Shown in pieces: positions 1-64,000 of a stretch of 64,000 bases of DNA. Location of the stretch: positions 558,001 to 622,000 of the forward strand of contig NW_026516224.1 in assembly GCF_025602895.1 (NCBI RefSeq), read 5' to 3'. Each line of letters opens with the position of its first letter. Position 1 is the stretch's first letter. Source of the DNA: Polychytrium aggregatum. Lineage: Eukaryota > Chytridiomycota > Chytridiomycetes > Polychytriales. The notes under the pieces were generated by a model. It ran no database searches and was not told the DNA's origin. It worked only from the letters and a program-made list of their open reading frames with translations. A program made the position numbers and the translations under genes.

Positions 1-53
1 AAACGGATGCAATCAGTGTTAGCTGAGGCAGAGGAATGAGCGTGCTGCGGCAG

Positions 54-813
54 GCTTGGTAAAGAGATGATCTTTCAAGATAACCACGGCTCGCCTCTGA
101 CGGAAACCCATGTTCTCATTGAAATCTCCACCACTTCAGGCACCCTTCGATCGGCTGCAAGCTCCCGCGGTATCAAGGCCATCACGGTCGAAATCGGCAA
201 CCCACAGCTGCTCCAGAACCAGTACGTGCAGTGGTCGTACATGGGTGTCATGCGCATTCTGTCCTATCTCAACATGTTCAAATCCGACGGAATCAACGCC
301 AACTCCGCCGAAGGCGCGGTGATCCCGCCACCGCCCAACACCATCATATGTTCGCGCGGCTTTTGGATCTACACTAAAACGGGAGGGGTGCTCGAGGTGT
401 ATCCGTCGGTCAACACGGTCGTGCGCAAGGGCGACCTCATTGCTCGGATCAAGAATATCTTTGGCAACATCGTGGACGAGATTTACTCGCCGAGTCACGG
501 AGTGGTAAGTGGACAGCCCTCCCTCGTAGATCGTGTGCGTTGGACAGACAGCGAAGCGAGCCGGAGCGGATACAGGGGTTACCATAAGACTCCACACGAT
601 ATCATGGGGAGGGGAAATGCTCTTGGGCTGCATGGCTATGTGTCTGTCTGTGCGAGATCATAATGTCGATCTTACATTCTTGTGTGGCCCCTCGATCAGA
701 CAATCGGACGCAGCTCCAATCCGGTGGCGATGGCGGGAGATCGCATCCTGCACTTGGGCGTCATCAAGAAGGACAACGAGGTCCTCCCCACGGTCGCCAA
801 GGAGAACTACTGA
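54..813 (+). CDS. Aspartoacylase / succinylglutamate desuccinylase-family protein, C-terminal part
   Basis: This is the 3' end of a gene that begins left of the window. I read two exons: about 54-504, beginning at a likely CAG acceptor because an in-frame stop lies at 37-39, and 700-813. They are joined by a GTAAGT...CAG intron (505-699) that keeps phase 0. The protein has GIKAITVEIGNP, a barrel-like stretch (GGVLEVYPSVNTVVRKGD) and GVTIGRSSNPVAMAGDRILH across the splice. That pattern is typical of the C-terminal half of zinc-dependent AstE/AspA deacylases, which hydrolyse N-acyl amino acids. The zinc ligands and catalytic glutamate would lie mostly upstream and are not visible, so substrate cannot be assigned. 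The family call is fairly firm; the left exon boundary is inferred. Confidence 0.68.
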
Positions 814-1314
814 GCAGCTCTGTCAGCTTGATAGTGTTGGCTGTGTGGAATCGGAACCGAGGAGTGGTTGTTGCGGGGTGTGTGGGTGCAGCAGAGAGCA
901 AGAAACGAACGAGTGAGTGCATGAATAAACAGCCACCTGCGGAGGCCTGCTTGGCGACAAGTGGCGGTCCAGCCAGAGAGTGCGTTCGTCGGGACATGGC
1001 GACGGACATGGCGACGGACATGGGGCAGCCGAGGCCAGCCAAGCACAGACGCCGAACACGTGGGCGGTGCGCGATCCAGCCGGCTGCAACCACCCGGCTG
1101 GCTGCAACCGGCCCTCGCCCTCGAAAGCGATTTTTTCCTTTTTCTGGCATTTGGGCGCTCTTTGGATTGCGTCGCTGTCCATCGCATCGCATCGCATCGC
1201 ATCGCTTGCATCGGCCGTCGGACGCTCTGCATCCATCATCCTCGACCGGCCATTTGCCCTGCCGTCCGATCCAAAGCTCGCCCTCAGCTCACATCTGCAG
1301 CACCCGCCGGCATC
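814..1314. other. Intergenic, 0.5 kb
   Basis: I see no gene here. It holds the 3' flank of the deacylase and the 5' flank of the complex I subunit. There is a short GCATC tandem tract near 1183-1207 and a duplicated ACATGGCGACGG motif near 994-1022. The open frames crossing it have no family-like content. Confidence 0.6.
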
Positions 1315-2453
1315 ATGAAGTTCTTCAGCGGCCTCCCCGACTCGGACCACACTCCCTACACCGTCATCGAGACCGAGCCCCACGTCAAGGATCTGGTCTC
1401 CTACTTCCGTGCCTCGGACGTCCTCGTCATGAGCTCCATCGGCCTCGGCTTCCCTGCCGCCCACATTGCCTGGGGTGTGTGATTGTTTCATATCTGTCCC
1501 TCTGCCGTGTTTGCTGACTGCTGATCCTCGCCCGTCCATGCAATCACCCGAGCCATGGCGGATCGACGCCCTGAGCTTCCTCATGCGACATCGACCTCCG
1601 CATCAGCTCTGTCCTGATCCAGATCCGGATCTGGATCTGGATATGCATCTTTTGCGAGCGATACTAACACTCTTGTCCGCATCCAGAGCACTTCTCGCCT
1701 ACCGTCCCCAGAAAGTACCTGACCCGCTCCATGCTTGTCCAAGTGCCCTTCTTCTTTGCCCTGGGCTTTGCTGTTGCCTGCAAACGATCCTACTGTAAGT
1801 CTCCTCTCAATCCCTATGATGAGTCGTGATATCTGAGTGTCCAGCCGATTCTGCTCGTCAGCTGTTCGAGCTTGTCCTGTTTGTCGGTCAATTCTGGGCT
1901 CCAGTATGGCACAGGACTCTGGACCAGGTCGTGTTTTTCGAGGCATCGCACGACCGGCATACTGGAGTCGACGGTGTCTCCAGATAACCAGCACGAGGTG
2001 TCGCGACTCAATCGTCGCACCGGCTTCGAATCGAGACACATGGATCGGTTCAAATGGCAACTCAGATCGCCATCCTGGCTGTGGCGACGCGCTGGTTCGC
2101 TCGCATTGCTGGCTTCTCGATCGTTGTGCTGCGATTGATACAGCTGGAGCAAGTTGGCAAGATCGCTGATCCCTCCTCTCGTCTGTTCGTGTCTGCTCTG
2201 ATGCAACCACCCTGGCATCCCATCCGATCAAACCATGCTCGATACTCGACCGCGCTTTGCGACGACTTTTGTGGACTCCAACATCAAATTTCACGGCGAT
2301 CTTGACCATGGCCCTCGTCGACGTGCAATCATCAACACCCCAGTCCGATTCTGGGGCTGGAGCGAAAACGGACAGGAACTGAAGCGCTGGGAGGCCGAGA
2401 GCGCCAGCCGACCTGCTCGATCTGGACAGGGTTGGCAGGATAATGATTGGTGA
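1315..2453 (+). CDS. NADH:ubiquinone oxidoreductase (complex I) 21-kDa-type subunit
   Basis: Three exons (1315-1474, 1687-1794, 2344-2453) give a 125-aa protein; phases match at both GT-AG introns. The N-terminus (TPYTVIETEPHVKDLVSYFR) fits the fungal 21-kDa accessory subunit of mitochondrial complex I, which typically reads TPY.(V/L)ID..PH...V..Y.R.SD. A hydrophobic segment follows (QVPFFFALGFAVACKR), then the hallmark FRFWGWSENGQELKRW, which is only recovered by skipping the 549-bp second intron. The subunit is an accessory, non-catalytic component of the inner-membrane arm. Intron 2 is long for this locus and contains no other gene I can see. The family resemblance is from memory of fungal sequences, not a search, but the C-terminal match makes it strong. 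Confidence 0.85.
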
Positions 2454-3156
2454 TCCTCATCGAGATACCAGCGTTCGCGAAACGGGACACTTGCTTTTGA
2501 GGCCAAAGATCACTTCTTTGTTTCTGGATCTTCAATACACACATGCCCAACCAACGTGTCCAACCGTATCGCCATCACCAGTAGCGCAACACAACATGGC
2601 ATATTTGATTTCTGTGTTGCCGCACTGTGACATCTGACCCGATTCATGGTCCGCAAGGATCGACATCCGTTTGGGGGGCACATGATGACGGCGATAGAGT
2701 ACAAGGTCCTGCTGCTGCGGTCGGTCGTGCGTTGGGACAATGGAGCACTCGCTCGCCAACCAGGGCGGCTCTGGATGGTCCATCTGCTTGACATAGTGCG
2801 CTTGGCTGCTGGGCACTGTGATTGGCCCGAGTACACTGCGGTCGTCCTGCATTGTCGAGTCTGGCATTGTCTTCTTGGTCTTGTTTGCTCTCTGCGCATA
2901 GCCTCTCCTGCCGATCGCCATATTCATCCCTCTCCCGATGGCCGATAGAGACAGCGGCTACTGTCGCGGAGCACCGACCTGCCTTTGGCTTTGTGCAGAA
3001 CGCCCTGTTTCGTTGGATGCCACCTGATATCGGCATTATTCGGTTCAAAGACCCTGCGCCTCCCCGTTTCCTTATAGATACGGTGTGCGAGACCCACAGC
3101 CCGAGTCTGCTCTGCATCTCTCGCTTGCTTCTGCTCATCACACCACCACCACCACC
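2454..3156. other. Intergenic, 0.7 kb
   Basis: No supported gene. Several overlapping open frames on both strands (about 100-170 codons) lack recognisable motifs. The last 15 bases before 3157 are a short CAC tract forming the 5' leader of the next gene. Confidence 0.5.
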
Positions 3157-4606
3157 ATGCACCGACTAGCACACGGATGGATCGGCCTGCTGCTGGGCAT
3201 ATCCACAGTTCATTCCCATGTCGGCTCTTCCTCTCCTGCCATCCAGACGGTCGACTACAGCCAGCTCGTCAACATCACCATCAGCGACGATCTCATCCAG
3301 ATTCCGGCAGAGCACCAGACCATGATGGGCATCCAGGCCGAGTTTGGCACTCCGATCGACTACTCCTCCGTGGGCACATTCCCACTGATCGCCATTGATT
3401 CTGGCGCCTGCTACCCCTTCAACATCGATCTGCCGGCCATCTCCACCCAAAAGGCTATCCGCTGGGTCGCTCTCGTCGAGAGAGGGTCTTGCTCGTTCGA
3501 GGTGAAGGTTTGGAATCTCCAGAATGCCGGTTTCTCAGGTGTTCTCATCTACGACCGCATGGCCATTCACCCGTCGGGCAATATGAATGGGCTCCGAGGG
3601 CTCATCCGGATGAAGTCGCTTGGCATTGCTGAAGAAATCCACATCTGGTCGGCCTTCCTTTCCCACTACCAAGGCACTATTCTCCGCGAGGCATACACGG
3701 CCGTGCGTCTGCTTGGCGAGTCTGATGCCTTTCTGATCGTGAGCATCAGCCTCGGTCTCCGCCCCGAGTGGGTCCACGAGAACCTGTATCAGCTCAACCC
3801 GCTCACCCACGGCGTCTACGATCTGCTGATCAATTTACTGTTTGAGTTCCTGATGAGCACCTGGATCATGACCTTTCTCTTTGGTCTTGGACTCCTCTGC
3901 CGCAACATGTACTACTATCGGCGACTGGCGTTTTACGTTTCCAGCGACGTTGTGCCGCCCGTGACAGTGGAGCTGACGAGCCTCGGAATCCCAGTCAAGG
4001 TCCTGACCGAGCAAGATCTGGGTCTGGCCGCAGAGCAAGCGAATGGGGCCTCGGCACCGCCTGACGCTGCCTCTGCTCCTGCCACCAAGGTATCGTCACC
4101 AGGCGGATTCTGCACAGTCGTTCAGGACTCGTGTGTCATCTGCATGGACGACTTTGAGTGTGGGAATCATGTTCGGAGGCTACCCTGCCACCACATGTTC
4201 CATGACCAGTGGTAAGTGGTGCGATACGTCGAGAAGCACATCAATTGTGGTCGGCTGGACTGTGGACCAGTTCAGACTTTCAACTGCAGCACTGACGCAG
4301 TTGACTTGGTCCTTCAGCATCAGCGAATGGCTCACTCGACACACTCGGCTGTGTCCGATCTGCAAGCAAGACATCATCAAGCTCTGCGAAAGCATTGGAG
4401 ACAAATGTGGTGGTGACAGTGCGGACTCGGGGACAATCCCATTGTATGCGATGATCCTCGGTTGGCCTCTCGCAGGGCTCATTGAGCTTCTACAGCACTT
4501 TTGGCCACACCGGCCGCTGGCCACCACAGACGCAGACGCAGACCAAGAGCTGCTGCTCCTCAATCCAGAATCAACAATTACCGTGCTCCCTTCGGTGACA
4601 CCTTGA
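3157..4606 (+). CDS. PA-TM-RING-type membrane E3 ubiquitin ligase
   Basis: Two exons (3157-4211 and 4318-4606) encode about 447 aa. The start is the ATG that opens a signal peptide (MHRLAHGWIGLLLGISTVHS); an upstream in-frame ATG would bury it. Residues ~25-215 resemble a protease-associated domain (VERGSCSFEVKVWNLQNAG, GVLIYD). A membrane span follows near residues 228-255 (INLLFEFLMSTWIMTFLFGL), then a Ser/Ala linker and a C-terminal RING-H2. The intron splits the RING: exon 1 gives CVICMDDF and LPCHHMFHDQ, and the spliced codon supplies the next Cys, followed by WLTRHTRLCPICK. All eight zinc ligands are therefore present. Family members (RNF13/RNF167-like) ubiquitinate cargo on endosomes or vacuoles. 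A second hydrophobic stretch near the C-terminus (YAMILGWPLAGLIELL) is unusual. Confidence 0.85.
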
Positions 4607-5012
4607 TGTCGGCATGGATGTCTGGACTGCTGGCTCGGTGAACGACGAACTCGGGGGTCGAACATGTAGATGGAGGCGGTTGTCTGAGAGCGACACTGCT
4701 GTTGCGATTTGGACATTTGTGCATGGCCTCGATGCATGGCCCCGATGCATGGCTCCTCAGGAAGATATCGAACACTCCGTCTCGGGCAAAATATATTACG
4801 GGGCTCACCAGCGGCCCTTATTGAGTCGTCCTCACGACTGCTGCTGCCGGTCATCATGGCAGCTCGATCATTGGTCTCGCGATTTGCCTTTGTGGGTCGT
4901 TCTCCGCACCTTCGTCCTCGCCCACGTCTCCACCCTCATCTCGACAACGATATCCTCTCCTTCCTCGTCGCTGCCGCCTGCCAAGCACCACCTCGGCCCA
5001 CACAGCTCTGCC
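4607..5012. other. Intergenic, 0.4 kb
   Basis: Space between two plus-strand genes. A CATGGC/GATGCATGGC mini-repeat lies near 4722-4750. An ATG at 4856 is out of frame with the downstream gene. No gene is supported. Confidence 0.5.
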
Positions 5013-6055
5013 ATGTACTCGTCCTCCTCGGCTCCGAACCAATACATCCCCAGCGAGGTCCGCCGTCTCCTCTCACGGCCCACCTTCATGGGCAAGAACC
5101 ACGGAGCGGCGATCCGCAAGTGGTACGCTGGGGTGTTTTTCTTCTTCGACCCAGCCAAGATGCTGTCACCTTTCGGAAAGGCGTGCTTTAGCGGCGATCT
5201 GGAGCAGGTTCATGCGGTAGGCTTTTTTTCGACAGAACCAGTGCTCAGCCTGCAGAGCACATGGAGATCAGAGCAGGCAGCTGTCCATGCATCCAAGAGC
5301 TGACGTTATCCCGTGCCTTTGCCCGGTCGATATGTGCTGGGCTAGGCTCTCTCTGCCGAGCCAAGTCCATCCCTGAATCGCAAGGAATCCTTCCTCGACT
5401 TTTCCTACATTTCTCTTGCTGTCCTCGGCCACACCAAGGCTCCAGCGCCCGGCCACGCCGCCGTCGTCCAGCTGCTGATCGAGAAGGGATGCTCTGTCGA
5501 TCTGCCCGATGCCAGCGGCAAGACTGCCGTCTTTCTTGCCTCGACCAAGAATCTTGACCTGGAGATGATCGATATCCTTGCCCAGAGCAACGCCAACCTG
5601 AATCATCGGGACAAGACAGGCAGCACCCCGCTCTTGGAGGTGGGCAGGATCTTGCTCTATCGGGGTTTCGGTTGCTTGTTGGCCACTGAGTCCTCAACCG
5701 CTCGACTGGGTTCATTCGATCGCTTTACTTGCCACTATTGCCTGCCGAGCTGCACGTTTGCCGATCGCTCACCAAGGTGTCGTTCCCGTCACAGGCCATC
5801 AAGCTTGGCAACACTGAGTCGATTCGGTATCTTCTGGCTCATGGTACAGTCGTCGCCGCATTGCTCGTTTGAAATGCTCCTGGTTCTTGCCCACGTCCCT
5901 CTCACTTTCGGCTTCCGATCTGCGCTTGTTTTGCATCCACCGGTCGTGTCGCAGGTGCCGGTCTGGACGTCGCCGATGCCGATAACGTCAGCCCTCGTTC
6001 TCTGCTGGACTCGGTTCCAGAGCCAGTCCAGGCGGTGCTGCAGGAGTTTGCCTGA
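5013..6055 (+). CDS. Ankyrin-repeat protein, ~210 aa
   Basis: Four exons (5013-5216, 5361-5639, 5795-5843, 5955-6055) with matching phases give 210 aa. Ankyrin repeats are visible in sequence order: FGKACFSGDLEQVHA at residues ~54-68; VVQLLIEKGCSVDLPDASGK around 95-115; MIDILAQSNANLNHRDKTGS after it; and AIKLGNTESIRYLLAHGAGL spanning introns 3 and 4. The third exon is only 49 bp. No other domain or targeting signal is seen, so it is presumably a soluble adaptor with unknown partners. The downstream neighbour is convergent PP5. Function is not assigned beyond the repeats. Confidence 0.8.
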
Positions 6056-6886
6056 GCACAGAGCCGGCCAGCACCCCGAGATCAAGATACAGATCGAGCC
6101 CGTCTGCGTCGTCTTCGAACGCTCGCGGCCGGTCTCAAGATGTCGATGCCACGTAATGACCGGCAGCCAACGCTATGGGAGCCGTGTCTGCATTTTGCGT
6201 CAACTCTCTTCATTGTCACTGTCTTGGTTGTGCCGTTCAACCTCTGATCCAGAAACCCACACAACAACGAGCACGCAAAACGACGACGGTTGTCGAGAGT
6301 TAAATGTCCAAAGGCGATGCTGCTCAGCTCAAAACAACAACAACAACAAAAAAAAAGTAAGCCATTGGCGATCCTTCTGCAAATATAAGAACAAGCGCTG
6401 CTCGGGACAAACCCGCACGCACTCAGGAGCTTTTGGCGCAAAACCCATGATGCAGCAAGTTATTGGCTCGAGAAAGGAAGGGCGATGAATATCAGATTCA
6501 AGTGAAAGAAGCTCCTGTGAAGCGAAAGAAAGTCTCAGTGGCACAGGGAAGAGTCCAGGGTCGATGCAAAGATAGTCCAAAGAGGGTGTCAAAAGAGAAA
6601 ACAGGAAGAGCAGGCATAGGTGGGCGAAGAAAGCGCATTGCTCAAAGGCCACCAAAGTTCACTGGGATGTCGGCTGCCGATTCTGGTCGTGTTGGCTTTG
6701 GCTGGCCGCAACAAGTTGGGCGGATGACGTATCCGTGCGGGCATATTTGTGTTCTTCGACCTGGCACATGCTTCGCCACAGCGGTGATTCCAGTAGTTGC
6801 TCGGCGATGGTTCGTGCCTTATCCCAACAACTCGCTGGCTGTACACGGCGACACCAGGCCGAAGCTTTGTGACTTTGATCGCCCTT
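6056..6886. other. Convergent intergenic region, 0.8 kb
   Basis: Lies between the stop codons of the ankyrin gene (+) and PP5 (-). It contains a CAACAACAACAACAAC/poly-A stretch near 6333-6357. No coding or RNA gene is recognised. Confidence 0.5.
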
Positions 6887-9653
6887 CTAGAACATGCTTG
6901 CAAACCGTCCAGCATACTGCATCGGTTTCACGGGCGGGTGCTGATCGTGGACGCGAGTTCCGGGTAACGTTGGGAGTAGAATGACGAATGAGAAGTATCC
7001 CTCAGATAGCGGCGTCGCTGTTCGATTGGCCCCAGAATGTGCCAGAGTGCTGTCATCTCGGTCAAACCGAGGGATCGCTTACCGGAACGGCCTCGAACTT
7101 GGTGTACTTCAGCTCCAGATCAGGTGTGATGGTGATGAAGGCGCCCTTGTTGCCAACGCTGTCGCAGTAGTTGGGCGCACTAAAGATGGTGACGCCTGCA
7201 TGTGCCGGTGTCATGTAGATGTGCATCAGAGCAGGAAGATTGTTACGCCTTCCACTGGTCGATGGCTGTTTGTGTAGCTGCCACTACACAGCAGCATCAC
7301 TTACACTTTCCGTCGTGGTCGATGCAGTATCCTTCGTCCTTCACTTCGTGGCTGCGGATGATCATCTTCAGGTTATTGGTCCGGAGGAAGTCCTCGGTGA
7401 CGTCTGGGCCAAACTGGATGCCAACGCCACGCTTGCTGAGACCACGGCCGGGCAGCATTCGTGGGTCGCTCCACAGCAGCTCGCACATGAGACCCTCGTT
7501 GCCGGGCTGCTTAAAGCGGTCGATGGCATAAAGCTAGGGAGGTCGAGAGCGCACAGGCAGGGCATTGTCGTGAGAGTCAGTGCAACGAATTCAGCGGATA
7601 CTGCACTTGGGTCAGACGGATAGGCCCGGCATTGCGCAGGGATTGCAGCGAGATCAAGGACACAGCAGCGGACGGCTGTGATGTCTAGTCGTGGCAGAGT
7701 TGCAATCAATGTGCGGGCTTACTTCGTCGAGAGTCACACCATCGCGCGAGAACAGACCGCCATGGATGACCAGGATCTTCTCGCCAATCAGGTTGCCGAG
7801 CGGAACAGCATTGAAGATCTCAGAGAACAGCTTGAAAGTAAGGTCCGAGTACTTTGCCTTGACCTCGCCTTCGAAGCCGTAGACTTTGTTCATGTCGTCA
7901 GTTTCGTGGTTGCCGCGGGACATGAAGAAGGCGTTGGGGTACAGGTATTTGAAAGCCAGGAGCGTGAGGATGCATTCGACCGAGAACGAGCCACGGTCCA
8001 CGAAATCGCCGTTGAACAGGTACATGTTTGTGGGCGAGGGCAGTCCGTTGAGTTCGAAGATATGGAGGAGGTCATAGAACTGTCCATGGATGTCGCCGCA
8101 GACCGTGATCTTGGCGCCTTCGGGAATGTCGATCTTGACGATTGGGGGCTGCTTCTCAAACAGCTCCTTGCACGCGATCATCAGCTTGAGTGCATATTTT
8201 TTGTGCAGCTTGCTCTGTTTCTTCATATGCTCCATCATCTGGGTGACAAACTCGAGCGTGATGCCGTCGTCCGTCATATGAGGGCCATCGTAGCTGCGGA
8301 GGCGGTAGTGCATCCAATCGAGTTCACACACAGGCGTATGATGAGCTGGGAGTGGCTGTGCCGCGCGTTCTGTATGCAAAGCCGATTGCGCAAGTCGGAT
8401 GTGTCCGCACCCTGCTTCCCTCTCTCGACCAGAGCACCACATGGAGCGTTTATGCTTGATCGGTGCCAGCTTCCACCAGGCTCACCTTGGCTCGACAATG
8501 ATGGCTTCGAGATCGCCGAGCTGCTTGATGATGCTGACCTTGTGCTCATCGTCGACCATGATCGCCTTCTCAAACTCCTGGCGGCGCAGCTCCTTCTCGC
8601 ACTCGGTGAGCTTCTGCTTTGCATCCGCATCCTTGGGGGCAACCTTGACCACCGCCCGGAAGTCTTTGACGGCCTCTGGAATGCATCGGAGATGACATGA
8701 GTGAGCATGTGAACGAAGACAGTGTGAGTGGGATGCTACCAAGCCTGCCGCGGGCCGGTACGGCAGAATACAACAGCGTTGGGTGGCACGGCTCGTACCT
8801 TTGAACTTGTTCAGCGCCATATTGGCAACTGCTCGCCGATAGTAGCCTTTGATGTACCTACATCGATGCAATCGGCCAGGGGATTGTCAGGTCGATGCCA
8901 GGATCAGTACCACTCACTCGAGACCATGGAAACAGCGGATCGCCTACCCTGGGTCAAGCTCTATGGCCTTGTCAGCATCGCGGATGGCGGCGCCATAGTA
9001 CTCTTCTTTGATGTAGGCTGTCCACACAGAAACCACACATGGTCAGTGCCAGAGGCTTTAGCGGTGGCATCGCCACGATGCCGATATTGTGAATCGCCCG
9101 GCTCGCCTACCAAAAGCGCGGTTTGCATAGTATGCTGGCACGGTCGGATTGAACGAGATTGCATCGGTGTACCGCTCAGCGGCTTCATGATACTTTTTGT
9201 TGGCAAACAGTTTGTTGGCCTTTTCTTTTTCCTGTGGATGCAGATGCAGAAGGGGTCATGAGCATTCAGAGAAAGACTGCCCAAGAACGGGGCCTCCAAA
9301 ACAGCGGCTGCTGGCTTGCTCAACTGGCAGTCCAGCCGTTTGGGTCGAACACGCCGCTCATCTCCAGCGACCTTCATCAGCGTAAGCAATGATCTGGGTA
9401 GATGCGCTGGACCAATTTGAACTGGACCAATTTGAACTGGACCGATCTGAACTGGACCGATCTGAACTGGTGCATCGAGCAAAGTTCCTGCTGGTGTCGT
9501 GCCGGATGCTGCAGATCCTTCTCCTTATGAGCCAGGTCGACATGATCAGACCGTGGCACTGCCACAACATACCTCCTCAGCCCTCAGGCGGTCCGCCTCG
9601 GTGATCGGAAGCGTACTGAGATCCGTGGATGCAACTGAGCTAAGCGCCATCAT
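6887..9653 (-). CDS. PPT1: Serine/threonine protein phosphatase 5 (TPR-PP5)
   Basis: Nine exons on the minus strand (9573-9653, 9111-9231, 8948-9017, 8799-8857, 8486-8675, 7723-8293, 7305-7533, 7083-7195, 6887-6940) splice in phase to 495 aa, close to animal PP5 (about 499). Three TPR units occupy residues ~28-140 ([51 protein letters not shown]); in this family they bind the Hsp90 C-terminus and autoinhibit. The PPP catalytic domain follows SYDGPHM and has [27 protein letters not shown] and FSAPNYCD, i.e. the two-metal site and catalytic His. The last 17 residues ([17 protein letters not shown]) are a separate exon matching the PP5 tail. Tandem ATGATG opens the CDS. Every intron boundary is GT-AG. 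Confidence 0.92.
9407..9470. repeat. 15-bp minisatellite in PP5 intron 1
   Basis: About four tandem copies of CTGGACCAATTTGAA, with CCAATTT drifting to CCGATCT in the later copies. It sits inside the first PP5 intron and has no coding meaning. Confidence 0.85.
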
Positions 9654-10063
9654 TCTCAAAGCCGGTCAGAAGTTGGTTGCGCTTGGGAATTGGAATTGGA
9701 ATCTGCAACAACAATGGAGCGATCGCTTGGGTGTCAGGGATGCCGAGGTTGATCCATGCAGGGAAATCAAGAGAGACACTGTGGCGGACGCAGAAAACAG
9801 ACACACACCGGCGGTCCTCGGTGCTTCCAGCGTCTCGGGGAGGCGGGCGAACAGCAGAAACGAGAAGGGGCGGAATGGCGCTGCAGGACGGCTTTTTTGA
9901 GGAGATCGGTGGGTTCACAAGCCCACGTGATCATTGTGTGTGTGTGCAGCAACATGAATGCGGTCCTCGGCAATATCACTCGAGATGAATGAGCTCAGGG
10001 AGTGTACGATGCACAATTGGGGGTATGACTGTGTTTCCACGACACCCTGAGCGAGTGTCGGTG
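9654..10063. other. Intergenic, 0.4 kb
   Basis: Between the PP5 start and the MSH5 stop, both on the minus strand. It should contain the PP5 promoter and MSH5 3' end. A GGAATTG triplet repeat (9686-9702) and a TG run (9935-9945) are present; no gene is seen. Confidence 0.5.
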
Positions 10064-13000
10064 TCAAATTTGATCCCATAGAGCGGTCAAGTCACTTTGG
10101 TCCAGATCGATCGTTCTGAAAGCATCAAGTGCGAGCCGGATTGATTCTGGGTCGTATCCAACTCGGTCTGACCGCGGAACCAAGCATGCTCCTGCGGCCA
10201 GGGAATCTGCGACGGATTGGGCTGGAAGAGGCGCGTCATCAGCGGAGTGCGATGCATGAGGCAGCTGAGTCGCTCATACCACGATCCGTGACGCTGCCTG
10301 GAAGACCGGCCAACTTGGCGCAGTGAATTCCGCAAGATGACAAAGGAGGGCCGGGTGTGACTCTAGTGTGGGCGAGTCGCAGTTGTCAGCTGCGTTGCAG
10401 TACTGGGCTTGGACAGGCAAGAGGTGCATGGGTGCATTTGAGCAACAGCGGGAACAATTATGGTAGCGGCCTGCCGCATCAGAGGCATCAGAAGCATCAG
10501 AAGCATCAGAAGCAGGGTCGGCGGCACACACACTTGTACAGATAAACGATTCCTTCGGTTGTCCGAGTCGGGTTCTGCATGATGTGCATGTGATGGCAGC
10601 TGACAGAGCCGAGGCTGATTTCGCTTGAAAGTAGGTTCTTGGACATGATTTCTGCGGGCCCCGAGGCACTTTTGCAATGAGCAACTGTCGAGCTCAAGCA
10701 TCCAAAGTGGCTTTCCCGAAGAATTCGATTGACAGGTGCCTGTCGACGATGATCATACTTGCCGTGAAAGTGGGTGATGGCCACCGCCCGTGGACAGCTT
10801 TGGGCTCGTTGTGTCAGGTGCTTCAATATTCCACAAAAGAGTCCGGCCCCATCTACGAGGTTTCGTCCGGCCATCATTGTGAGTTCGCTTACTCCAAGCT
10901 TGCTACAGTCTCAGGCGTGGAGCACTTTCGATTTACCGGTGGTCAAGGTGCCCTTTCCAAACTCGTCGATGAGGATCAAGGATCTATGTGTCGAGAGCCT
11001 CAGGCACTGCAAAGCCTGGTAGGCATCCAGGAGAAACGAACTGCAGTTCTGGCGGGTTCTTGTCAATCAGTGAACGCTGCCCTTGGTCGCATCATGCTCC
11101 AGCCCAACGATTGGATCGTTACGCAGAGCGTTGCCACGGAAAAGAGTCGGGGCCCATTTGAGCACAGAAGTAAAGGGCTGGAGCTCGGCTTTGAACCACT
11201 CACTCGACTTTGGCTCTCCCTAGTCTCCATCCGTGTCAAGATTTTGTCGGTGATGCCAATGAGAGCAGCGTCTGCTGGAACAAAGCTTCCGATGTGTGCC
11301 ATGAATGTGATCAATCCAATCTGTGGGGCAACCAAGAGGAGATTTAGGCGATGAGTGTCTTGGCTACTTTAGAAGAGGCTATCGACACCAATCCAACTGC
11401 GGACTCCTCTACACCTGTACCTGGCTCATGTAGACACTCTTTCCTGAAAAGTTGGCACCCATGAGCAGCATTACAGGTGCAGACGCAGGTCTGCCACCGG
11501 AAGCGTCCAAGATCGTGCTGTTGCTCACAAAAGTGCCGACGGACTGCTCCAGCAGCGGATGGCGACCGTTGTGGACGACGAGCACAGGGTCGCTGCTAAG
11601 CTCAGGCCGGATGTATCCGTATCGCTGTGCAGCCTCTGCCAGGGACATGGCGCTGAGACATCGCCGTCGTTCTCGTTAGCAGAAAACACCGCTATCGAGG
11701 CAGCCGAGAATGCCTGGGCAAACTTGAATCTCTGAAAGGCCAGTTTACACATGCCCATTGGCAGGCCGGACATGCACTTTGTCAGTATACCCAGCGACCT
11801 GCATACCAGTCAAGCTCGGAGAGTGCTTCGAGAGCCTCGCGCATCGTGTGCTTGTGCACAAGAATGCCGTCTTGTAGAGCCTGGACGACGCGGAGCTCGG
11901 AATCGACAATCATGGAGTGCAGATCTCCGACAGAGTCGTCGAGCTCTGCATCCCAGCCAAGTTGTGTTGGTGCACATGCTAGGCCGATGGCTGGTGCGAT
12001 GTGTTTTGCGCGCTGGTTGCATCCCTTCGCTGGTTACCTCGCATTCTTGGATTCTTGTAGTATCGGAAAGCCTCTGTCTCGAACTGCACCCAAAGGAAAT
12101 GAGACCGGGTGAAACTAGTCCACAAGTCGATGCTGTCGCATCGATTCCGGGCCACTCGAGCGAAACGTGGGCAGTGCGCTCGGGCTTGGCACTCGCGAAT
12201 CCAGCATTCGCAGATTTGTCACTACCCACCAGCAGTTCTAGCGTCAGAAGTGACTCGACTTGACCGTCGACTGTCCCCGAGGACGCTGACGCTATCGCAA
12301 TCAGATAGCCCAGCTGCGTGTGGGACATGAGTGACTCGCACTTATGCTTTGGTTATGTGAAGCAACAGCGGCTCGATCGGACTTGTGGCACACCCACTTG
12401 CGGAAAGTATACGACGTTGATGCATGGGGTCGGCCACAGATCCAAACGATCGGTCATCTCGCGGGCGATTTGCGACTGCAGTGAGTCGGGTGAGTCAACT
12501 GATGAATGATTCGGGCGAAAGATGCGTAGTTTGTCATGGCCGTCCTCACCAGGAGCTGCTCGAGATTGGAGTATTCAGAGCGCAGCCTGTCTACTTCCTG
12601 ATCGACACCCGAGCAGATCACAGTGCGTCCCTCGACCTCGGAGGCATCAAAGTCAATAGTTTCGTGGATGGAGAAGAACACGCGGGAGATGGCCTCCTGT
12701 TCTATCATCGACGAGATCTGCCGATGGCAGACCAGCGGCGAGTGAGTGGCCGATGAAATCGACGGGTCGAAACGCAAATTGGCTTCCACACAATCGAGGC
12801 TTCTATGTGACGACACCTCAGCCTCCTTAATGGATCACTCGTCAGACAGTATGCACTCGGATGCATCCATGGCTCACCGACTCGAAAAATGGTATGCTGC
12901 GGTGGTCATGGAGCTTTGCATGTGCTTGGATTGCAGCGAAGCATAGCTTGATGGTGCCAGGACCACTCATCAGCAGGGAGTCACAAGTCTGTGATGCAAA

Positions 13001-14797
13001 CAACGCTCATTTCGCACCTGGGCCAGACTGTGCCACTCCTTATACGCAACTGCTGGGCCGCATAGAGATGCAAGTGCTTTCTGTGTGCCGATTCGTCATC
13101 GTCAGAGTGAGTACCGCAAGTACCGCCAGCATCGAATGTGCATACCAGTACTCCCCGAAGCCCGCTCAGCGTCGTCTGCAGGGACTTGAGTGTTTCGCAG
13201 TGCTGAGGAGAAGCAAAAAACTCGACCGCCTCCTGGCGGATCGAGATGTCTGTCTGCGAGCAGAGTGGTCGCTGCAGCCACAGTCTCAATCGAGCCTTTC
13301 CTTCGGACGACTTGGTGAAATTCAAAAGACCTGTATGATCCAGGGTAGAGCGTAGCAGAGCCGAGCACGATGGGGGCGAGATGAATACTCAAGATCGCAG
13401 CTCGATAGCCGCCTATGGGTCATTCTGACGTGATGTCCTGCGGCGCAGAGCAAACCGGTGTCCGGGACAAGTGCTGGAGGCAGTTTCGAGTCTGGACATT
13501 CGGCTTCCATCCATGTCGCTCTCGTTCATACCGACCAAACAGTGAGCACTGCTCCTTGGTTTGCTGACTGTGCATATTGGGATGTGTCTCTTCATGGAAT
13601 ACCCGCAATGATCTGGCCAGAGCGGGTGAGCAAGCTGTACCAGAAGCGACACATGCGGCAGAAAGACCAACCTCATAGACTCTTGGCTGATATACATCCA
13701 TTTTGAGCTGTAACTCCGCATTTACAGGGGTGAGTGGGGAGCAACAAGGTCAGGGACCGGCGCCATCGAATGCAGATGCGAGGCATCCGAGTACCGACAC
13801 ATGGAGTTGTTCAATGGAGTCGATCACGATATCGCTACTCGTGTGGTCCGATTGCCCATCGTTGCGCTGGAAGCGCAGTGAGTGTCTCTTGAGATGGGAT
13901 ATCAATGCCCCAGCAGCTCCTATCTGTCGGTTATGATGGGACGCCGTCGCGATATATGAGGTCCCGTGAGAAACTGGAGTCATAAAGATTACGGACGGCC
14001 GAGTGGTTTGCCAACATATCGCACCATGAGCGGCGAGTCGGGTGATACCGTGCCGCCAAGATGAATGGCACGGGCTGAAGTGTCATATGAGTCATCGGGC
14101 CCCATCCAAAGGACTGATTCCGGCCTATTGGGCCAGGGCTGGATGCTTGCCAGGACTCGCATGCCGGCGCGGCTATCATATTCTCTAGAAGGGAGAATTT
14201 CCAGACGACGTCTCTCCCAGAAGCCAGCGTCCGCTGGTGGAGTGATATGTGCTCGATCAGTGACAGTGAGAGATGCATGTCTGAAGGTACGACGGTCGGG
14301 TGATCGACACAGCGACCCTGTCACTCATCGATGGGGAGTGGGGAGCGGGAGTGCTCTATCGATGCGACGTCCGCCGGAAAGGTATCTCACCTATTCCGCA
14401 TCTGAGCTGCTCGACATATCTCGCCGCCGAGCTTCCCTGGCACACCAATATCAACTCTGGGTCAATCTGGTTGAGGACTGAGCCGATCCAGACGAGGATA
14501 CATGGGTTCGGGCAGGGCAAAGGACGAACCGGTGCCCAGCGTCAGAAAGTGTGGATGGGTCGACCCACGATCGACGGTGAATCAGAGGCCTCGGAACAAT
14601 GGCAGTTCCGGGGCGAGCAACTGCGGGAGTCTACCGGTGCAGCCGACCGTGCCATGGTCGTCTTCATTCATATCCTCCATCAACGAGAGCGTGCGAGTGC
14701 GGTGGTTGAAGCAAGCGGCCCCGACTCGACCCCCCTGGCGATGGAGGCTCAGTGCCACTGCATCCTCGTCGATGGCGGTACCCTCGGGATCTGACAT
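10064..14797 (-). CDS. MSH5: MutS homolog 5 (meiotic crossover factor)
   Basis: A heavily split minus-strand gene of at least 15 exons. Coding segments that read as MSH5, in order: 14797-~14652 (MSDPEG start; GGRVGAACFNHRTRTLSLME), ~14470-14390 (QIDPELILVCQGSSA), ~14230-14150 (RRLEILPSREYDS), ~13940-13800 (IGAAGALISHL), ~13610-13530 (RVFHEETHPN), ~13325-13150 (KARLRLWLQRP core), ~12720-12550 (HETIDFDASEVEGRT), ~12330-12060 (TQLGYLIAI; FETEAFRYYKNAR), ~11955-11810, ~11650-11410 (YGYIRPEL; NGRHPLLEQSVGTFV; P-loop GANFSGKS), ~11330-11220 (IGLITFMAHIGSFVPAD), ~11050-10930 (Walker B LILIDEFGKGTLTT), ~10870-10800, ~10630-10550, ~10360-10280 (GIHCAKLAGLP) and 10221-10064 (AQSVADSLAAG, stop TGA). MSH5 acts with MSH4 at meiotic Holliday junctions and is not a mismatch-repair MutS. 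Exon edges in the middle are approximate. Confidence 0.85.
10476..10514. repeat. 9-bp GCATCAGAA tandem repeat in an MSH5 intron
   Basis: Four near-identical units of GCATCAGAA/G in tandem, located between two MSH5 exons. Confidence 0.8.
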
Positions 14798-15284
14798 ACG
14801 CAGACGGGCGGCTTGCGAGAGGCAGTGCCCAAGCACAGATCGTGCAAAGGAGCGACCCTTGCCTGGATGGGTCTGCAGGGGATGGCCTCCAGGCTGATGG
14901 CCTTGAGCCATCGGGGCAGCTGAGTGAGTCACAGGCGGGTCTGGCAAAGAGCGGCAGCGTCACAAGGCCAATGTTTTCCTTCGACCTGCGGCCCATTGGT
15001 CCAGCTGGTTGACTGCAGTGCGGGAAAGAGCGAGCGGCATGAGCAATCAGAGTTTGTCAAAGAAAAAAGCCGCAGGTCTTGTCTGCGGATGCCCGGCGTG
15101 CGCACTCCAAGTGAGTCCATTTTCAGCGATGCTTGGTATCACTCGTCGGTCCCAAACAGAATGAGTTTCAAAATAGCAACGCCTATATAGACCCATCGGC
15201 AGCCACCGGACTCCTCGCCGCGACCACCACCACCGCCATCACCACCGCTTCGAGCACAGCCCATTCGCTGCCTAGCGACCAAAT
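14798..15284. promoter_or_regulatory. Divergent promoter region, MSH5 (-) / adenylation-reductase (+)
   Basis: 487 bp separate the two start codons. A TATATA element lies at 15184-15189, about 100 bp before the plus-strand ATG. It is followed by a CACCACCACCGCC-rich leader near 15226-15246. Whether the two genes share control is not visible. Confidence 0.5.
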
Positions 15285-18200
15285 ATGCCCAAGTCCACTG
15301 AGCTCGCCACGATGCCAACGAGAACGTCTTCGGTTGAGACCCTTTGCAACGAGGATCCAGGCGAGAGCCTCCTGTCCCAGCCAAAACCCGCTCAACCAGC
15401 CCCCGCCTTTGGTCCGTGGCTTCACCCGGTGGAGTGTCTCATCAACACAGCCCGAGACGAGCCCAAGACCCCCATGATCAACACTTATGAGAATGGCACT
15501 CCAAAGCTCTATACCTATCTTCAGGTTTGGGAGATTGCGTTCTCGCTTGCACAGAAGCTCAAGCTCCTTCCGGGCTGGAACGACGAGGGCCACGACGTCA
15601 TCGGCACCAACTGCGAGACCGAAGCGCACTGGCTCTTCTATTCGTTTGCCGTCTGGATGCTTGGAAAGTAGGTAGTGCGATTGCAACGGGAGCTTCAGTG
15701 ACGAGTGAGCATACACATAAACCCTGCGACCCGCTCTCCAAGCCGGATCCCAGTCTCCGTAATCATCGGGCGATGCAGCATCTCATGTGTTTTGCTTGCA
15801 TCCGCAGGAAAACGATCAATTTCGCACCCAACCTTCCTGGACATGCTCGCAGCGTCATTTGTCAGAGGTTTGTTTCAAGGAGCGAGTTATGCGGATGACG
15901 AGCAACTTGGGTCGGCCGCAGTGACTGTGTCTCTGGCGAAACTAACAAGGGTGTATCGCAGATATGCTGTCAAGTACATTCTCTACCATATGATCGAGCC
16001 GGGCAAGACAGAAGGCGTGATGGCTTTAGACGCCTCATTGCTCTTGGAGCCCGGTACCGCACCTGCACCCACACCTTCTATCGAAGCATGCGAGCCTCTG
16101 GATGAGTTTGTTACCTACATATGCACCTCCGGCACGACTGGTAAGTGCCACCTTGCCTGCGAGTCTCCTGAGTGAGCAGACTTCAGTACTGAGTAAGCCG
16201 GTTTTCTGATCATCTCGTCCGACTCGACAGGCGTTCCGAAGACGTAAGTGAACGGGCAAATGATTTGGGCTGACATGATTTACCCATACTGAATCGTGCG
16301 GGCTATTCGATTCCCTCACCAGATACAAGTATTCTCACTTTGGGGCGATAACCACCCGTGCTTCTGTTGGCTTGACTTACTGTCGCGTAGGATTGACGCA
16401 GGTTGGTTTCGCTCGTCCTCTCGGACTCACTGTGTCTCTGGACGGCAGCTGACGATGATTCCATACACCCAGGGGCCGTCTTTCTTGGGAACGTTTGGCT
16501 TTTGCATGGGTGCCCTGAATGTGAAGGGATCTCTCTGGTTTCCGAAGCCAAGCCAGAACCAGCTGGATCGAGTGTTGAGTGTCATCGAGCTGTTGAATGA
16601 TGGCCTCGAGTTCATGTTCATGGTGAGTATGCACTGCCGCTACCCGACGGCAGCTATGGCCTGTGCTGAAGCGCACTAGAATACGAGCACATCTGCTGGA
16701 AAAGTGTGTAAGCTGATGACCATTTCCGCCGGTAGCCTCCGTCATTTGTGAGAATGGTCTTTGGGATTGCTCAGTCGATCAACGCCGAAATCAAATGGGA
16801 AAACGTCAAAAGAGTCGTTATGGGCTCGGAGCTCGTACCTGTCTCGTTGTTCGATCAAGCAAAACAACTGTGTCCAAATGCTGAAATGCAGTCAGCATAC
16901 GCATCGAGTGAGGTACGGTACAGTCGGCAATTGGCTCGAAAAGACCCAGGAGCATGGCGCACGCAGACTTACCAGATGCGGACAATATCAGTCGGCTGTA
17001 ATAGGTGCTTCGGCATTTCTGAGGCTGATCCCATCCGAGCCCACTCCGGAGAAGTTGGTCTACAAGCTGGCCAAGCCTGGCGTTCGCTGTCTCCTCTTTG
17101 ACGAGGAAGGCAACATTGTCGACCAGAGTGTCTCCAAGAGTGGTGTGCTCGTTCTGGCTGTCGACAAGGATGACCCCATCAAGGACCATCCCAACTTCAC
17201 CACCGCCGATCCGAATGACAAGCTCGCCTCGTTCGGCTTCCTCGAAGATGGCTCACCTCGAATCTGCACCATGGACTGGGTCGAGATGGTTGGCGAGAAC
17301 CAGTTCACTGTCGTCGGAAGGTGATCAATGGCCGGGTGTTGCATCTCTCATTGATGGCGAGTGCACATCTGGTACCCTGAGGACACATCCAACCACTGCA
17401 TCCCGAGTACTCACGCCATCCATTCCCTCACTTCACACCATCACTCCAGATTCGACCAGAAGATCAAGGTCAACGGCGTCTATGTCGACCTCAACGCCCT
17501 CGAGGAGCTGGCCAACGAAAACATGTCCAAGGTCATCTCGGACTGCACCTTCATCCAGACCTCCGAGAAGAAGATCGTGATGCTCTTTGTCCGCAGAAGC
17601 GGCTCTGAGGTCAACCCCACTCCTGCCGAGCTTCTGCAGCTGACCGAGGACATGTTTGCGCTGACAAACGTCGCCAAGTTCCCGATCCACAACTGCTTCG
17701 AGCTCGACGAGTTCCCCTTCAACGACTCGGGCAAGCGCGACCTCAAGAAGCTCAGGCGCATCGCCGAGAATGTCGATCAGTTCGGCAAGTCGGTCGAGTA
17801 CCCTCGTTTGAAACTCGCCAACACTCCCCTGTCCCGCACTGCCGCCAAGATCTCCACACTTGGAAGCCAGATCATCGACATTGCCGCCCTCGACGGCCGC
17901 AACTACTACATCGGCGGCGTCGGCTTTGACTCGCTGAGTGTCGGTCGTCTGGCCCTCGCCATCAAGGACGAGTTCAATGTCGAGATATCGCCTCTGATCC
18001 TCCTGTCGAACGGAATGACACCGACTGATGTCGCCCAGCTGGTTGTCGACATCCTCGACGACAAGCCCCTCATTCCCCCGACTGTTGATCTGGCTGCCGA
18101 GGCCGCCAAGCTCGACGATGCGAGTGTGACGGCCGAGGGTCTTCCTCCGTTTGTCTATCCCAAGGACCCTCGCGGCATCGTCCTGACCGGTGCCACTGGC

Positions 18201-19642
18201 TTCCTCGGTGCCTTCCTGGTCTTTGAGCTGGCCCACAAGTTCCCTCGGGCCAAGATCTACTGCCTGGTCCGAGCCAAGGACGAGCAGGTGGCTGTCGAGC
18301 GCATCATCAGCACGGCTCAGAAGCTGGTCCTCGATCCGAGCCAGAGAGCCTTCCTCGACCACAACCTCAAGTCTCGACTCGTTGGACTGTGCGGCAACCT
18401 GTCGCAGGACAAGTGGGGACTCTCGGACGAGCGATGGAAGGAGATCAGCGAGGAGACCGACACGATTGTCCACAACGGCGCCGAGGTCCACTGGCTGTTT
18501 GACTATGACAGACTCAGGGGACCCAACGTCCTCGGCACGACGACGGCCCTGAGACTGGCCACAACCCACCACCTGAAGCCGCTGCACTACATCTCGACCA
18601 TCGGCACGATCCCGATGGCCAAGAAGGCAGACAAGCCGCTCGAGGAGAAGATCTACTCGGCCTGGAACATCTCTGGCGGGTATGGCCAGACCAAGTGGGT
18701 CTCTGAGCAGCTGGTCAACAAGGCACGATCGAGGGGAGTGCCGGTGACGATCATTCGCCCAGCCGTCATTGCTGGCGACAGCCATTACGGAGGTGAGTCG
18801 AATGTGGTGTGGTGTGGTGTGGTGTGGTGTGGTGTGGTGGAAATGTCTCATTCATTCCCACGGACTGGCCATGAATCGATGGTCTCGATTGCCGAGTGCC
18901 ACTCACCCACCAATTGACACCAACTGACACCTTCACACCCTCCATCGCTCCAGTGTCCAACTCTGATGACTACATCTGGCGATATGTCAAGGGATGCATC
19001 CAGCTTGGTGTTGCTCCCTCGCACGCCACTCCTGTCACGATGACCATGGATCCCGTCGACCATGTTGCCAAGGTGGTTGCCGAGATTGCCGGCTCGGAGG
19101 AGTCCCTGTCCAAGTTTGTGTTTCACATCAGCGACTCGGAGCACAGGTGAGGAATGTGTGGAGTGCGATGTGGTATGATGGTGTGCGATATGGTGGGAAG
19201 TGCGATGTGATATGGTGTGGTGTGGTGTGTTGTGAATGGTGGATCCTGACTCTGATTACTCACTCACTCACTCACTCACTCACTCACTCGCCACAGTGTC
19301 CTCACTGAGACCCGGCTGTTTGAGATTGTCAGGAACCATGGCTGGCCGATCCTGTTCGAGACCCGCGAGCAGTTCAAAGAGGCCTTCCACTCCCATCCCG
19401 CCGTCGAGAGCAACGCCCTGTTCCCGCTCATGCACATGATGATGGACATGTCCTTCAAGATCGACAACGCCAACACCCGCTCGATCTACCCGGCGCCGTG
19501 TCCCTCGCTGGAGGAGGTTGTCGAGAAGTGTCTCAACTATCTGCACCACGTTCGCTTCTTGGGTGATCCCCTGGACCCGTCTTCGTCCTTCAAGATCAAG
19601 TATCCCGAGACCAGCGCGGCCACCCGCACAGGGCGCAATTGA
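15285..19642 (+). CDS. Adenylate-forming reductase (A-T-R; NRPS-like / carboxylic acid reductase type)
   Basis: Eleven exons (15285-15667, 15808-15867, 15962-16140, 16231-16243, 16323-16401, 16449-16622, 16736-16912, 16992-17320, 17450-18792, 18954-19146, 19297-19642) splice in phase to 1,091 aa. The adenylation domain has CTSGTTGVPKTY (~residues 200-212) and YASSE; a carrier domain has GGVGFDSLS with the candidate phosphopantetheine Ser near 626. A thioester-reductase Rossmann domain follows: GATGFLGAFL near 712, LHYISTIGTIPM, YGQTKWVSEQL. The enzyme would adenylate a carboxylic acid, load it on the carrier arm and reduce it to an aldehyde with NADPH. It resembles the alpha-aminoadipate reductase superfamily but lacks the N-terminal region of Lys2, so a specialised acid is more likely than lysine synthesis. 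Exon 4 is a 13-bp microexon inside the ATP-binding motif. Confidence 0.88.
18804..18840. repeat. GGTGT pentanucleotide repeat in intron 9
   Basis: About seven tandem GGTGT units immediately downstream of the donor of intron 9 of the A-T-R reductase gene; a looser version recurs in intron 10 near 19207-19230. Confidence 0.85.
19257..19289. repeat. CACT tetranucleotide repeat at the intron 10 acceptor
   Basis: Eight CACT units run up to the CCACAG acceptor of the last exon of the A-T-R gene and so form its pyrimidine-rich tract. Confidence 0.85.
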
Positions 19643-20234
19643 TTTGTGAGCGTTGATCGCTCGTCTGTGCCAGTCACTTGGCCCAAGTCATTCCACGTCC
19701 CTCGAGTCCGATGTTGGCTCCATATGCAGCCTCTGCCAAGAATCGATTGTGAGACTGAGCTCCGTGGTGTCTAACTGTTCTGCAAGCGGCTGCCACACGG
19801 CGTGTTAATACACATTACTGTATATTTCAAGGTTTCCCATGTCTCCTTCCATGTCTCCTTCCATGTCTCCTTCCATGTCTGTCCAGATTTCGTCCATATC
19901 TACTGCCGTTGGTTCACCTGCGAGGATAGATCGATTGATGGCTCTGCATCAGAATAGCGCCGATTCGCGCCGCCGAACCGTGGTAAGATATGCGATGCCA
20001 AGTCGCTGATCCAGAATCTGGAGGCTGGATAGCAAATCGTTCTGGGATCAATCCTAAAGGGACATGGCTCCGCTTCCGACAGAGCAACGAATTGCCAGAG
20101 CCACTGAGATCGTGCCGGGTAACGGTGCAATGCCGTCAGCACGATTGCGTCAGTGGCAAAATCCAACCGAAGGATCCGACACACTTGTCGAGGCGATCGA
20201 CAGATCGATGTTGCGTCGCCGAGTCACAGGCTTT
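19643..20234. other. Convergent intergenic region with 12-bp repeat
   Basis: Between the A-T-R reductase (+) and PPR-like (-) stops. About four copies of TCCTTCCATGTC occupy 19836-19882. No gene is seen. Confidence 0.55.
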
Positions 20235-21653
20235 CTACGATCGGATGCGTTCGGGGTGAACCGAGCTCGCCCAGGCGATCAGGGCTTTTGGCGGGTGGTA
20301 GCGCAGCGGACCCACGGCAGCGTTGTACCATCGCAGGGCATTTTGAGGGTCATTGCGGGCGATATAGGTGGCAACAACGAGGAAGATGCAGTCGTGCAGC
20401 CACAGTTTGGAGAGTCGCAGGTGTGTGTAGAGCTCCGTGACTCGGTCAATGTCCCCCTTCCGGGCATAGTGCTCCATGAGATGGTAAAAAGTACTGGAGA
20501 GCGGCTGAATGCCGGCGAGCCACAGACCCCTTGGAGCCACGCCCTCGGGGTCGTCGACAAAGTCGTCCGAATCCTCGTCCAGATTGGCAAACGGATCAAA
20601 GAGCGCCCGGGTGCGGGCTTCGTCAAGAGTGTGGCCAAACATGGCTTGACTGAGCGTCGCGTTGCGCTTGATGAGGGCAGCAAAGTGCGATTCGGCGACC
20701 TCTGGCTTGTTGTTCAGCAGGGCCGAATGGATGATGGCGTCGTAGCTCTCCAGACGTGGCTGCAGCGCCGGATCGCTGCTGGACTTGGCCAGGCTGGAAA
20801 ACAGCTCCTCGGATGCAGCATGATCTCCGAGATATCCGTACGCCCGGATGGTGGCATCCTGGACAACGCTGGCAGGGTCGGAGCGCAGTCGAGCAAACTG
20901 CCGCTGGAGATCCTCGACGGCCTTCCTGTTGCCAGCTTTGGCGTATCCGGCAATCATGATGGCCCAGTGATCAGGCTGGGCCTCGGAGCATGGCAGCTCG
21001 GACCACATCTCGTGCCACAACGAGTGGGCGGCTTCGAGTTGGCCATCATGCACAAGCGACTGCATCAGCAGGGCAAATGACCGGCTGTTGGGCTTGTTGC
21101 CGTGCTCGTAGATTTTGCGGAAGGCCCCGGCGAGACGAGGGAGATCGTTTTGGTTTCGGAGATGGCACATGAGCACATAGTTGTGATCGCGGATATCGGG
21201 CCGGTGGTACTGGCAGAGAGTTGCAAAGGCGCGGTCGGCCTGGATGGCGGCAAGCCTCGGTCGGCTATGGCGGGTGAGATATCCAAGCAACGTGGTGTGA
21301 TCGTCGGCGCTGAGAAGATTGAGCTTTTCCTCGAGACGCATGGCCGAATAGGTCTGCCAGGCATTTTTCGGGCGGTTGAAGCGGAAGCAGTCGTGGAGGA
21401 CGTTGCGATCGGGGTTGAGGATCTTGTAGTCTTTCCCGCGATTGACAATCTCGACGGGGTTGTGTTGGTCGGCCGCGAAGGGAAACAGCCTGCACAGCGA
21501 GTCGGCAAACTGCGGAATCTGGATGACGGTCGAGCTGGAATGTGCGAGTCTGCTTGTGGGAACCAGCATGGGCACCGGCGAGGCTGAGAGAGCGAATCGG
21601 CCCGCGAGCAGTGGCCGGGACGTCTCGGGCCAGCGGCGGCCAGTGCGGATCAT
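20235..21653 (-). CDS. Mitochondrial pentatricopeptide-repeat-like protein
   Basis: A single-exon minus-strand ORF. I start at 21653 (MIRTGRRWPETSRPLLAGRF), which gives an Arg/Ser-rich presequence typical of mitochondrial import and a 472-aa protein; an in-frame ATG at 21776 would prepend a hydrophobic stretch. The body is alpha-helical with degenerate 35-residue repeats: HNYVLMCHLRNQNDLPRLAG, SFALLMQSLVHDGQLEAAHS, WAIMIAGYAKAGNRKAVEDL, ATIRAYGYLGDHAASEELFS, TFYHLMEHYARKGDIDRVTE. These are PPR/TPR-like helix pairs, so organellar RNA binding is the likely role. The target is unknown. It is one of few intronless genes here outside mobile elements. Confidence 0.75.
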   Translation of the reverse strand: MIRTGRRWPETSRPLLAGRFALSASPVPMLVPTSRLAHSSSTVIQIPQFADSLCRLFPFAADQHNPVEIVNRGKDYKILNPDRNVLHDCFRFNRPKNAWQTYSAMRLEEKLNLLSADDHTTLLGYLTRHSRPRLAAIQADRAFATLCQYHRPDIRDHNYVLMCHLRNQNDLPRLAGAFRKIYEHGNKPNSRSFALLMQSLVHDGQLEAAHSLWHEMWSELPCSEAQPDHWAIMIAGYAKAGNRKAVEDLQRQFARLRSDPASVVQDATIRAYGYLGDHAASEELFSSLAKSSSDPALQPRLESYDAIIHSALLNNKPEVAESHFAALIKRNATLSQAMFGHTLDEARTRALFDPFANLDEDSDDFVDDPEGVAPRGLWLAGIQPLSSTFYHLMEHYARKGDIDRVTELYTHLRLSKLWLHDCIFLVVATYIARNDPQNALRWYNAAVGPLRYHPPKALIAWASSVHPERIRS

Positions 21654-22052
21654 GACGATGCAGAATACGATGGGAACGAACGCAATCAAATGCATCAGGG
21701 ACGGAGGAATGAAGCAAAATGGGAGATGGCGATGGACGGCTGCGTGGCGCAGGCGTAGCTGCGCATGTCGTGACACGCATGGATCGAGTGGCTGGATCGA
21801 GTGAGCGGGTGGATGGATCCGGAGCCGTGGCGCAGTGTCCCCTTTGGGCCGCCTTCAGCCACCAGAATCGCACAGGTTTCATGGCGCCCATGGCAAAACG
21901 AAAGGCTGCTTGTCGCCACAATCCATGCGACGGCGACACAGGTCGCTGGGGGGCGGGCGGAGATGGCGGCCGAGATATAAAACCACGGCAGGCCGGCCCT
22001 CGCCTTCCCCCGGCCTCTTCACCGCAGTCCAACCCGCCGTCGTCGAACCACT
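21654..22052. promoter_or_regulatory. Promoter of secreted repeat protein, shared head copy 1
   Basis: An ATATAAAA box at 21975-21982 lies 78 bp before the ATG. From 21962 to the ATG the sequence is identical to 40805-40895, upstream of the paralogous gene. The rest of the gap would hold the PPR-like gene's promoter. Confidence 0.7.
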
Positions 22053-23273
22053 ATGAAGGTCCTTGTCCTGCTCGCCTCGGCTCTCGCCGCGACCGCCGTC
22101 AATGCTGCCTACATTCCTCCCTATGGTTCGTGGTGGGCTCGGTGGTGGGCTCGGTGGTGGGACTTTGTGGTGTACTTTGCCGTAGCTGCTGAAGTGAATG
22201 TCGTTGTGGAAGTCTGTTTCAGTGGATATGCTGGCGAGGTTGTTCCAGTGTTTGCGATATCTCACCCACGCGTCCATCTCACACATCCATCTCACACATC
22301 CATCTGCCAACAAGCAGGCAGCTCCAGCGTCGCCGTCTCATCGGTCACTCCCAGCTCGGCCAGCTCGGCCATCTCGGCCACGGCCACTGCGACCTTGACT
22401 GCTTCGTCCCCCGCCGTCACCAAGAGCAAATGCCACAAGCCTTCCCAGGGTTCCTCGAGCGTTCATGTTTCTTACTCTGCTCATCCTTCCCAGAGTGCTC
22501 ACTCCTCCCACTCTGCCCATCCTTCCCAGAGTGCTCATCCTTCCCAGAGTGCTCATCCTTCTCAGAGTGCTCACTCCTCCCACTCTGCCCATCCTTCTCA
22601 GAGTGCTCATCCTTCTCACTCTGCTCATCCTTCCCAGAGTGCCCATCCTTCCCAGAGTGCTCACTCCTCCCACTCTGCCCATCCTTCCCAGAGTGCTCAC
22701 TCCTCCCACTCTGCTCATCCCTCTCACTCTGCCCATCCTTCCCAGAGTGCTCATCCTTCCCAGAGTGCCCATCCTTCCCAGAGTGCTCATCCTTCCCAGA
22801 GTGCTCACTCCTCCCACTCTGCCCATCCTTCTCAGAGTGCTCACTCCTCTCACTCTGCTCATCCCTCTCACTCTGCCCATCCTTCCCAGAGTGCTCATCC
22901 TTCCCAGAGTGCCCATCCTTCCCAGAGTGCCCATCCCTCTCACTCTGCCCATCCTTCCCAGAGTGCTCACTCCTCCCACTCTGCCCATCCTTCTCAGAGT
23001 GCTCATCCTTCTCACTCTGCCCATCCTTCTCAGAGTGCTCACTCCTCTCACTCTGCCCATCCTTCTCAGAGTGCTCACTCCTCTCACTCTGCTCATCCTT
23101 CTCACTCTGCCCATCCTTCCCAGAGTGCCCATCCCTCTCACTCTGCCCATCCTTCTCAGAGTGCTCACCCCTCCCATTCTGCCCATCCTTCCCAGAGTGC
23201 TCATCCTTCCCACTCTGCCCATCCCTCTCACTCTTCCCACCCTGCCCACACCAGTTCCGCTCTTCGCCCTTAG
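22053..23273 (+). CDS. Secreted His/Ser-rich hexapeptide-repeat protein
   Basis: The protein opens with a clear signal peptide (MKVLVLLASALAATAVNAAY). A probable intron at 22126-22317 (GT...CAG, 192 bp) divides exactly by three and has no stop, so both spliced and unspliced readings stay in frame. I favour splicing because the retained reading gives an odd Trp-rich stretch. After a Ser/Ala/Thr linker comes an array of exactly 42 hexapeptides AH(P/S)S(Q/H)S at 22479-23234, then a short tail. The region to 22439 is almost identical to the gene at 40896; the repeat array is not. No catalytic domain exists. A cell-wall, adhesive or metal-binding surface role is conceivable from the His/Ser content but is inference. 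Confidence 0.72.
   Translation: MKVLVLLASALAATAVNAAYIPPYGSWWARWWARWWDFVVYFAVAAEVNVVVEVCFSGYAGEVVPVFAISHPRVHLTHPSHTSICQQAGSSSVAVSSVTPSSASSAISATATATLTASSPAVTKSKCHKPSQGSSSVHVSYSAHPSQSAHSSHSAHPSQSAHPSQSAHPSQSAHSSHSAHPSQSAHPSHSAHPSQSAHPSQSAHSSHSAHPSQSAHSSHSAHPSHSAHPSQSAHPSQSAHPSQSAHPSQSAHSSHSAHPSQSAHSSHSAHPSHSAHPSQSAHPSQSAHPSQSAHPSHSAHPSQSAHSSHSAHPSQSAHPSHSAHPSQSAHSSHSAHPSQSAHSSHSAHPSHSAHPSQSAHPSHSAHPSQSAHPSHSAHPSQSAHPSHSAHPSHSSHPAHTSSALRP
22479..23234. repeat. 42 x 18-bp coding minisatellite
   Basis: Forty-two uninterrupted 18-bp units built from variants of GCTCATCCTTCCCAGAGT. Positions vary only at codons 3 (CCT/TCC) and 5 (CAG/CAC) plus silent sites. Because the period is a multiple of three and lacks stops, the other two plus frames and one minus frame are also open across it. 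Confidence 0.95.
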
Positions 23274-24407
23274 ATCCGCGACTTGTCTATGATATACGCA
23301 CGATGCTAAACTGCAACTGGAATCGTCTATGAATCTTACTTTCTCTTCTCTAACACCCTATGAATCCTGCTCGATAACGCTCCTTCGTTTAGTACTCTTT
23401 CTGGTCGTTAATCCAACCTGACGGAGCGACAGGATCTTATCCTGTTGACTATTTGGTACAATAAAAACATATTTACTTTCCCTAACGAATAGAGTCGCTG
23501 CCTGAATCGATTGTGCTGGTTGTTCGTCCAGTGTTGGCAACTGACATGCCTTGACAGATGCGCTCACCAAGTCGCCCCTCATCCACAGCGGCCAAGCCTT
23601 TGTTGGGCGTCTCGGGATCTGGCTTTGTGATGGGATATCCCCGTAACAAGCCCACCCTCTGTGCCTCTTGTGGCCAGCCAGCCTTTCTTTTTCCGGAGGC
23701 GGCGGATGGCTCTGGGGCAGAGCTGCGACAAAAGATACGCCCAAGATCCACCACTTGTGGATATCGAATTGCGATCATCCCACCGCGCCACCACCACCAC
23801 CACCACCACCACCACCACCGGTCCACAGGATCGTCTGTCGCCCTTGGTTGGCTTTTTGGGTGGATGGCGACTTGCCCATGCCAGCCTTCCCCGTTGGCCC
23901 AAATTTGCTGATCGCGGGGAAACGGTGGCCGGAGCGAGAGGGGCATTGGCCAAGCCAACGACATTGGCCGAGCCATGGGCATGGCAGCCCGAGCCGACCA
24001 TGTCTCCCTCCGAGCAGTGTGCATGCTGGGCCGTTGCAGTGCTCTCGGATGCGCACCTTCGCCATCGCCCGCCCGTCCAACACAACCATGCGACTGCGAC
24101 TGCGACAGCCCAAGCCGCATTCTCAATGTCGGTTTCGACCGGCGCCGCAGCGACCCCGCCTGCTGCTGATCCTTCGCCCGCTGCGCCTCCTGGCTTCCTG
24201 CCCGACTTGATCAACCCGACTTGATCAGACCTCACCGCCAGCCATCGCAAACCAACCATCGCAACCAGCCCGGCTTGAATCCAATCGAGTCAGCGCTCGG
24301 GCGTCGTTCTTCTGCCCAAACATTCTGTCGGCAGCCCCACACTGCTCCCACTGCCCTCGTTCGATCGCACCCCAACGATCCTGCCGCTCAACCCACCCAG
24401 CCTTAAC
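23274..24407. other. Intergenic, 1.1 kb
   Basis: 3' flank of the repeat protein and promoter/leader of SQS1. It contains a (CAC)n run at ~23788-23819. Open frames on both strands are compositional; no gene is supported. Confidence 0.5.
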
Positions 24408-25969
24408 ATGGATGATTTATTCGTAATCGATCGCTTGGGCGACCCCACTGTTGTGGCAGACCAGCTGCAGACCATCCCCGCAGGCCTGCCACAGCCGAAA
24501 CGGCACTCGAAAGCCAAGGGCGGCAAAGCAAACACCGTTGCAACCCCAGCTATCCAGCCGCCCTCGCAAGCTTCCTCCTCCAGAGCCAGTTCCAAAGGCA
24601 AAGCTAAGCCTCCCATCGGAGGCTCCAGCAGAGCCTCAAGCACAGTCGCCCTGCCGCAGAGGCAAGCATCCGCATCTGATGACTTTGTACCCCTCAATTC
24701 GAAGAGAGAGGGCGGCAAGTTTGACTCCCGAAATGTCCAAGCCGACGCTGGCCGATCCAGTTCCGGCTTGAGCAGCAGGCCCAAACCCCAAGCACGTCCC
24801 ATCGGCTCCAGCATCGACCGGGTCCGACACCAGCAGCCGGACCGTTCGCTCGGGTATAGCGACGAAGCGGGCAACCGAAGCGGCTCCGATCCAGTCCGTG
24901 GCAAGCCGCCCAGCCCACAGACCTCTGGTCGCACTCAGAACAATCCCAGACACAAACCCCGCAACAACCAAAAGCGGAATCAAAAGTTGCGAGATCGCCA
25001 ACGGAACACTGGCTTTGCCCCCGGTGACGGCCCCGGCTTTGTCTTCATCGACGACGACGATGACAACCATATCGGTCATATCGGCCATGGCGGTCGATAC
25101 GAAGTTGTTGATCTGCAAGGCCGCACTCTGTCTCGCAACGCCTTTGCCGGTCTCGAGCACGATGCAGATAGCGCACCAGGAGAAGGCCATGGCCGGAAGC
25201 AAAAGGCTGCGGCTCTTTCCGACCAGCAGCCCGTCGCATCCCACGCCCAGCAATCGGGGTCTCCGCACGAAGCGGGTCGCCATTCTCAGACAGCCAAGGG
25301 CCACAAACAGCAGCCTGCCGACTGGAAGCAACAAAAACAGCAGAAGCTAAAGCAGCAAAAGCAGAAAGCCAAATCCAAGTGGAAGAAGCACCCCAGCTAT
25401 CGCGCCGAATCCGACGTGGACTCGGACGAAATGGCAGTCATGCTGGATTACATGGCGAACATATCAGATGACAACGACTTTACGCTATCTCACAACGCTG
25501 CACTCGCGTCATTGTCGATGCCCCAGGGCGACGGAGAAGGCTCCGGCAAGGAAGAGTCAGGCACGTTTGAACAATATTACCAAATCAACAATTTGCTGCT
25601 GGACGACCTGGACATGGAGCTGGACGACCAGGGCGTGTTCCAATACCGGGACACGGACGAGGAGCTCGAAGATGCTACTAGTGGCCAGGACGAAATAGAA
25701 GCCTCGGGCGATGTGCTGGCCCTGGGTAGCGCGTCGGTCATTGATGGCGCTGATGTTGATAACGAAGCCGACGAAGACGTTGGCACCGACCTCGAGGATA
25801 ATCAAGGCATTAAACCCAGTGGTGAAGTCACTGACGAAGACGATGGCGACCTCGAGTCGGTAGACGCCAGCGACATACCCACGGAAATGAACAGCGGCGC
25901 TCATGCTTTCGAAACTGAAGATGGGGATAGCGACGGCAGCGACGACAAGGTCACCAATGATGACATTGA

Positions 25970-26041
<72 letters not shown>

Positions 26042-27038
26042 CGATGACGGCGATGTTGACGATGACTCGGTCTACAACCAGCGGCTCATGGCATCGCTCT
26101 CATACGATGCTGCAGGCTTTGATCGTGACAACGAAGAGACCTTCATTGCGCAGGATCGATTCTTTGCAGGTGGCCCCTCGAAGTGGACTCGCGCAAGTGA
26201 CGACGATGACCTGGATGCCTATGAGCTCGAGAAAAAGTTCCGCGAGGTGTTGCGCGGCAAGTTCCCAAGACATGGTGACCCTCGTCTGCCGTCTCCCGAC
26301 CAACCCAGCAAGAGCAAGAGCAAGCGCCGAAAGGCTCTCAAACAAGAGCGCAAGGACAAGCGTGCGCTGAAGGCGGAGCGGCGGCTGGAGATGCAGCAAC
26401 AGGTCGAAGCCATGATGCGGGCCCTCAAGGGCAAGAAAGGCAGCCAACACGCCATCGACCTCAAGGCTGCAAACATGCTCCGGCGCTGCAACCAGCAAAT
26501 TCACGACTTTGTCGTCGATCCCGATGGGTTCCTCAGCATTCCATTGGCACCCATGCCGGCCGCCATGCGCACCCTCGTCGCTCGGATGGCCAAGCACTAC
26601 GGTATCGGGGTCAAGGCGCGAGGCAGCGGCCAACGCAAGCTCACAATCCTGTGCCGCAACCGAAGCAGTCGTGTGCCCGAAAACTGGAAAACGATTGCCG
26701 ACCGCGTAATCGAGCAGTCTGGCGGCATCATGACTGGCAATGTCCAGACTTTTGGCGGCAAAGGCGGCAAGGGCAAGGGAGTCCGCTCCAAGAAGGACTC
26801 TGTCCACACCAAAGCTGCCCAGAGACGAAGCGGCGGTGGCGGGGGTGCTGATGACTCCACCAAGCCGGCTGCTGGAACTGTTGTCGGTCAGGATGCTGCT
26901 CCCGTCGGAGGAATCGGCGAAAAGATGCTGCTGGCGATGGGCTGGCGACATGGCCAGTCGCTGGGCACAACGGGCGAAGGCATCACACAGCCGGTGCAGG
27001 CGGTCGTGCGAGCCAAGTTTGCGGGCCTGGGAACGTGA
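24408..27038 (+). CDS. SQS1: R3H and G-patch protein, SQS1-like spliceosome/ribosome factor
   Basis: A single 876-aa ORF. The N-terminal half is low complexity and basic; an acidic middle (~residues 345-550) ends in a run of about 27 Asp with one Gly interruption. An R3H-like domain follows near residues 690-760 (INxFV-like NQQIHDFVVDPDGFLSIPLA; MAKHYGIGVKARGSGQRKL). A C-terminal G-patch closes the protein: GIGEKMLLAMGWRHGQSLG through VRAKFAGLGT. This order matches Sqs1/Pfa1, which activates the DEAH helicase Prp43 in pre-mRNA splicing and ribosome maturation. The G-patch lies at the extreme C-terminus as in yeast. No intron is needed. The orthology is by domain order, not search. Confidence 0.85.
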
Positions 27039-27691
27039 AACTGCTGCCAAGGCCGGCCGGATGCATCCGAGGACGTCCCATCGGGTTTGGAGAGGTGCGA
27101 CCGTACTTTCATCGAGGATATCCCTCGGGGCACTCGAGCTATGGATCGCTCGCACTCGACAGACCCGGCGGCGGCAGTGTCTATTGCTCTCCAGGGCTTT
27201 TGACGGTGCGTGCTGTCTGATGGCTCTGACATTGCTGTCGCTCCACGACGACTTTCTCCCACCGACCCAAGAGCCGGCCTGCGCTCTCGCACCGGACACT
27301 GGGTTGGGTGAGCCCGCACAGGGCGCAGTACATCAGAGACAAATGCTCGCGATGCAGCTTTCCCGTATCGCAATACAGCTTTGCCCATTCGTATCAGCAG
27401 TTATGCAGCGCTGGTCCGTAGATCACTAGCAAGAGTGCAGGGATAGCAATGATCCCACTGCTTGCCTCGCCATAACCCGATGCGATCACGCCGGGAAAAC
27501 CGCAGGATGCAGCAGCTCGCCGACTCACCGCCATCAGAACCAGTCAGTGGAAGCGCGATGGTCATGGCCATCCACCGCACTCTGCTCATAGTCTCGCTGT
27601 TAGTGCCAGGTACAATGGAACTGAAAGTGCACTCCGAAGCTGTAGCACAGGGGTCAAGCGAGGGAACAAAACCGTGCTATTACACTTTATT
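27039..27691. other. Intergenic left of the Fanzor element
   Basis: 3' flank of SQS1 and the sequence just outside the element's left inverted repeat. No gene is recognised. The segment immediately adjoining 27692 would be the native target flank of the element. Confidence 0.5.
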
Positions 27692-27708
27692 CAGAAAAAA
27701 ACGGGACA
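27692..27708. repeat. Left terminal inverted repeat
   Basis: CAG followed by A7 and CGGGACA. The last 13 bases are perfectly complementary to 31291-31303. A diverged version (15 of 17 matches) occurs at 53622-53638 beside the Fanzor relic. It lies 74 bp beyond the Fanzor stop codon. Confidence 0.7.
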
Positions 27709-27850
27709 ATATAGCCGTTTCCATGAACATGTAGTATGTGCTGTGCTTGCGTCTAGCAAAGCCACAAGAAATAAAAACAGATCACTTTGGCAGCCTCCGA
27801 GTGAAGACCACCGGTCGCTCTCCGATCTCCACAATCGACCTGCATACTGT
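27692..27850 (-). ncRNA. Predicted Fanzor omega-RNA region (3' end of ORF to terminal repeat)
   Basis: In TnpB/Fanzor loci the guide RNA overlaps the 3' end of the nuclease gene and runs to the element end, with the guide taken from the adjoining flank. By position the equivalent here is the last Fanzor codons, the 74-bp tail and the left repeat, read on the minus strand, with a guide starting at 27691. I did not fold it; this is purely positional inference. Confidence 0.25.
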
Positions 27851-29992
27851 GATCATGTTGCGCGCCGCATTGACGTCGCGATTCCACACTGTCCGGCAGC
27901 TGGGATTCTTGCAGCTCCTGACAAAGTGGGAATTCGCAACACTGGGCGCATCGAGTCCTTCCAACCGAACTGGCTCCAGGCACTTGGAGCACACTTGCGA
28001 GGTGTTGAACTCGTTCGTCGAGGCCACCTTGGCGCTTCCATGATGGTGATTGGGACGGCGTCGGTGGTGCTCGAATTGCTCAAAGTACCGAGCAAACCGC
28101 TGCCTCCGAGGGCTGGATGCATAGCCCTTGCCCTGCCGCCATGATGCATTGCCAAAGGCGATGACCACATCGGTCCGTATCGGGGCGTGCCTCAGGACGG
28201 CCTTGCACATCTTGTCGACGGCCACTTGGCGCCTCTTGTGGCCCGTGAAGCGATGGTGACGGGCCTTCTTGCCAAGGTGGAAGTCGAGCTGCACCCGAAG
28301 CTCCGGTCGCAGGACATGGGTGAGATGGACCTTGAAAGCCTCCGAGGACGACACCTTGGGCGAGGGAGTGGTCGACATCCAGGTCTCGATGCTGAGTCGA
28401 TACTTCATGGTGTTGTGCCACTTGGTGTTGGACGTATGGCCACACATTTGCTGGTAGTGGCCATTGGAGAACGAGACCACCTCGTCTTGGTGGCCCGGTG
28501 CTTGGATGACCGCCGTGAAGATGGAGCCGACTCCAGGATCGATGCCAATCCAAGTGGTCCTGTTGGGGTCTGGGTCACCGATGTGGGCCTGGATGCGCTG
28601 CTCGGCAGTCGGAGGAGGCTCGATGGTCTCGGTGCGATCGGTTCGACGCACAAACTTGACGAGACCGATGGTGCATCCAATGCCATCGGTGCTGATCTCG
28701 TAGTTGAACAGCTTCTTGTTCACGTCCCGCTCTTGGAAGAGGGAACTACGCAACTTGAAGCAACTGCGCCAGAGACGATCCTGGTTGTTGATGCCGTCAT
28801 CACCTTCTTCCTTGAGCATGTCCCTGGTGAGTCCAAGGTGCTGTTCGGTGTCAAGGAGCTCCCAGAGAGTGACGGTGTCAATCTTGACATACTTGGCCCT
28901 TGCAGTGCATAGAGGAACTATCGTGCACACGGCCGGAGGAGTGTCGACGGCGAGCTGCTTGAGTGCCCAGTTGAGTCTGGATGCCAGCTTGTTGATCTTG
29001 GACTTGGTGGTGCCGAGCTCAGACTTGGCCGTGGTGAACCTCTTGTCGTCGGAGGGAATGCCTCTGGCAGTGAGCTTGTCCAGCTTGGCCTGGCGCTGCA
29101 GCTCGGTGATTCGGAGGGCGGGCATGTCACAGTCGATCCACTTGTGGACATTGTCGACCATCTTGTCTCGGGCGAGGATTCTCACATGGTATGAGAGGCG
29201 GTGGAGGGCCCGGAAGCGGTCCTGGTCGTTGCTGTACCGAAACTCGTCCAGGATGTGGCCAAACTCGGGATAGAGGAACTCGAGATCGGCCTTGGGTGGA
29301 GTCTGCCCTGGTTTCTCGAAGAGCTCGAGACAGGCCTCGATGGCTTCGTGCTTGTGCTTGTTGGCTGGGAAGACGGCAGCGCAGAAGCGGCGAAGGAGTC
29401 GCCAGTAGGCCAGGTCGAGGTGGGTGGTGCAGTTGGTGGCATAGGCATTGACAGCCAGTGTGAGAAGCTGACTGTGAGCACCATCAGGCAGACGAGGGGC
29501 CGGAGGCAGGTCTGCGTGCCGAGTGGTCTGGTAGTCGCGAAAGGAAGCGACCAGATGCTCGTTGTATTTCTCATTGTCCCCGGTCGGGGAGAGGGCACCG
29601 GCCTGGACGATCTTGAAGCATTGACGGATGAAAGCAGGGGTGGTCTTGGAGATGACGGGGACGGGAAGATCCTGCTCGATGCACCGGAGGATGTGCAGGT
29701 TGAGCAGCCTGGATGCCTCGAACTGAATCTGGGTCATGGCTGCGACGGTGGCCTGGATCTTGTCGCGGAGAGCGGGATTGAGACAACAGCCATCCATCGT
29801 CTGCTTGAAGCAGCTGAACTGAGGGGCGGATGACCTTCCATCCACGAGTGGGACGACAGAACTCTTGAGGGGGTGATATTTTGGACACTTGTTGGTGTTG
29901 CAACGTTCGTGATCGGTGCCATCGCACTGGCGACATCGCTTGCCGGTACTCGAGGAAGTAGATGGACCAGGCTCGGTGGGATCGACATCCAT
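27782..29992 (-). CDS. Fanzor (eukaryotic TnpB-like RNA-guided nuclease), 736 aa
   Basis: One uninterrupted minus-strand ORF. The C-terminal half carries a RuvC-like nuclease: IGIDPGVGS with Asp485, VVIAFGNASW near 610-618, then NEFNTSQVC with Glu661, a C4 zinc ribbon (Cys668, 671, 694, 699) and NRDVNAARN with Asp706. This fits the published Fanzor signature D-x(125-275)-[TS][TS]xx-C4 finger-x(5-50)-RD: Asp485 to Thr664 is about 180 residues and RD begins six after the last Cys. The RuvC-II site lacks the usual Glu, so Glu661 is the candidate relocated catalytic acid (inference). The N-terminus has an extra zinc-knuckle-like CxxC-x4-H-x2-C-x4-C (residues 20-36). The middle is helical and unassigned, presumably RNA/DNA binding. 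The ORF is intact and its neighbours are intron-rich, consistent with transfer within a transposon. Confidence 0.88.
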   Translation of the reverse strand: MDVDPTEPGPSTSSSTGKRCRQCDGTDHERCNTNKCPKYHPLKSSVVPLVDGRSSAPQFSCFKQTMDGCCLNPALRDKIQATVAAMTQIQFEASRLLNLHILRCIEQDLPVPVISKTTPAFIRQCFKIVQAGALSPTGDNEKYNEHLVASFRDYQTTRHADLPPAPRLPDGAHSQLLTLAVNAYATNCTTHLDLAYWRLLRRFCAAVFPANKHKHEAIEACLELFEKPGQTPPKADLEFLYPEFGHILDEFRYSNDQDRFRALHRLSYHVRILARDKMVDNVHKWIDCDMPALRITELQRQAKLDKLTARGIPSDDKRFTTAKSELGTTKSKINKLASRLNWALKQLAVDTPPAVCTIVPLCTARAKYVKIDTVTLWELLDTEQHLGLTRDMLKEEGDDGINNQDRLWRSCFKLRSSLFQERDVNKKLFNYEISTDGIGCTIGLVKFVRRTDRTETIEPPPTAEQRIQAHIGDPDPNRTTWIGIDPGVGSIFTAVIQAPGHQDEVVSFSNGHYQQMCGHTSNTKWHNTMKYRLSIETWMSTTPSPKVSSSEAFKVHLTHVLRPELRVQLDFHLGKKARHHRFTGHKRRQVAVDKMCKAVLRHAPIRTDVVIAFGNASWRQGKGYASSPRRQRFARYFEQFEHHRRRPNHHHGSAKVASTNEFNTSQVCSKCLEPVRLEGLDAPSVANSHFVRSCKNPSCRTVWNRDVNAARNMITVCRSIVEIGERPVVFTRRLPK

Positions 29993-30403
29993 TGGATCTG
30001 CAGAAGCAGTGGTGGTGAGCGACGGAGCAACAGATGAACAAGCATGCGTGAGATCAGAATACGAACCAGAGACAGGCTCCGACTGTGACTTGGCTTTCTT
30101 GGGCCTGGGTGGCCGAGGCTGGCCATCACCGGCACCCTTACGCTTCGGAGGTATGGGGGCAGAGGATGCTGGATGCCTGCCAGTGGTACTGGTCAGAGCA
30201 GAGACTTCTCTTTATCGTACAATGGCGCGATGATCAGATCAAGGCGAGATGAGGGAAGAAAGCAGCAGGACGAAGGTGTGGCATTTATACCCGAGAGCAG
30301 GAGCCCGTCGTTGCGGGCTGGTTGGGGAAGTGACCCTGTTCAAAAATCGCCGAGAGGTTCAAGCCAGGGATTTGAGCGTGAAAATGGCGGCTTGATTGGG
30401 GGA

Positions 30404-30458
30404 CTAAACCCCAAATTGGAGGAACTCAACCCCAAATCGGTGGGGACTCAACCCCAAA
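30404..30458. repeat. Three copies of ACTNAACCCCAAA at the transposase/Fanzor junction
   Basis: Copies at 30404-30416, 30424-30436 and 30446-30458, spaced 20-22 bp. The third overlaps the point where transposase similarity stops (after the ENFF motif), and the second contains the premature stop. Confidence 0.8.
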
Positions 30459-31232
30459 GAAGTTTTCGATGGGATTGAAGTCGGGTGAAGCAGGTGGGGT
30501 GAAGATCACTGACCATCCTCGGCGCTCGATGCAGTCCAGGACAGCCATTGTCTTGTGCATGCTGACATTGTCCATCACAATCACAGAGTCGTCTGGGAAG
30601 CTCGCTCGCTCAAAGAACTCGACCATCGAGTGTGTCTTGAATGATGTGGGGATGTACATGCGATGCAGCACACCAGAGTGGTTGATGGCAAATGCAGCCG
30701 AGACAGACTTGTGTTTCATGTGATTGCGCTGGCGAAGCGGAGCACCCTTCGGTGAGTATCCGTAAAGAGGGAAAATGGATCTCCTGATCCCCGTCTCATC
30801 GACAAAAACGAATCGCCGCGGGTCGATGGAGCGGACCTGGTCCCTGAACTGTGCCACTCGCTCATCCAGTCGCTTGGACTTGTAGAGGTGTGTTGCCCTC
30901 TTGTGTGAGAGACCTGCTCGGTGGATGGCAGTGTGGCAGAGTGAGAGTGATACTTTCCTCTGGAGGATGGACTCGAGCTTGCATCGCAACACAGGACCAG
31001 TCTGGAACGGGTCCTGTTCAATCAGGGTGCGAATGACTGGACATGCCTGCTCGAAGAAAGTGGATCTGCGAGCTGGGACCCGGGATGGGTCATCCAGCTT
31101 GCATCCTCGGTGCCATCGATGGATGGTGCTCTTGGATACACTGAATATGGAGGCGACCTTGCGCAGGCTATGGATGAGGGCGTAGCATCGCAATGCGGCG
31201 GTGCGAAAGTTGGATGTGTGGCGAATGGTCAT
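30426..31232 (-). CDS. DD34E Tc1/mariner-IS630 transposase, C-terminally truncated
   Basis: A 268-aa intronless ORF. An N-terminal helix-turn-helix (SLRKVASIFSVSKSTIHRWH) binds ends in this family. The DDE catalytic triad is complete: Asp145 in FVFVDETGIR, Asp221 in VIVMDNVSMH, and Glu256 in SPDFNPIENFF, with 34 residues between the last two. Family members normally continue for some 20-50 residues after ENFF; here the frame runs into a short repeat and stops 12 residues later, so the tail is missing. It belongs to the same element as the downstream Fanzor gene, on the same strand, with 433 bp between. Activity is doubtful. Confidence 0.87.
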   Translation of the reverse strand: MTIRHTSNFRTAALRCYALIHSLRKVASIFSVSKSTIHRWHRGCKLDDPSRVPARRSTFFEQACPVIRTLIEQDPFQTGPVLRCKLESILQRKVSLSLCHTAIHRAGLSHKRATHLYKSKRLDERVAQFRDQVRSIDPRRFVFVDETGIRRSIFPLYGYSPKGAPLRQRNHMKHKSVSAAFAINHSGVLHRMYIPTSFKTHSMVEFFERASFPDDSVIVMDNVSMHKTMAVLDCIERRGWSVIFTPPASPDFNPIENFFGVESPPIWG

Positions 31233-31290
31233 GGCCAGCGCGCGATAACATTGGGTAACAAAATATTCGATGAATGGTCAAAAACCCGGG

Positions 31291-31303
31291 TGTCCCGTTT
31301 TTT
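31291..31303. repeat. Right terminal inverted repeat
   Basis: TGTCCCGTTTTTT, the exact complement of 27696-27708, located 58 bp upstream of the transposase start. The bases ATTGG follow it. Confidence 0.7.
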
Positions 31304-31354
31304 ATTGGATCGCCCGTAAGCTGCAACGCACACAGGAAAGGTCTCTCTGGGGTT

Positions 31355-33741
31355 CTACAGACTCATGTCGTTTGGGCTGTGCTTCCTGGCATGCGCCTTG
31401 CAGAACTGATCCATGAACTCGTCCTTGGATTTTGGGCTCAAGATGCCGTTGGCGGTCTCCGCCTCGATGGTCGTGAACGATCCTCCGTACGAGTGCCCCG
31501 GCCACACCACTGTCGACGGCGGGAGCTTCGTGAGCTTATTGAACAGCGAGTCGTACATCTTCTCGACCGAGCTGTCGCTAAAGTCCACCCGACCGCACGT
31601 GCCGATGAAGAGGGTATCGCCGCTCAACAGGCGGGTCTGGTTCAACAAGACGCACTGCGAGCCCATGGTATGGCCCGGGGTGTGGATGAACTTGATGGAG
31701 ATGTACTCTGGGTGGGGTTCCGATGTCGCTGTTGAGCCCGTGTCGGCTGCAGCCAACTGGAGCCGGCCACTTTTGCTGTTGCTGTTGCTGTCGCTGCTGC
31801 TCTCGTTTTTCGACATCGGGAGGAACAGTATGGCGTCATCAGAGGTCTCGATGAGCCGCTCGGCCTTGAGCTCTGGGTTGGCCTGGGTGACTTGCGGAAT
31901 GTCGCTGGGGTTGACGTAGGCTTTGATTGTGGGGAGCTTTCGAAGCAACTTGGCAAGTCCATCAACTCGGATGCGGTACTGATCGTAAGGCGGAGGGGGT
32001 ATCCCGCCGACTGAGGGATTGCAGCATCGTCGTAGTAGATGCAGGGAATTGTTTGCGTCCAGAGGAAAGAACTGCGTCAGCATGATGCCAGCGCCAGGGA
32101 GCGAAGAGTATCTAGGAAGATTCGATTCGATTCATATAGCCTTTTCCGAAGCATTAGGCAGAGATATAGTGAAGGAAAGCGCCGACGATGGATGCTGGGT
32201 TCGCAGCCCTCCATACCATGATCGATGTGGTGGTGCGTGACGATGGCTCCGACGATCTTGAGGCCGAAGCGATCCGTATACTTGATGATGCCATCGATAT
32301 CCCAGCACTGGTCAAAGGCAGGTTCTGTCGTCAGAGAGAGTCCAACGATCCACCGTCGTCTGATCTCGATCACAGGTGCGCTCCAGTGCCGGCAGTGCGA
32401 TAGGATCACCCACAGCGTCGACAACGAGGCACTCCTTGCTGGCCTTGTGCTCAATGATGTAGATGTAGTTTTTCATCTGCAGGGCATAGTCCCAGATCAA
32501 GTTCTGGATGGGGGCAAAGAACGCCCGCTTTTCGCATATGTGCCTGCCCACGGAGAGCTGATGCAGGCGGAATCCTGATGCACCACGACGGAGGTCAGTC
32601 GAATGGCGATGCCGTTAAGCAGAATGTGGCCTGGCCCAACAGGCCAGCAGGTCCAACATGGCAGCTGGCCCGGATCGACTCACCCATTCGATCATCCTCC
32701 TCGAAGATGTCCACAAGCTGTATCCGCTCCTTGATGTGCTCGTCGTCTTGCAGCTGGAGTCGGTGCGATCGGATCAGGACATTCCAGATTCATCCAGGCC
32801 GGATTCCAGGAGCATGTGGATGGCATTGTGGCATCAAACCAGACAGCGGATACGAGTCCTGTCAGCGACGACAGCATCGTCCAGAGAACCAACACCATGC
32901 CCAGAGCCCAGGAGCACTAGTCTCATCGGGGAATTGAGCGGCTGGGACTGCCCTCGGTCCCAAAGACAGTAGCGTCGCTCGGTGGATGGCCTCCTCGCAC
33001 CAGGCTTACCAGACTCAGAGCCCGCTGGAAGTTCTTTTTTGCATTTCGATGGTCCTGCATGCCCATCAGCGCTTCGCCGCGACGCAAGTATCCCTGTGAG
33101 TTCCGTGAGAGGCGTTCGGGTGGGGATGGGGTGGAGAACAGAGAAGCAAAACGGCATCGGGTATAATGTGAATGTGCGATTGCGCCGTCGCTGATCCAGG
33201 ATGATGGCTTCCGTCCGTCCGTCTCTCGCTGCCCAACACGATGATGATGGCGTCCAGGACTCACCTTCCCCCACAGCGGCGTCAGCCTGATGACCAGCTC
33301 GGCATCCTCCAGCGCCTCATGGTACAGGCCCAGCTGGCACCGAGTCGCTGCCCGGTTGCTGAACAGGGTCGAGACGACGATGCGAGGATCGAGCGGCTCG
33401 TCCGACTTGGCGACCACAAACGAAAGCTCTCGATAGTCGTCCTCCATCATGGCATCGACAAACACCTGTGACAGGGAGACGGCTTGGCTGTATTCGGTGA
33501 GGGCCTGGGAGTAGCTTCCCTTGGCAAAGTAGCCGTTGCCCCGGACCTTGGTTTTTTCGATTGTGGCCAGCAGCTGCGGCTTGAGCTTCCGCCGCTTTTG
33601 CGGGGTGTCGGGGGTGCTCGTTGCGGGGCTCTCGGCCAGCTTCCAGCCTCGACTCGAGCTGACCGATGCACTTGCCGACCGGGAGCGAGGGCGCCCAGTC
33701 GACGACTGCCGCGAGGTGCTCTGTATGTTATCGCTGGACAT
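31355..33741 (-). CDS. TPR - metallo-beta-lactamase fold hydrolase fusion (glyoxalase II-like)
   Basis: Six exons (33741-33265, 33093-33010, 32753-32684, 32574-32414, 32307-32217, 32010-31355) join in phase throughout to 512 aa. Residues ~60-210 form a TPR domain (GNGYFAKGSYSQALTEYSQA, SNRAATRCQLGLYHEALEDA, GYLRRGEALMGMQDHRNAKK). Exon 3 (FEEDDRMG) bridges into an MBL hydrolase: THHHIDHVGG (HxHxDH), FIHTPGHTMGSQ, LLSGDTLFIGTCGRVDF and WPGHSYGG give the full two-zinc ligand set. The insert PPPPYDQYRIRVDGLAKLL is seen in hydroxyacylglutathione hydrolase-like proteins. The likely reaction is thioester hydrolysis (glyoxalase II type), with the TPRs recruiting a partner; the substrate is unproven. 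Two separate genes are possible, but I found no start codon for an MBL-only gene that includes its first strand. Confidence 0.75.
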
Positions 33742-34607
33742 TGTGCAGCCGACTCGACGGGATGGGCGACAGAGGCAGGATGGGCGAGCGGCGACAGGGA
33801 CGGCAGAAGAGGCGGTCCGATGCAAGCTCCAGGAATTAAGGGGCCCAGCGAGGAAGGCGGGCAGGCGGGCTGCTTCAAAACCGATACCCAGACGAGTAAG
33901 GGTGGTGGTCAAGAAGTGCAGCTCTTTGCTCGGCCGAGGCAGAGGGGCGCTTGCAGTGATCGATGGGTCGAGCGGATGATGACACCATTCTGGATCGGCA
34001 GCAACAGCCCCGATATTCTGCTCTATCGGCCGGGTTGAGCCGAGGGTATTGCTGCCCTCGATTGTGCTTTCCGCTCCCCATCTCGCCTGCTCGTCTGCCG
34101 GGATCAATCAGAGATTCACAAAAGCTGCTGGATCACAGCGAGGATATGGCTGGACCGGTCGCTTGGTAAGGACAAGTATCGGACCAACCTCGATAGCTCG
34201 AGAGTAGCATCTATGTTGCAGCAATGGACCGGGTCGCAAGTGCATCTGGTGCCGATACAATGCCGATACAATGCCGATGCGATGCCGATGCAATGCCGAT
34301 GCAATGCCGATGCAATGCCGATGCAATGCGGGCTGGCCCATTGATTTCAAGCCGATCATCTGGGATTGAGCGACCATACCAAGTGACGAAGCGAGCGAGT
34401 GGCTGCTGCCAAGAGAGAATGCACACACTCAAACGCAGAAGCAAGGAGGAGCAGATATGCCTGGGCTGGGCTGCGATGAAGCTGCACAAAGGTCACGGCT
34501 CGATAGGATCGATCCGCTTGAGTGGAGGGGTGCGCAACCAACCAAGACTCAAGTCGAGCCGAGTCTGCACACCTGTGAATCGCTGAGGTGATTCGAACAC
34601 GCAGCGA
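33742..34607. other. Intergenic, 0.9 kb, with 11-bp repeat
   Basis: Promoter side of the TPR-MBL gene and 3' flank of COG3. It contains the tandem repeat at 34251-34327. No gene is recognised. Confidence 0.5.
34251..34327. repeat. 11-bp minisatellite GCCGATGCAAT x7
   Basis: Seven head-to-tail copies of GCCGATGCAAT; the first two read GCCGATACAAT and the third GCCGATGCGAT. Confidence 0.9.
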
Positions 34608-37600
34608 TCAAATGAAGCTGTCGGTGCTCGGGGTTCGCTTCTTTTGGGTGCTTGAGCAGATCTGGTCAATCAGGGCCTCAGCCTCGCCTGCCGTCATGAT
34701 CGTCCCAGAGAGTTCCGAGTCGTAGGACGCAAACACCACCTGGTAGAAGCGTTGATAGTGCTCCAGGACATTGTTCTGTTGCAGGCCGCGCAGCCGGGAG
34801 GAGCATGCATATGGCAAAGGATGAGCTCGGCGTGCCATCCTCCAAGAGCGAATATCTGCAACGACCGATTCCCAAGCGCCTCTGTGGCAGGTCCAGGGCA
34901 ACAAGCTACGTTTCCGTTGGCGGTGGTGCTCCGACACTTACCGCAAGCACACGAATCAGGATGCCTTCGGTTTTCTTGTCCCCGAGATAGTCCGACATTT
35001 TGGAGAGGGTCGAGACGAGTCGGCTCTTGAGCAGCTCTTGGAGACTCGCGACCACCAACTGGACTTGGTCTATGGAGCCGTCATACGATATCGTATTTGA
35101 GTCGAGCCGAACGCAGCAGCATTGCGAGCACGCAGATGCGTGGTGGCCGCTCGTAGTGCAGCGTGGTAAGGCCCACATTGGGAGGATCTATCTGGAAGTA
35201 TGTGCGCCACCGTCCTTGGACATGCGGCCCGCCGCTTCGCCAACTTACCAGGCGTCGCAAACGGCTGTCGCATCAGCAGCTCCCGAGCACTAGCAGGCTT
35301 GGCATCGTTCTTGATATTGAAGGCATGGACCTTGAGCATGAAGCTGGAAATGGGCTCGGTGCACGCCCTTGTCGTTTCGAGAATGAAATCCTCGCAGACT
35401 CGCTTGAGCTCGTTGTCGACTCCTTGTTTGGCATCAGAGTAGTTCTCGAGGAGCTGAGGTGTCGATGCGGCGGTGATCAAGTCTCGGCTGATAGTCGTCA
35501 GGTTCGAGATGGACCAGGACTTTACCATGAGTGTCGAGACGGCCTCTACCAGGGTCAGCCAAGCGGGACGGTTAGCGTTTAGCAGCGCTCTTGGTGGTCG
35601 GTATGTGCCTCAACCTTTGGTGAGTGTTTCCGTGAAGCAGAACAGGCTGGCGCGGAAGGGCGCACTTGCCGCCGCATCCAGCCAAAGTGGAATCGCCTCG
35701 ACAGGCACGGTGGCGACTGCCGTGGTTGCTGGATAATGCGAATGTGCTGCCCCGACGCACCCCGCTCTCAGAGAGCTGATCGCGGACACGACAGCAGCAT
35801 TTCCGAGTGCGTTGTCCAGCCACTCGATTACAATCCCAGACCCCACGTCGACAACTCACCCGAGAGACCCGGGAAATCGAGGACGTCGTCCTTGCGCACA
35901 AAGTCGACGTCGAACGGAGCAATCTGCTCGCGCAGCATCAACAGGTTCTTGATCAAGAAGAACTGTCCGTCCAGCTTGGAGTTTTTCGAAGCTGTGATGG
36001 CTTCGGCAGCGCGGATCAGGCTCTGGCGGCAAAGATCCACGGCCTCCTCGGCAATGTCCTCAAAGATTTTATCCTGGAAAAGCATGTGGTTGCGAAAAGA
36101 TGAGCGTTTCCGATGGCTGGGTGAGCTTCGGCACGGCAGCTCGATGATGACTCGAAACTCGCCTGTCCTACCCTCGAAAATGCCGAACGCCCCCACAGCA
36201 AGGCGCTTTGGACACATGGGCAGATGTACACATTGACATGCACACGCAGCCACCACAAGCACGATGTTGTCAGACGTACCGGGACACAGTGCCACAGCTT
36301 TGAAAGAATATAGAGCGTCTTCTGGAGAGTCGGATACCACTCGCCGCCGCCATAGACCAGCGCGCCAAACGAGTTTGTGGCGCTGTTCTTGCGCATGGAG
36401 GTGTTGATTCTGGGGACCGCAGGTGTGGTTTCGGATGCGCTGGCGGTCTGGAAGTTGCTCTCGGATACAGCTTCGCTGACATCGGTGACCTGTAGGACGG
36501 CAGGCACATCATTCAAGCTCGAGCTCGGCTGGTGATTGTGTGGACCAAGCATGGCTGCCACACTAACGGAGGAGTTGATGATGTGTGGATCTGGCACTAA
36601 AGCATGCCCCGCGGGCTCGGTCAGCAAGCTGAGAGACAGAGATACGATGTTGCCACTCGAGCCATTCGATGGCCGCAGGGCCATGACACGGTCTCCTGTC
36701 AAGCGTCGATGCAGCATTGATTGCGAATGTACTCACGGCCACCGCCTCGTGCCAAAATCAGAAGCTCTTGGTCGCGCGGCTTGAATCCCTCAATTTCGCT
36801 CTTGATGAACGCCTGCGCGCGGAAGGCCAGCCGCTGTTGGGCGTCCTGGAGGATCTTCATCGCGATGAGGCGGATGGCGGCCAGTTGATCCTCCTGGATC
36901 ACCTGCTGGTCACCCTCGGGCTCTGATGCAGGAACTGGGACCGGCAGACTGGCGGCGCTGGCGTGGGCCTGCAAGGTCTGACACAGCTCCGAGAGAACAT
37001 CGATACGGGTCTGGGCGAGAACCTTGGGACGGAGCTCGTCGTAGAGGAGGTTTGACAGCGACTCGAGGAAGCCCCTGGATACGAGAGGTGACGAGCAATT
37101 CAACAAAGTATCGCGACTGGTGCTGCCGCTCGAACCTTGCAATCTACCTCGACGATATGCAGAGCGACGCCGTCGACGAATGGAATCAGCTCAGTACAAC
37201 GACCACGCTCACGGTGCCACTTACAAAAGTGCAGTCTCTCCTTGGGTGAAGTAATGATAGAACAACGAGAACTCGTCCATACAAAGCCGCATCATATATG
37301 CACATCCCTTTTGGGTCTGGAGGTCGCCGAGTCGAGCTGTTAGCATGCGATGGAGTGCAGCTCGATCGGGCGATGCCACCGTCTTCGCACGACCCAGTAC
37401 ACGGCGCAGCAACGTACATAGTCAAGGATATTGTCGGCCGATGTGATCTCGTTGATTTGCTGCATGATGTACGGGCTGAGGAGCTGACGGCGCACGCTAA
37501 AGTAGGCGTTGTGGCAGTCGGCAAGCAGCTGATGGTACCTTCCAACATAAAGGCGAGTGGTTCGTACCGTTCGATGCAAGGGTGGTGTGGACAAGTCAGA

Positions 37601-39701
37601 GGAAAGTTTGGCAAGCAGCGACAGACGGGGTTTGCCATGGATATTGCCATCGCTCCCCAGGCTCCTCTGAGACCGGGTTTGCGTACTCTTTATATCCGTG
37701 GCAGCGAATCTCAATTTCTGAGAGCAGCGGCTTGAGGCTGACCGCCAGGGTCTTGAATTTGACGTAAAATATGGACACTTGAAGACTCGGCGGCAGCACA
37801 TCGTCAGGCGCCTGCAAGTCCGGTGGTCAGAATAGTGTGCGACAGTGGGGAATGTCGATGAGAATCAAGGAATCAGAAGAATGGCGGCAACAAGCGCGAT
37901 GGATGTTCAGCCAAGCCGGGTGCTATGGTCCAGAATAAGTCGCTACCCTGTTGGACAGCCGCTCCTTGATGTCGATTAGCAGTGCCCGGAGCGAGGCAAC
38001 GCAGTGCATCTTGATGAGCGACATGCCGCGGGTCATGCACTGCCGGAACTTCATGAGATAAAGCTCCGAGTCCCTGTACTGGATCTGGAAGTGACGTCCA
38101 GCAGCGGTTGTTAGGCCAGAGACTCGGATCCGAGGGTGAGCAGGACGGCGGAGCGGGTCGGCAGTGCATTGGTGTGCAGGTTCGTACATTTTCGGTGCAA
38201 AAGACGAGACATTCGTCCAGCTTGCGCAGAATCGGCGTGAACTGCGGGTCGAGACAGACAGAGTTTCCGGGCGAGCTGAAGAGCTTCATGGCATGCTCCA
38301 GCTCGTTGTAGAACTGCAGACGCTCGCTGATTTCGCGGACAATCTCGACGAGATGGTTCTTGAGAGGTGGGCAGCCGCGACGGTGGTAAGAGTCAGAACC
38401 GCAACCAGAGGCCACGAGGCGTGGGCACAGGTCCAGGGATGGCTTCTGGTACGCTGTAGGCGATGGCAGGGGGATCGGCTCACCTGCTCGTCCAGCAGTG
38501 TCTCACAGGCAAGTTGGAGGGCCTTTGTCCTGTCCTCGACAAAGCGATAGTTTTTGGCGAGAACAGCGAGCTCCTGCTTTGTTGCATCGATATTGACGAG
38601 AAAGTCGCTGCAGCTGCGCTGGTATTCGTGGATCGAGTCGAGATGCAGTCTGGCGGTTTGCAAGGCGACCAGGGTTACGGCCGAGGGCGAATGGGCGGTG
38701 AAACAATGAAGAGAAAGTGTACCAGGCAGTTAGAGCGTGTCGATGGACGGTCGTCAAGTCTCCGCAAGCCTTTCGCAGATGTGTGAATGCCTCGATGAGT
38801 TCCATGACGCACAGTGATGGAAATGAATGCGAGGAGGCAGCACGTCATGACAATGCAAGGACCAGGGCTGAGCTAAGGAGCCTCCGGGACGACATTCGTG
38901 CTCACAAGAACACTGAGATTGAGCGAGCAGCTCAATGATCGGCAAACTGGGGCAACAAACATCCAAGGTGAACATGGCGTGGCCAAGCGGGCTACCTGTA
39001 AATGTCCTCCTGCTCCTTCTCCATCTCCTCTTCGATCCGCGAAAACCATGCGAGGAACTGGCGGGTATTCTCGATGGGCTCGGAAAGCAGCGATTGGCCC
39101 ACTGCTTCGCGGATATCTGCGGCATCGGAAAGCCCCGGGGGCTGGTCTCCGCCAAAGGCTGGCTTGGGAGAGAGGAGGTCGACATCGGTCGCAGTGGTTG
39201 AGAGCGACGAAGCGCTGGTTTCCTTGGATAGGGCTGCTTTGGGCCTGCCATCGTCGCTGCTGATCTTGGAATCGATCGACTGGGCGAGGATGGACAAGAG
39301 TATTGTCGGATCAGCGGTGCAGCGATATTCAGAGACAGGTTCACCAAGGCAGTGGAGATTCAGGGATTGGGATGCGACCCGAAGAAGGCAGGAACGAGCC
39401 TTACACCTAGCTGCATATCGACCTCCCTCTCCTTGAGGAAGAGAATAGAGAGCTTCTGGGTCTCGGAGAGCGGCGATCTGGCCTCCCAGTCATCAAGCAG
39501 GCGAGGGTTATACTGCGGTTGCTGGGGTTGCTGAGATGGTTGCGAGAGGGTTGTGGGGTTCGGGACGGCGTTGGTGCCAATCGTTCCCGAGACTGGCCGA
39601 AGCGGATCGATTGCGCTCAGCGGACGGGGAGGAACAAGCATGGCGTTGGCGATCATGGCGCCTGCGGGTCGCATGAGTTTGCTGGCGGGTGAGGCCGACA
39701 A
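34608..39701 (-). CDS. COG3: Conserved oligomeric Golgi complex subunit 3
   Basis: A minus-strand gene with roughly 12 exons. The start at 39701 (MSASPASKLMRP) precedes a Pro/Gln-rich leader. Segments that read as COG3 in order: 39297-38996 (IENTRQFLAWFSRIEEEMEK), ~38660-38484 (YQRSCSDFLVNIDATKQELA; VEDRTKALQLACETLLDEQ), ~38350-38188 (ERLQFYNELEHAMKLFSSPG), ~38090-37947 (LMKFRQCMTRGMSLIKMH), 37790-37700, ~37530-37420 (LLADCHNAYFSVRRQLLSP), ~37330-37220 (LCMDEFSLFYHYFTQGET), ~37120-36720, ~36420-36290, ~36080-35870, ~35530-35240, ~35090-34940 and ~34790-34608. COG3 is a lobe A subunit of the Golgi tethering complex for retrograde vesicles. The coiled-coil N-terminus (Sec34 domain) is the strongest evidence. 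Exon edges after exon 5 are approximate. Confidence 0.85.
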
Positions 39702-40804
39702 TAGCGGTGAGGAGACCGTGGTGATGGCGACGACGGTGCTGGCAGCGATGGAACATCACCGCCCTGGCGCCAGCCCGAACGACACCGAAGCCGAGACGGA
39801 TTCAGCGGTCTGGAGCCGCTCACGTGGACAGGCTGGCCAGCAGTTGGCTGGGTGGCGGAGCGGGCTCATGCCAGAAATTGCGACGAAAGAGGTGGTGCAT
39901 GCAACGGTGTCGGTCGATCTGCTGAGAAACGGCACATGGCTGAGTGCTACCGAACAGACTTGACGACTGCTGCGGGCTGGCCAGGACCGAAGGGTATCCG
40001 TGGACGGATTGTCAGCGGCAGACAGACATCCGCGACAGGCAGACCCCCTCCCGAACGCAAGAAAAAAAAGGACCAAGAATGTAAAACGAGGGGCGACTGG
40101 TGCGGCTGAATTACACAGAGCCGACAAGGTTGCGGGGTGGCTGGCAGGACCCGAGCCAGGGGCATGAGACAAGGGCGAGAGGCGATAGGGGATGGCATGA
40201 GATTGCATATGGTGCGAGATTGCACATGGCGCAAGGCCGGGCATGGTGCGAGGACAAACATGGCGAAGGGGTGAGCATGGTGCAATGTTGAATGGGGGTG
40301 GGTGGAGATACTACCCGCGGCCGAGACAGAGGAGGAGCGGGAGGGCATGCACAAAGCGCCATGGCCGTGCTGGCAGGGCAGGAGGGGGTCGCGCATGTGT
40401 CACGCAAGGGGAGTCGTCTCGTGCGAGGCCAAGGGCCGTGTGCGCGAGGGGAGGTCTTGTGCAAGGCGACACTTGGTTGGATGGCAGGCGAGACAAGCGA
40501 CATTTGCGGCCAGGCGCTGCTGCCAGACAGGGGATGGTCGAGAAGGGCAGACAGATTAAAACAGAATAGTCAGAATCGACAGATTAAACTGATCAACTGA
40601 TCAAGCAGAAGAGACAGAATAGTCGGGATAGTCAGAGTAGACTGGATTAACGCTGATCAAACAGAAAAGACAGGTGAAACAGTGGACACAGCGTGGTCTC
40701 AACGCCCGCTGGGCACTGCGCATCCACAGACCTGGAGCCACCCTGCACAGGCGGCCACGGTCCGCTCAGTTCCATCGCCCACGGCCTCGGTTTTCGGGGG
40801 CGGT
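39702..40804. other. Divergent intergenic region, 1.1 kb
   Basis: Between COG3 (-) and the secreted protein (+). It includes ATGGTGCGA/ATGGCGCAA-like degenerate repeats at 40186-40290 and an A-rich patch of CAGAATAGTCAG motifs at 40560-40640. Open frames here are compositional. Confidence 0.5.
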
Positions 40805-40895
40805 GATGGCGGCCGAGATATAAAACCACGGCAGGCCGGCCCTCGCCTTCCCCCGGCCTCTTCACCGCAGTCCAACCCGCCGTCGTCGAACCACT
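40805..40895 (+). promoter_or_regulatory. Promoter of secreted protein, shared head copy 2
   Basis: Identical to 21962-22052. It has an ATATAAAA box at 40818-40825, 78 bp before the ATG, and a CT-rich leader, implying a short 5' UTR. Confidence 0.75.
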
Positions 40896-42293
40896 ATGAA
40901 GGTCCTTGTCCTGCTCGCCTCGGCTCTCGCCGCGACCGCCGTCAATGCTGCCTACATTCCTCCCTATGGTTCGTGGTGGGCTCGGTGGTGGGCTCGGTGG
41001 TGGGACTTTGTGGTGTACTTTGCCGTAGCTGCTGAAGTGAATGTCGTTGTGGAAGTCTGTTTCAGTGGATATGCTGGCGAGGTTGTTCCAGTGTTTGCGA
41101 TATCTCACCCACGCGTCCATCTCGCACATCCATCTCGCACATCCATCTGCCAACAAGCAGGCAGCTCCAGCGTCGCCGTCTCATCGGTCACTCCCAGCTC
41201 GGCCAGCTCGGCCATCTCGGCCACGGCCACTGCGACCTTGACTGCTTCGTTCCCCGCCGTCACCAAGAGCAAATGCCGCAAGACCACCACCCCTGCCACC
41301 GCGACTTCGACCCCTGTCTACGGATCCAGCGCCGTGCCACTCTCTACCCCTGTCTATGGATCGAGTGCGGTGCCCTCCACCGTGACCGCCTCAGTGCCTC
41401 CTGTTGTGACTTCCGCTGCCTCTGCCTCTGCCAACACCCTCACTGCTGCTAGCTCTGCTGCTCCCCATTCCGCATCCTCGGCTGGCCCCTCTGAGTCCAC
41501 TGCTGTCATTCCCTCCTCCGGCGCCTCCTCCACCACTACCGCGAGTTCCGGAGCTGTCGTTCCCACCTCTGCGGTGACTGTTGGCCCTGTTCCCACCCAG
41601 TCTTCTGCCTCCAGCTCCAAGGCCCACACCACCTCGCCCGTCGTCGTGCCCTCTTCGTCCTCCTCCGTCAATGTCATCACCAGCACACACACCTCTGCCT
41701 CTGGCGCTGTTTCTGACACCTCCGCTGGCCCGGCCACCACCACCGACCATCGCCCTTCTCGCACCCGCACCTGGAGCGAGGTTCCTTCCGACTCAACCAC
41801 CCCCTCCACTTCCACTTCGACTGAGACCTCGACCACCACCACCGACCATCGCCCTTCTCGCACCCGCACCTGGAGCGAGGTTCCTTCCGACTCGACCACC
41901 CCCTCCACTTCCACTTTGACTGAGGCCTCGACCACCACTACTGACCATCGCCACCGCACATCGGCCAGCTCAGATGCCACTACCGAGGCCTCCTCGACCT
42001 CTACCGTCACCACAACCACTGCCGACCACCCCCACCGCTCGTCCACTACCACCACCACCACCACTACCACCACTACCGTGTTCACTACACCCTCTCCCAG
42101 CAACAACGGCGGCGGTGGTCAGCCCTCGACAAGCACCAGCGACAACGGTGGCGGACACCCCGGTCGCAACACCGACTCTGCCACGAAGATCACCTCTACG
42201 ACCGCCTCCACCCCTGCCTCTACGACTGCGTCCGCCTCTGCCTCTTTCCCCACCGCTCCTGCTTCCTTCGCGACCGAAACTCCTCAGGTCTGA
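40896..42293 (+). CDS. Secreted Ser/Thr-rich mucin-like protein
   Basis: Same signal peptide, probable intron (40969-41160) and linker as the gene at 22053: 41282 is the last shared base, with four differences seen over 478 bp including the promoter. The body then becomes an unrelated Ser/Thr/Pro/Val-rich stretch. It includes two ~99-bp tandem copies coding for DHRPSRTRTWSEVPSDSTTP (41741-41930) and Thr runs, ending FATETPQV. Dense Ser/Thr predicts O-mannosylation and a cell-wall or extracellular location. No enzyme domain is present and there is no obvious GPI signal at the C-terminus. The unspliced ORF is 465 aa; splicing removes 64 residues in frame. Confidence 0.72.
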   Translation: MKVLVLLASALAATAVNAAYIPPYGSWWARWWARWWDFVVYFAVAAEVNVVVEVCFSGYAGEVVPVFAISHPRVHLAHPSRTSICQQAGSSSVAVSSVTPSSASSAISATATATLTASFPAVTKSKCRKTTTPATATSTPVYGSSAVPLSTPVYGSSAVPSTVTASVPPVVTSAASASANTLTAASSAAPHSASSAGPSESTAVIPSSGASSTTTASSGAVVPTSAVTVGPVPTQSSASSSKAHTTSPVVVPSSSSSVNVITSTHTSASGAVSDTSAGPATTTDHRPSRTRTWSEVPSDSTTPSTSTSTETSTTTTDHRPSRTRTWSEVPSDSTTPSTSTLTEASTTTTDHRHRTSASSDATTEASSTSTVTTTTADHPHRSSTTTTTTTTTTTVFTTPSPSNNGGGGQPSTSTSDNGGGHPGRNTDSATKITSTTASTPASTTASASASFPTAPASFATETPQV

Positions 42294-43099
42294 TTCCCAA
42301 GACCTCCTCCCCTCCCCTTCAATATCCCTATGACAGTATACACCTTACTTCAACTCGGACACTCTATGATATAGTCTGCGCAGGCGATACCGGCCCTGCG
42401 CGGAATCTGGTGTAGAATTACCTTACTCTATTGATGCCTTAAAATACTTTAGTCCTTGAAAAATGAACTGAATACATGCCAACCAAAATGCCATGTCACA
42501 GCTTGTTCGGAGTCAAACGGGGCAGTCTGTCCCTGAGTGCCCCTCAGTAATTTGATCTGCCTCGCCCCTGATTTCAGAAGGAAACGAGTCGTCTCAACAC
42601 GGCACCACGAGACTACCTTCCGACTGCGCTGGCGGCACTTGGCTGGTCCATTCACATACCCCAAGGCGCATCACCAGGAGTCAGATCGAAGGAGGATAGC
42701 CTAGATGCCGGGAAGGCTGGTGGCATGCTGCCTGCTTTCTCCTGTGCCATGTGGCGAGGGATGGTCTGGATCGTGCTCGCCATCTATGGTTGCCGAACGA
42801 GCATCGATTGTGAATGTCGAGTTGTCATTGTCGAGTCATTCGATGTTTCTCTCGGTCGATCAACATCAGCGATTGTCATGGGACAGCACTCTTGTATATT
42901 GGATTTATCGGATGTATTGAATGTCAATACAACATCGCTTGGCCATTACCGCTTTATCGGAACCACTTTGAAAATCCACACTTCGGTATCACGGTGTCCG
43001 GGATGTGTGAAGGCAGCGCGGTTGCAGGGTTTGGTTGACTCCTCGGACTACAGGTTCGGTGATGATGATTATGTGGCAGTTGGGAATGATAATCGATGA
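42294..43099. other. Convergent intergenic region, 0.8 kb
   Basis: 3' flanks of the mucin-like gene (+) and the Sel1 gene (-). It is more AT-rich than the neighbouring genes. No coding or RNA gene is recognised. Confidence 0.5.
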
Positions 43100-44620
43100 T
43101 CAGGGCCACTTGCCGAGTTTCGTGAGTTGATTGATGGCATCTTGCCACCTCTGGCCGGCGGACTTGCGGTACCAGAAAATGGCGGTGTCGATATTCTCGG
43201 GAACACCTTCGCCATTCTGGTAACAGTGGCCGAGATAATTTTGACCGTATCGATTTCCTTGCACGGCCGACTTGCGAAACCACTCGACTGCCTTGGTTTC
43301 GTCCTTGGCGACTCCGTATCCATAGTAGTAACAATAACCAACCATATACTGCCCATATGAGTTGCCTTGGTCGACCGACTTGCTGAACCACTCGAATGCC
43401 TTCTTGTAGTTCCCCGATACTCCTCCGCCACGGTAGTAGCACCATCCGATCCAATATTGGCTATCGCTGTGGCCGTCGTTGGCGAGTTGTTCAAAGATGA
43501 CGGCTGCATTCTTCCGGTTCTCGGTGGTTCCGAATCCATGGAACAGGCAAACGGCCATGAGATGCCTGCACAGCCAGTCACGGTTCGATTCCAGCTGACA
43601 CAACTGGAAGAACTTGCGGGATGTTGGTGAGTCGGATGAGACACGCCATCTGTACGGTGCCAGACACTCATCCTCTCCGAGTGGGAACTCATCCGATCTG
43701 TTATCTCGGATCATTTTGACGCCTTCCTGCTTGTCGAGCTGGGTACCCCGGCCGAGGTAGTGCATCCAGCCAAGCATGTGGGTGGCGATGGGTTTGATTA
43801 CTGAATCGGTGGACAGGTTGCTGACTTGCTGCCAGTGATTGAAGGCATCAGCGTCGCTCTGGTCGACACCGTGGCCGATGAGCGAGAACCAGGCCTGGAG
43901 GAATACGGTGTGGAGTCGGCCATCGTCGCTGCCTTGATCGGTAGCCTTGGAATACCACTCAATGGCTGCGTCGTAGTCCTGATCGACACCTTCGCCATTC
44001 TCATAACATCGACCGAGGGCGATTTGAGCATGAGGAACGCCGCCATCTGCAAAGCTGCGAAACATATCGACGGCTTTGGTATGGTCTTGGTCGACTCCGA
44101 GTCCGTTGCGATAACATTCCGCCAGGTGGAGCTGTGCCATTGGGTGACTTGTTTTGGCGGCATTCTTCAGATAGTGGAAGATTTCTTGTTGCATAGCTTT
44201 CCACTTGTTCCAATTCATTGACCGCTGACGAGCAAGTTCAGCCTGCAGGATTCTTGCCATGAAATACGACGCGGCAGCATTGCCCTTATCGGCTTGATCT
44301 TCGAGCCAGGATCGGTCGGCTGTGGCTTGATTCTTGCAATGCAGCGAGATGGCAATCTGGTCGCTTGGTGTGAGACCGATCCGCATCTGTCCATCTGGAT
44401 TGAGGAGCTCCATACTCTGGCACCAGGTGTTGAAGCGAGGCAGCTTGGAGCTCAGGAGAGAACGGACTCGTTTGCACACTCGGAGCAGGGTCTTGATGGT
44501 GTTCAGGTCGAGGGCAAGCTGGAAGCTGTCGTTGCAGCATATGATAGTGAAGATATCTGGGATGTGCTCGTCGATGGCAAGGTGAGCCATGTCAGTTGAA
44601 TGATGGACACTGGCAGCCAT
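43100..44620 (-). CDS. Sel1-like repeat protein, ~506 aa
   Basis: A single-exon minus-strand ORF. I take the ATG at 44620 (MAASVHHSTDMAHLAIDEHI); an in-frame ATG at 44740 would add a poorly conserved leader. Residues ~15-60 resemble an F-box-like helix set (HIPDIFTIICCNDSFQLALD, LLRVCKRVRSLL). From ~105 on there are Sel1/TPR-type repeats with the A.YYLG..Y..G.GV..D..KA..W..KA pattern: AQLHLAECYRNGLGVDQDHT, AQIALGRCYENGEGVDQDYD, SQYWIGWCYYRGGGVSGNYK, GQYMVGYCYYYGYGVAKDET, GQNYLGHCYQNGEGVPENID. Such proteins are adaptors; an F-box would suggest ubiquitin-ligase substrate recognition, but that part is tentative. Confidence 0.82.
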   Translation of the reverse strand: MAASVHHSTDMAHLAIDEHIPDIFTIICCNDSFQLALDLNTIKTLLRVCKRVRSLLSSKLPRFNTWCQSMELLNPDGQMRIGLTPSDQIAISLHCKNQATADRSWLEDQADKGNAAASYFMARILQAELARQRSMNWNKWKAMQQEIFHYLKNAAKTSHPMAQLHLAECYRNGLGVDQDHTKAVDMFRSFADGGVPHAQIALGRCYENGEGVDQDYDAAIEWYSKATDQGSDDGRLHTVFLQAWFSLIGHGVDQSDADAFNHWQQVSNLSTDSVIKPIATHMLGWMHYLGRGTQLDKQEGVKMIRDNRSDEFPLGEDECLAPYRWRVSSDSPTSRKFFQLCQLESNRDWLCRHLMAVCLFHGFGTTENRKNAAVIFEQLANDGHSDSQYWIGWCYYRGGGVSGNYKKAFEWFSKSVDQGNSYGQYMVGYCYYYGYGVAKDETKAVEWFRKSAVQGNRYGQNYLGHCYQNGEGVPENIDTAIFWYRKSAGQRWQDAINQLTKLGKWP

Positions 44621-45119
44621 GATGCACGATGTGTGGATTGAGTGGATTGTGATGATGTCCAGATGATTTTCAGACGATGATGAGATGAGATGGAATGGGA
44701 CGAGATGGGTGGAATGGAACGAGAGTGGCACAGTCATCAAACCAGGAACATGGTTGGATCCATGGTTCGAGTGCCAGTCAATCGCTGCTTGTCATCAACA
44801 TTCCCACACATCCAGCACCCATTCATTACTGCCAGCGTTGGATATCAGTTGGTTTGGCAGCAACTCACCCACCGAGACTTACAGCGCCGTCATCCATCCA
44901 ACAACTGCCACTCAATCTCATCATCGGGACCCACAGATCCGATGCGAGGACAGAGATGGAATTGGCGATCGAGAAACAGGCACGGATGGGGTGTAGAGAT
45001 TGTCTGATGTACTCAGCCCGACTCAACTGATCTGGATAGTGGTGAATGAGTGAGTGAGTGACTGTCGACGACACCATTGCCTTGATGGACGAACAACAAC
45101 ACATGGATGATGCACACTG
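44621..45119. other. Intergenic between Sel1 gene and LINE fragment
   Basis: Promoter side of the Sel1 gene; includes a GAGATGGAATGGGACGAGATGGG-like purine-rich imperfect repeat at 44680-44720. The LINE homology begins abruptly near 45120. No gene. Confidence 0.5.
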
Positions 45120-46660
45120 CCGAACCCAGTCCAACTGCAGAAGGGACTGATCCAAGGCTCGGTCCTGAGCCCTCTGCTCTTCAGTGCCTTCGTTGACGAC
45201 CTCCCGAAACTCTTGAGGAGAGAGGGAGGAACGACCCTGACGACCACCCGCGGCATCAACATCCAGATCAACTCGCTGTGGTTTGCCGACGACGGCGCAC
45301 TGATCTGCAGGCCCAGGCAAGCACAGAGATTGCTCGACATCTGCGAACAGCACAGTATCGACAACAGATACAAGTTCTCGCCGCCCAAATGCGAGGTGAT
45401 CTTCTCCGAGGGCAATCCTGAACGAGCAACCGGCCTCCGACTCTACGGCCAGCCGCTGCCCATGGCAAAGGAGTTCAAGTACCTCGGAGCCACCTTCGAC
45501 GTCAACGGCCTCCAGATGGACCGACAGATCCAGAGGATGACGGCGACAGCCCAAGTAGTGGCCCAACGGATCGCAAAGCAAGGATACACCCTCGGCAACA
45601 TAACCGCCAGATCGCTGGTGCGGGTCTACAAGACCTTTGTCCGACCGACGATGGAGTATGCCCTGTCCCTCGATCTGCTCGAAGCCAAACAGGCCAAGAC
45701 GCTCAACCGAACCCAGATGCACTGCCTCACGGCGCTGTTCAAAGTGGTCCGAAACACATCGTGGGGAACCATGCACATCAACTGCGGGCTCATATCAATG
45801 TCGGGCCGCCTCAAACAGCTGGCGATTCAATACCGGGCTATCTGGGAGGACCGGAAAGACCAGGACGACAAGATGGTTTCGCTGGTGCTCCGATTCACCC
45901 GCGCGGACCCAGAGCGCAAGTCCATATTCCTGGGAGCAGCCATCTACGAAGACGACTACTGGAAGCGCCTCGAGCAAGTCAAGACCCGGCACCCCTGGGA
46001 ACAATGGGGTGGCTCTTTGCAGAAGGAATGGTTGAAGAACCTGGCCCACCTCTGAAAATGGCGATGCACCTCGAAGACGCCCGCAGTTTCGACCGGAAGA
46101 AGGAGCTGACGGCGGCCTGCTCGCCTCTGACGACCATGTCGGGCCTGTGGGCTGCCAAGAAATCCAAACTGGACCAATGGCTACACTGCACCGCGGCCCG
46201 ATGGAGACTCGGAAGCTTCCCTGGCCACCCGAAAGGCGGGAGGAGACACTGCAAGCAGTGCACGACAGACCCAAATGACCCGGTGATCCTCGACAGAACG
46301 CATGCTCAGGAATGTGCGGACCCAAACGGAAGCCTCCACGAGGTGGTCCAAGAGTACAATGCCCGACACCCAGAGTGGGAGGAACCGACCCACGACAGCG
46401 TGGGACCGATAGACAAGATCCTCGACCTCCTCAGCCATGTTGGATACGACAGAAGTGAGAGGATGGTGCGCTTCGTGAGAACTGACACAGATGTAGATGC
46501 TCTGTGGGGTACGATCTCACAAATCTTCATGAAGCTGACAAAAGACCTGGCTGGGTGGGCAGCACCTACCCATAGAGGATAGCACAGGGGAGGAGGCATG
46601 TAGCCGCCTTCCAGATAGCCCAGGGGAGGAGGCGTATAGCCACCTTCCAGAACGACACTT
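45120..46660 (+). mobile_element. 5'-truncated non-LTR retrotransposon (LINE) with broken reverse transcriptase
   Basis: Homology to the LINE at the right edge starts in mid-RT (LQKGLIQGSVLSPLLFSAF at ~45130). The catalytic SLWFADDGALIC box (YADD equivalent FADD) follows, then the thumb region. The RT frame stops at 46055 and continues, shifted, in another frame to 46582, where DARSFDRKKELTA and a CKQC...H...C zinc-finger-like motif (RHCKQCTTD, THAQEC) match the other copy. So it lacks its 5' half and has one frameshift: a dead copy. The 3' tail holds two copies of a ~40-bp GGGGAGGAGGC...CCACCTTCCAGA repeat (46587-46650). Confidence 0.85.
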
Positions 46661-46722
46661 TGCCGAGTATCAGTGATGCTGAGGGCAGGCGTACACAAAT
46701 AAAGGTGCGTTATAGAAATACT

Positions 46723-46742
46723 CCCCCCCCCACGCAGGGGGG
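46723..46742. repeat. C9-ACGCA-G6 hairpin after the LINE tail
   Basis: Nine C, five loop bases, six G: a perfect short inverted repeat about 70 bp past the last LINE-like sequence. Confidence 0.7.
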
Positions 46743-46919
46743 CTTTCATCATCAGTGGGTCCAAGGGCACCTCCCATCGATGGCACATTGTGCAAGTCGA
46801 TCGTCGCTCACGAAGATCAATCTTGTATTCAATACCGTGCTTCCCAAGCCGAAGTCGCCACCGATGGCTGGCGGCAACAACGGCGGTGACGATTCAATAG
46901 TTTCCCTTTGACAAATCAC

Positions 46920-47531
46920 TCAAAAACAACAACAACAATGATTCAAGACTTCGGTGTCCCATTTCTTCCTATGAGCTGTAGTTCTTCGCCCAAGGTTGCA
47001 AAGTTTACAGCACCACACTGTACCTTTGCAATGCTTCGCCATCCCAGCCAACTTCTCGGTTGCCCTCACCAAGAGCGAGCCGAAAAACGATCGTGAGAGC
47101 CTGATCATAAACCATCGGCGATCATGATCGCGTGGAGTCTCGTCTTGGAACGACAGTGAGTGGAGGTTTGTGCCGTGGCTTCCTCGGTCGACAGCAGAGG
47201 ACAGACAAGAGGTGGTTGTGACGATGCTCAGATTGACAGCAGATCCATTCGAGGGCAGCGGTATCTGAGATGTAATAGGCGAGGCACTTGGCGGAGTGAG
47301 TCCTGGGATCAGCTCACTGTTCACAATGGTATTGTATACAGTTTGAAGATCTATAGTATCGAGCATGGTGGGAGCGGTTGATGTGCGGATCAGGTCGACT
47401 GCCCTCACGAAGTTGACTTGGAGTGATTTTTCGATGCTGTATTCCTCGATGGTCTCCTCGTAGGTCAAGCTGCCGTTCCCGCCAGCTTGTTTTGTGCATT
47501 TGTGACCAGGGGTAGACTGGTGCAGGGACAT
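46920..47531 (-). CDS. Hypothetical protein, copy A of a duplicated unknown family
   Basis: A 203-aa open frame that I do not recognise. It shares an ordered set of motifs with the locus at 50469-51052: LIRTSTAPT, LQTVYNTIVNSELIP, SFQDETPRDHDRRW and MIRLSRSFFGSLLVRATEKL. The matching segments are coding on the same strand, which argues that this is real protein sequence and not chance. The N-terminus (HKCTKQAGG) and Cys-rich C-terminus (CCKLCNL, CCCCF) have no family match; the C-terminus may be non-coding. Intron structure is unknown. Confidence 0.45.
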   Translation of the reverse strand: MSLHQSTPGHKCTKQAGGNGSLTYEETIEEYSIEKSLQVNFVRAVDLIRTSTAPTMLDTIDLQTVYNTIVNSELIPGLTPPSASPITSQIPLPSNGSAVNLSIVTTTSCLSSAVDRGSHGTNLHSLSFQDETPRDHDRRWFMIRLSRSFFGSLLVRATEKLAGMAKHCKGTVWCCKLCNLGRRTTAHRKKWDTEVLNHCCCCF

Positions 47532-47908
47532 GGGTGAATTGGAGACGGTATTCGAAGATGGATGGTTTTAGGGATGTTGCGCATGTTGGTTAGGTGAGCG
47601 CTCACGGCGGCAATGGAGATTCTGGATCGGTTCAGGGGCAGGCTTTATCGTGGGTGCGAGGATATCGTTGTTCCGGCGTTGGAGACTTCACTTGAGTTCC
47701 GATGCCATCGAGATTGGTGAGAGGCCATGCTGATGCGTCCCCAACAATGCGGATCGTGCTCAGACATGGCGCCGTCTCGATCGAATCGGCAAAAGTGGCA
47801 GAGGCAGTGGAGCAGGGCTTGGCCTTCGACCGGTCTTCGGCCGATCATACTCAACAACTGCCTGGGACTCGATGGACCGGGCCAGTTTCTGAGTCACGGT
47901 GACATCGA
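47532..47908. other. Gap in accessory island
   Basis: No gene recognised between the unknown family copy A and the repeat-rich region to its right. Confidence 0.4.
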
Positions 47909-49195
47909 GTGGAACTGACCAGAGAGTCGACCGGGCTGTCAGGTCAGCCGCTTGAAGGTTGGAAAGGGTGCACCCAGCCCGCCGACCAGCCAGTTGACCA
48001 GCCCACCCGCCAGCCCGCCAACCAGCCCGCCAACCAGCCCGCCAGCATCCTTGACCAGCACGAATCAACATCACTATCGACTGACGAAACCAAGCGCGGC
48101 CTTTCCAAGGACAGAAACAAACAGTGTTGCTTGTTGGCCGGATCAAAAGTGCCCGCCATCGGACTTGGTTGTGATCCAAAATCGAGTTCGCTCGCTGACG
48201 AACCCCGGATCGTAATTGATCGGCGGGTATGGAACGCCCATTTTCTAAGCATCCTCTCGTTCACGCCCTGCCGATCGCTGTGGACCTTTTGGGTCTTTCT
48301 CGATATTCATCGTTCGCCTCGGGCAATGAAACAATCCCGTCACTCACTTTACACAACTCCTGATGAGCAACAAAGCTATGGTAAGCACCGGGTAACGGAG
48401 GCCTCTCGGGTTCGCGGTTGGAATCACAGTTCGATCTGCTCGTCCCAGTCGGAATCCTCAGACCAGCGGTTGAGCTATCATGACTCATCCATTGACCCGG
48501 GGCTACAAAATCATCGCTGCGGATTGGCTCACGTCATCGCACATGCAAACAGCCGCCAGAGTTTTGCTGGTGCCAAGCGGAGAGGGAAGCTGGCAAGTGG
48601 TGACAGGGACCGCGATTGTCGAGGGCGGGGGTGTAGCTTGGTTGACTATTGGAGGCCAGCAAACCCAATGGAGGCCGACCAGCATCTCGATTACCATCCG
48701 GGAGGAGGGCTGCTTCACGACGAACATCTTTCATCTGGTCATCTCGACGATGGCTTCGAGATAATATCTTCGATCAGGCAGGCTTCTCCTATCGTGCCCA
48801 AATCTCCTCGGACTCTTCTCCATCTTCATCGCTTGAATTCTGGCCAGCACCCATACCTAGTGACTAATTTCAATCACCCGCATCATGCCCCCCTCCGCCA
48901 GCCCGTATTCCGCTGTGTCCACGCTTTCGTGCGGACTATGCAGACTGAACACTGCCTCTGTGCACTCCGGTCAACCAATTTGTCCGGCTGCCGAGATGTC
49001 TGGGTCAACGGGACCAAGGCGGACGGCATACAAAAGTCGGGTATCCAAAGACTTTGCCTCAGCGGCCTTCATCACTGGTGGACAGCACGACTACGGATCG
49101 TTACGTCCATCGTACAAATCATTGTCCCAGCTCGCTTCTCGGCGAGGCCGCATCAAAGACCCTTGCCACGACGGTGTTGCCAAAAATCTCGGTAA
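47909..49195 (+). CDS. Low-confidence 428-codon open frame
   Basis: A long uninterrupted frame without recognised domains. It begins over a CCGCCAACCAGC-type tandem repeat (47973-48045; peptide PANQPANQPAS) and crosses repeat block A. The part from ~48460 on is Ser/His-rich. It could contain exons of a gene that ends with the C2H2 ORF at 49306-49785, which is in another frame and would need an intron. Equally it may be a chance frame; I list it so the stretch is not blank. Confidence 0.2.
   Translation: MELTRESTGLSGQPLEGWKGCTQPADQPVDQPTRQPANQPANQPASILDQHESTSLSTDETKRGLSKDRNKQCCLLAGSKVPAIGLGCDPKSSSLADEPRIVIDRRVWNAHFLSILSFTPCRSLWTFWVFLDIHRSPRAMKQSRHSLYTTPDEQQSYGKHRVTEASRVRGWNHSSICSSQSESSDQRLSYHDSSIDPGLQNHRCGLAHVIAHANSRQSFAGAKRRGKLASGDRDRDCRGRGCSLVDYWRPANPMEADQHLDYHPGGGLLHDEHLSSGHLDDGFEIISSIRQASPIVPKSPRTLLHLHRLNSGQHPYLVTNFNHPHHAPLRQPVFRCVHAFVRTMQTEHCLCALRSTNLSGCRDVWVNGTKADGIQKSGIQRLCLSGLHHWWTARLRIVTSIVQIIVPARFSARPHQRPLPRRCCQKSR
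48090..48340. repeat. Diverged repeat block, copy A
   Basis: Aligns by eye with 51530-51780: shared strings include TTGCCCGGATC/TTGGCCGGATC, GTGCCCGCC/TTGCCCGCC, GGTTGTGATCCAA and TCGCCTCGGG at matching spacing. A shorter trace occurs near 54390-54410 (complement of AGTCCGGCCAATAAACC). Confidence 0.55.
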
Positions 49196-49305
49196 GCTTG
49201 CGATCGTGGCTGATATGTGCCGGAGTGCATGCGTTGATCTAACACATGGGCAATTGATCCAGTTTCGCCACCAGTTACATCTGACACATTTCCTTCAACC
49301 GGGCT

Positions 49306-49785
49306 ATGAAAATCCAATATCTCCTCAACAAACCTGATGATGAGCCCATCGCAAAATCCTGGGTGCCTCCAGGCCAACGATGGCCGGTCATGGCTGCTTC
49401 CAGTGCACCAACATTACATGTGAATGACTCGAGGAGCCACCCTCACGAGTCGCAAGCATGTTCATCGCTGTTGGTAACATGCCCGCACCCACTAGCTCCA
49501 TTCTCAGCTGGATCGAACACCAAGCCGCATGAACGGAAGTTGTTCGCATGTCCTCACTGCTCAAGGAGCTTTGGTCGGAGACAAGAGCTCCGTCGACACT
49601 GTCGCTGCGTGCATGCGACAGAGACTCCGTGGGTGTGCCCTGCCTGTCAGAAGGGATTTGGGAGGATTGACGCCCTGAGGAGTCACCTTGCCACCAAGAA
49701 AGCACAGTCCGTGGGCTGCCGGTTCATTCTTGGTGATCTCTCTATCCCTCTCATCGTTTCCCTTTCAGCAGTAGCTGTGGTGTAA
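49306..49785 (+). CDS. C2H2 zinc-finger protein (C-terminal part)
   Basis: A 159-aa frame with a complete C2H2 finger, FACPHCSRSFGRRQELRRHC followed by RCVH (C-x2-C-x12-H-x4-H). Directly after a TE-PWV linker comes a second finger, CPACQKGFGRIDALRSHLAT, whose last ligand is not a spaced His; a Cys (VGC) nine residues on may substitute, as in some fungal finger pairs. The frame ends with a hydrophobic tail. It is probably the last exon of a DNA-binding regulator whose upstream exons I could not place. It lies between the two copies of the unknown gene family. Confidence 0.6.
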   Translation: MKIQYLLNKPDDEPIAKSWVPPGQRWPVMAASSAPTLHVNDSRSHPHESQACSSLLVTCPHPLAPFSAGSNTKPHERKLFACPHCSRSFGRRQELRRHCRCVHATETPWVCPACQKGFGRIDALRSHLATKKAQSVGCRFILGDLSIPLIVSLSAVAVV

Positions 49786-50468
49786 CTCAGGATGAGTGAG
49801 GGCTTGATGCTGCTGTCGAAAAGAATGGAGTATATTCCAACATACATTCTTTCACACTCAACTCCATCCCCCACATCCGACGGCTCAATCACATCCATTT
49901 CTCCTTCATCCCACTTTGTGCCCACACACGGCGATTATGAATCATCCAGTTCTTCGACATGAGACTTGCATCTTCCAAGTCTCCTTCTGCTTCCCCTCCT
50001 GGCGCCACCAAAACTACGAATGCGAACGGAGCAGATCCTGGTTTGGAACTGACCCGAATATCATTGGTTCAAAGGAGAGCATGAGTCCGCCAGCGAGGTT
50101 TTACCTTCACTCATTCGTATCGCTGGGAGACAAACTTCTGGCACCGACCAGGCACAAGAGAGCATCTGGACCATTTTTCGCTCTGGCCTGCGCTGTTTTC
50201 CGGCACGACTTGGTTGTAGCCTGACCAACTCGGCATCGAGGTGATGGCAATCATGTGTATTGTGGTATCAATGTATGTATCTTACATCTATTGGGATGTC
50301 CACTGGAAAAGGCTGCCAATATTGTCCAGGTGGAATCAACCTCTTGTCCTGGATAGCCTTCTGCATCAAAATGGGTTGTGTGAGCACAATGTCAGCGAGA
50401 ATACACCATGGCTAGACCGCACCCCGCCGTCTTCACATATGCTCCTAAGATGCCCACCTAGTTCGAGG
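49786..50468. other. Gap in accessory island, 0.7 kb
   Basis: No gene recognised. Open frames of 60-100 codons on both strands lack motifs. Confidence 0.4.
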
Positions 50469-51052
50469 TTACTCTTGAGCGAATGCTTGACCTATAGAGC
50501 CCTTTATCTTTGAGATGGCCTTGGCGAAGGCTCCCCACAGCTTGTTTGTCATCTCTATCACCTTTGCCAGAAGTGTTCCCATTCGCGATCTGGAAAGCTT
50601 GATCAGGAGCAATCTCTGGTTGCGATCAGAGAGACTCTCGTCCTCGAAAGAAAGCATGCGGGATCAACGCTGTGATCTTCATCATCAGGAATCGTTGAAA
50701 GGTAGGTGCTTGGGCAAGTGCTCAAGCTCGCCACAGATATTATTGAGGAGGACCGGCGTGAGGGAACATAATGGCCCGCAGTGACTCCGGACGAGGCGGA
50801 CGACAGGATGGTTCTTGCCGTGAGCCATGGAATCAGCTCGCTGTTCACGATGGTGTTGTAGGCTGTTTGGAGTTCGACGGGATCGTGTGTTGTGGGGGCG
50901 GTGGATGTGCGGATCATATCAAATGCCTCGATGTAGTTCTCCCGGAGCGACTCTTCAAGGTCAAGCTCCTCGCCGCTCTTGCCATGCGGCCGATCATGAT
51001 GGGAGTTACATCGACCACAGGTTTGGTGCTTCTGTCCCATGACGTAGTACAT
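50469..51052 (-). pseudogene. Unknown-family copy B, frameshifted
   Basis: Two minus-strand frames cover one homology to 46920-47531. The upstream frame (51052-50603) has SLRENYIEAFDMIRTSTAPT and LQTAYNTIVNSELIPWL. The downstream frame (50657-50469) has LSFEDESLSDRNQRLLLIKL and MGTLLAKVIE. The frames overlap at ~50650, so either a frameshift or an unrecognised intron separates them. An upstream QTCGRCNSHHDRPHG suggests a zinc-binding N-terminus absent or altered in copy A. Function unknown. Confidence 0.45.
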
Positions 51053-52018
51053 GCTTGTGTCAGAACGAGAGCTAGTTGAGAGTGACTAGCGGACACGGAC
51101 ACGAATGATTTTGAGATGCATAGCGACGGAGGTGGTGCTCGTTGAGGATCGCAATCGGGCGATCGAAAGGCGATCCACCGCCAGTTTTGTATCCGATGAT
51201 GAAAGGAGTTGCCACCAAGCACGAGACATATTCGTCAGAGCTTGAGTCCTTCATCTGGCAACCTGGGCTTGGCGGCTGAGGCCATGCCGAACTGGCCGAT
51301 GAGGGGGTGGGAAGCTGGCGGAGGATCATTGCGGGGTTGCTCCGCTGTCCTCACTATTTACTCTCAATCCACTGGCCCGGGTAAAATGCTGAGTCATATT
51401 GGCATGGGAAGGTCTGGCCAAACAATCATCAACTTTGATCACCACAACAGTTACTTGTGTTGGAAACAGAGCATCCAGCCCACAGCCCACCGTTCTTGCA
51501 ACATGAGTAAGTGTGTCTGGCAGGGGCCCGACGCTGGCCAAGTACACAACCAATAGCCAACGCAACAATGCTGTTTGTTGCCCGGATCGGTGGTTGCCCG
51601 CCAATTCACCTGGTTGTGATCCAAGTCCAAGTTTATCCGACAGGTCCTGTATCGAGCTGGGTGCCATATTTGCACACCCAAAGCATCCGCTAGACACATT
51701 CGTGCTGATTGCCCTGGGACTTTCGTGCTCATCACGATATGGATCAATCGCCTCGGGGAAAGCCGCATCCCCACCATTTGCAATCCACAGCGCCATACAC
51801 ACATCGCGAAATGGTGGGTATCAGACAACGCAGACGACTTGGGGCGCGGTGTGGCTGCTCATCCAGTTTGTCTGCTCGGGTGGGCTGTCTGTTCGATGGC
51901 TCGGGGATATTGTTCGTGTAGTCGCCTCGTGCTGTTGTCAGCAATATTGCATCGGCCTTCGTGCTCGCCACTCTCACGAGATAACCTTCATTGACTGAAT
52001 CACAACTTTCGCCGGCAG
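51053..52018. other. Gap holding repeat block copy B
   Basis: Contains the block at 51530-51780 and probably the 5' exons of the velvet gene, which I could not place. A minus frame at 51072-51329 has a protein-like stretch (VATPFIIGYKTGGGSPFDRP) without a family match. Confidence 0.4.
51530..51780. repeat. Diverged repeat block, copy B
   Basis: Partner of 48090-48340 (see there). It lies about 3.45 kb to the right, matching the ~3.5 kb offset between the two unknown-family copies. Confidence 0.55.
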
Positions 52019-53401
52019 CTGAGTGATCCCGTATATATCTTGACGATCGTCGATCAGCCCACGAGGGTTCGTCGCTCGGGGTTTGGCTCACGGCGTCACG
52101 GACGTCCGATCGATCCTGTTCCTGTCCTGCAGCTCCTCCGGCAGGAGCACGACGGAAGCTTAGTTTCAGAGCAAGTGTCATGACACCGCTGGCATTTGCA
52201 TTCCCATGAGCGAATGTCGCATTGATCGCTGGTTCGCTTGAATCAAGATTGCGTGTCGCTTGGCACACTTTCTCATTGATCCCTCCAAGCGCCGATGCTG
52301 ATGTTGATGCAATTCGCCGGTTTGTCCAGTTCCGCGCTTATGACCGAAGCCTCGAACTTTGTTGTTCGTGCTCGCCTCGTTTCTGCCGACGGCCAGGAAG
52401 ACAGGAGCTTTGTTGTTCCACCCTCACGACTCAAAGAGGCTGTTCCAGTACCGTTCGGACCACTCCGAACATTCCGACCACCTTCATCAGTGCCGGACAA
52501 TCCCAACCCGGCGATCGCCTTGGCCAACTCGACTCACATCCAGCACATAGATATTGCCAATCGAGCCGACACCATTGCGCCATACAACGGCGTCAAGCAA
52601 GGCGATGTAGAATCGCCGCCTGGATCGTCGATGGCCTTGGTGGCTCATTTGCATGAGCCCGATCCCAAGAAAGCGTTGAGCAGTGGCCACCGAACGGTTT
52701 TTGGCACCACAGAGTCCCCAAATCAACATCTCTCTCCGGGCTGGGCCGACAGCGAGTTGTATATGAGCAGATTGCTGCCATATGCTCAGCACTCACTCTT
52801 TGGTGCCCTGATTTCGCCAAGCATCTTCGCCAAAGGTGTCAATGGCACCGAAGCTGGGATCTACTTTGTGTTTGGAGCATTGTTCATTCGAGTCGAGGGG
52901 ACCTATCGACTCAATTTTGATTTGGTTGATCTGAGCGACGCTCGGTAAGCCGGACACGATGCATCGCCCGGTTCGACGCTGCTGGGGCGAAGCGATGGGA
53001 ATTGCGACGGATGTCATTGTGGCCAAGGCAATGGTCAAGGCTCAATCGCCCTGGTCATCGAACCGCTCAACATTGATTCAAGCTTGGACCACTCACACAG
53101 CTCTCATTCTCCTATGGTATGACTCAGACGGTCCCCAAGCAGCAGCTGCCGGATACTCGCGAGCATTCTGTCCACTCCGTTTGTGTCCCACGGATGGAAA
53201 GCCTTTCCGGGGATGGGCCGTGAGTTTATTCCTTCGACATCCACTCGGTTTGCTGGTGGACATTTGTGTCTGGCTGTATTTTGAACTGGTTCGTCAGTCG
53301 TCGACGACATACACTGGCTCACTGCCTTCCCGGATGGATTACCAGCTCATGTGCTCTGTGAGCTCACTTGGCCTGTGAGCTCATTTCCACTGCCTGCTTG
53401 A
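52019..53401 (+). CDS. Velvet-domain regulator (5' end unresolved)
   Basis: At least four exons. Exon 52019-~52174 follows a CAG acceptor and gives VYILTIVDQPTRVRRSGFGS and HGRPIDPVPVLQL, the velvet N-terminal signature. The exon ending at 52944 has NFVVRARLVSADGQEDRSFV, then a ~100-residue insert, then LFGALISPSIFAKGV and GIYFVFGALFIRVEGTYRLN. Exons 53128-53219 (ILASILSTPFVSHGWKAFPG) and 53298-53401 splice in phase to a TGA stop. Velvet proteins (VeA, VelB, VosA, VelC) are fungal DNA-binding regulators of development and secondary metabolism. The start codon lies upstream in exons I could not identify, and the junction between the first two exons is uncertain, so intactness is unproven. A fungal-specific domain, it supports the organism call. 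Confidence 0.72.
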
Positions 53402-53621
53402 TGGTTCGACCTCAACATCTGAAATGCTGGATACTATCATTCCATTCCATCCCCACATCTTGACCCAGAGCCTTCATCGACCCTCAGAGACTTGGTCAAA
53501 CAAGGAACAAAGGTCACCAGAAAACATAGTCCTGAGAAATCTAACTGCGAAATGAGTGCAGGGTGATTTGATATCTGGCTCGTTGAACGTGATGACCACG
53601 GTTCTGTGACTACAGTCGGTC

Positions 53622-54045
53622 CAGAAAGAGACGGGACAGTCGTAGGCCCCAGTGAGCAAGCCGTGGGATGGTTTCCCGTCCTGGTTGGCAGTCTCTTGGT
53701 TTCGTTGGTTTGGGAAGCATGGTCTTGAATATACTCGATCGATCCCTGTGTCGATGTGGGAGTGGAGTGCATTCACTCGACCCTCTAGACAGTTCCATGG
53801 TGTATCGATATCAAGATACTCGGCCTTCTCGAGTCGCTTGGCTTCCCGGCACTGAGCACACCTGGGATGTGTTGAACTCGTTCACCGAGCACAGCTTGAC
53901 GTCTCTGGTGGCGGATGAATAGCTCAAAGTACTTGGCGAACCTGAGTCTCCGTGGGCTGGATGCATATCGCTTCCCCTGTTTCCACGAGGCACTTTCAAA
54001 GGCAATCACACTTCGGTCTCCTTGGACATACTTGCTTGGCCATTG
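53622..54045 (-). pseudogene. Decayed Fanzor 3' end with terminal repeat
   Basis: The minus strand carries pieces of the Fanzor C-terminus in two frames: SVIAFESASWKQGKRYASSP and RLRFAKYFELF (compare VVIAFGNASWRQGKGYASSP in the intact copy), then, shifted, VNEFNTSQVCS. The second zinc-ribbon half and the RD motif are lost. About 200 bp further in the same direction is CAGAAAGAGACGGGACA (53622-53638), a 15/17 match to the left terminal repeat of the intact element. So a related element once sat here. The N-terminal half and transposase are not found. Confidence 0.75.
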
Positions 54046-55099
54046 TTGCAATGAGTGGGTCGATGTATTCAGGTTCCAGAAAACAACAACTGTCCTGGCT
54101 CAGAACAGGGTGCCCGCTTTCATTTTGGAAACGCTGTATCAATAATCCCTGCCCAGGTCAAGAGACTTGAGGGAAGGGCGGTGAACAAGCAAAAAAGGAA
54201 TGGGCTCTCATGGTCAGCCATTGCTGATCCACTCAGGGGAACGAGTCCACCAACATTTACCATCCAGCGACTCGTCCGGATCGAAATTTGCGTCACTCTG
54301 ACACAATGGTAAACCTCCGGCTCCTTTGGTTTGAGGAGGCTCGCATTTGGTTGGCAAACGAGGCTGGCGGATTAATTCAGAGCCAATGGTTTATTGGCCG
54401 GACTGAATGTACCAGCACCTATGCTGCTCCTCCTTGTGTCGATCAAGCCTCCTCTCGAGTCAGATGCCCCTGGTTCCCATTTTGTGGCGACAGAGCGTTC
54501 ACAGACCGCAACGAGACTCCTCGTTTTCGAGGCGGATGGCCATTTTCTGGATCGTGAGTGCACACATGTTCATCAAGTGATCAAGGGCACCGCTGGCACA
54601 GATACGTGTGATGCATGCGGAAGCAGACAGGGTGCCCCCTATCTTCTTGTATGGGCTGCCCAAGCTACAGCGACCGATGGGTCGTCGTTATACTCTCACC
54701 GGATCACAGTGGCAGCCGAGGACAATCGAGATCCGCCCTTCCCCTAACGCAAGCCCGCCCGCGCTTCCGAGGTTGGCAGTGAGCACGGCGGACCTAGTGA
54801 GGCTTGGGTTCACCCGATCAGTCCAATCGGCTTTGATCGACAACGTCAAATTGAGTCCGTCCGCCTTTCCTCTCTTTGCCCGCACCGGGCCTGGGCAGTG
54901 TCAGTAAGTGTGTAATGCCCTTGATTCATAGTCCCAGTCGCTGGAAAAGCCATCCAAAAGGGCTCGACTCACCTTCGAGGATGTTGACGACACTTGCCTG
55001 CTCAGCGCTTGCCCATCCACCCATCCATCGTACACTGCACTTGCTGCCGCCGCGTCATTAGTCAATTCCACAGCGATCATTTGGCAATACGGGCCTCTG
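54046..55099. other. Gap before adenylyl cyclase, 1.05 kb
   Basis: Contains a short trace of the repeat block (54385-54440) and otherwise no recognisable gene. It should include the promoter of the cyclase gene. Confidence 0.4.
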
Positions 55100-58000
55100 T
55101 TGCTCCATGAGTTTCATCGTCATGGCCTCAAGCCCGTCCTCGATCCAGAAGGAAACGGATCGTGGGAACGACAGGATAGCTACAGAGCCTTTAGCGTCGT
55201 CTGGTTCCAACACCCCCTCGATCGATCGGATGAGTCAATCCTCGACAGCTCCCGCAGGCCGGTTTCACCCGACAGAGATAATATGCATCCTCCAGATGCA
55301 TACGTGCCCTTCGGCGGGCCGACTGGTCGAGAGGAAGACCCATCGCTACTAGCACCCACCTCGCGAATCCCGCATCCCCCGAAACTGTTGCTTGCCATGG
55401 AGGCTCTCTCCCACAAAAGCTCGCAGCAGTTGCCGCTCCCGCCGCCCTACCACAATGCGAGCATCAAGCGCAAGGCCAGTCTTGGCAAGGCCATGCACGA
55501 CCCCAAGATGCGGCCGAGTCCTGACCATGACAACGGTTCCCAGAGCATCAAGTCGCGACCATTCTCGATCACAGGCAGCCAGCTCTCGGGACTGATCTCA
55601 TTCTCGCCCGGGTGGCTTCCAAAGCCCAAGCTCCCGAGTGGCCTGCAGCAGCAATCTCATCGAAACTCGTGGGACTACGAGAGCAACTCGAGCATGCCGC
55701 GCTACCACCAGCGAGCCGACGGCACGCCTCCGCTGGTTAGGCATTATTCATTGACTCGGGAGTCGTCACGCCGCGGGAACTTTAGACTTGGGGCGAGCGC
55801 CAGCGAACCCGACCCCGAGCGGCAACATCGGCCTCTGATCGATATCGTCTTGCCTCTCGAGAACGATGGGGATGAATCTCCCCTTGGCACTCCCTTGATC
55901 CCCCTGGTTGGAGGCACCAAAGCGCTCTTCAACCGGGCAGCCCAGAGCGGCAGCGCCAGACCCCCGAGCAATCACGAGGTCATTCTGATTCCGCCCAACG
56001 CTCTCGCACCTCCAAACTCGACTGAGCCATCGTGCAGCCGCGGGGAAGACAGGCCTACGGACCAACGCAACGACGAGCGCATTGCACAGTTTATGCACGA
56101 GCGGCAGAACTGGCTCGGCAACAGCGACCAAGACTCGCCCTCATCCTCACGCCTCAACACCAGCTGTCGCCAAAACAAGATCTGGGGCTACGGCATCGCC
56201 TATACTGTCTCTGAAAAGGGCACGTCCGAGATACCGCTCTCAGCATACGTTCCCGTCGAGTACATTGTCAGCTCGTGGCAATTTCCTGGAAGTGGGACCG
56301 AGACGCACTCGCGCGCGCCGACAGACAGAAGCTCCAGTGTCCTCAAGCTGGCCAAAACCCACAGCGGTCTTCCCGCCGACCCCACCCGTCTCCTCAACTC
56401 AAAAGACTCGGTTATGTCGTTCATGGGCGCCGGACTGGCCTCTGAGTTTCTGTCGGTGTCGGTGCCCCAGTCTCGGCTGGGCTCGCATCAGCAGAGTACA
56501 CAAGAGCCCTCACGCAGCGAAGAGTCCGAGCCATCGATGGTCGACACGTCGCAAATCTGGAATATCCAGCGCCGGGTGATCCAGCGACAGAAGCTCTACA
56601 ACGAAGGCACGTCCTTCAATGGCATCAAGCGGCGTGGGTCCTCCGTCATGGACTTTATCATTCCGCTGTCCCCAACAAGCTTCTGGGACTCGATTCTTCA
56701 TCCGATCAAGGCAAGTGGATGCTGCTGATGGTGTTGCTGCTGCAGGCGTCTCGACCGGGCGGGCAGCTGTGCTACTGCATGCGCCCGCGAATGCACCGGC
56801 GCAGTTCGTGTGATTATCGTTCCGTTGACTCCGTTGGCTCAATTGGATCTGTTGGCTCCGTTGGCTGTGCCTGCACTTGCCATACCGAGACCTGGCATCC
56901 CTGCCATGACATCCCTGGCGCTTATGATGCTATTGAACTCCAACATCACTGACGCTACTGACACGATCCGGGTGTTGCGACTTGTGCAGGAGCTGCCAGA
57001 GACTGGTCCGAGCCTGCAGTTTGATCCGCCTACCGAGCGCATGTATAGAATGTACCTCTACCAGGTTCAAGGCACCAACACTTTGCAGATCAAGCTCTGG
57101 ATTCTGTCCTTCTATGTGTTTACAATTATTCTGCTTGATCTGCTATCAGCCAAGAGCATCGACGCCTCGACTATTTACAAGCACACGCTTGGATATCTGT
57201 ACTTGCTGACGTCGATCGCGATGGGGATACTCTGCCACCGTCCGTCCTGGGAGTCTCTCGATTTTCCAGTGAGGATCTTTTGGATTGTTCTCTTTGGACT
57301 CGAAAACCTGACCACCACGGTGTTTGCGCTGGGGCTCTTTCCCTCCAGTACCCCAGTAAGTGGAACGTTCAGGCAGCTTTGTTCGCGGCTACGCTTATGC
57401 TTTGCCATCTTGGTCGGATCGCTCTCCAAGAATCCCGTACTGCGTCGCAACTCCAACGACCATTAAATCGGACCACAATCCCTGCTGCTTCAACGCTGCG
57501 CGTATCGACAGGTGTCCAGGGGATCGATCATCGCCCTGTCGGAAGTCGGCACAATCGCAATGATCTATCTCTCCGCATCGTCCCACTACGGAACTGTCAC
57601 CGCGACGGGTTTGACTTTGACCGCTGCTCATATTGCCCTCACAATCGTATCGCTGATGCAAGCCACCCCTGGAAACCAGTCTGGCTCAATGATGAACTCG
57701 CTTTACATCGAGATCCTGCTCTATCTGTCCGTCAACTTTGTGGGCTTTGTGCGGATCTATATGACCGAGGTATACATTCGAAGGGCCTTCATCAAGCACC
57801 GGATCATCTGCAAGCATCAGGAGAACATTATGGAGGCCCGCAACCAGAGCCACTTGATGCTTGGGATGATTCTGCCGGCCAAGATTGCCCAGCTCATGAG
57901 GGAGAACGACTTTTACATGTCCCCAGACTCGCTCAACATGATCCAGGACACATTTCTGGAGCTCCACGGCGTCACGATCCTGTTTGCCGATATTGTGGGG

Positions 58001-61000
58001 TGAGTGCCGCGCTGCCCGGATGTGCTCTCAGCTGGTCGTGTCTTGTATCGAGCTTGGTTGCTCACTCTCGCCGTTGGCTAGATTCACCGAGTTCTCGTCA
58101 CAGATACCGGCATATGATCTCGTCGGGGTTCTCAGCGACATTTTTTCAGAGTTTGACAACATTGTCACGGATTTTGGGCTGGAGAAGGTACTCGACGGAC
58201 GACCACGACGAATGATTAAGAAGCTCACCCTCTGCTGCTGGTGATGGTGTTGGTGTCGCTGGTAGCAGTACTAGTGGTGCGCATTGGATCGATACGGACT
58301 CTTGCTTACGGAACGATCTCGCACATCTCCAGATCAAGACAATCGGAGACTGCATCGAGATCGCTGGCGGTGTCCCTGAGCAGCTCCAGTCGGAAACGCA
58401 GATCGCCAACGAAGCCGAGAAGGTCTGCATCGTTGCTCTGCTGATGATTCATTCGATCCGAAAGATTTCGCAAAACATCCGCCGCAACCTCCGCCTTCGC
58501 GTCGGAATCCATACCGGCTCCATCTTGGCGGGCGTGGTGGGACTGTGGAAGTTCAAATACGGTAGGTGTGCTTGCGCGGATGTGCATCTAAACACCATAC
58601 GGAGCAGCAGATTGCATGGATGCGTAATGAAGGCTGCAGTCGCGATCGAGCCAGAATCGAGATGTTCGAGTTCCTGCAAGCGCAGTGGCTTGCGGACATT
58701 ACTGTGCAGGTCCAAGAGGGCTTGGATGATGCACTGGCTTGTGTCTTGAATTGCTGTGCTGTTGCATTTGTGAGTTGCAGCGGCTAATAGGCGGTTTGTC
58801 TAGATATTTGGTCTCAGGACGTCGAGATCGCCTCGCTGATGGAGCAGAAGGGGACCCCTGATATACCCCACGTCTCTCAGAGCACCGAGAAGTTGCTGCG
58901 AAACAAGGGAATGGTCTCCTTTGAGCCGGATATACGACTCGATGCCTTTGGCAGGGAAATCAATACCTTCAATATCCCCACCGACTCCATTTCCTTCAAG
59001 GACTTGTGCAGAATTCGCTCGACACACATTCGGCTCTATACGTGTGGGCCGACCGAGACTCATGAGACGGCGACTCGGTGGACCGAACCGGAACAGCTGC
59101 CGAGTGACTCGACCGACGATGGCAATGAGCTCCACACCCCACCCAGTGGGGACTTGAAGGGCGAAGACAGCGACATAGAGATTCTCAGCTTCAGCCGCGA
59201 GCCTTCACATCCACCGCTCGCGAACAGACAGCTCTTCACCGAGCCCAAGGACCTTGCTCGCAACCGCCAGCGACCATCGCAACGATCGTCGCAGAGATCG
59301 CCGCAGCGGATTCCTGGTGTCCATATCTTCAAAGAGAGCCTCAACGACTCACTGCGATCTTTCCAGTGCAGCATCGGGCGGTGGACCGGTAAGTGTCGCC
59401 TCCTCGGTCATCAGTTGGTTGCTCTGTGGCAAAGTCTGGTTGGGGCTGACTCTAAGTGTGGGGACTCGATATTTGGGCAGGGTTCTTCCTTGATCAATCA
59501 CAGGAGCGAGACTACTGCAGGCACTACATGAAGAACCACATGGCAGCGCTGTTCATCACTGCAGGCGTCACCTTTGTCGTCTATATCATCTTGTTTACGT
59601 CCCATGTCCTTCTGGTTCCCTCGGAGTACCTCTTGCTGATCCTTGAGGGGCTCGGTGGGCTCGTCTTGCTTGCTGTGATCATCGGGTTTTACCACTCGAA
59701 GATATGGCGCAGACTCGGCGATGCGATAGAGACCAAGTACGACGAGTGGATTGAGTTCTTCCAGCACATGCACCGGACGGTGCTCCCCTTGAGCCAAAAG
59801 CCTCGCCAGCCCAAACGGAAGAGCAAGGAATCGTCGCGGTCATGTTTGCCTAATTTATTCGCCCTGACGACGATCTGGTTTTCGTTTGTGGGCAACCTGG
59901 TGATTGCGATCACACACCCGAGCGCCCGCATCCAGTGCATCACATGCGTGGTCATTGTTCTGATGATGCACACCATCTACGTGGGCATGAAGATGTTTCT
60001 CTTTAGCGTTTCGATCCTTGTGTGCGCTGTGATCTTTTCGATCCCACTGCTGGTCGACAAGTCGCCACTGCTGGATATCTACACGGCTCAAACGATAGTG
60101 CCTATCCTGGCGGTCGCGGTTACCCTCCTGTATTTCACCAACCGCAAGGTGGACATGCTTGCCCGGACCAACTTTTACCTCAAGACACAGGTGCGTGCTT
60201 GCGATACTTTTAGATCCTGTGGATGCGCCCTCGAGTGAGAGGAAGAACTGCAGAGCATGCATCTGCCAGCGCAGCGCTCGTGGAGCTCTGACATCCTTTA
60301 CCCATGCACAGAACGAGGACCTGTATACATACATGAAGCAGGCCCAACAGAGCGCCGAGAAACTGCTGCTCAACATTCTTCCGCTCTCGGTGATCCTGAG
60401 ACTGAAGGAGAATCCCTTTACACACATTGCCGACGACCGAGAGGACGTGTCGATCCTGTTCACGGGCATCACGAACTTCCTGCCGTTCGAGCAAGCTTCG
60501 CAAAAGCACACGATCTGGCTCCTGAATGCCATCATCTGCGACATTGACGAGTGCTGTGCCTCCTTTGGAATCGAAAAGATCAAGACGATTGGTAATTGCA
60601 TGAGGGGCGGCAATAGCAATAGCAATAGCAATGGCAATGGCCGTCGGAGAGCATGGGAGCATCCGAGCGATCCCTTGGGTCATGGACAAAGACACCGCCT
60701 TGACGCATCCATTCGACGGTGTGGACGCACACAGGATCCAAGTACATGGCCATGGCCGAGAACCAGGGAGACCACCCGCACTACCACGTCAACAGATGAT
60801 CGACTTTGCTCTGACCCTGAAGAAAGTGATTCGCGACTTCAACAAGCGGACGAATCAAAAGTTTCTCCTGCGGACGGGAATCCACGGTGGGTATCGAGGG
60901 CGGACGCTGTTGGAAGGCGAGCTGTTGGCAGCCAGTGGATGCTGGCTGAACAAGTACCGTCCATGGTGCCGTGCGTGCTTGCTCTGTGGTGGTCGCCCAG

Positions 61001-61704
61001 TGGCCCGGTTGCCCACTGCCAGAACTCCATGGCAAAGAGCCACCTCTGCCTTGCTGACTCATTTCCGCTCGGATAATCGGCCGTCGGATAAACATCAATC
61101 GTCCACGGTGCCGCTGCTGTGGTTGATTTGTGGCTCAGCGGGCCCTGCTGTGTCTGGTGTCATTGGAACCCGAACTGTAAGTGCCCATGGTGCCATCGGC
61201 GCTGGGCTCGTGGGGCGGGCTGTGGACGGAGAGAAGGCCGGTGCCATTTTCACGCTGCCTTTGCAATCTCTTTCATTTGATAGGCTCGTATTGACGCCTC
61301 CCCCTCTTGGTAGTCATATTTGCTATGCGATCATGGCCGGCTGTGCAAGCGCAGGCAAACTTTGGGCCGGAGGATGCTGGTCTGACCCTTTCTGGTTTTC
61401 TCTCTCTCGCTGGTCGACTTGGCCGGGTGTCTTCCGACGAACTGGGTGCTCGCTCCGGCGGACTGTCTGCGTGCTCGCCAACGCAACGAACCACGGGCAG
61501 TTCACCTTCGATGTGTGGGGCGACACCGTCAACGTTGCGTCGCGGATGGAGTCGACGGGCAAGGAAAACGAAATCCAGGTGACCGAGGAGGTGTACCAGC
61601 GGCTGCGGGGCGACTATGAATTCCAGCCGAGGGGTTCTGTCGAGATCAAAGGTAAGGGCTGGATGCGAACGTACTTTGTCCGGGGCTCGGTTGTCAGGTA
61701 CTAG
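55100..61704 (+). CDS. Animal-type 12-TM adenylyl cyclase, with a one-base frameshift
   Basis: Eleven exons: 55100-56710, 56990-57355, 57512-57999, 58082-58187, 58333-58561, 58804-59388, 59481-60190, 60312-60591, 60735-60886, 61139-61176, 61501-61704; about 1,589 aa if the frame were whole. A ~540-aa cytosolic Ser/Pro-rich N-terminus (exact start unsure; ATG 55281 also possible) precedes six TM helices. C1 has both metal Asp (ILFADIVGFTEF, KTIGDCIEIAGG). Six more TMs and C2 follow: C2 lacks the metal Asp (ILFTGITNF) but has the adenine-selecting Lys (EKIKTIGSKYMA) and Asp (FDVWGDTVNVASRM) plus the Asn/Arg pair. This TM6-C1-TM6-C2 plan makes cAMP in animals. Exon 60735-60886 needs one extra base near 60788-60794 to stay open. 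Intron 1 is GC-AG. Confidence 0.85.
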
Positions 61705-61884
61705 GCGGGTGCTGCTGTAGGGTTCTTATTTTTTTGATCGCTATATATTCAAGAATGTTCAACAAGCCATCGGTACCATGCGGTGCATGATGGGGGAAAG
61801 GGAGGAAATAATCAACCAAGCGGGTAGTCAGGGGGATATAAGAGTCATAGATCCTCGTCTCTCGCTCTGCTTCGGCCATGCCGC
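61705..61884. other. Short spacer between cyclase and LINE
   Basis: Cyclase 3' flank and the 3' tail of the minus-strand LINE; includes a T7 run and a TATATATTC stretch at 61729-61751. Confidence 0.4.
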
Positions 61885-64000
61885 CTATCGCCTGGGGGGT
61901 TTCCACCCCGCCTTGGCGATGATCAGCGTCTTGAACACCCTTCGGAGTGTTCGCCACAGGAGATGGACATCCGGGTCTTGCCAGTTGAAAAATGTCCAGC
62001 CATTCCACGTGTAGTACCCCACTACGTCCGTCAGGTCCAGGAGCTTATCGATCGGACCGACCTTTTCGTGGCCGCTTTCTTGCCACTCGGGGTGCCGCAG
62101 CTTGAGCTCGTCCACTATCCGTTGCCACGAGCCGCTTCTTCCGACGCAGCTCTGGGTGTGGGTCCGGCACATCGCGACAAACTCTCCTCGGCTCTTCGTG
62201 CAGGAGATGCACAGCCGATAGTGGCCATACGGGTGTCCAGGGAAGGCACCGAGGGTCCATCTTACCATCATGTTGTGATAGTATCGATCTCTCTTGGGCC
62301 CACAGTCCCGACATGGTCGTCGTCACGGTGCGGGCCGAGGTCAGTTCCTTTGACCTGTCGAAGCTTTGTGCATCATCGATGTGAATCTGCAGCTTGACTG
62401 GTGGCCCTGGGAGCTGGTAGTAACCGTTCCTGAACAGCTCCTTCATCGGGTAGTCTGGTTGGCGCTGTTCTTTCAGAATGTTCAACTGCCGCCAGTATTC
62501 GTCGAGGTAGAACTGGGAGCCGAGGGATGCTTCCATCAGGCTGGGCTGGGTGTGGGAATATCAGCACCAGCGAGACCATCTTGTCGTTGTGGTCCAGACG
62601 GTCTTCCCAGACGGCTCGGTTCTGGAGGGCCAGCTGCTTGAGGCGGTTGGGCAGGGTGATGAGCCCGCATCTGAGGTGCATCGCTCCATAGGATGTGTTC
62701 CGCACCACTCTGAAGAGTCGGGTCAGACAGTGCATCTGTGCTCGTCTGAGTATCACGGCTTGCTGCTTCGTGAGCACTTCGAGGGTCAGTCCATACTCGA
62801 GCATGGGTCGAACGAAGGTCTTGAACGCCTTCGCCACCGTCTTGGCCGAGTATCGGCCCAGACTCATTCCGTGCTTCACCAGCTTGTCGGCGGCACCTCT
62901 AGCCTTGTGGGTGAGGTTCTGGATCTGGCGGTCCATCCTGAAGCCGTTGATGTCGACGATGGCTCCGAGATACCGGAACTCCTTGGCGACTGGCAGCTCC
63001 TTGCCGTATAGGTGCACCTTGGCATCCTTCTCTGGGTGCTGTTCGGTGAACATCACCTCGCACTTCGGGGGCGAGAACTGGTATCGATTCTCGATGCTGT
63101 GGGCCTCGCAGATGTCGAGGAGGCGCTGGGTCTGGTTGGGGCGGCAGATGAGCACCCCATCGTCGGCAAACCACAGTGAGTTGACCTGGACGGCTCGTCC
63201 TCGGGTGGTGGTTAGGGTCGTTCCACCGTCTGCCCGGAGTTTCCCAGGGAGGTCGTCGATGAACACGCTGAACATCAGCGGGCTCAGCACCGATCCTTGG
63301 ATCAGACCCTTCTGCAGCCAGACCGGATTGGACCGACGGCTCTTGCTAACGACTTGAATCTTCACATCGTCGAACATGGCCTTCAAGAGCCTGAGGGTGA
63401 TCGTACATGGGGTGCGCTCTTCAATCTTGTCCCAGAGCTTCTCCCTCCAGACAGTGTCGTAGGCCGCCTTGATGTCGAGGAACACCAGGGAGTACTCCTC
63501 GCCCGCCAGCTGGCGGTCCTTGATGAGCGTGTCCAGGCCAAAGATCTGGTCGAGGGTGCCTCGCTCGGCCCGGAATCCACCTTGGGCAATGTCCATCAGT
63601 CCGAGCTTTCGGTTGAGCAACGGCAGCAGTGCTCGCTCGACAACCTTTCGGCAGACCTGGGTCAGTCCAATCGGCCTGTACATTGCGGGGTCGAGGGGCG
63701 ATCCCTTGTTCTTGTAGACGGGATGGATCAGCACTGTACTCCACTCAGTTGGGACCACGGACGCCTTGATGGCTGCTCCCATGAGGAAGTAGAGCCATAT
63801 CGAGACTCTATGTGCGTTGGGCTGGAGCAGTTCGATCTTGATCCTGTCCGACCCTGGGGCCTTCCTTCGTGGTGTTGTAATGATCGCCTCCTTGATTGCC
63901 CGTGGGCTGATTATGGGGAGCTCGTAGCTGGGGGGGAGTCGTCTACGCTCTTGGCTCGGTGTAGGGGGCTCGAGTGTTCGATCGAACCCGTTCGCCGTGG
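61885..64000 (-). mobile_element. Non-LTR retrotransposon (LINE), running off the right edge, frameshifted
   Basis: The minus-strand RT frame is open from the window edge (64000) to 62373. It has IKEAIITTPRRKAPGSDRIK, NKGSPLDPAMYRPIGLTQVC, GGFRAERGTLDQIF, LVFLDIKAAYDTVW, GLIQGSVLSPLMFSVFIDDL and the catalytic SLWFADDGVLICRP. Downstream homology to the LINE at 45120 continues in a second frame (62536-~62280: DDAQSFDRSKELTSA) and a third (62271-61885: LCISCTKSRG...CRTHTQSC, a CxxC...HxxxxC finger-like motif; ends GWKPPRR). Two frameshifts therefore break it. The endonuclease and any ORF1 would lie beyond the edge. Clade is not assigned. Confidence 0.87.

Follow-up and report, generated by a model that had tools for sequence, protein, structure and literature searches.

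The DNA segment described here is a DD34E IS630-type transposon inserted at a TA dinucleotide, with a gene for Fanzor1 and a likely source of guide RNA at the 3′-end. It was found in the window, the whole stretch of 64,000 nucleotides that was analyzed. A comparison of the copies in this genome suggests that the cutting enzyme, in addition to the enzyme that moves the element, helps to decide which insertion sites last. The explanation that we consider probable is that a cut-and-paste Tc1/mariner element carries a Fanzor1 that cuts the vacated sites again and thereby retains the element. The features are listed below.

27660..27680, minus strand: host flank, which would act as guide for an RNA extending beyond the element
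27681..27682, no strand: TA target-site duplication, 3′ (Fanzor) side
27683..31316, minus strand: whole Tc1/mariner-Fanzor element, type A, 3634 bp
27683..27708, minus strand: 3′ terminal inverted repeat, 26 bp
27683..27781, minus strand: 3′ noncoding end, putative omega-RNA scaffold
27690..27727, minus strand: predicted terminal hairpin, with the terminal repeat as its 3′ arm
27782..29992, minus strand: Fanzor1 open reading frame (ORF) of 736 aa that begins at an internal ATG; the coordinates include the stop codon
29993..30154, minus strand: 54 open codons upstream of the 736-aa ORF, the first being ATA
30426..31232, minus strand: DD34E (IS630/Tc1-type) transposase, 268 aa, C-terminally truncated
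31291..31316, minus strand: 5′ terminal inverted repeat, 26 bp, imperfect, with one AAAAAACGGGACA 13-mer
31317..31318, no strand: TA target-site duplication, 5′ (transposase) side
31317..31319, minus strand: predicted target-adjacent motif TTA (the TA and the T ahead of it in the coding orientation)

Boundaries and Copies of the Element

The perfect 13-bp inverted repeats of the original prediction were confirmed. The two copies of AAAAAACGGGACA are located at 27696–27708 (plus strand) and 31291–31303 (minus strand), and they are the only exact ones within the window. The search for genome copies demonstrated that the repeats are not due to chance, since 376 forward and 367 reverse exact matches were obtained in 64.7 Mb, whereas the reversed control gave 2 and 0. 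However, the 13-mers are not the ends of the element, as had been proposed, but the inner halves of 26-bp imperfect terminal repeats. In other copies the similarity runs 13 bp past the 13-mer on both sides and then ends at a TA, and thus the true bounds are 27683 and 31316. The 3′ terminal repeat has variable sites at 2 of its 26 positions, versus 11 of 26 for the 5′ terminal repeat. Among pattern-matched ends only, a TA was read at 43 of 45 3′-ends and at 50 of 52 5′-ends; L031 and L037 have no TA on the 3′ side. The empty-site search that had been recommended yielded one such site for a related copy (L007:5–74, compared with the flanks of L059). The nearest gene to the left of the element is an uninterrupted ORF of 876 aa.

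The family is a many-copy mobile Tc1/mariner element. The copies are approximately 96% identical to one another and are thus young, and there are also "ghost" elements of approximately 308 bp in which both ends are kept (the first 97 and the last 213 bp). The full-size elements were compared in a set of 36, of which 28 were chosen by their Fanzor score, and this set consequently favors Fanzor. Three pattern matches were obtained in viral contigs, with no relative among them.

The Fanzor Protein

Both ORFs are uninterrupted and co-oriented, as had been described, and the profile check that had been proposed for the larger one returned the TNB domain of Pfam, PF07282 (1e-8). The RuvC1 motif DPG (IGIDPGVGS, D485), the TDG motif of the WED region (T435-D436-G437), and the zinc-ribbon residues C668, C671, C694, and C699 do not vary among the seven aligned proteins, which include both types A and B. 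The alternative glutamate that is found six residues ahead of the zinc ribbon (NEFNTSQVC, E661 and C668) is present in six of the seven. The DPG in RuvC1, the alternative glutamate, and the TDG are given as marks of Fanzor or Fanzor1 in the part of PMC10711439 consulted. The window protein carries D485, E661, and D706, in agreement with the original prediction, and it matches the motif of Bao and Jurka, D-X(125,275)-[TS][TS]XX-C4-X(5,50)-RD, through D485, T664-S665, the four cysteines, and R705-D706. The partner of this protein is a DDE transposase and not the IS607-type transposase that marks Fanzor2. A profile of both Fanzor types matched only two entries of the PDB at E ≤ 1, SpuFz1 (8gkh, E 0.0036) and GtFz1 (9cer, E 0.14), mainly at the zinc-ribbon end. 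The window Fanzor alone matched neither of these in the PDB and returned only LaTranC, with E values of 0.47 and 0.62. From these sequence comparisons, the protein is a Fanzor1 and likely an RNA-guided DNA cutter.

The Fanzor copy of the window had been called intact and undamaged, and this description does not hold. A Fanzor ORF of at least 784 aa is found in 27 of the 36 full-size elements, usually with 790 aa and the start MPPKRK. The 54 upstream codons of the window copy correspond by homology to the basic N-terminal part of the 790-aa protein, but the usual ATG is replaced by ATA, and thus 736 aa are left from an internal ATG. The full frame is lost in 9 of the 36 elements, the window copy and eight others. 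In L019 the 790-aa frame is open, yet the catalytic glutamate is replaced by lysine, and thus an open frame is no proof of activity. For changes that are shared among copies, the dN/dS-like ratios were determined to be 0.31 for Fanzor and 0.29 for the transposase, while those for singletons were 0.62 and 0.62. These ratios indicate that Fanzor is under purifying selection in the copies compared. The proposal that the nuclease has been kept is thus supported for the family and not for the window copy.

The Transposase

The smaller ORF was identified as a DD34E transposase by PF13358 (2.5e-21) and NF033545 (4.4e-34), with the spacing of the DD34E triad counted by eye from the sequence. The full-length protein is 310 aa, as found, for example, in L020. 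The transposase of the window copy is indeed truncated, as had been noted, but this is an allele of the family: a 105-bp segment whose loss truncates the window transposase is missing from 19 of the 36 elements, and a 268-aa ORF is common to 4 of the 36, in both cases including the window copy. The window copy probably makes neither the normal 790-aa Fanzor nor a full transposase. The 310-aa ORF is kept in 7 of the 36 elements, versus 27 of 36 for the Fanzor ORF of at least 784 aa, a contrast taken from the sample that is biased toward Fanzor. Mobilization in trans, which had been suggested, is thus plausible. That Fanzor rides as a passenger on a DD34E Tc1/mariner element is supported by the motifs, the profiles, the TA duplications, and the many copies.

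The 3′ Noncoding End

The 3′ noncoding end is a candidate for the source of the guide RNA. Its nucleotide diversity (pi) is 0.017, versus 0.052 for the intergenic part, with 12 variable sites out of 97 versus 65 out of 250 (p 0.006), and it is kept in the ghosts. The folding energy of the type-A hairpin was not significantly different from that of shuffled sequences (z –1.2). With the 34 bases from the stop codon upstream included, z was –1.7, and 9 of 200 shuffles were equally good; the 3′-ends of the window copy and four others gave z values from –0.2 to –1.3. An Rfam search for a noncoding RNA of the element gave no match at E ≤ 0.1. An AATAAA is found in the type-A 3′-ends among the matches listed, with the exception of L057. 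It was considered as a polyadenylation signal within the 3′ repeat that fixes the length of the guide, and this idea was set aside when all eight of the type-B ends examined were found to be without it.

Flank Footprints and Two Fanzor Types

The base ahead of the 5′ TA was found to be T at 204 of 214 exact 5′-ends, compared with 179 of the 1291 TA sites that the window contains. There is little mirror of this preference at the other end, where an A follows the 3′ TA in 40 of 210 cases. The one-sided T predicts TTA as the target-adjacent motif.

Two Fanzor types that are 43% identical ride behind a transposase that is 96% identical, and they have different flank footprints. In elements with the second Fanzor, the TA is preceded by T in 4 of 7 cases and followed by C or T in 19 of 20. 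When elements with both ends paired were compared, T before the TA was found in 4 of 7 elements with the second Fanzor versus 67 of 72 of type A (p 0.02), and TTA on either side in 4 of 7 versus 71 of 72 (p 0.002). This contrast is drawn from seven paired elements, of which perhaps six are independent; their 5′ repeat has a one-base difference as well. By type, the footprints are a T before the TA for A, a C or T after the TA for B2, and an A after the TA for B1, which is known from 3′ halves only. The CAGTCTATCC ends were considered as a mariner control that is free of Fanzor and were rejected; the ends that were read are 3′-ends of the second Fanzor type, and thus no Fanzor-free control was found. 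We advance only tentatively, and at somewhat less than even chances, the reading that two interchangeable cassettes, each composed of a Fanzor and a 3′-end, are used with one transposase and that the flanks of the surviving insertions follow the cassette and not the transposase. Among the titles and opening lines of abstracts consulted, there was no report of one transposase paired with two Fanzors whose flank footprints differ.

Proposed Mechanism and Alternatives

In the mechanism that we consider probable, the transcript of the 3′-end would read over the terminal repeat and the TA into the flank, so that the RNA of each copy would bear its own insertion site as the guide. After excision, Fanzor would cut the vacated site using TTA as the target-adjacent motif, and the cut site would be repaired from a copy that still holds the element. 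The element would thus be retained and be able to spread to empty alleles. Insertions without TTA on the 5′ side would lose the help of Fanzor and become rare. The window copy would rely on other copies, yet it could still supply guide RNA.

The same TTA footprint would be obtained if the transposase itself prefers TTA, with the orientation set by the 5′ repeat, and Fanzor is a passenger without effect on persistence. The two terminal repeats differ, and thus a transposase could read the orientation. At the 3′ TA, a following A occurs somewhat more often than in the window background (40 of 210 versus 149 of 1291, p 0.003), and four of the five paired exceptions without the T have an A at this position, as if TTA were reversed. 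The transposase itself may therefore favor TTA. (Two of the four, on C61 and C101, look similar and may represent a single event.) The ghosts, which have no Fanzor gene, still mostly have the T (10 of 13, versus 53 of 55 for full-size elements, p 0.045), but they could be served in trans. We nevertheless regard this explanation as unlikely, because the nearly identical transposase with nearly the same 5′ repeat and the other Fanzor has no T restriction and follows a different base rule after the TA.

It is improbable that Fanzor is a decaying hitchhiker that currently serves no function in this genome and whose open frames reflect only a recent burst. The youth of the copies, the nine lost frames, and the lost glutamate of L019 are in keeping with such decay, but the purifying selection on shared changes equals that on the transposase, and in both Fanzor types (in L020 and L070) the frame is long and open and the catalytic and zinc residues are present. 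The transposase is also broken more often than Fanzor, in the sample that favors Fanzor. Slightly less probable still is mobilization of the element in trans with Fanzor in another role, such as acting on other transposons or serving as a host gene. Saito et al. do not settle the role and propose that Fanzor may act on other elements in trans (PMC10432273), but the Fanzor copies read here are enclosed by mobile ends at TA sites, and their 3′-end is present.

If the flanks do follow the cassette, this genome is a natural experiment showing that the persistence of mariner insertions is decided by the RNA-guided cutting of Fanzor, which would amount to a retention or homing drive in a eukaryote. 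In a genome where the copies are numerous and young, the flank signatures are clearly one-sided, and nearly the same transposase is combined with two types of Fanzor, the role of Fanzor becomes directly testable. The predicted motifs TTA, TAY, and TAA are open to a cleavage assay, and insertions made by the transposase alone can be set against those that survive. The genome also provides additional Fanzor1 proteins, with predicted motifs, for study.

Comparison with Known Systems

The following comparisons apply to the cited papers as far as they were consulted. The biological role of Fanzor is described as unknown by Saito et al. (PMC10432273). In the gene drive of the IS200/IS605 TnpB (PMC11870625), an element is proposed to be retained through cutting of the element-free site, as we propose here. 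That system is bacterial and uses a different transposase. The TTAA motif of GtFz1 from Guillardia theta resembles the TTA and TAA footprints (PMC10432273, PMC11423790), but the GtFz1 locus, unlike the element here, seems to be without inverted repeats and a clear transposase (PMC10432273).

SPu-1, which carries SpuFz1 in Spizellomyces punctatus, likewise has inverted repeats, a putative TA duplication, and ghost elements (PMC10432273, PMC3627910). Bases ahead of its 5′ repeat are also conserved, and in SPu-1 they fit the measured motif CATA. Its 3′ noncoding end is conserved, and its guide is read from the flank (PMC10432273), from which the guide reading proposed here is inferred. In contrast, no transposase was found between the repeats of SPu-1, the motif is CATA and not the predicted TTA, and the proteins are only remotely similar.

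A similar arrangement is that of the Mariner Fanzor1 elements PGv-1, PUl-1, and PUl-4 of Bao and Jurka (2013, PMC3627910), which likewise combine a Mariner-like transposase and a Fanzor1 with inverted repeats and TA duplications. Some members of that group share a transposase half (approximately 78% identical) and differ in the 3′ half, which is a further likeness. The four chimeric examples in PMC3627910 are single-copy, whereas many copies are found here in one genome, with two types of Fanzor joined to a transposase that is 96% identical and with each type having its own flank footprint.

Structure of the Element and Its Proteins

Exact matches to the 13-bp inverted repeat of the original prediction were found 376 and 367 times in the 64.7-Mb genome, against 2 and 0 for the reversed control, which confirms both the repeats and the existence of further copies. 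Among the 100 matches listed, many face each other as pairs 3.4–3.7 kb apart. The element does not end at this repeat as proposed, because outward alignment of the fetched copies revealed 13 additional conserved bases on each side, followed by TA and then by unrelated DNA. The features in the window are as follows:

27683–31316: whole element with 26-bp imperfect terminal repeats; similarity between copies ends at TA
27782–29992, – strand: Fanzor-like protein, 736 aa (Cas12f1-like TNB domain, 1e-8)
30426–31232, – strand: DDE transposase, 268 aa (PF13358, 2.5e-21; IS630 transposase model, 4.4e-34)

The TA was present at 43 of 45 3′ ends (Fanzor side) and 50 of 52 5′ ends (transposase side) that matched the end patterns, which missed the 3′ end of copy L057. 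A related empty site was also located: bases 5–74 of the insertion-free segment L007 agree with the joined flanks of copy L059 at 66 of 70 positions and contain a single TA. Copies L031 and L037 have no T before TA and have TG instead of TA at the 3′ side; these are perhaps rearranged ends. Three contig pairs (C68/C363, C6/C334, and C124/C379) carry copies within the same flank and are duplicated segments or unmerged haplotypes. On either side of the window element, a metallo-beta-lactamase-fold ORF (31355–32083), stopping 36 bp from the TA, and a G-patch/R3H ORF (24408–27038) both point toward it.

The two ORFs are co-oriented, and the predicted D485/E661/D706 triad and four zinc-ribbon cysteines were found in the Fanzor-like protein, the cysteines being invariant across seven aligned proteins. 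In addition to the TNB match, a profile built from two proteins, one from type A (the cassette of the window element and its relatives) and one from type B, reached SpuFz1 (8gkh, E 0.0036) and GtFz1 (9cer, E 0.14), with no other PDB match at E up to 1. The DPG, alternative glutamate, and TDG features, described for Fanzor/Fanzor1 in PMC10711439, were all seen. In one of the seven aligned proteins, from copy L019, the 790-aa Fanzor frame is open, yet K replaces the catalytic E. The N-termini of the type A and B proteins are, by eye, basic and then carry CxxC..H..C zinc-knuckle-like motifs.

For 36 full-size elements (28 picked by Fanzor score and 8 by ends or transposase), a Fanzor ORF of at least 784 aa was found in 27, the usual form being 790 aa with the start MPPKRK, and the 310-aa transposase ORF was kept in 7. 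The window copy is not undamaged, as had been claimed for its Fanzor ORF, because ATA stands where the MPPKRK methionine codon is expected and a 105-bp transposase segment is absent. The normal start is thus lost, and the transposase is truncated, as predicted, in a form common to other copies (19 of the 36 lack the same segment). The best-scoring 61 Fanzor loci include eight with a stop and one that is split.

Flanking Bases and Fanzor Cassettes

Among 5′ ends matching CRGGCRATCC exactly, 204 are preceded by TTA and 10 by TA with another base ahead of it. At exact type-A 3′ ends, A followed TA in 40 cases and other bases in 170. The window background is 179/1291 for T ahead of TA and 149/1291 for A following it (+ strand); the flank counts include places on duplicated contigs. 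Positions were obtained for 110 5′ ends (with 100 of the 204 preceded by T) and for 100 of the 170 non-A 3′ ends. Among the matches listed, a type-A 3′ end could be matched to 72 of the 110, leaving 38 unassigned; T precedes TA in 67 of the 72 pairs, and four of the five exceptions have A after the 3′ TA. Thirteen of these 72 are 278–380 bp long, and T was found ahead of the 5′ TA in 10 of these 13 ghosts versus 53 of 55 full-size elements, again among the matches listed. Two ghosts, L049 (308 bp) and L050 (309 bp), join 97 bp from the start of the element to 213 bp from its end (97–99% identity). They and another pair of deletion derivatives, L051 and L052 (1110 bp), retain both ends, with one junction common to each pair, and each pair has apparently multiplied on its own.

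The same genome contains other Fanzor and 3′-end cassettes, B2 and B1. The only B2 element read whole is L070:

G000, contig C63, 30740–34640: complete type B2 element with an 855-aa Fanzor

Across the 5′ repeat and transposase, its first 1012 bp, it shares 95.9% identity with type A, about the likeness between two type-A copies; past the transposase it has a different Fanzor (43% identity) and a different 3′ end. Ten 5′ ends of the class CAGCC were found by a pattern that leaves out ends with G two bases before TA, and T stands ahead of TA in five. By eye, a B2 3′ end could be assigned to seven of the ten, four of them with T, and five of these seven (C24, C58, C63 twice, and C157) contain a transposase match at 97–98% identity to the window protein. 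Among 28 3′ ends, a count that leaves out those with G as second base after TA, 20 have the L070-type repeat and are followed by C (11), T (8), or A (1); the other eight, with different repeats (G 4, A 2, T 2), were left out of the test. For type A, C or T follows TA in an estimated ~110 of 210. At B1 3′ ends, A follows TA in 80 of 97. B1 is known here from 3′ halves (L069, L071, and L040:1–1133), in none of which its 5′ end was found; upstream in L069 and L071, the sole transposase sequence noted is a 23-aa remnant.

Selection and Probable Exchange between Copies

For shared substitutions, set against the changes expected, dN/dS-like values were 0.31 in Fanzor and 0.29 in codons 1–258 of the transposase; singletons gave 0.62 in both (35 elements, L056 omitted; sampling by Fanzor score lowers the Fanzor value somewhat). 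Site variability was determined for 28 distinct elements of L009–L038, a set in which both ends can be seen regardless of end sequence. Twelve sites vary in the last 97 bp (pi 0.017) and 65 of 250 in the intergenic part (pi 0.052); in the 5′ and 3′ terminal repeats the counts are 11/26 and 2/26, respectively. The most polymorphic part of the Fanzor gene (pi 0.08–0.12; L020 element positions 2425–2619, residues ~386–450) lies some 40 residues ahead of the TDG motif. In both types the 3′ non-coding end has a predicted hairpin, one arm of which is the 3′ repeat. Against 200 shuffles each, three of eight type-B sequences were equalled by 0, 1, and 3, and the remaining five by 12 to 69; for the type A 3′ end the folding energy was not significant, and three of five variable sites in the hairpin region fall within the loop. 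Among those listed, the type-A 3′ ends other than L057 carry AATAAA at the edge of the element (within 27683–27695 in the window), and eight type-B ends lack it.

Three sequence comparisons suggest that gene conversion or recombination is frequent among the copies. In the L009–L038 alignment, the four-gamete test is failed by 64–78% of pairs among 217 shared variant sites; r2 is 0.156 for sites up to 50 bp apart and ~0.04 for more distant ones, the latter being the expectation for 28 independent sequences (0.20 and 0.04–0.05 for transversions alone); and large deletion/segment alleles occur in all four combinations in five of six pairs. Linkage is gone within ~200 bp, as with free recombination. 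Assembly polishing errors could contribute to the SNP signal but hardly account for the deletion-allele combinations.

Proposed Role of Fanzor and Relation to Known Systems

By analogy with SpuFz1 and TnpB (PMC10432273; PMC11870625), RNA from the 3′ end would include the adjoining flank as a guide and direct Fanzor to the TTA site left empty by excision; once that site had been cut, repair templated by a filled copy would restore the element. This is probably how the element is retained, and it agrees with T standing on one side only, with the low variability of the 3′ end, and with Fanzor being kept more often than the transposase. Our confidence is slightly reduced by the lost catalytic residue in the open frame of L019 and by A after the 3′ TA being above background. 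A preference of the transposase could instead produce the one-sided T, which we regard as less likely. Footprint and Fanzor cassette vary together, with little change in the transposase, since the B2 and B1 flank bases differ from those of type A, for B2 behind a near-identical transposase, with the qualification that the B2 elements are few, contigs may be duplicated, and the 5′ repeat differs by one base.

The 308- and 309-bp ghosts are similar to those described for S. punctatus (PMC10432273). The element is not new in kind, since Bao and Jurka (PMC3627910) had already reported Fanzor1-bearing mariners whose 3′ halves are chimeric. What is new here is the paired-cassette comparison, in which two Fanzor types stand behind a near-identical transposase.
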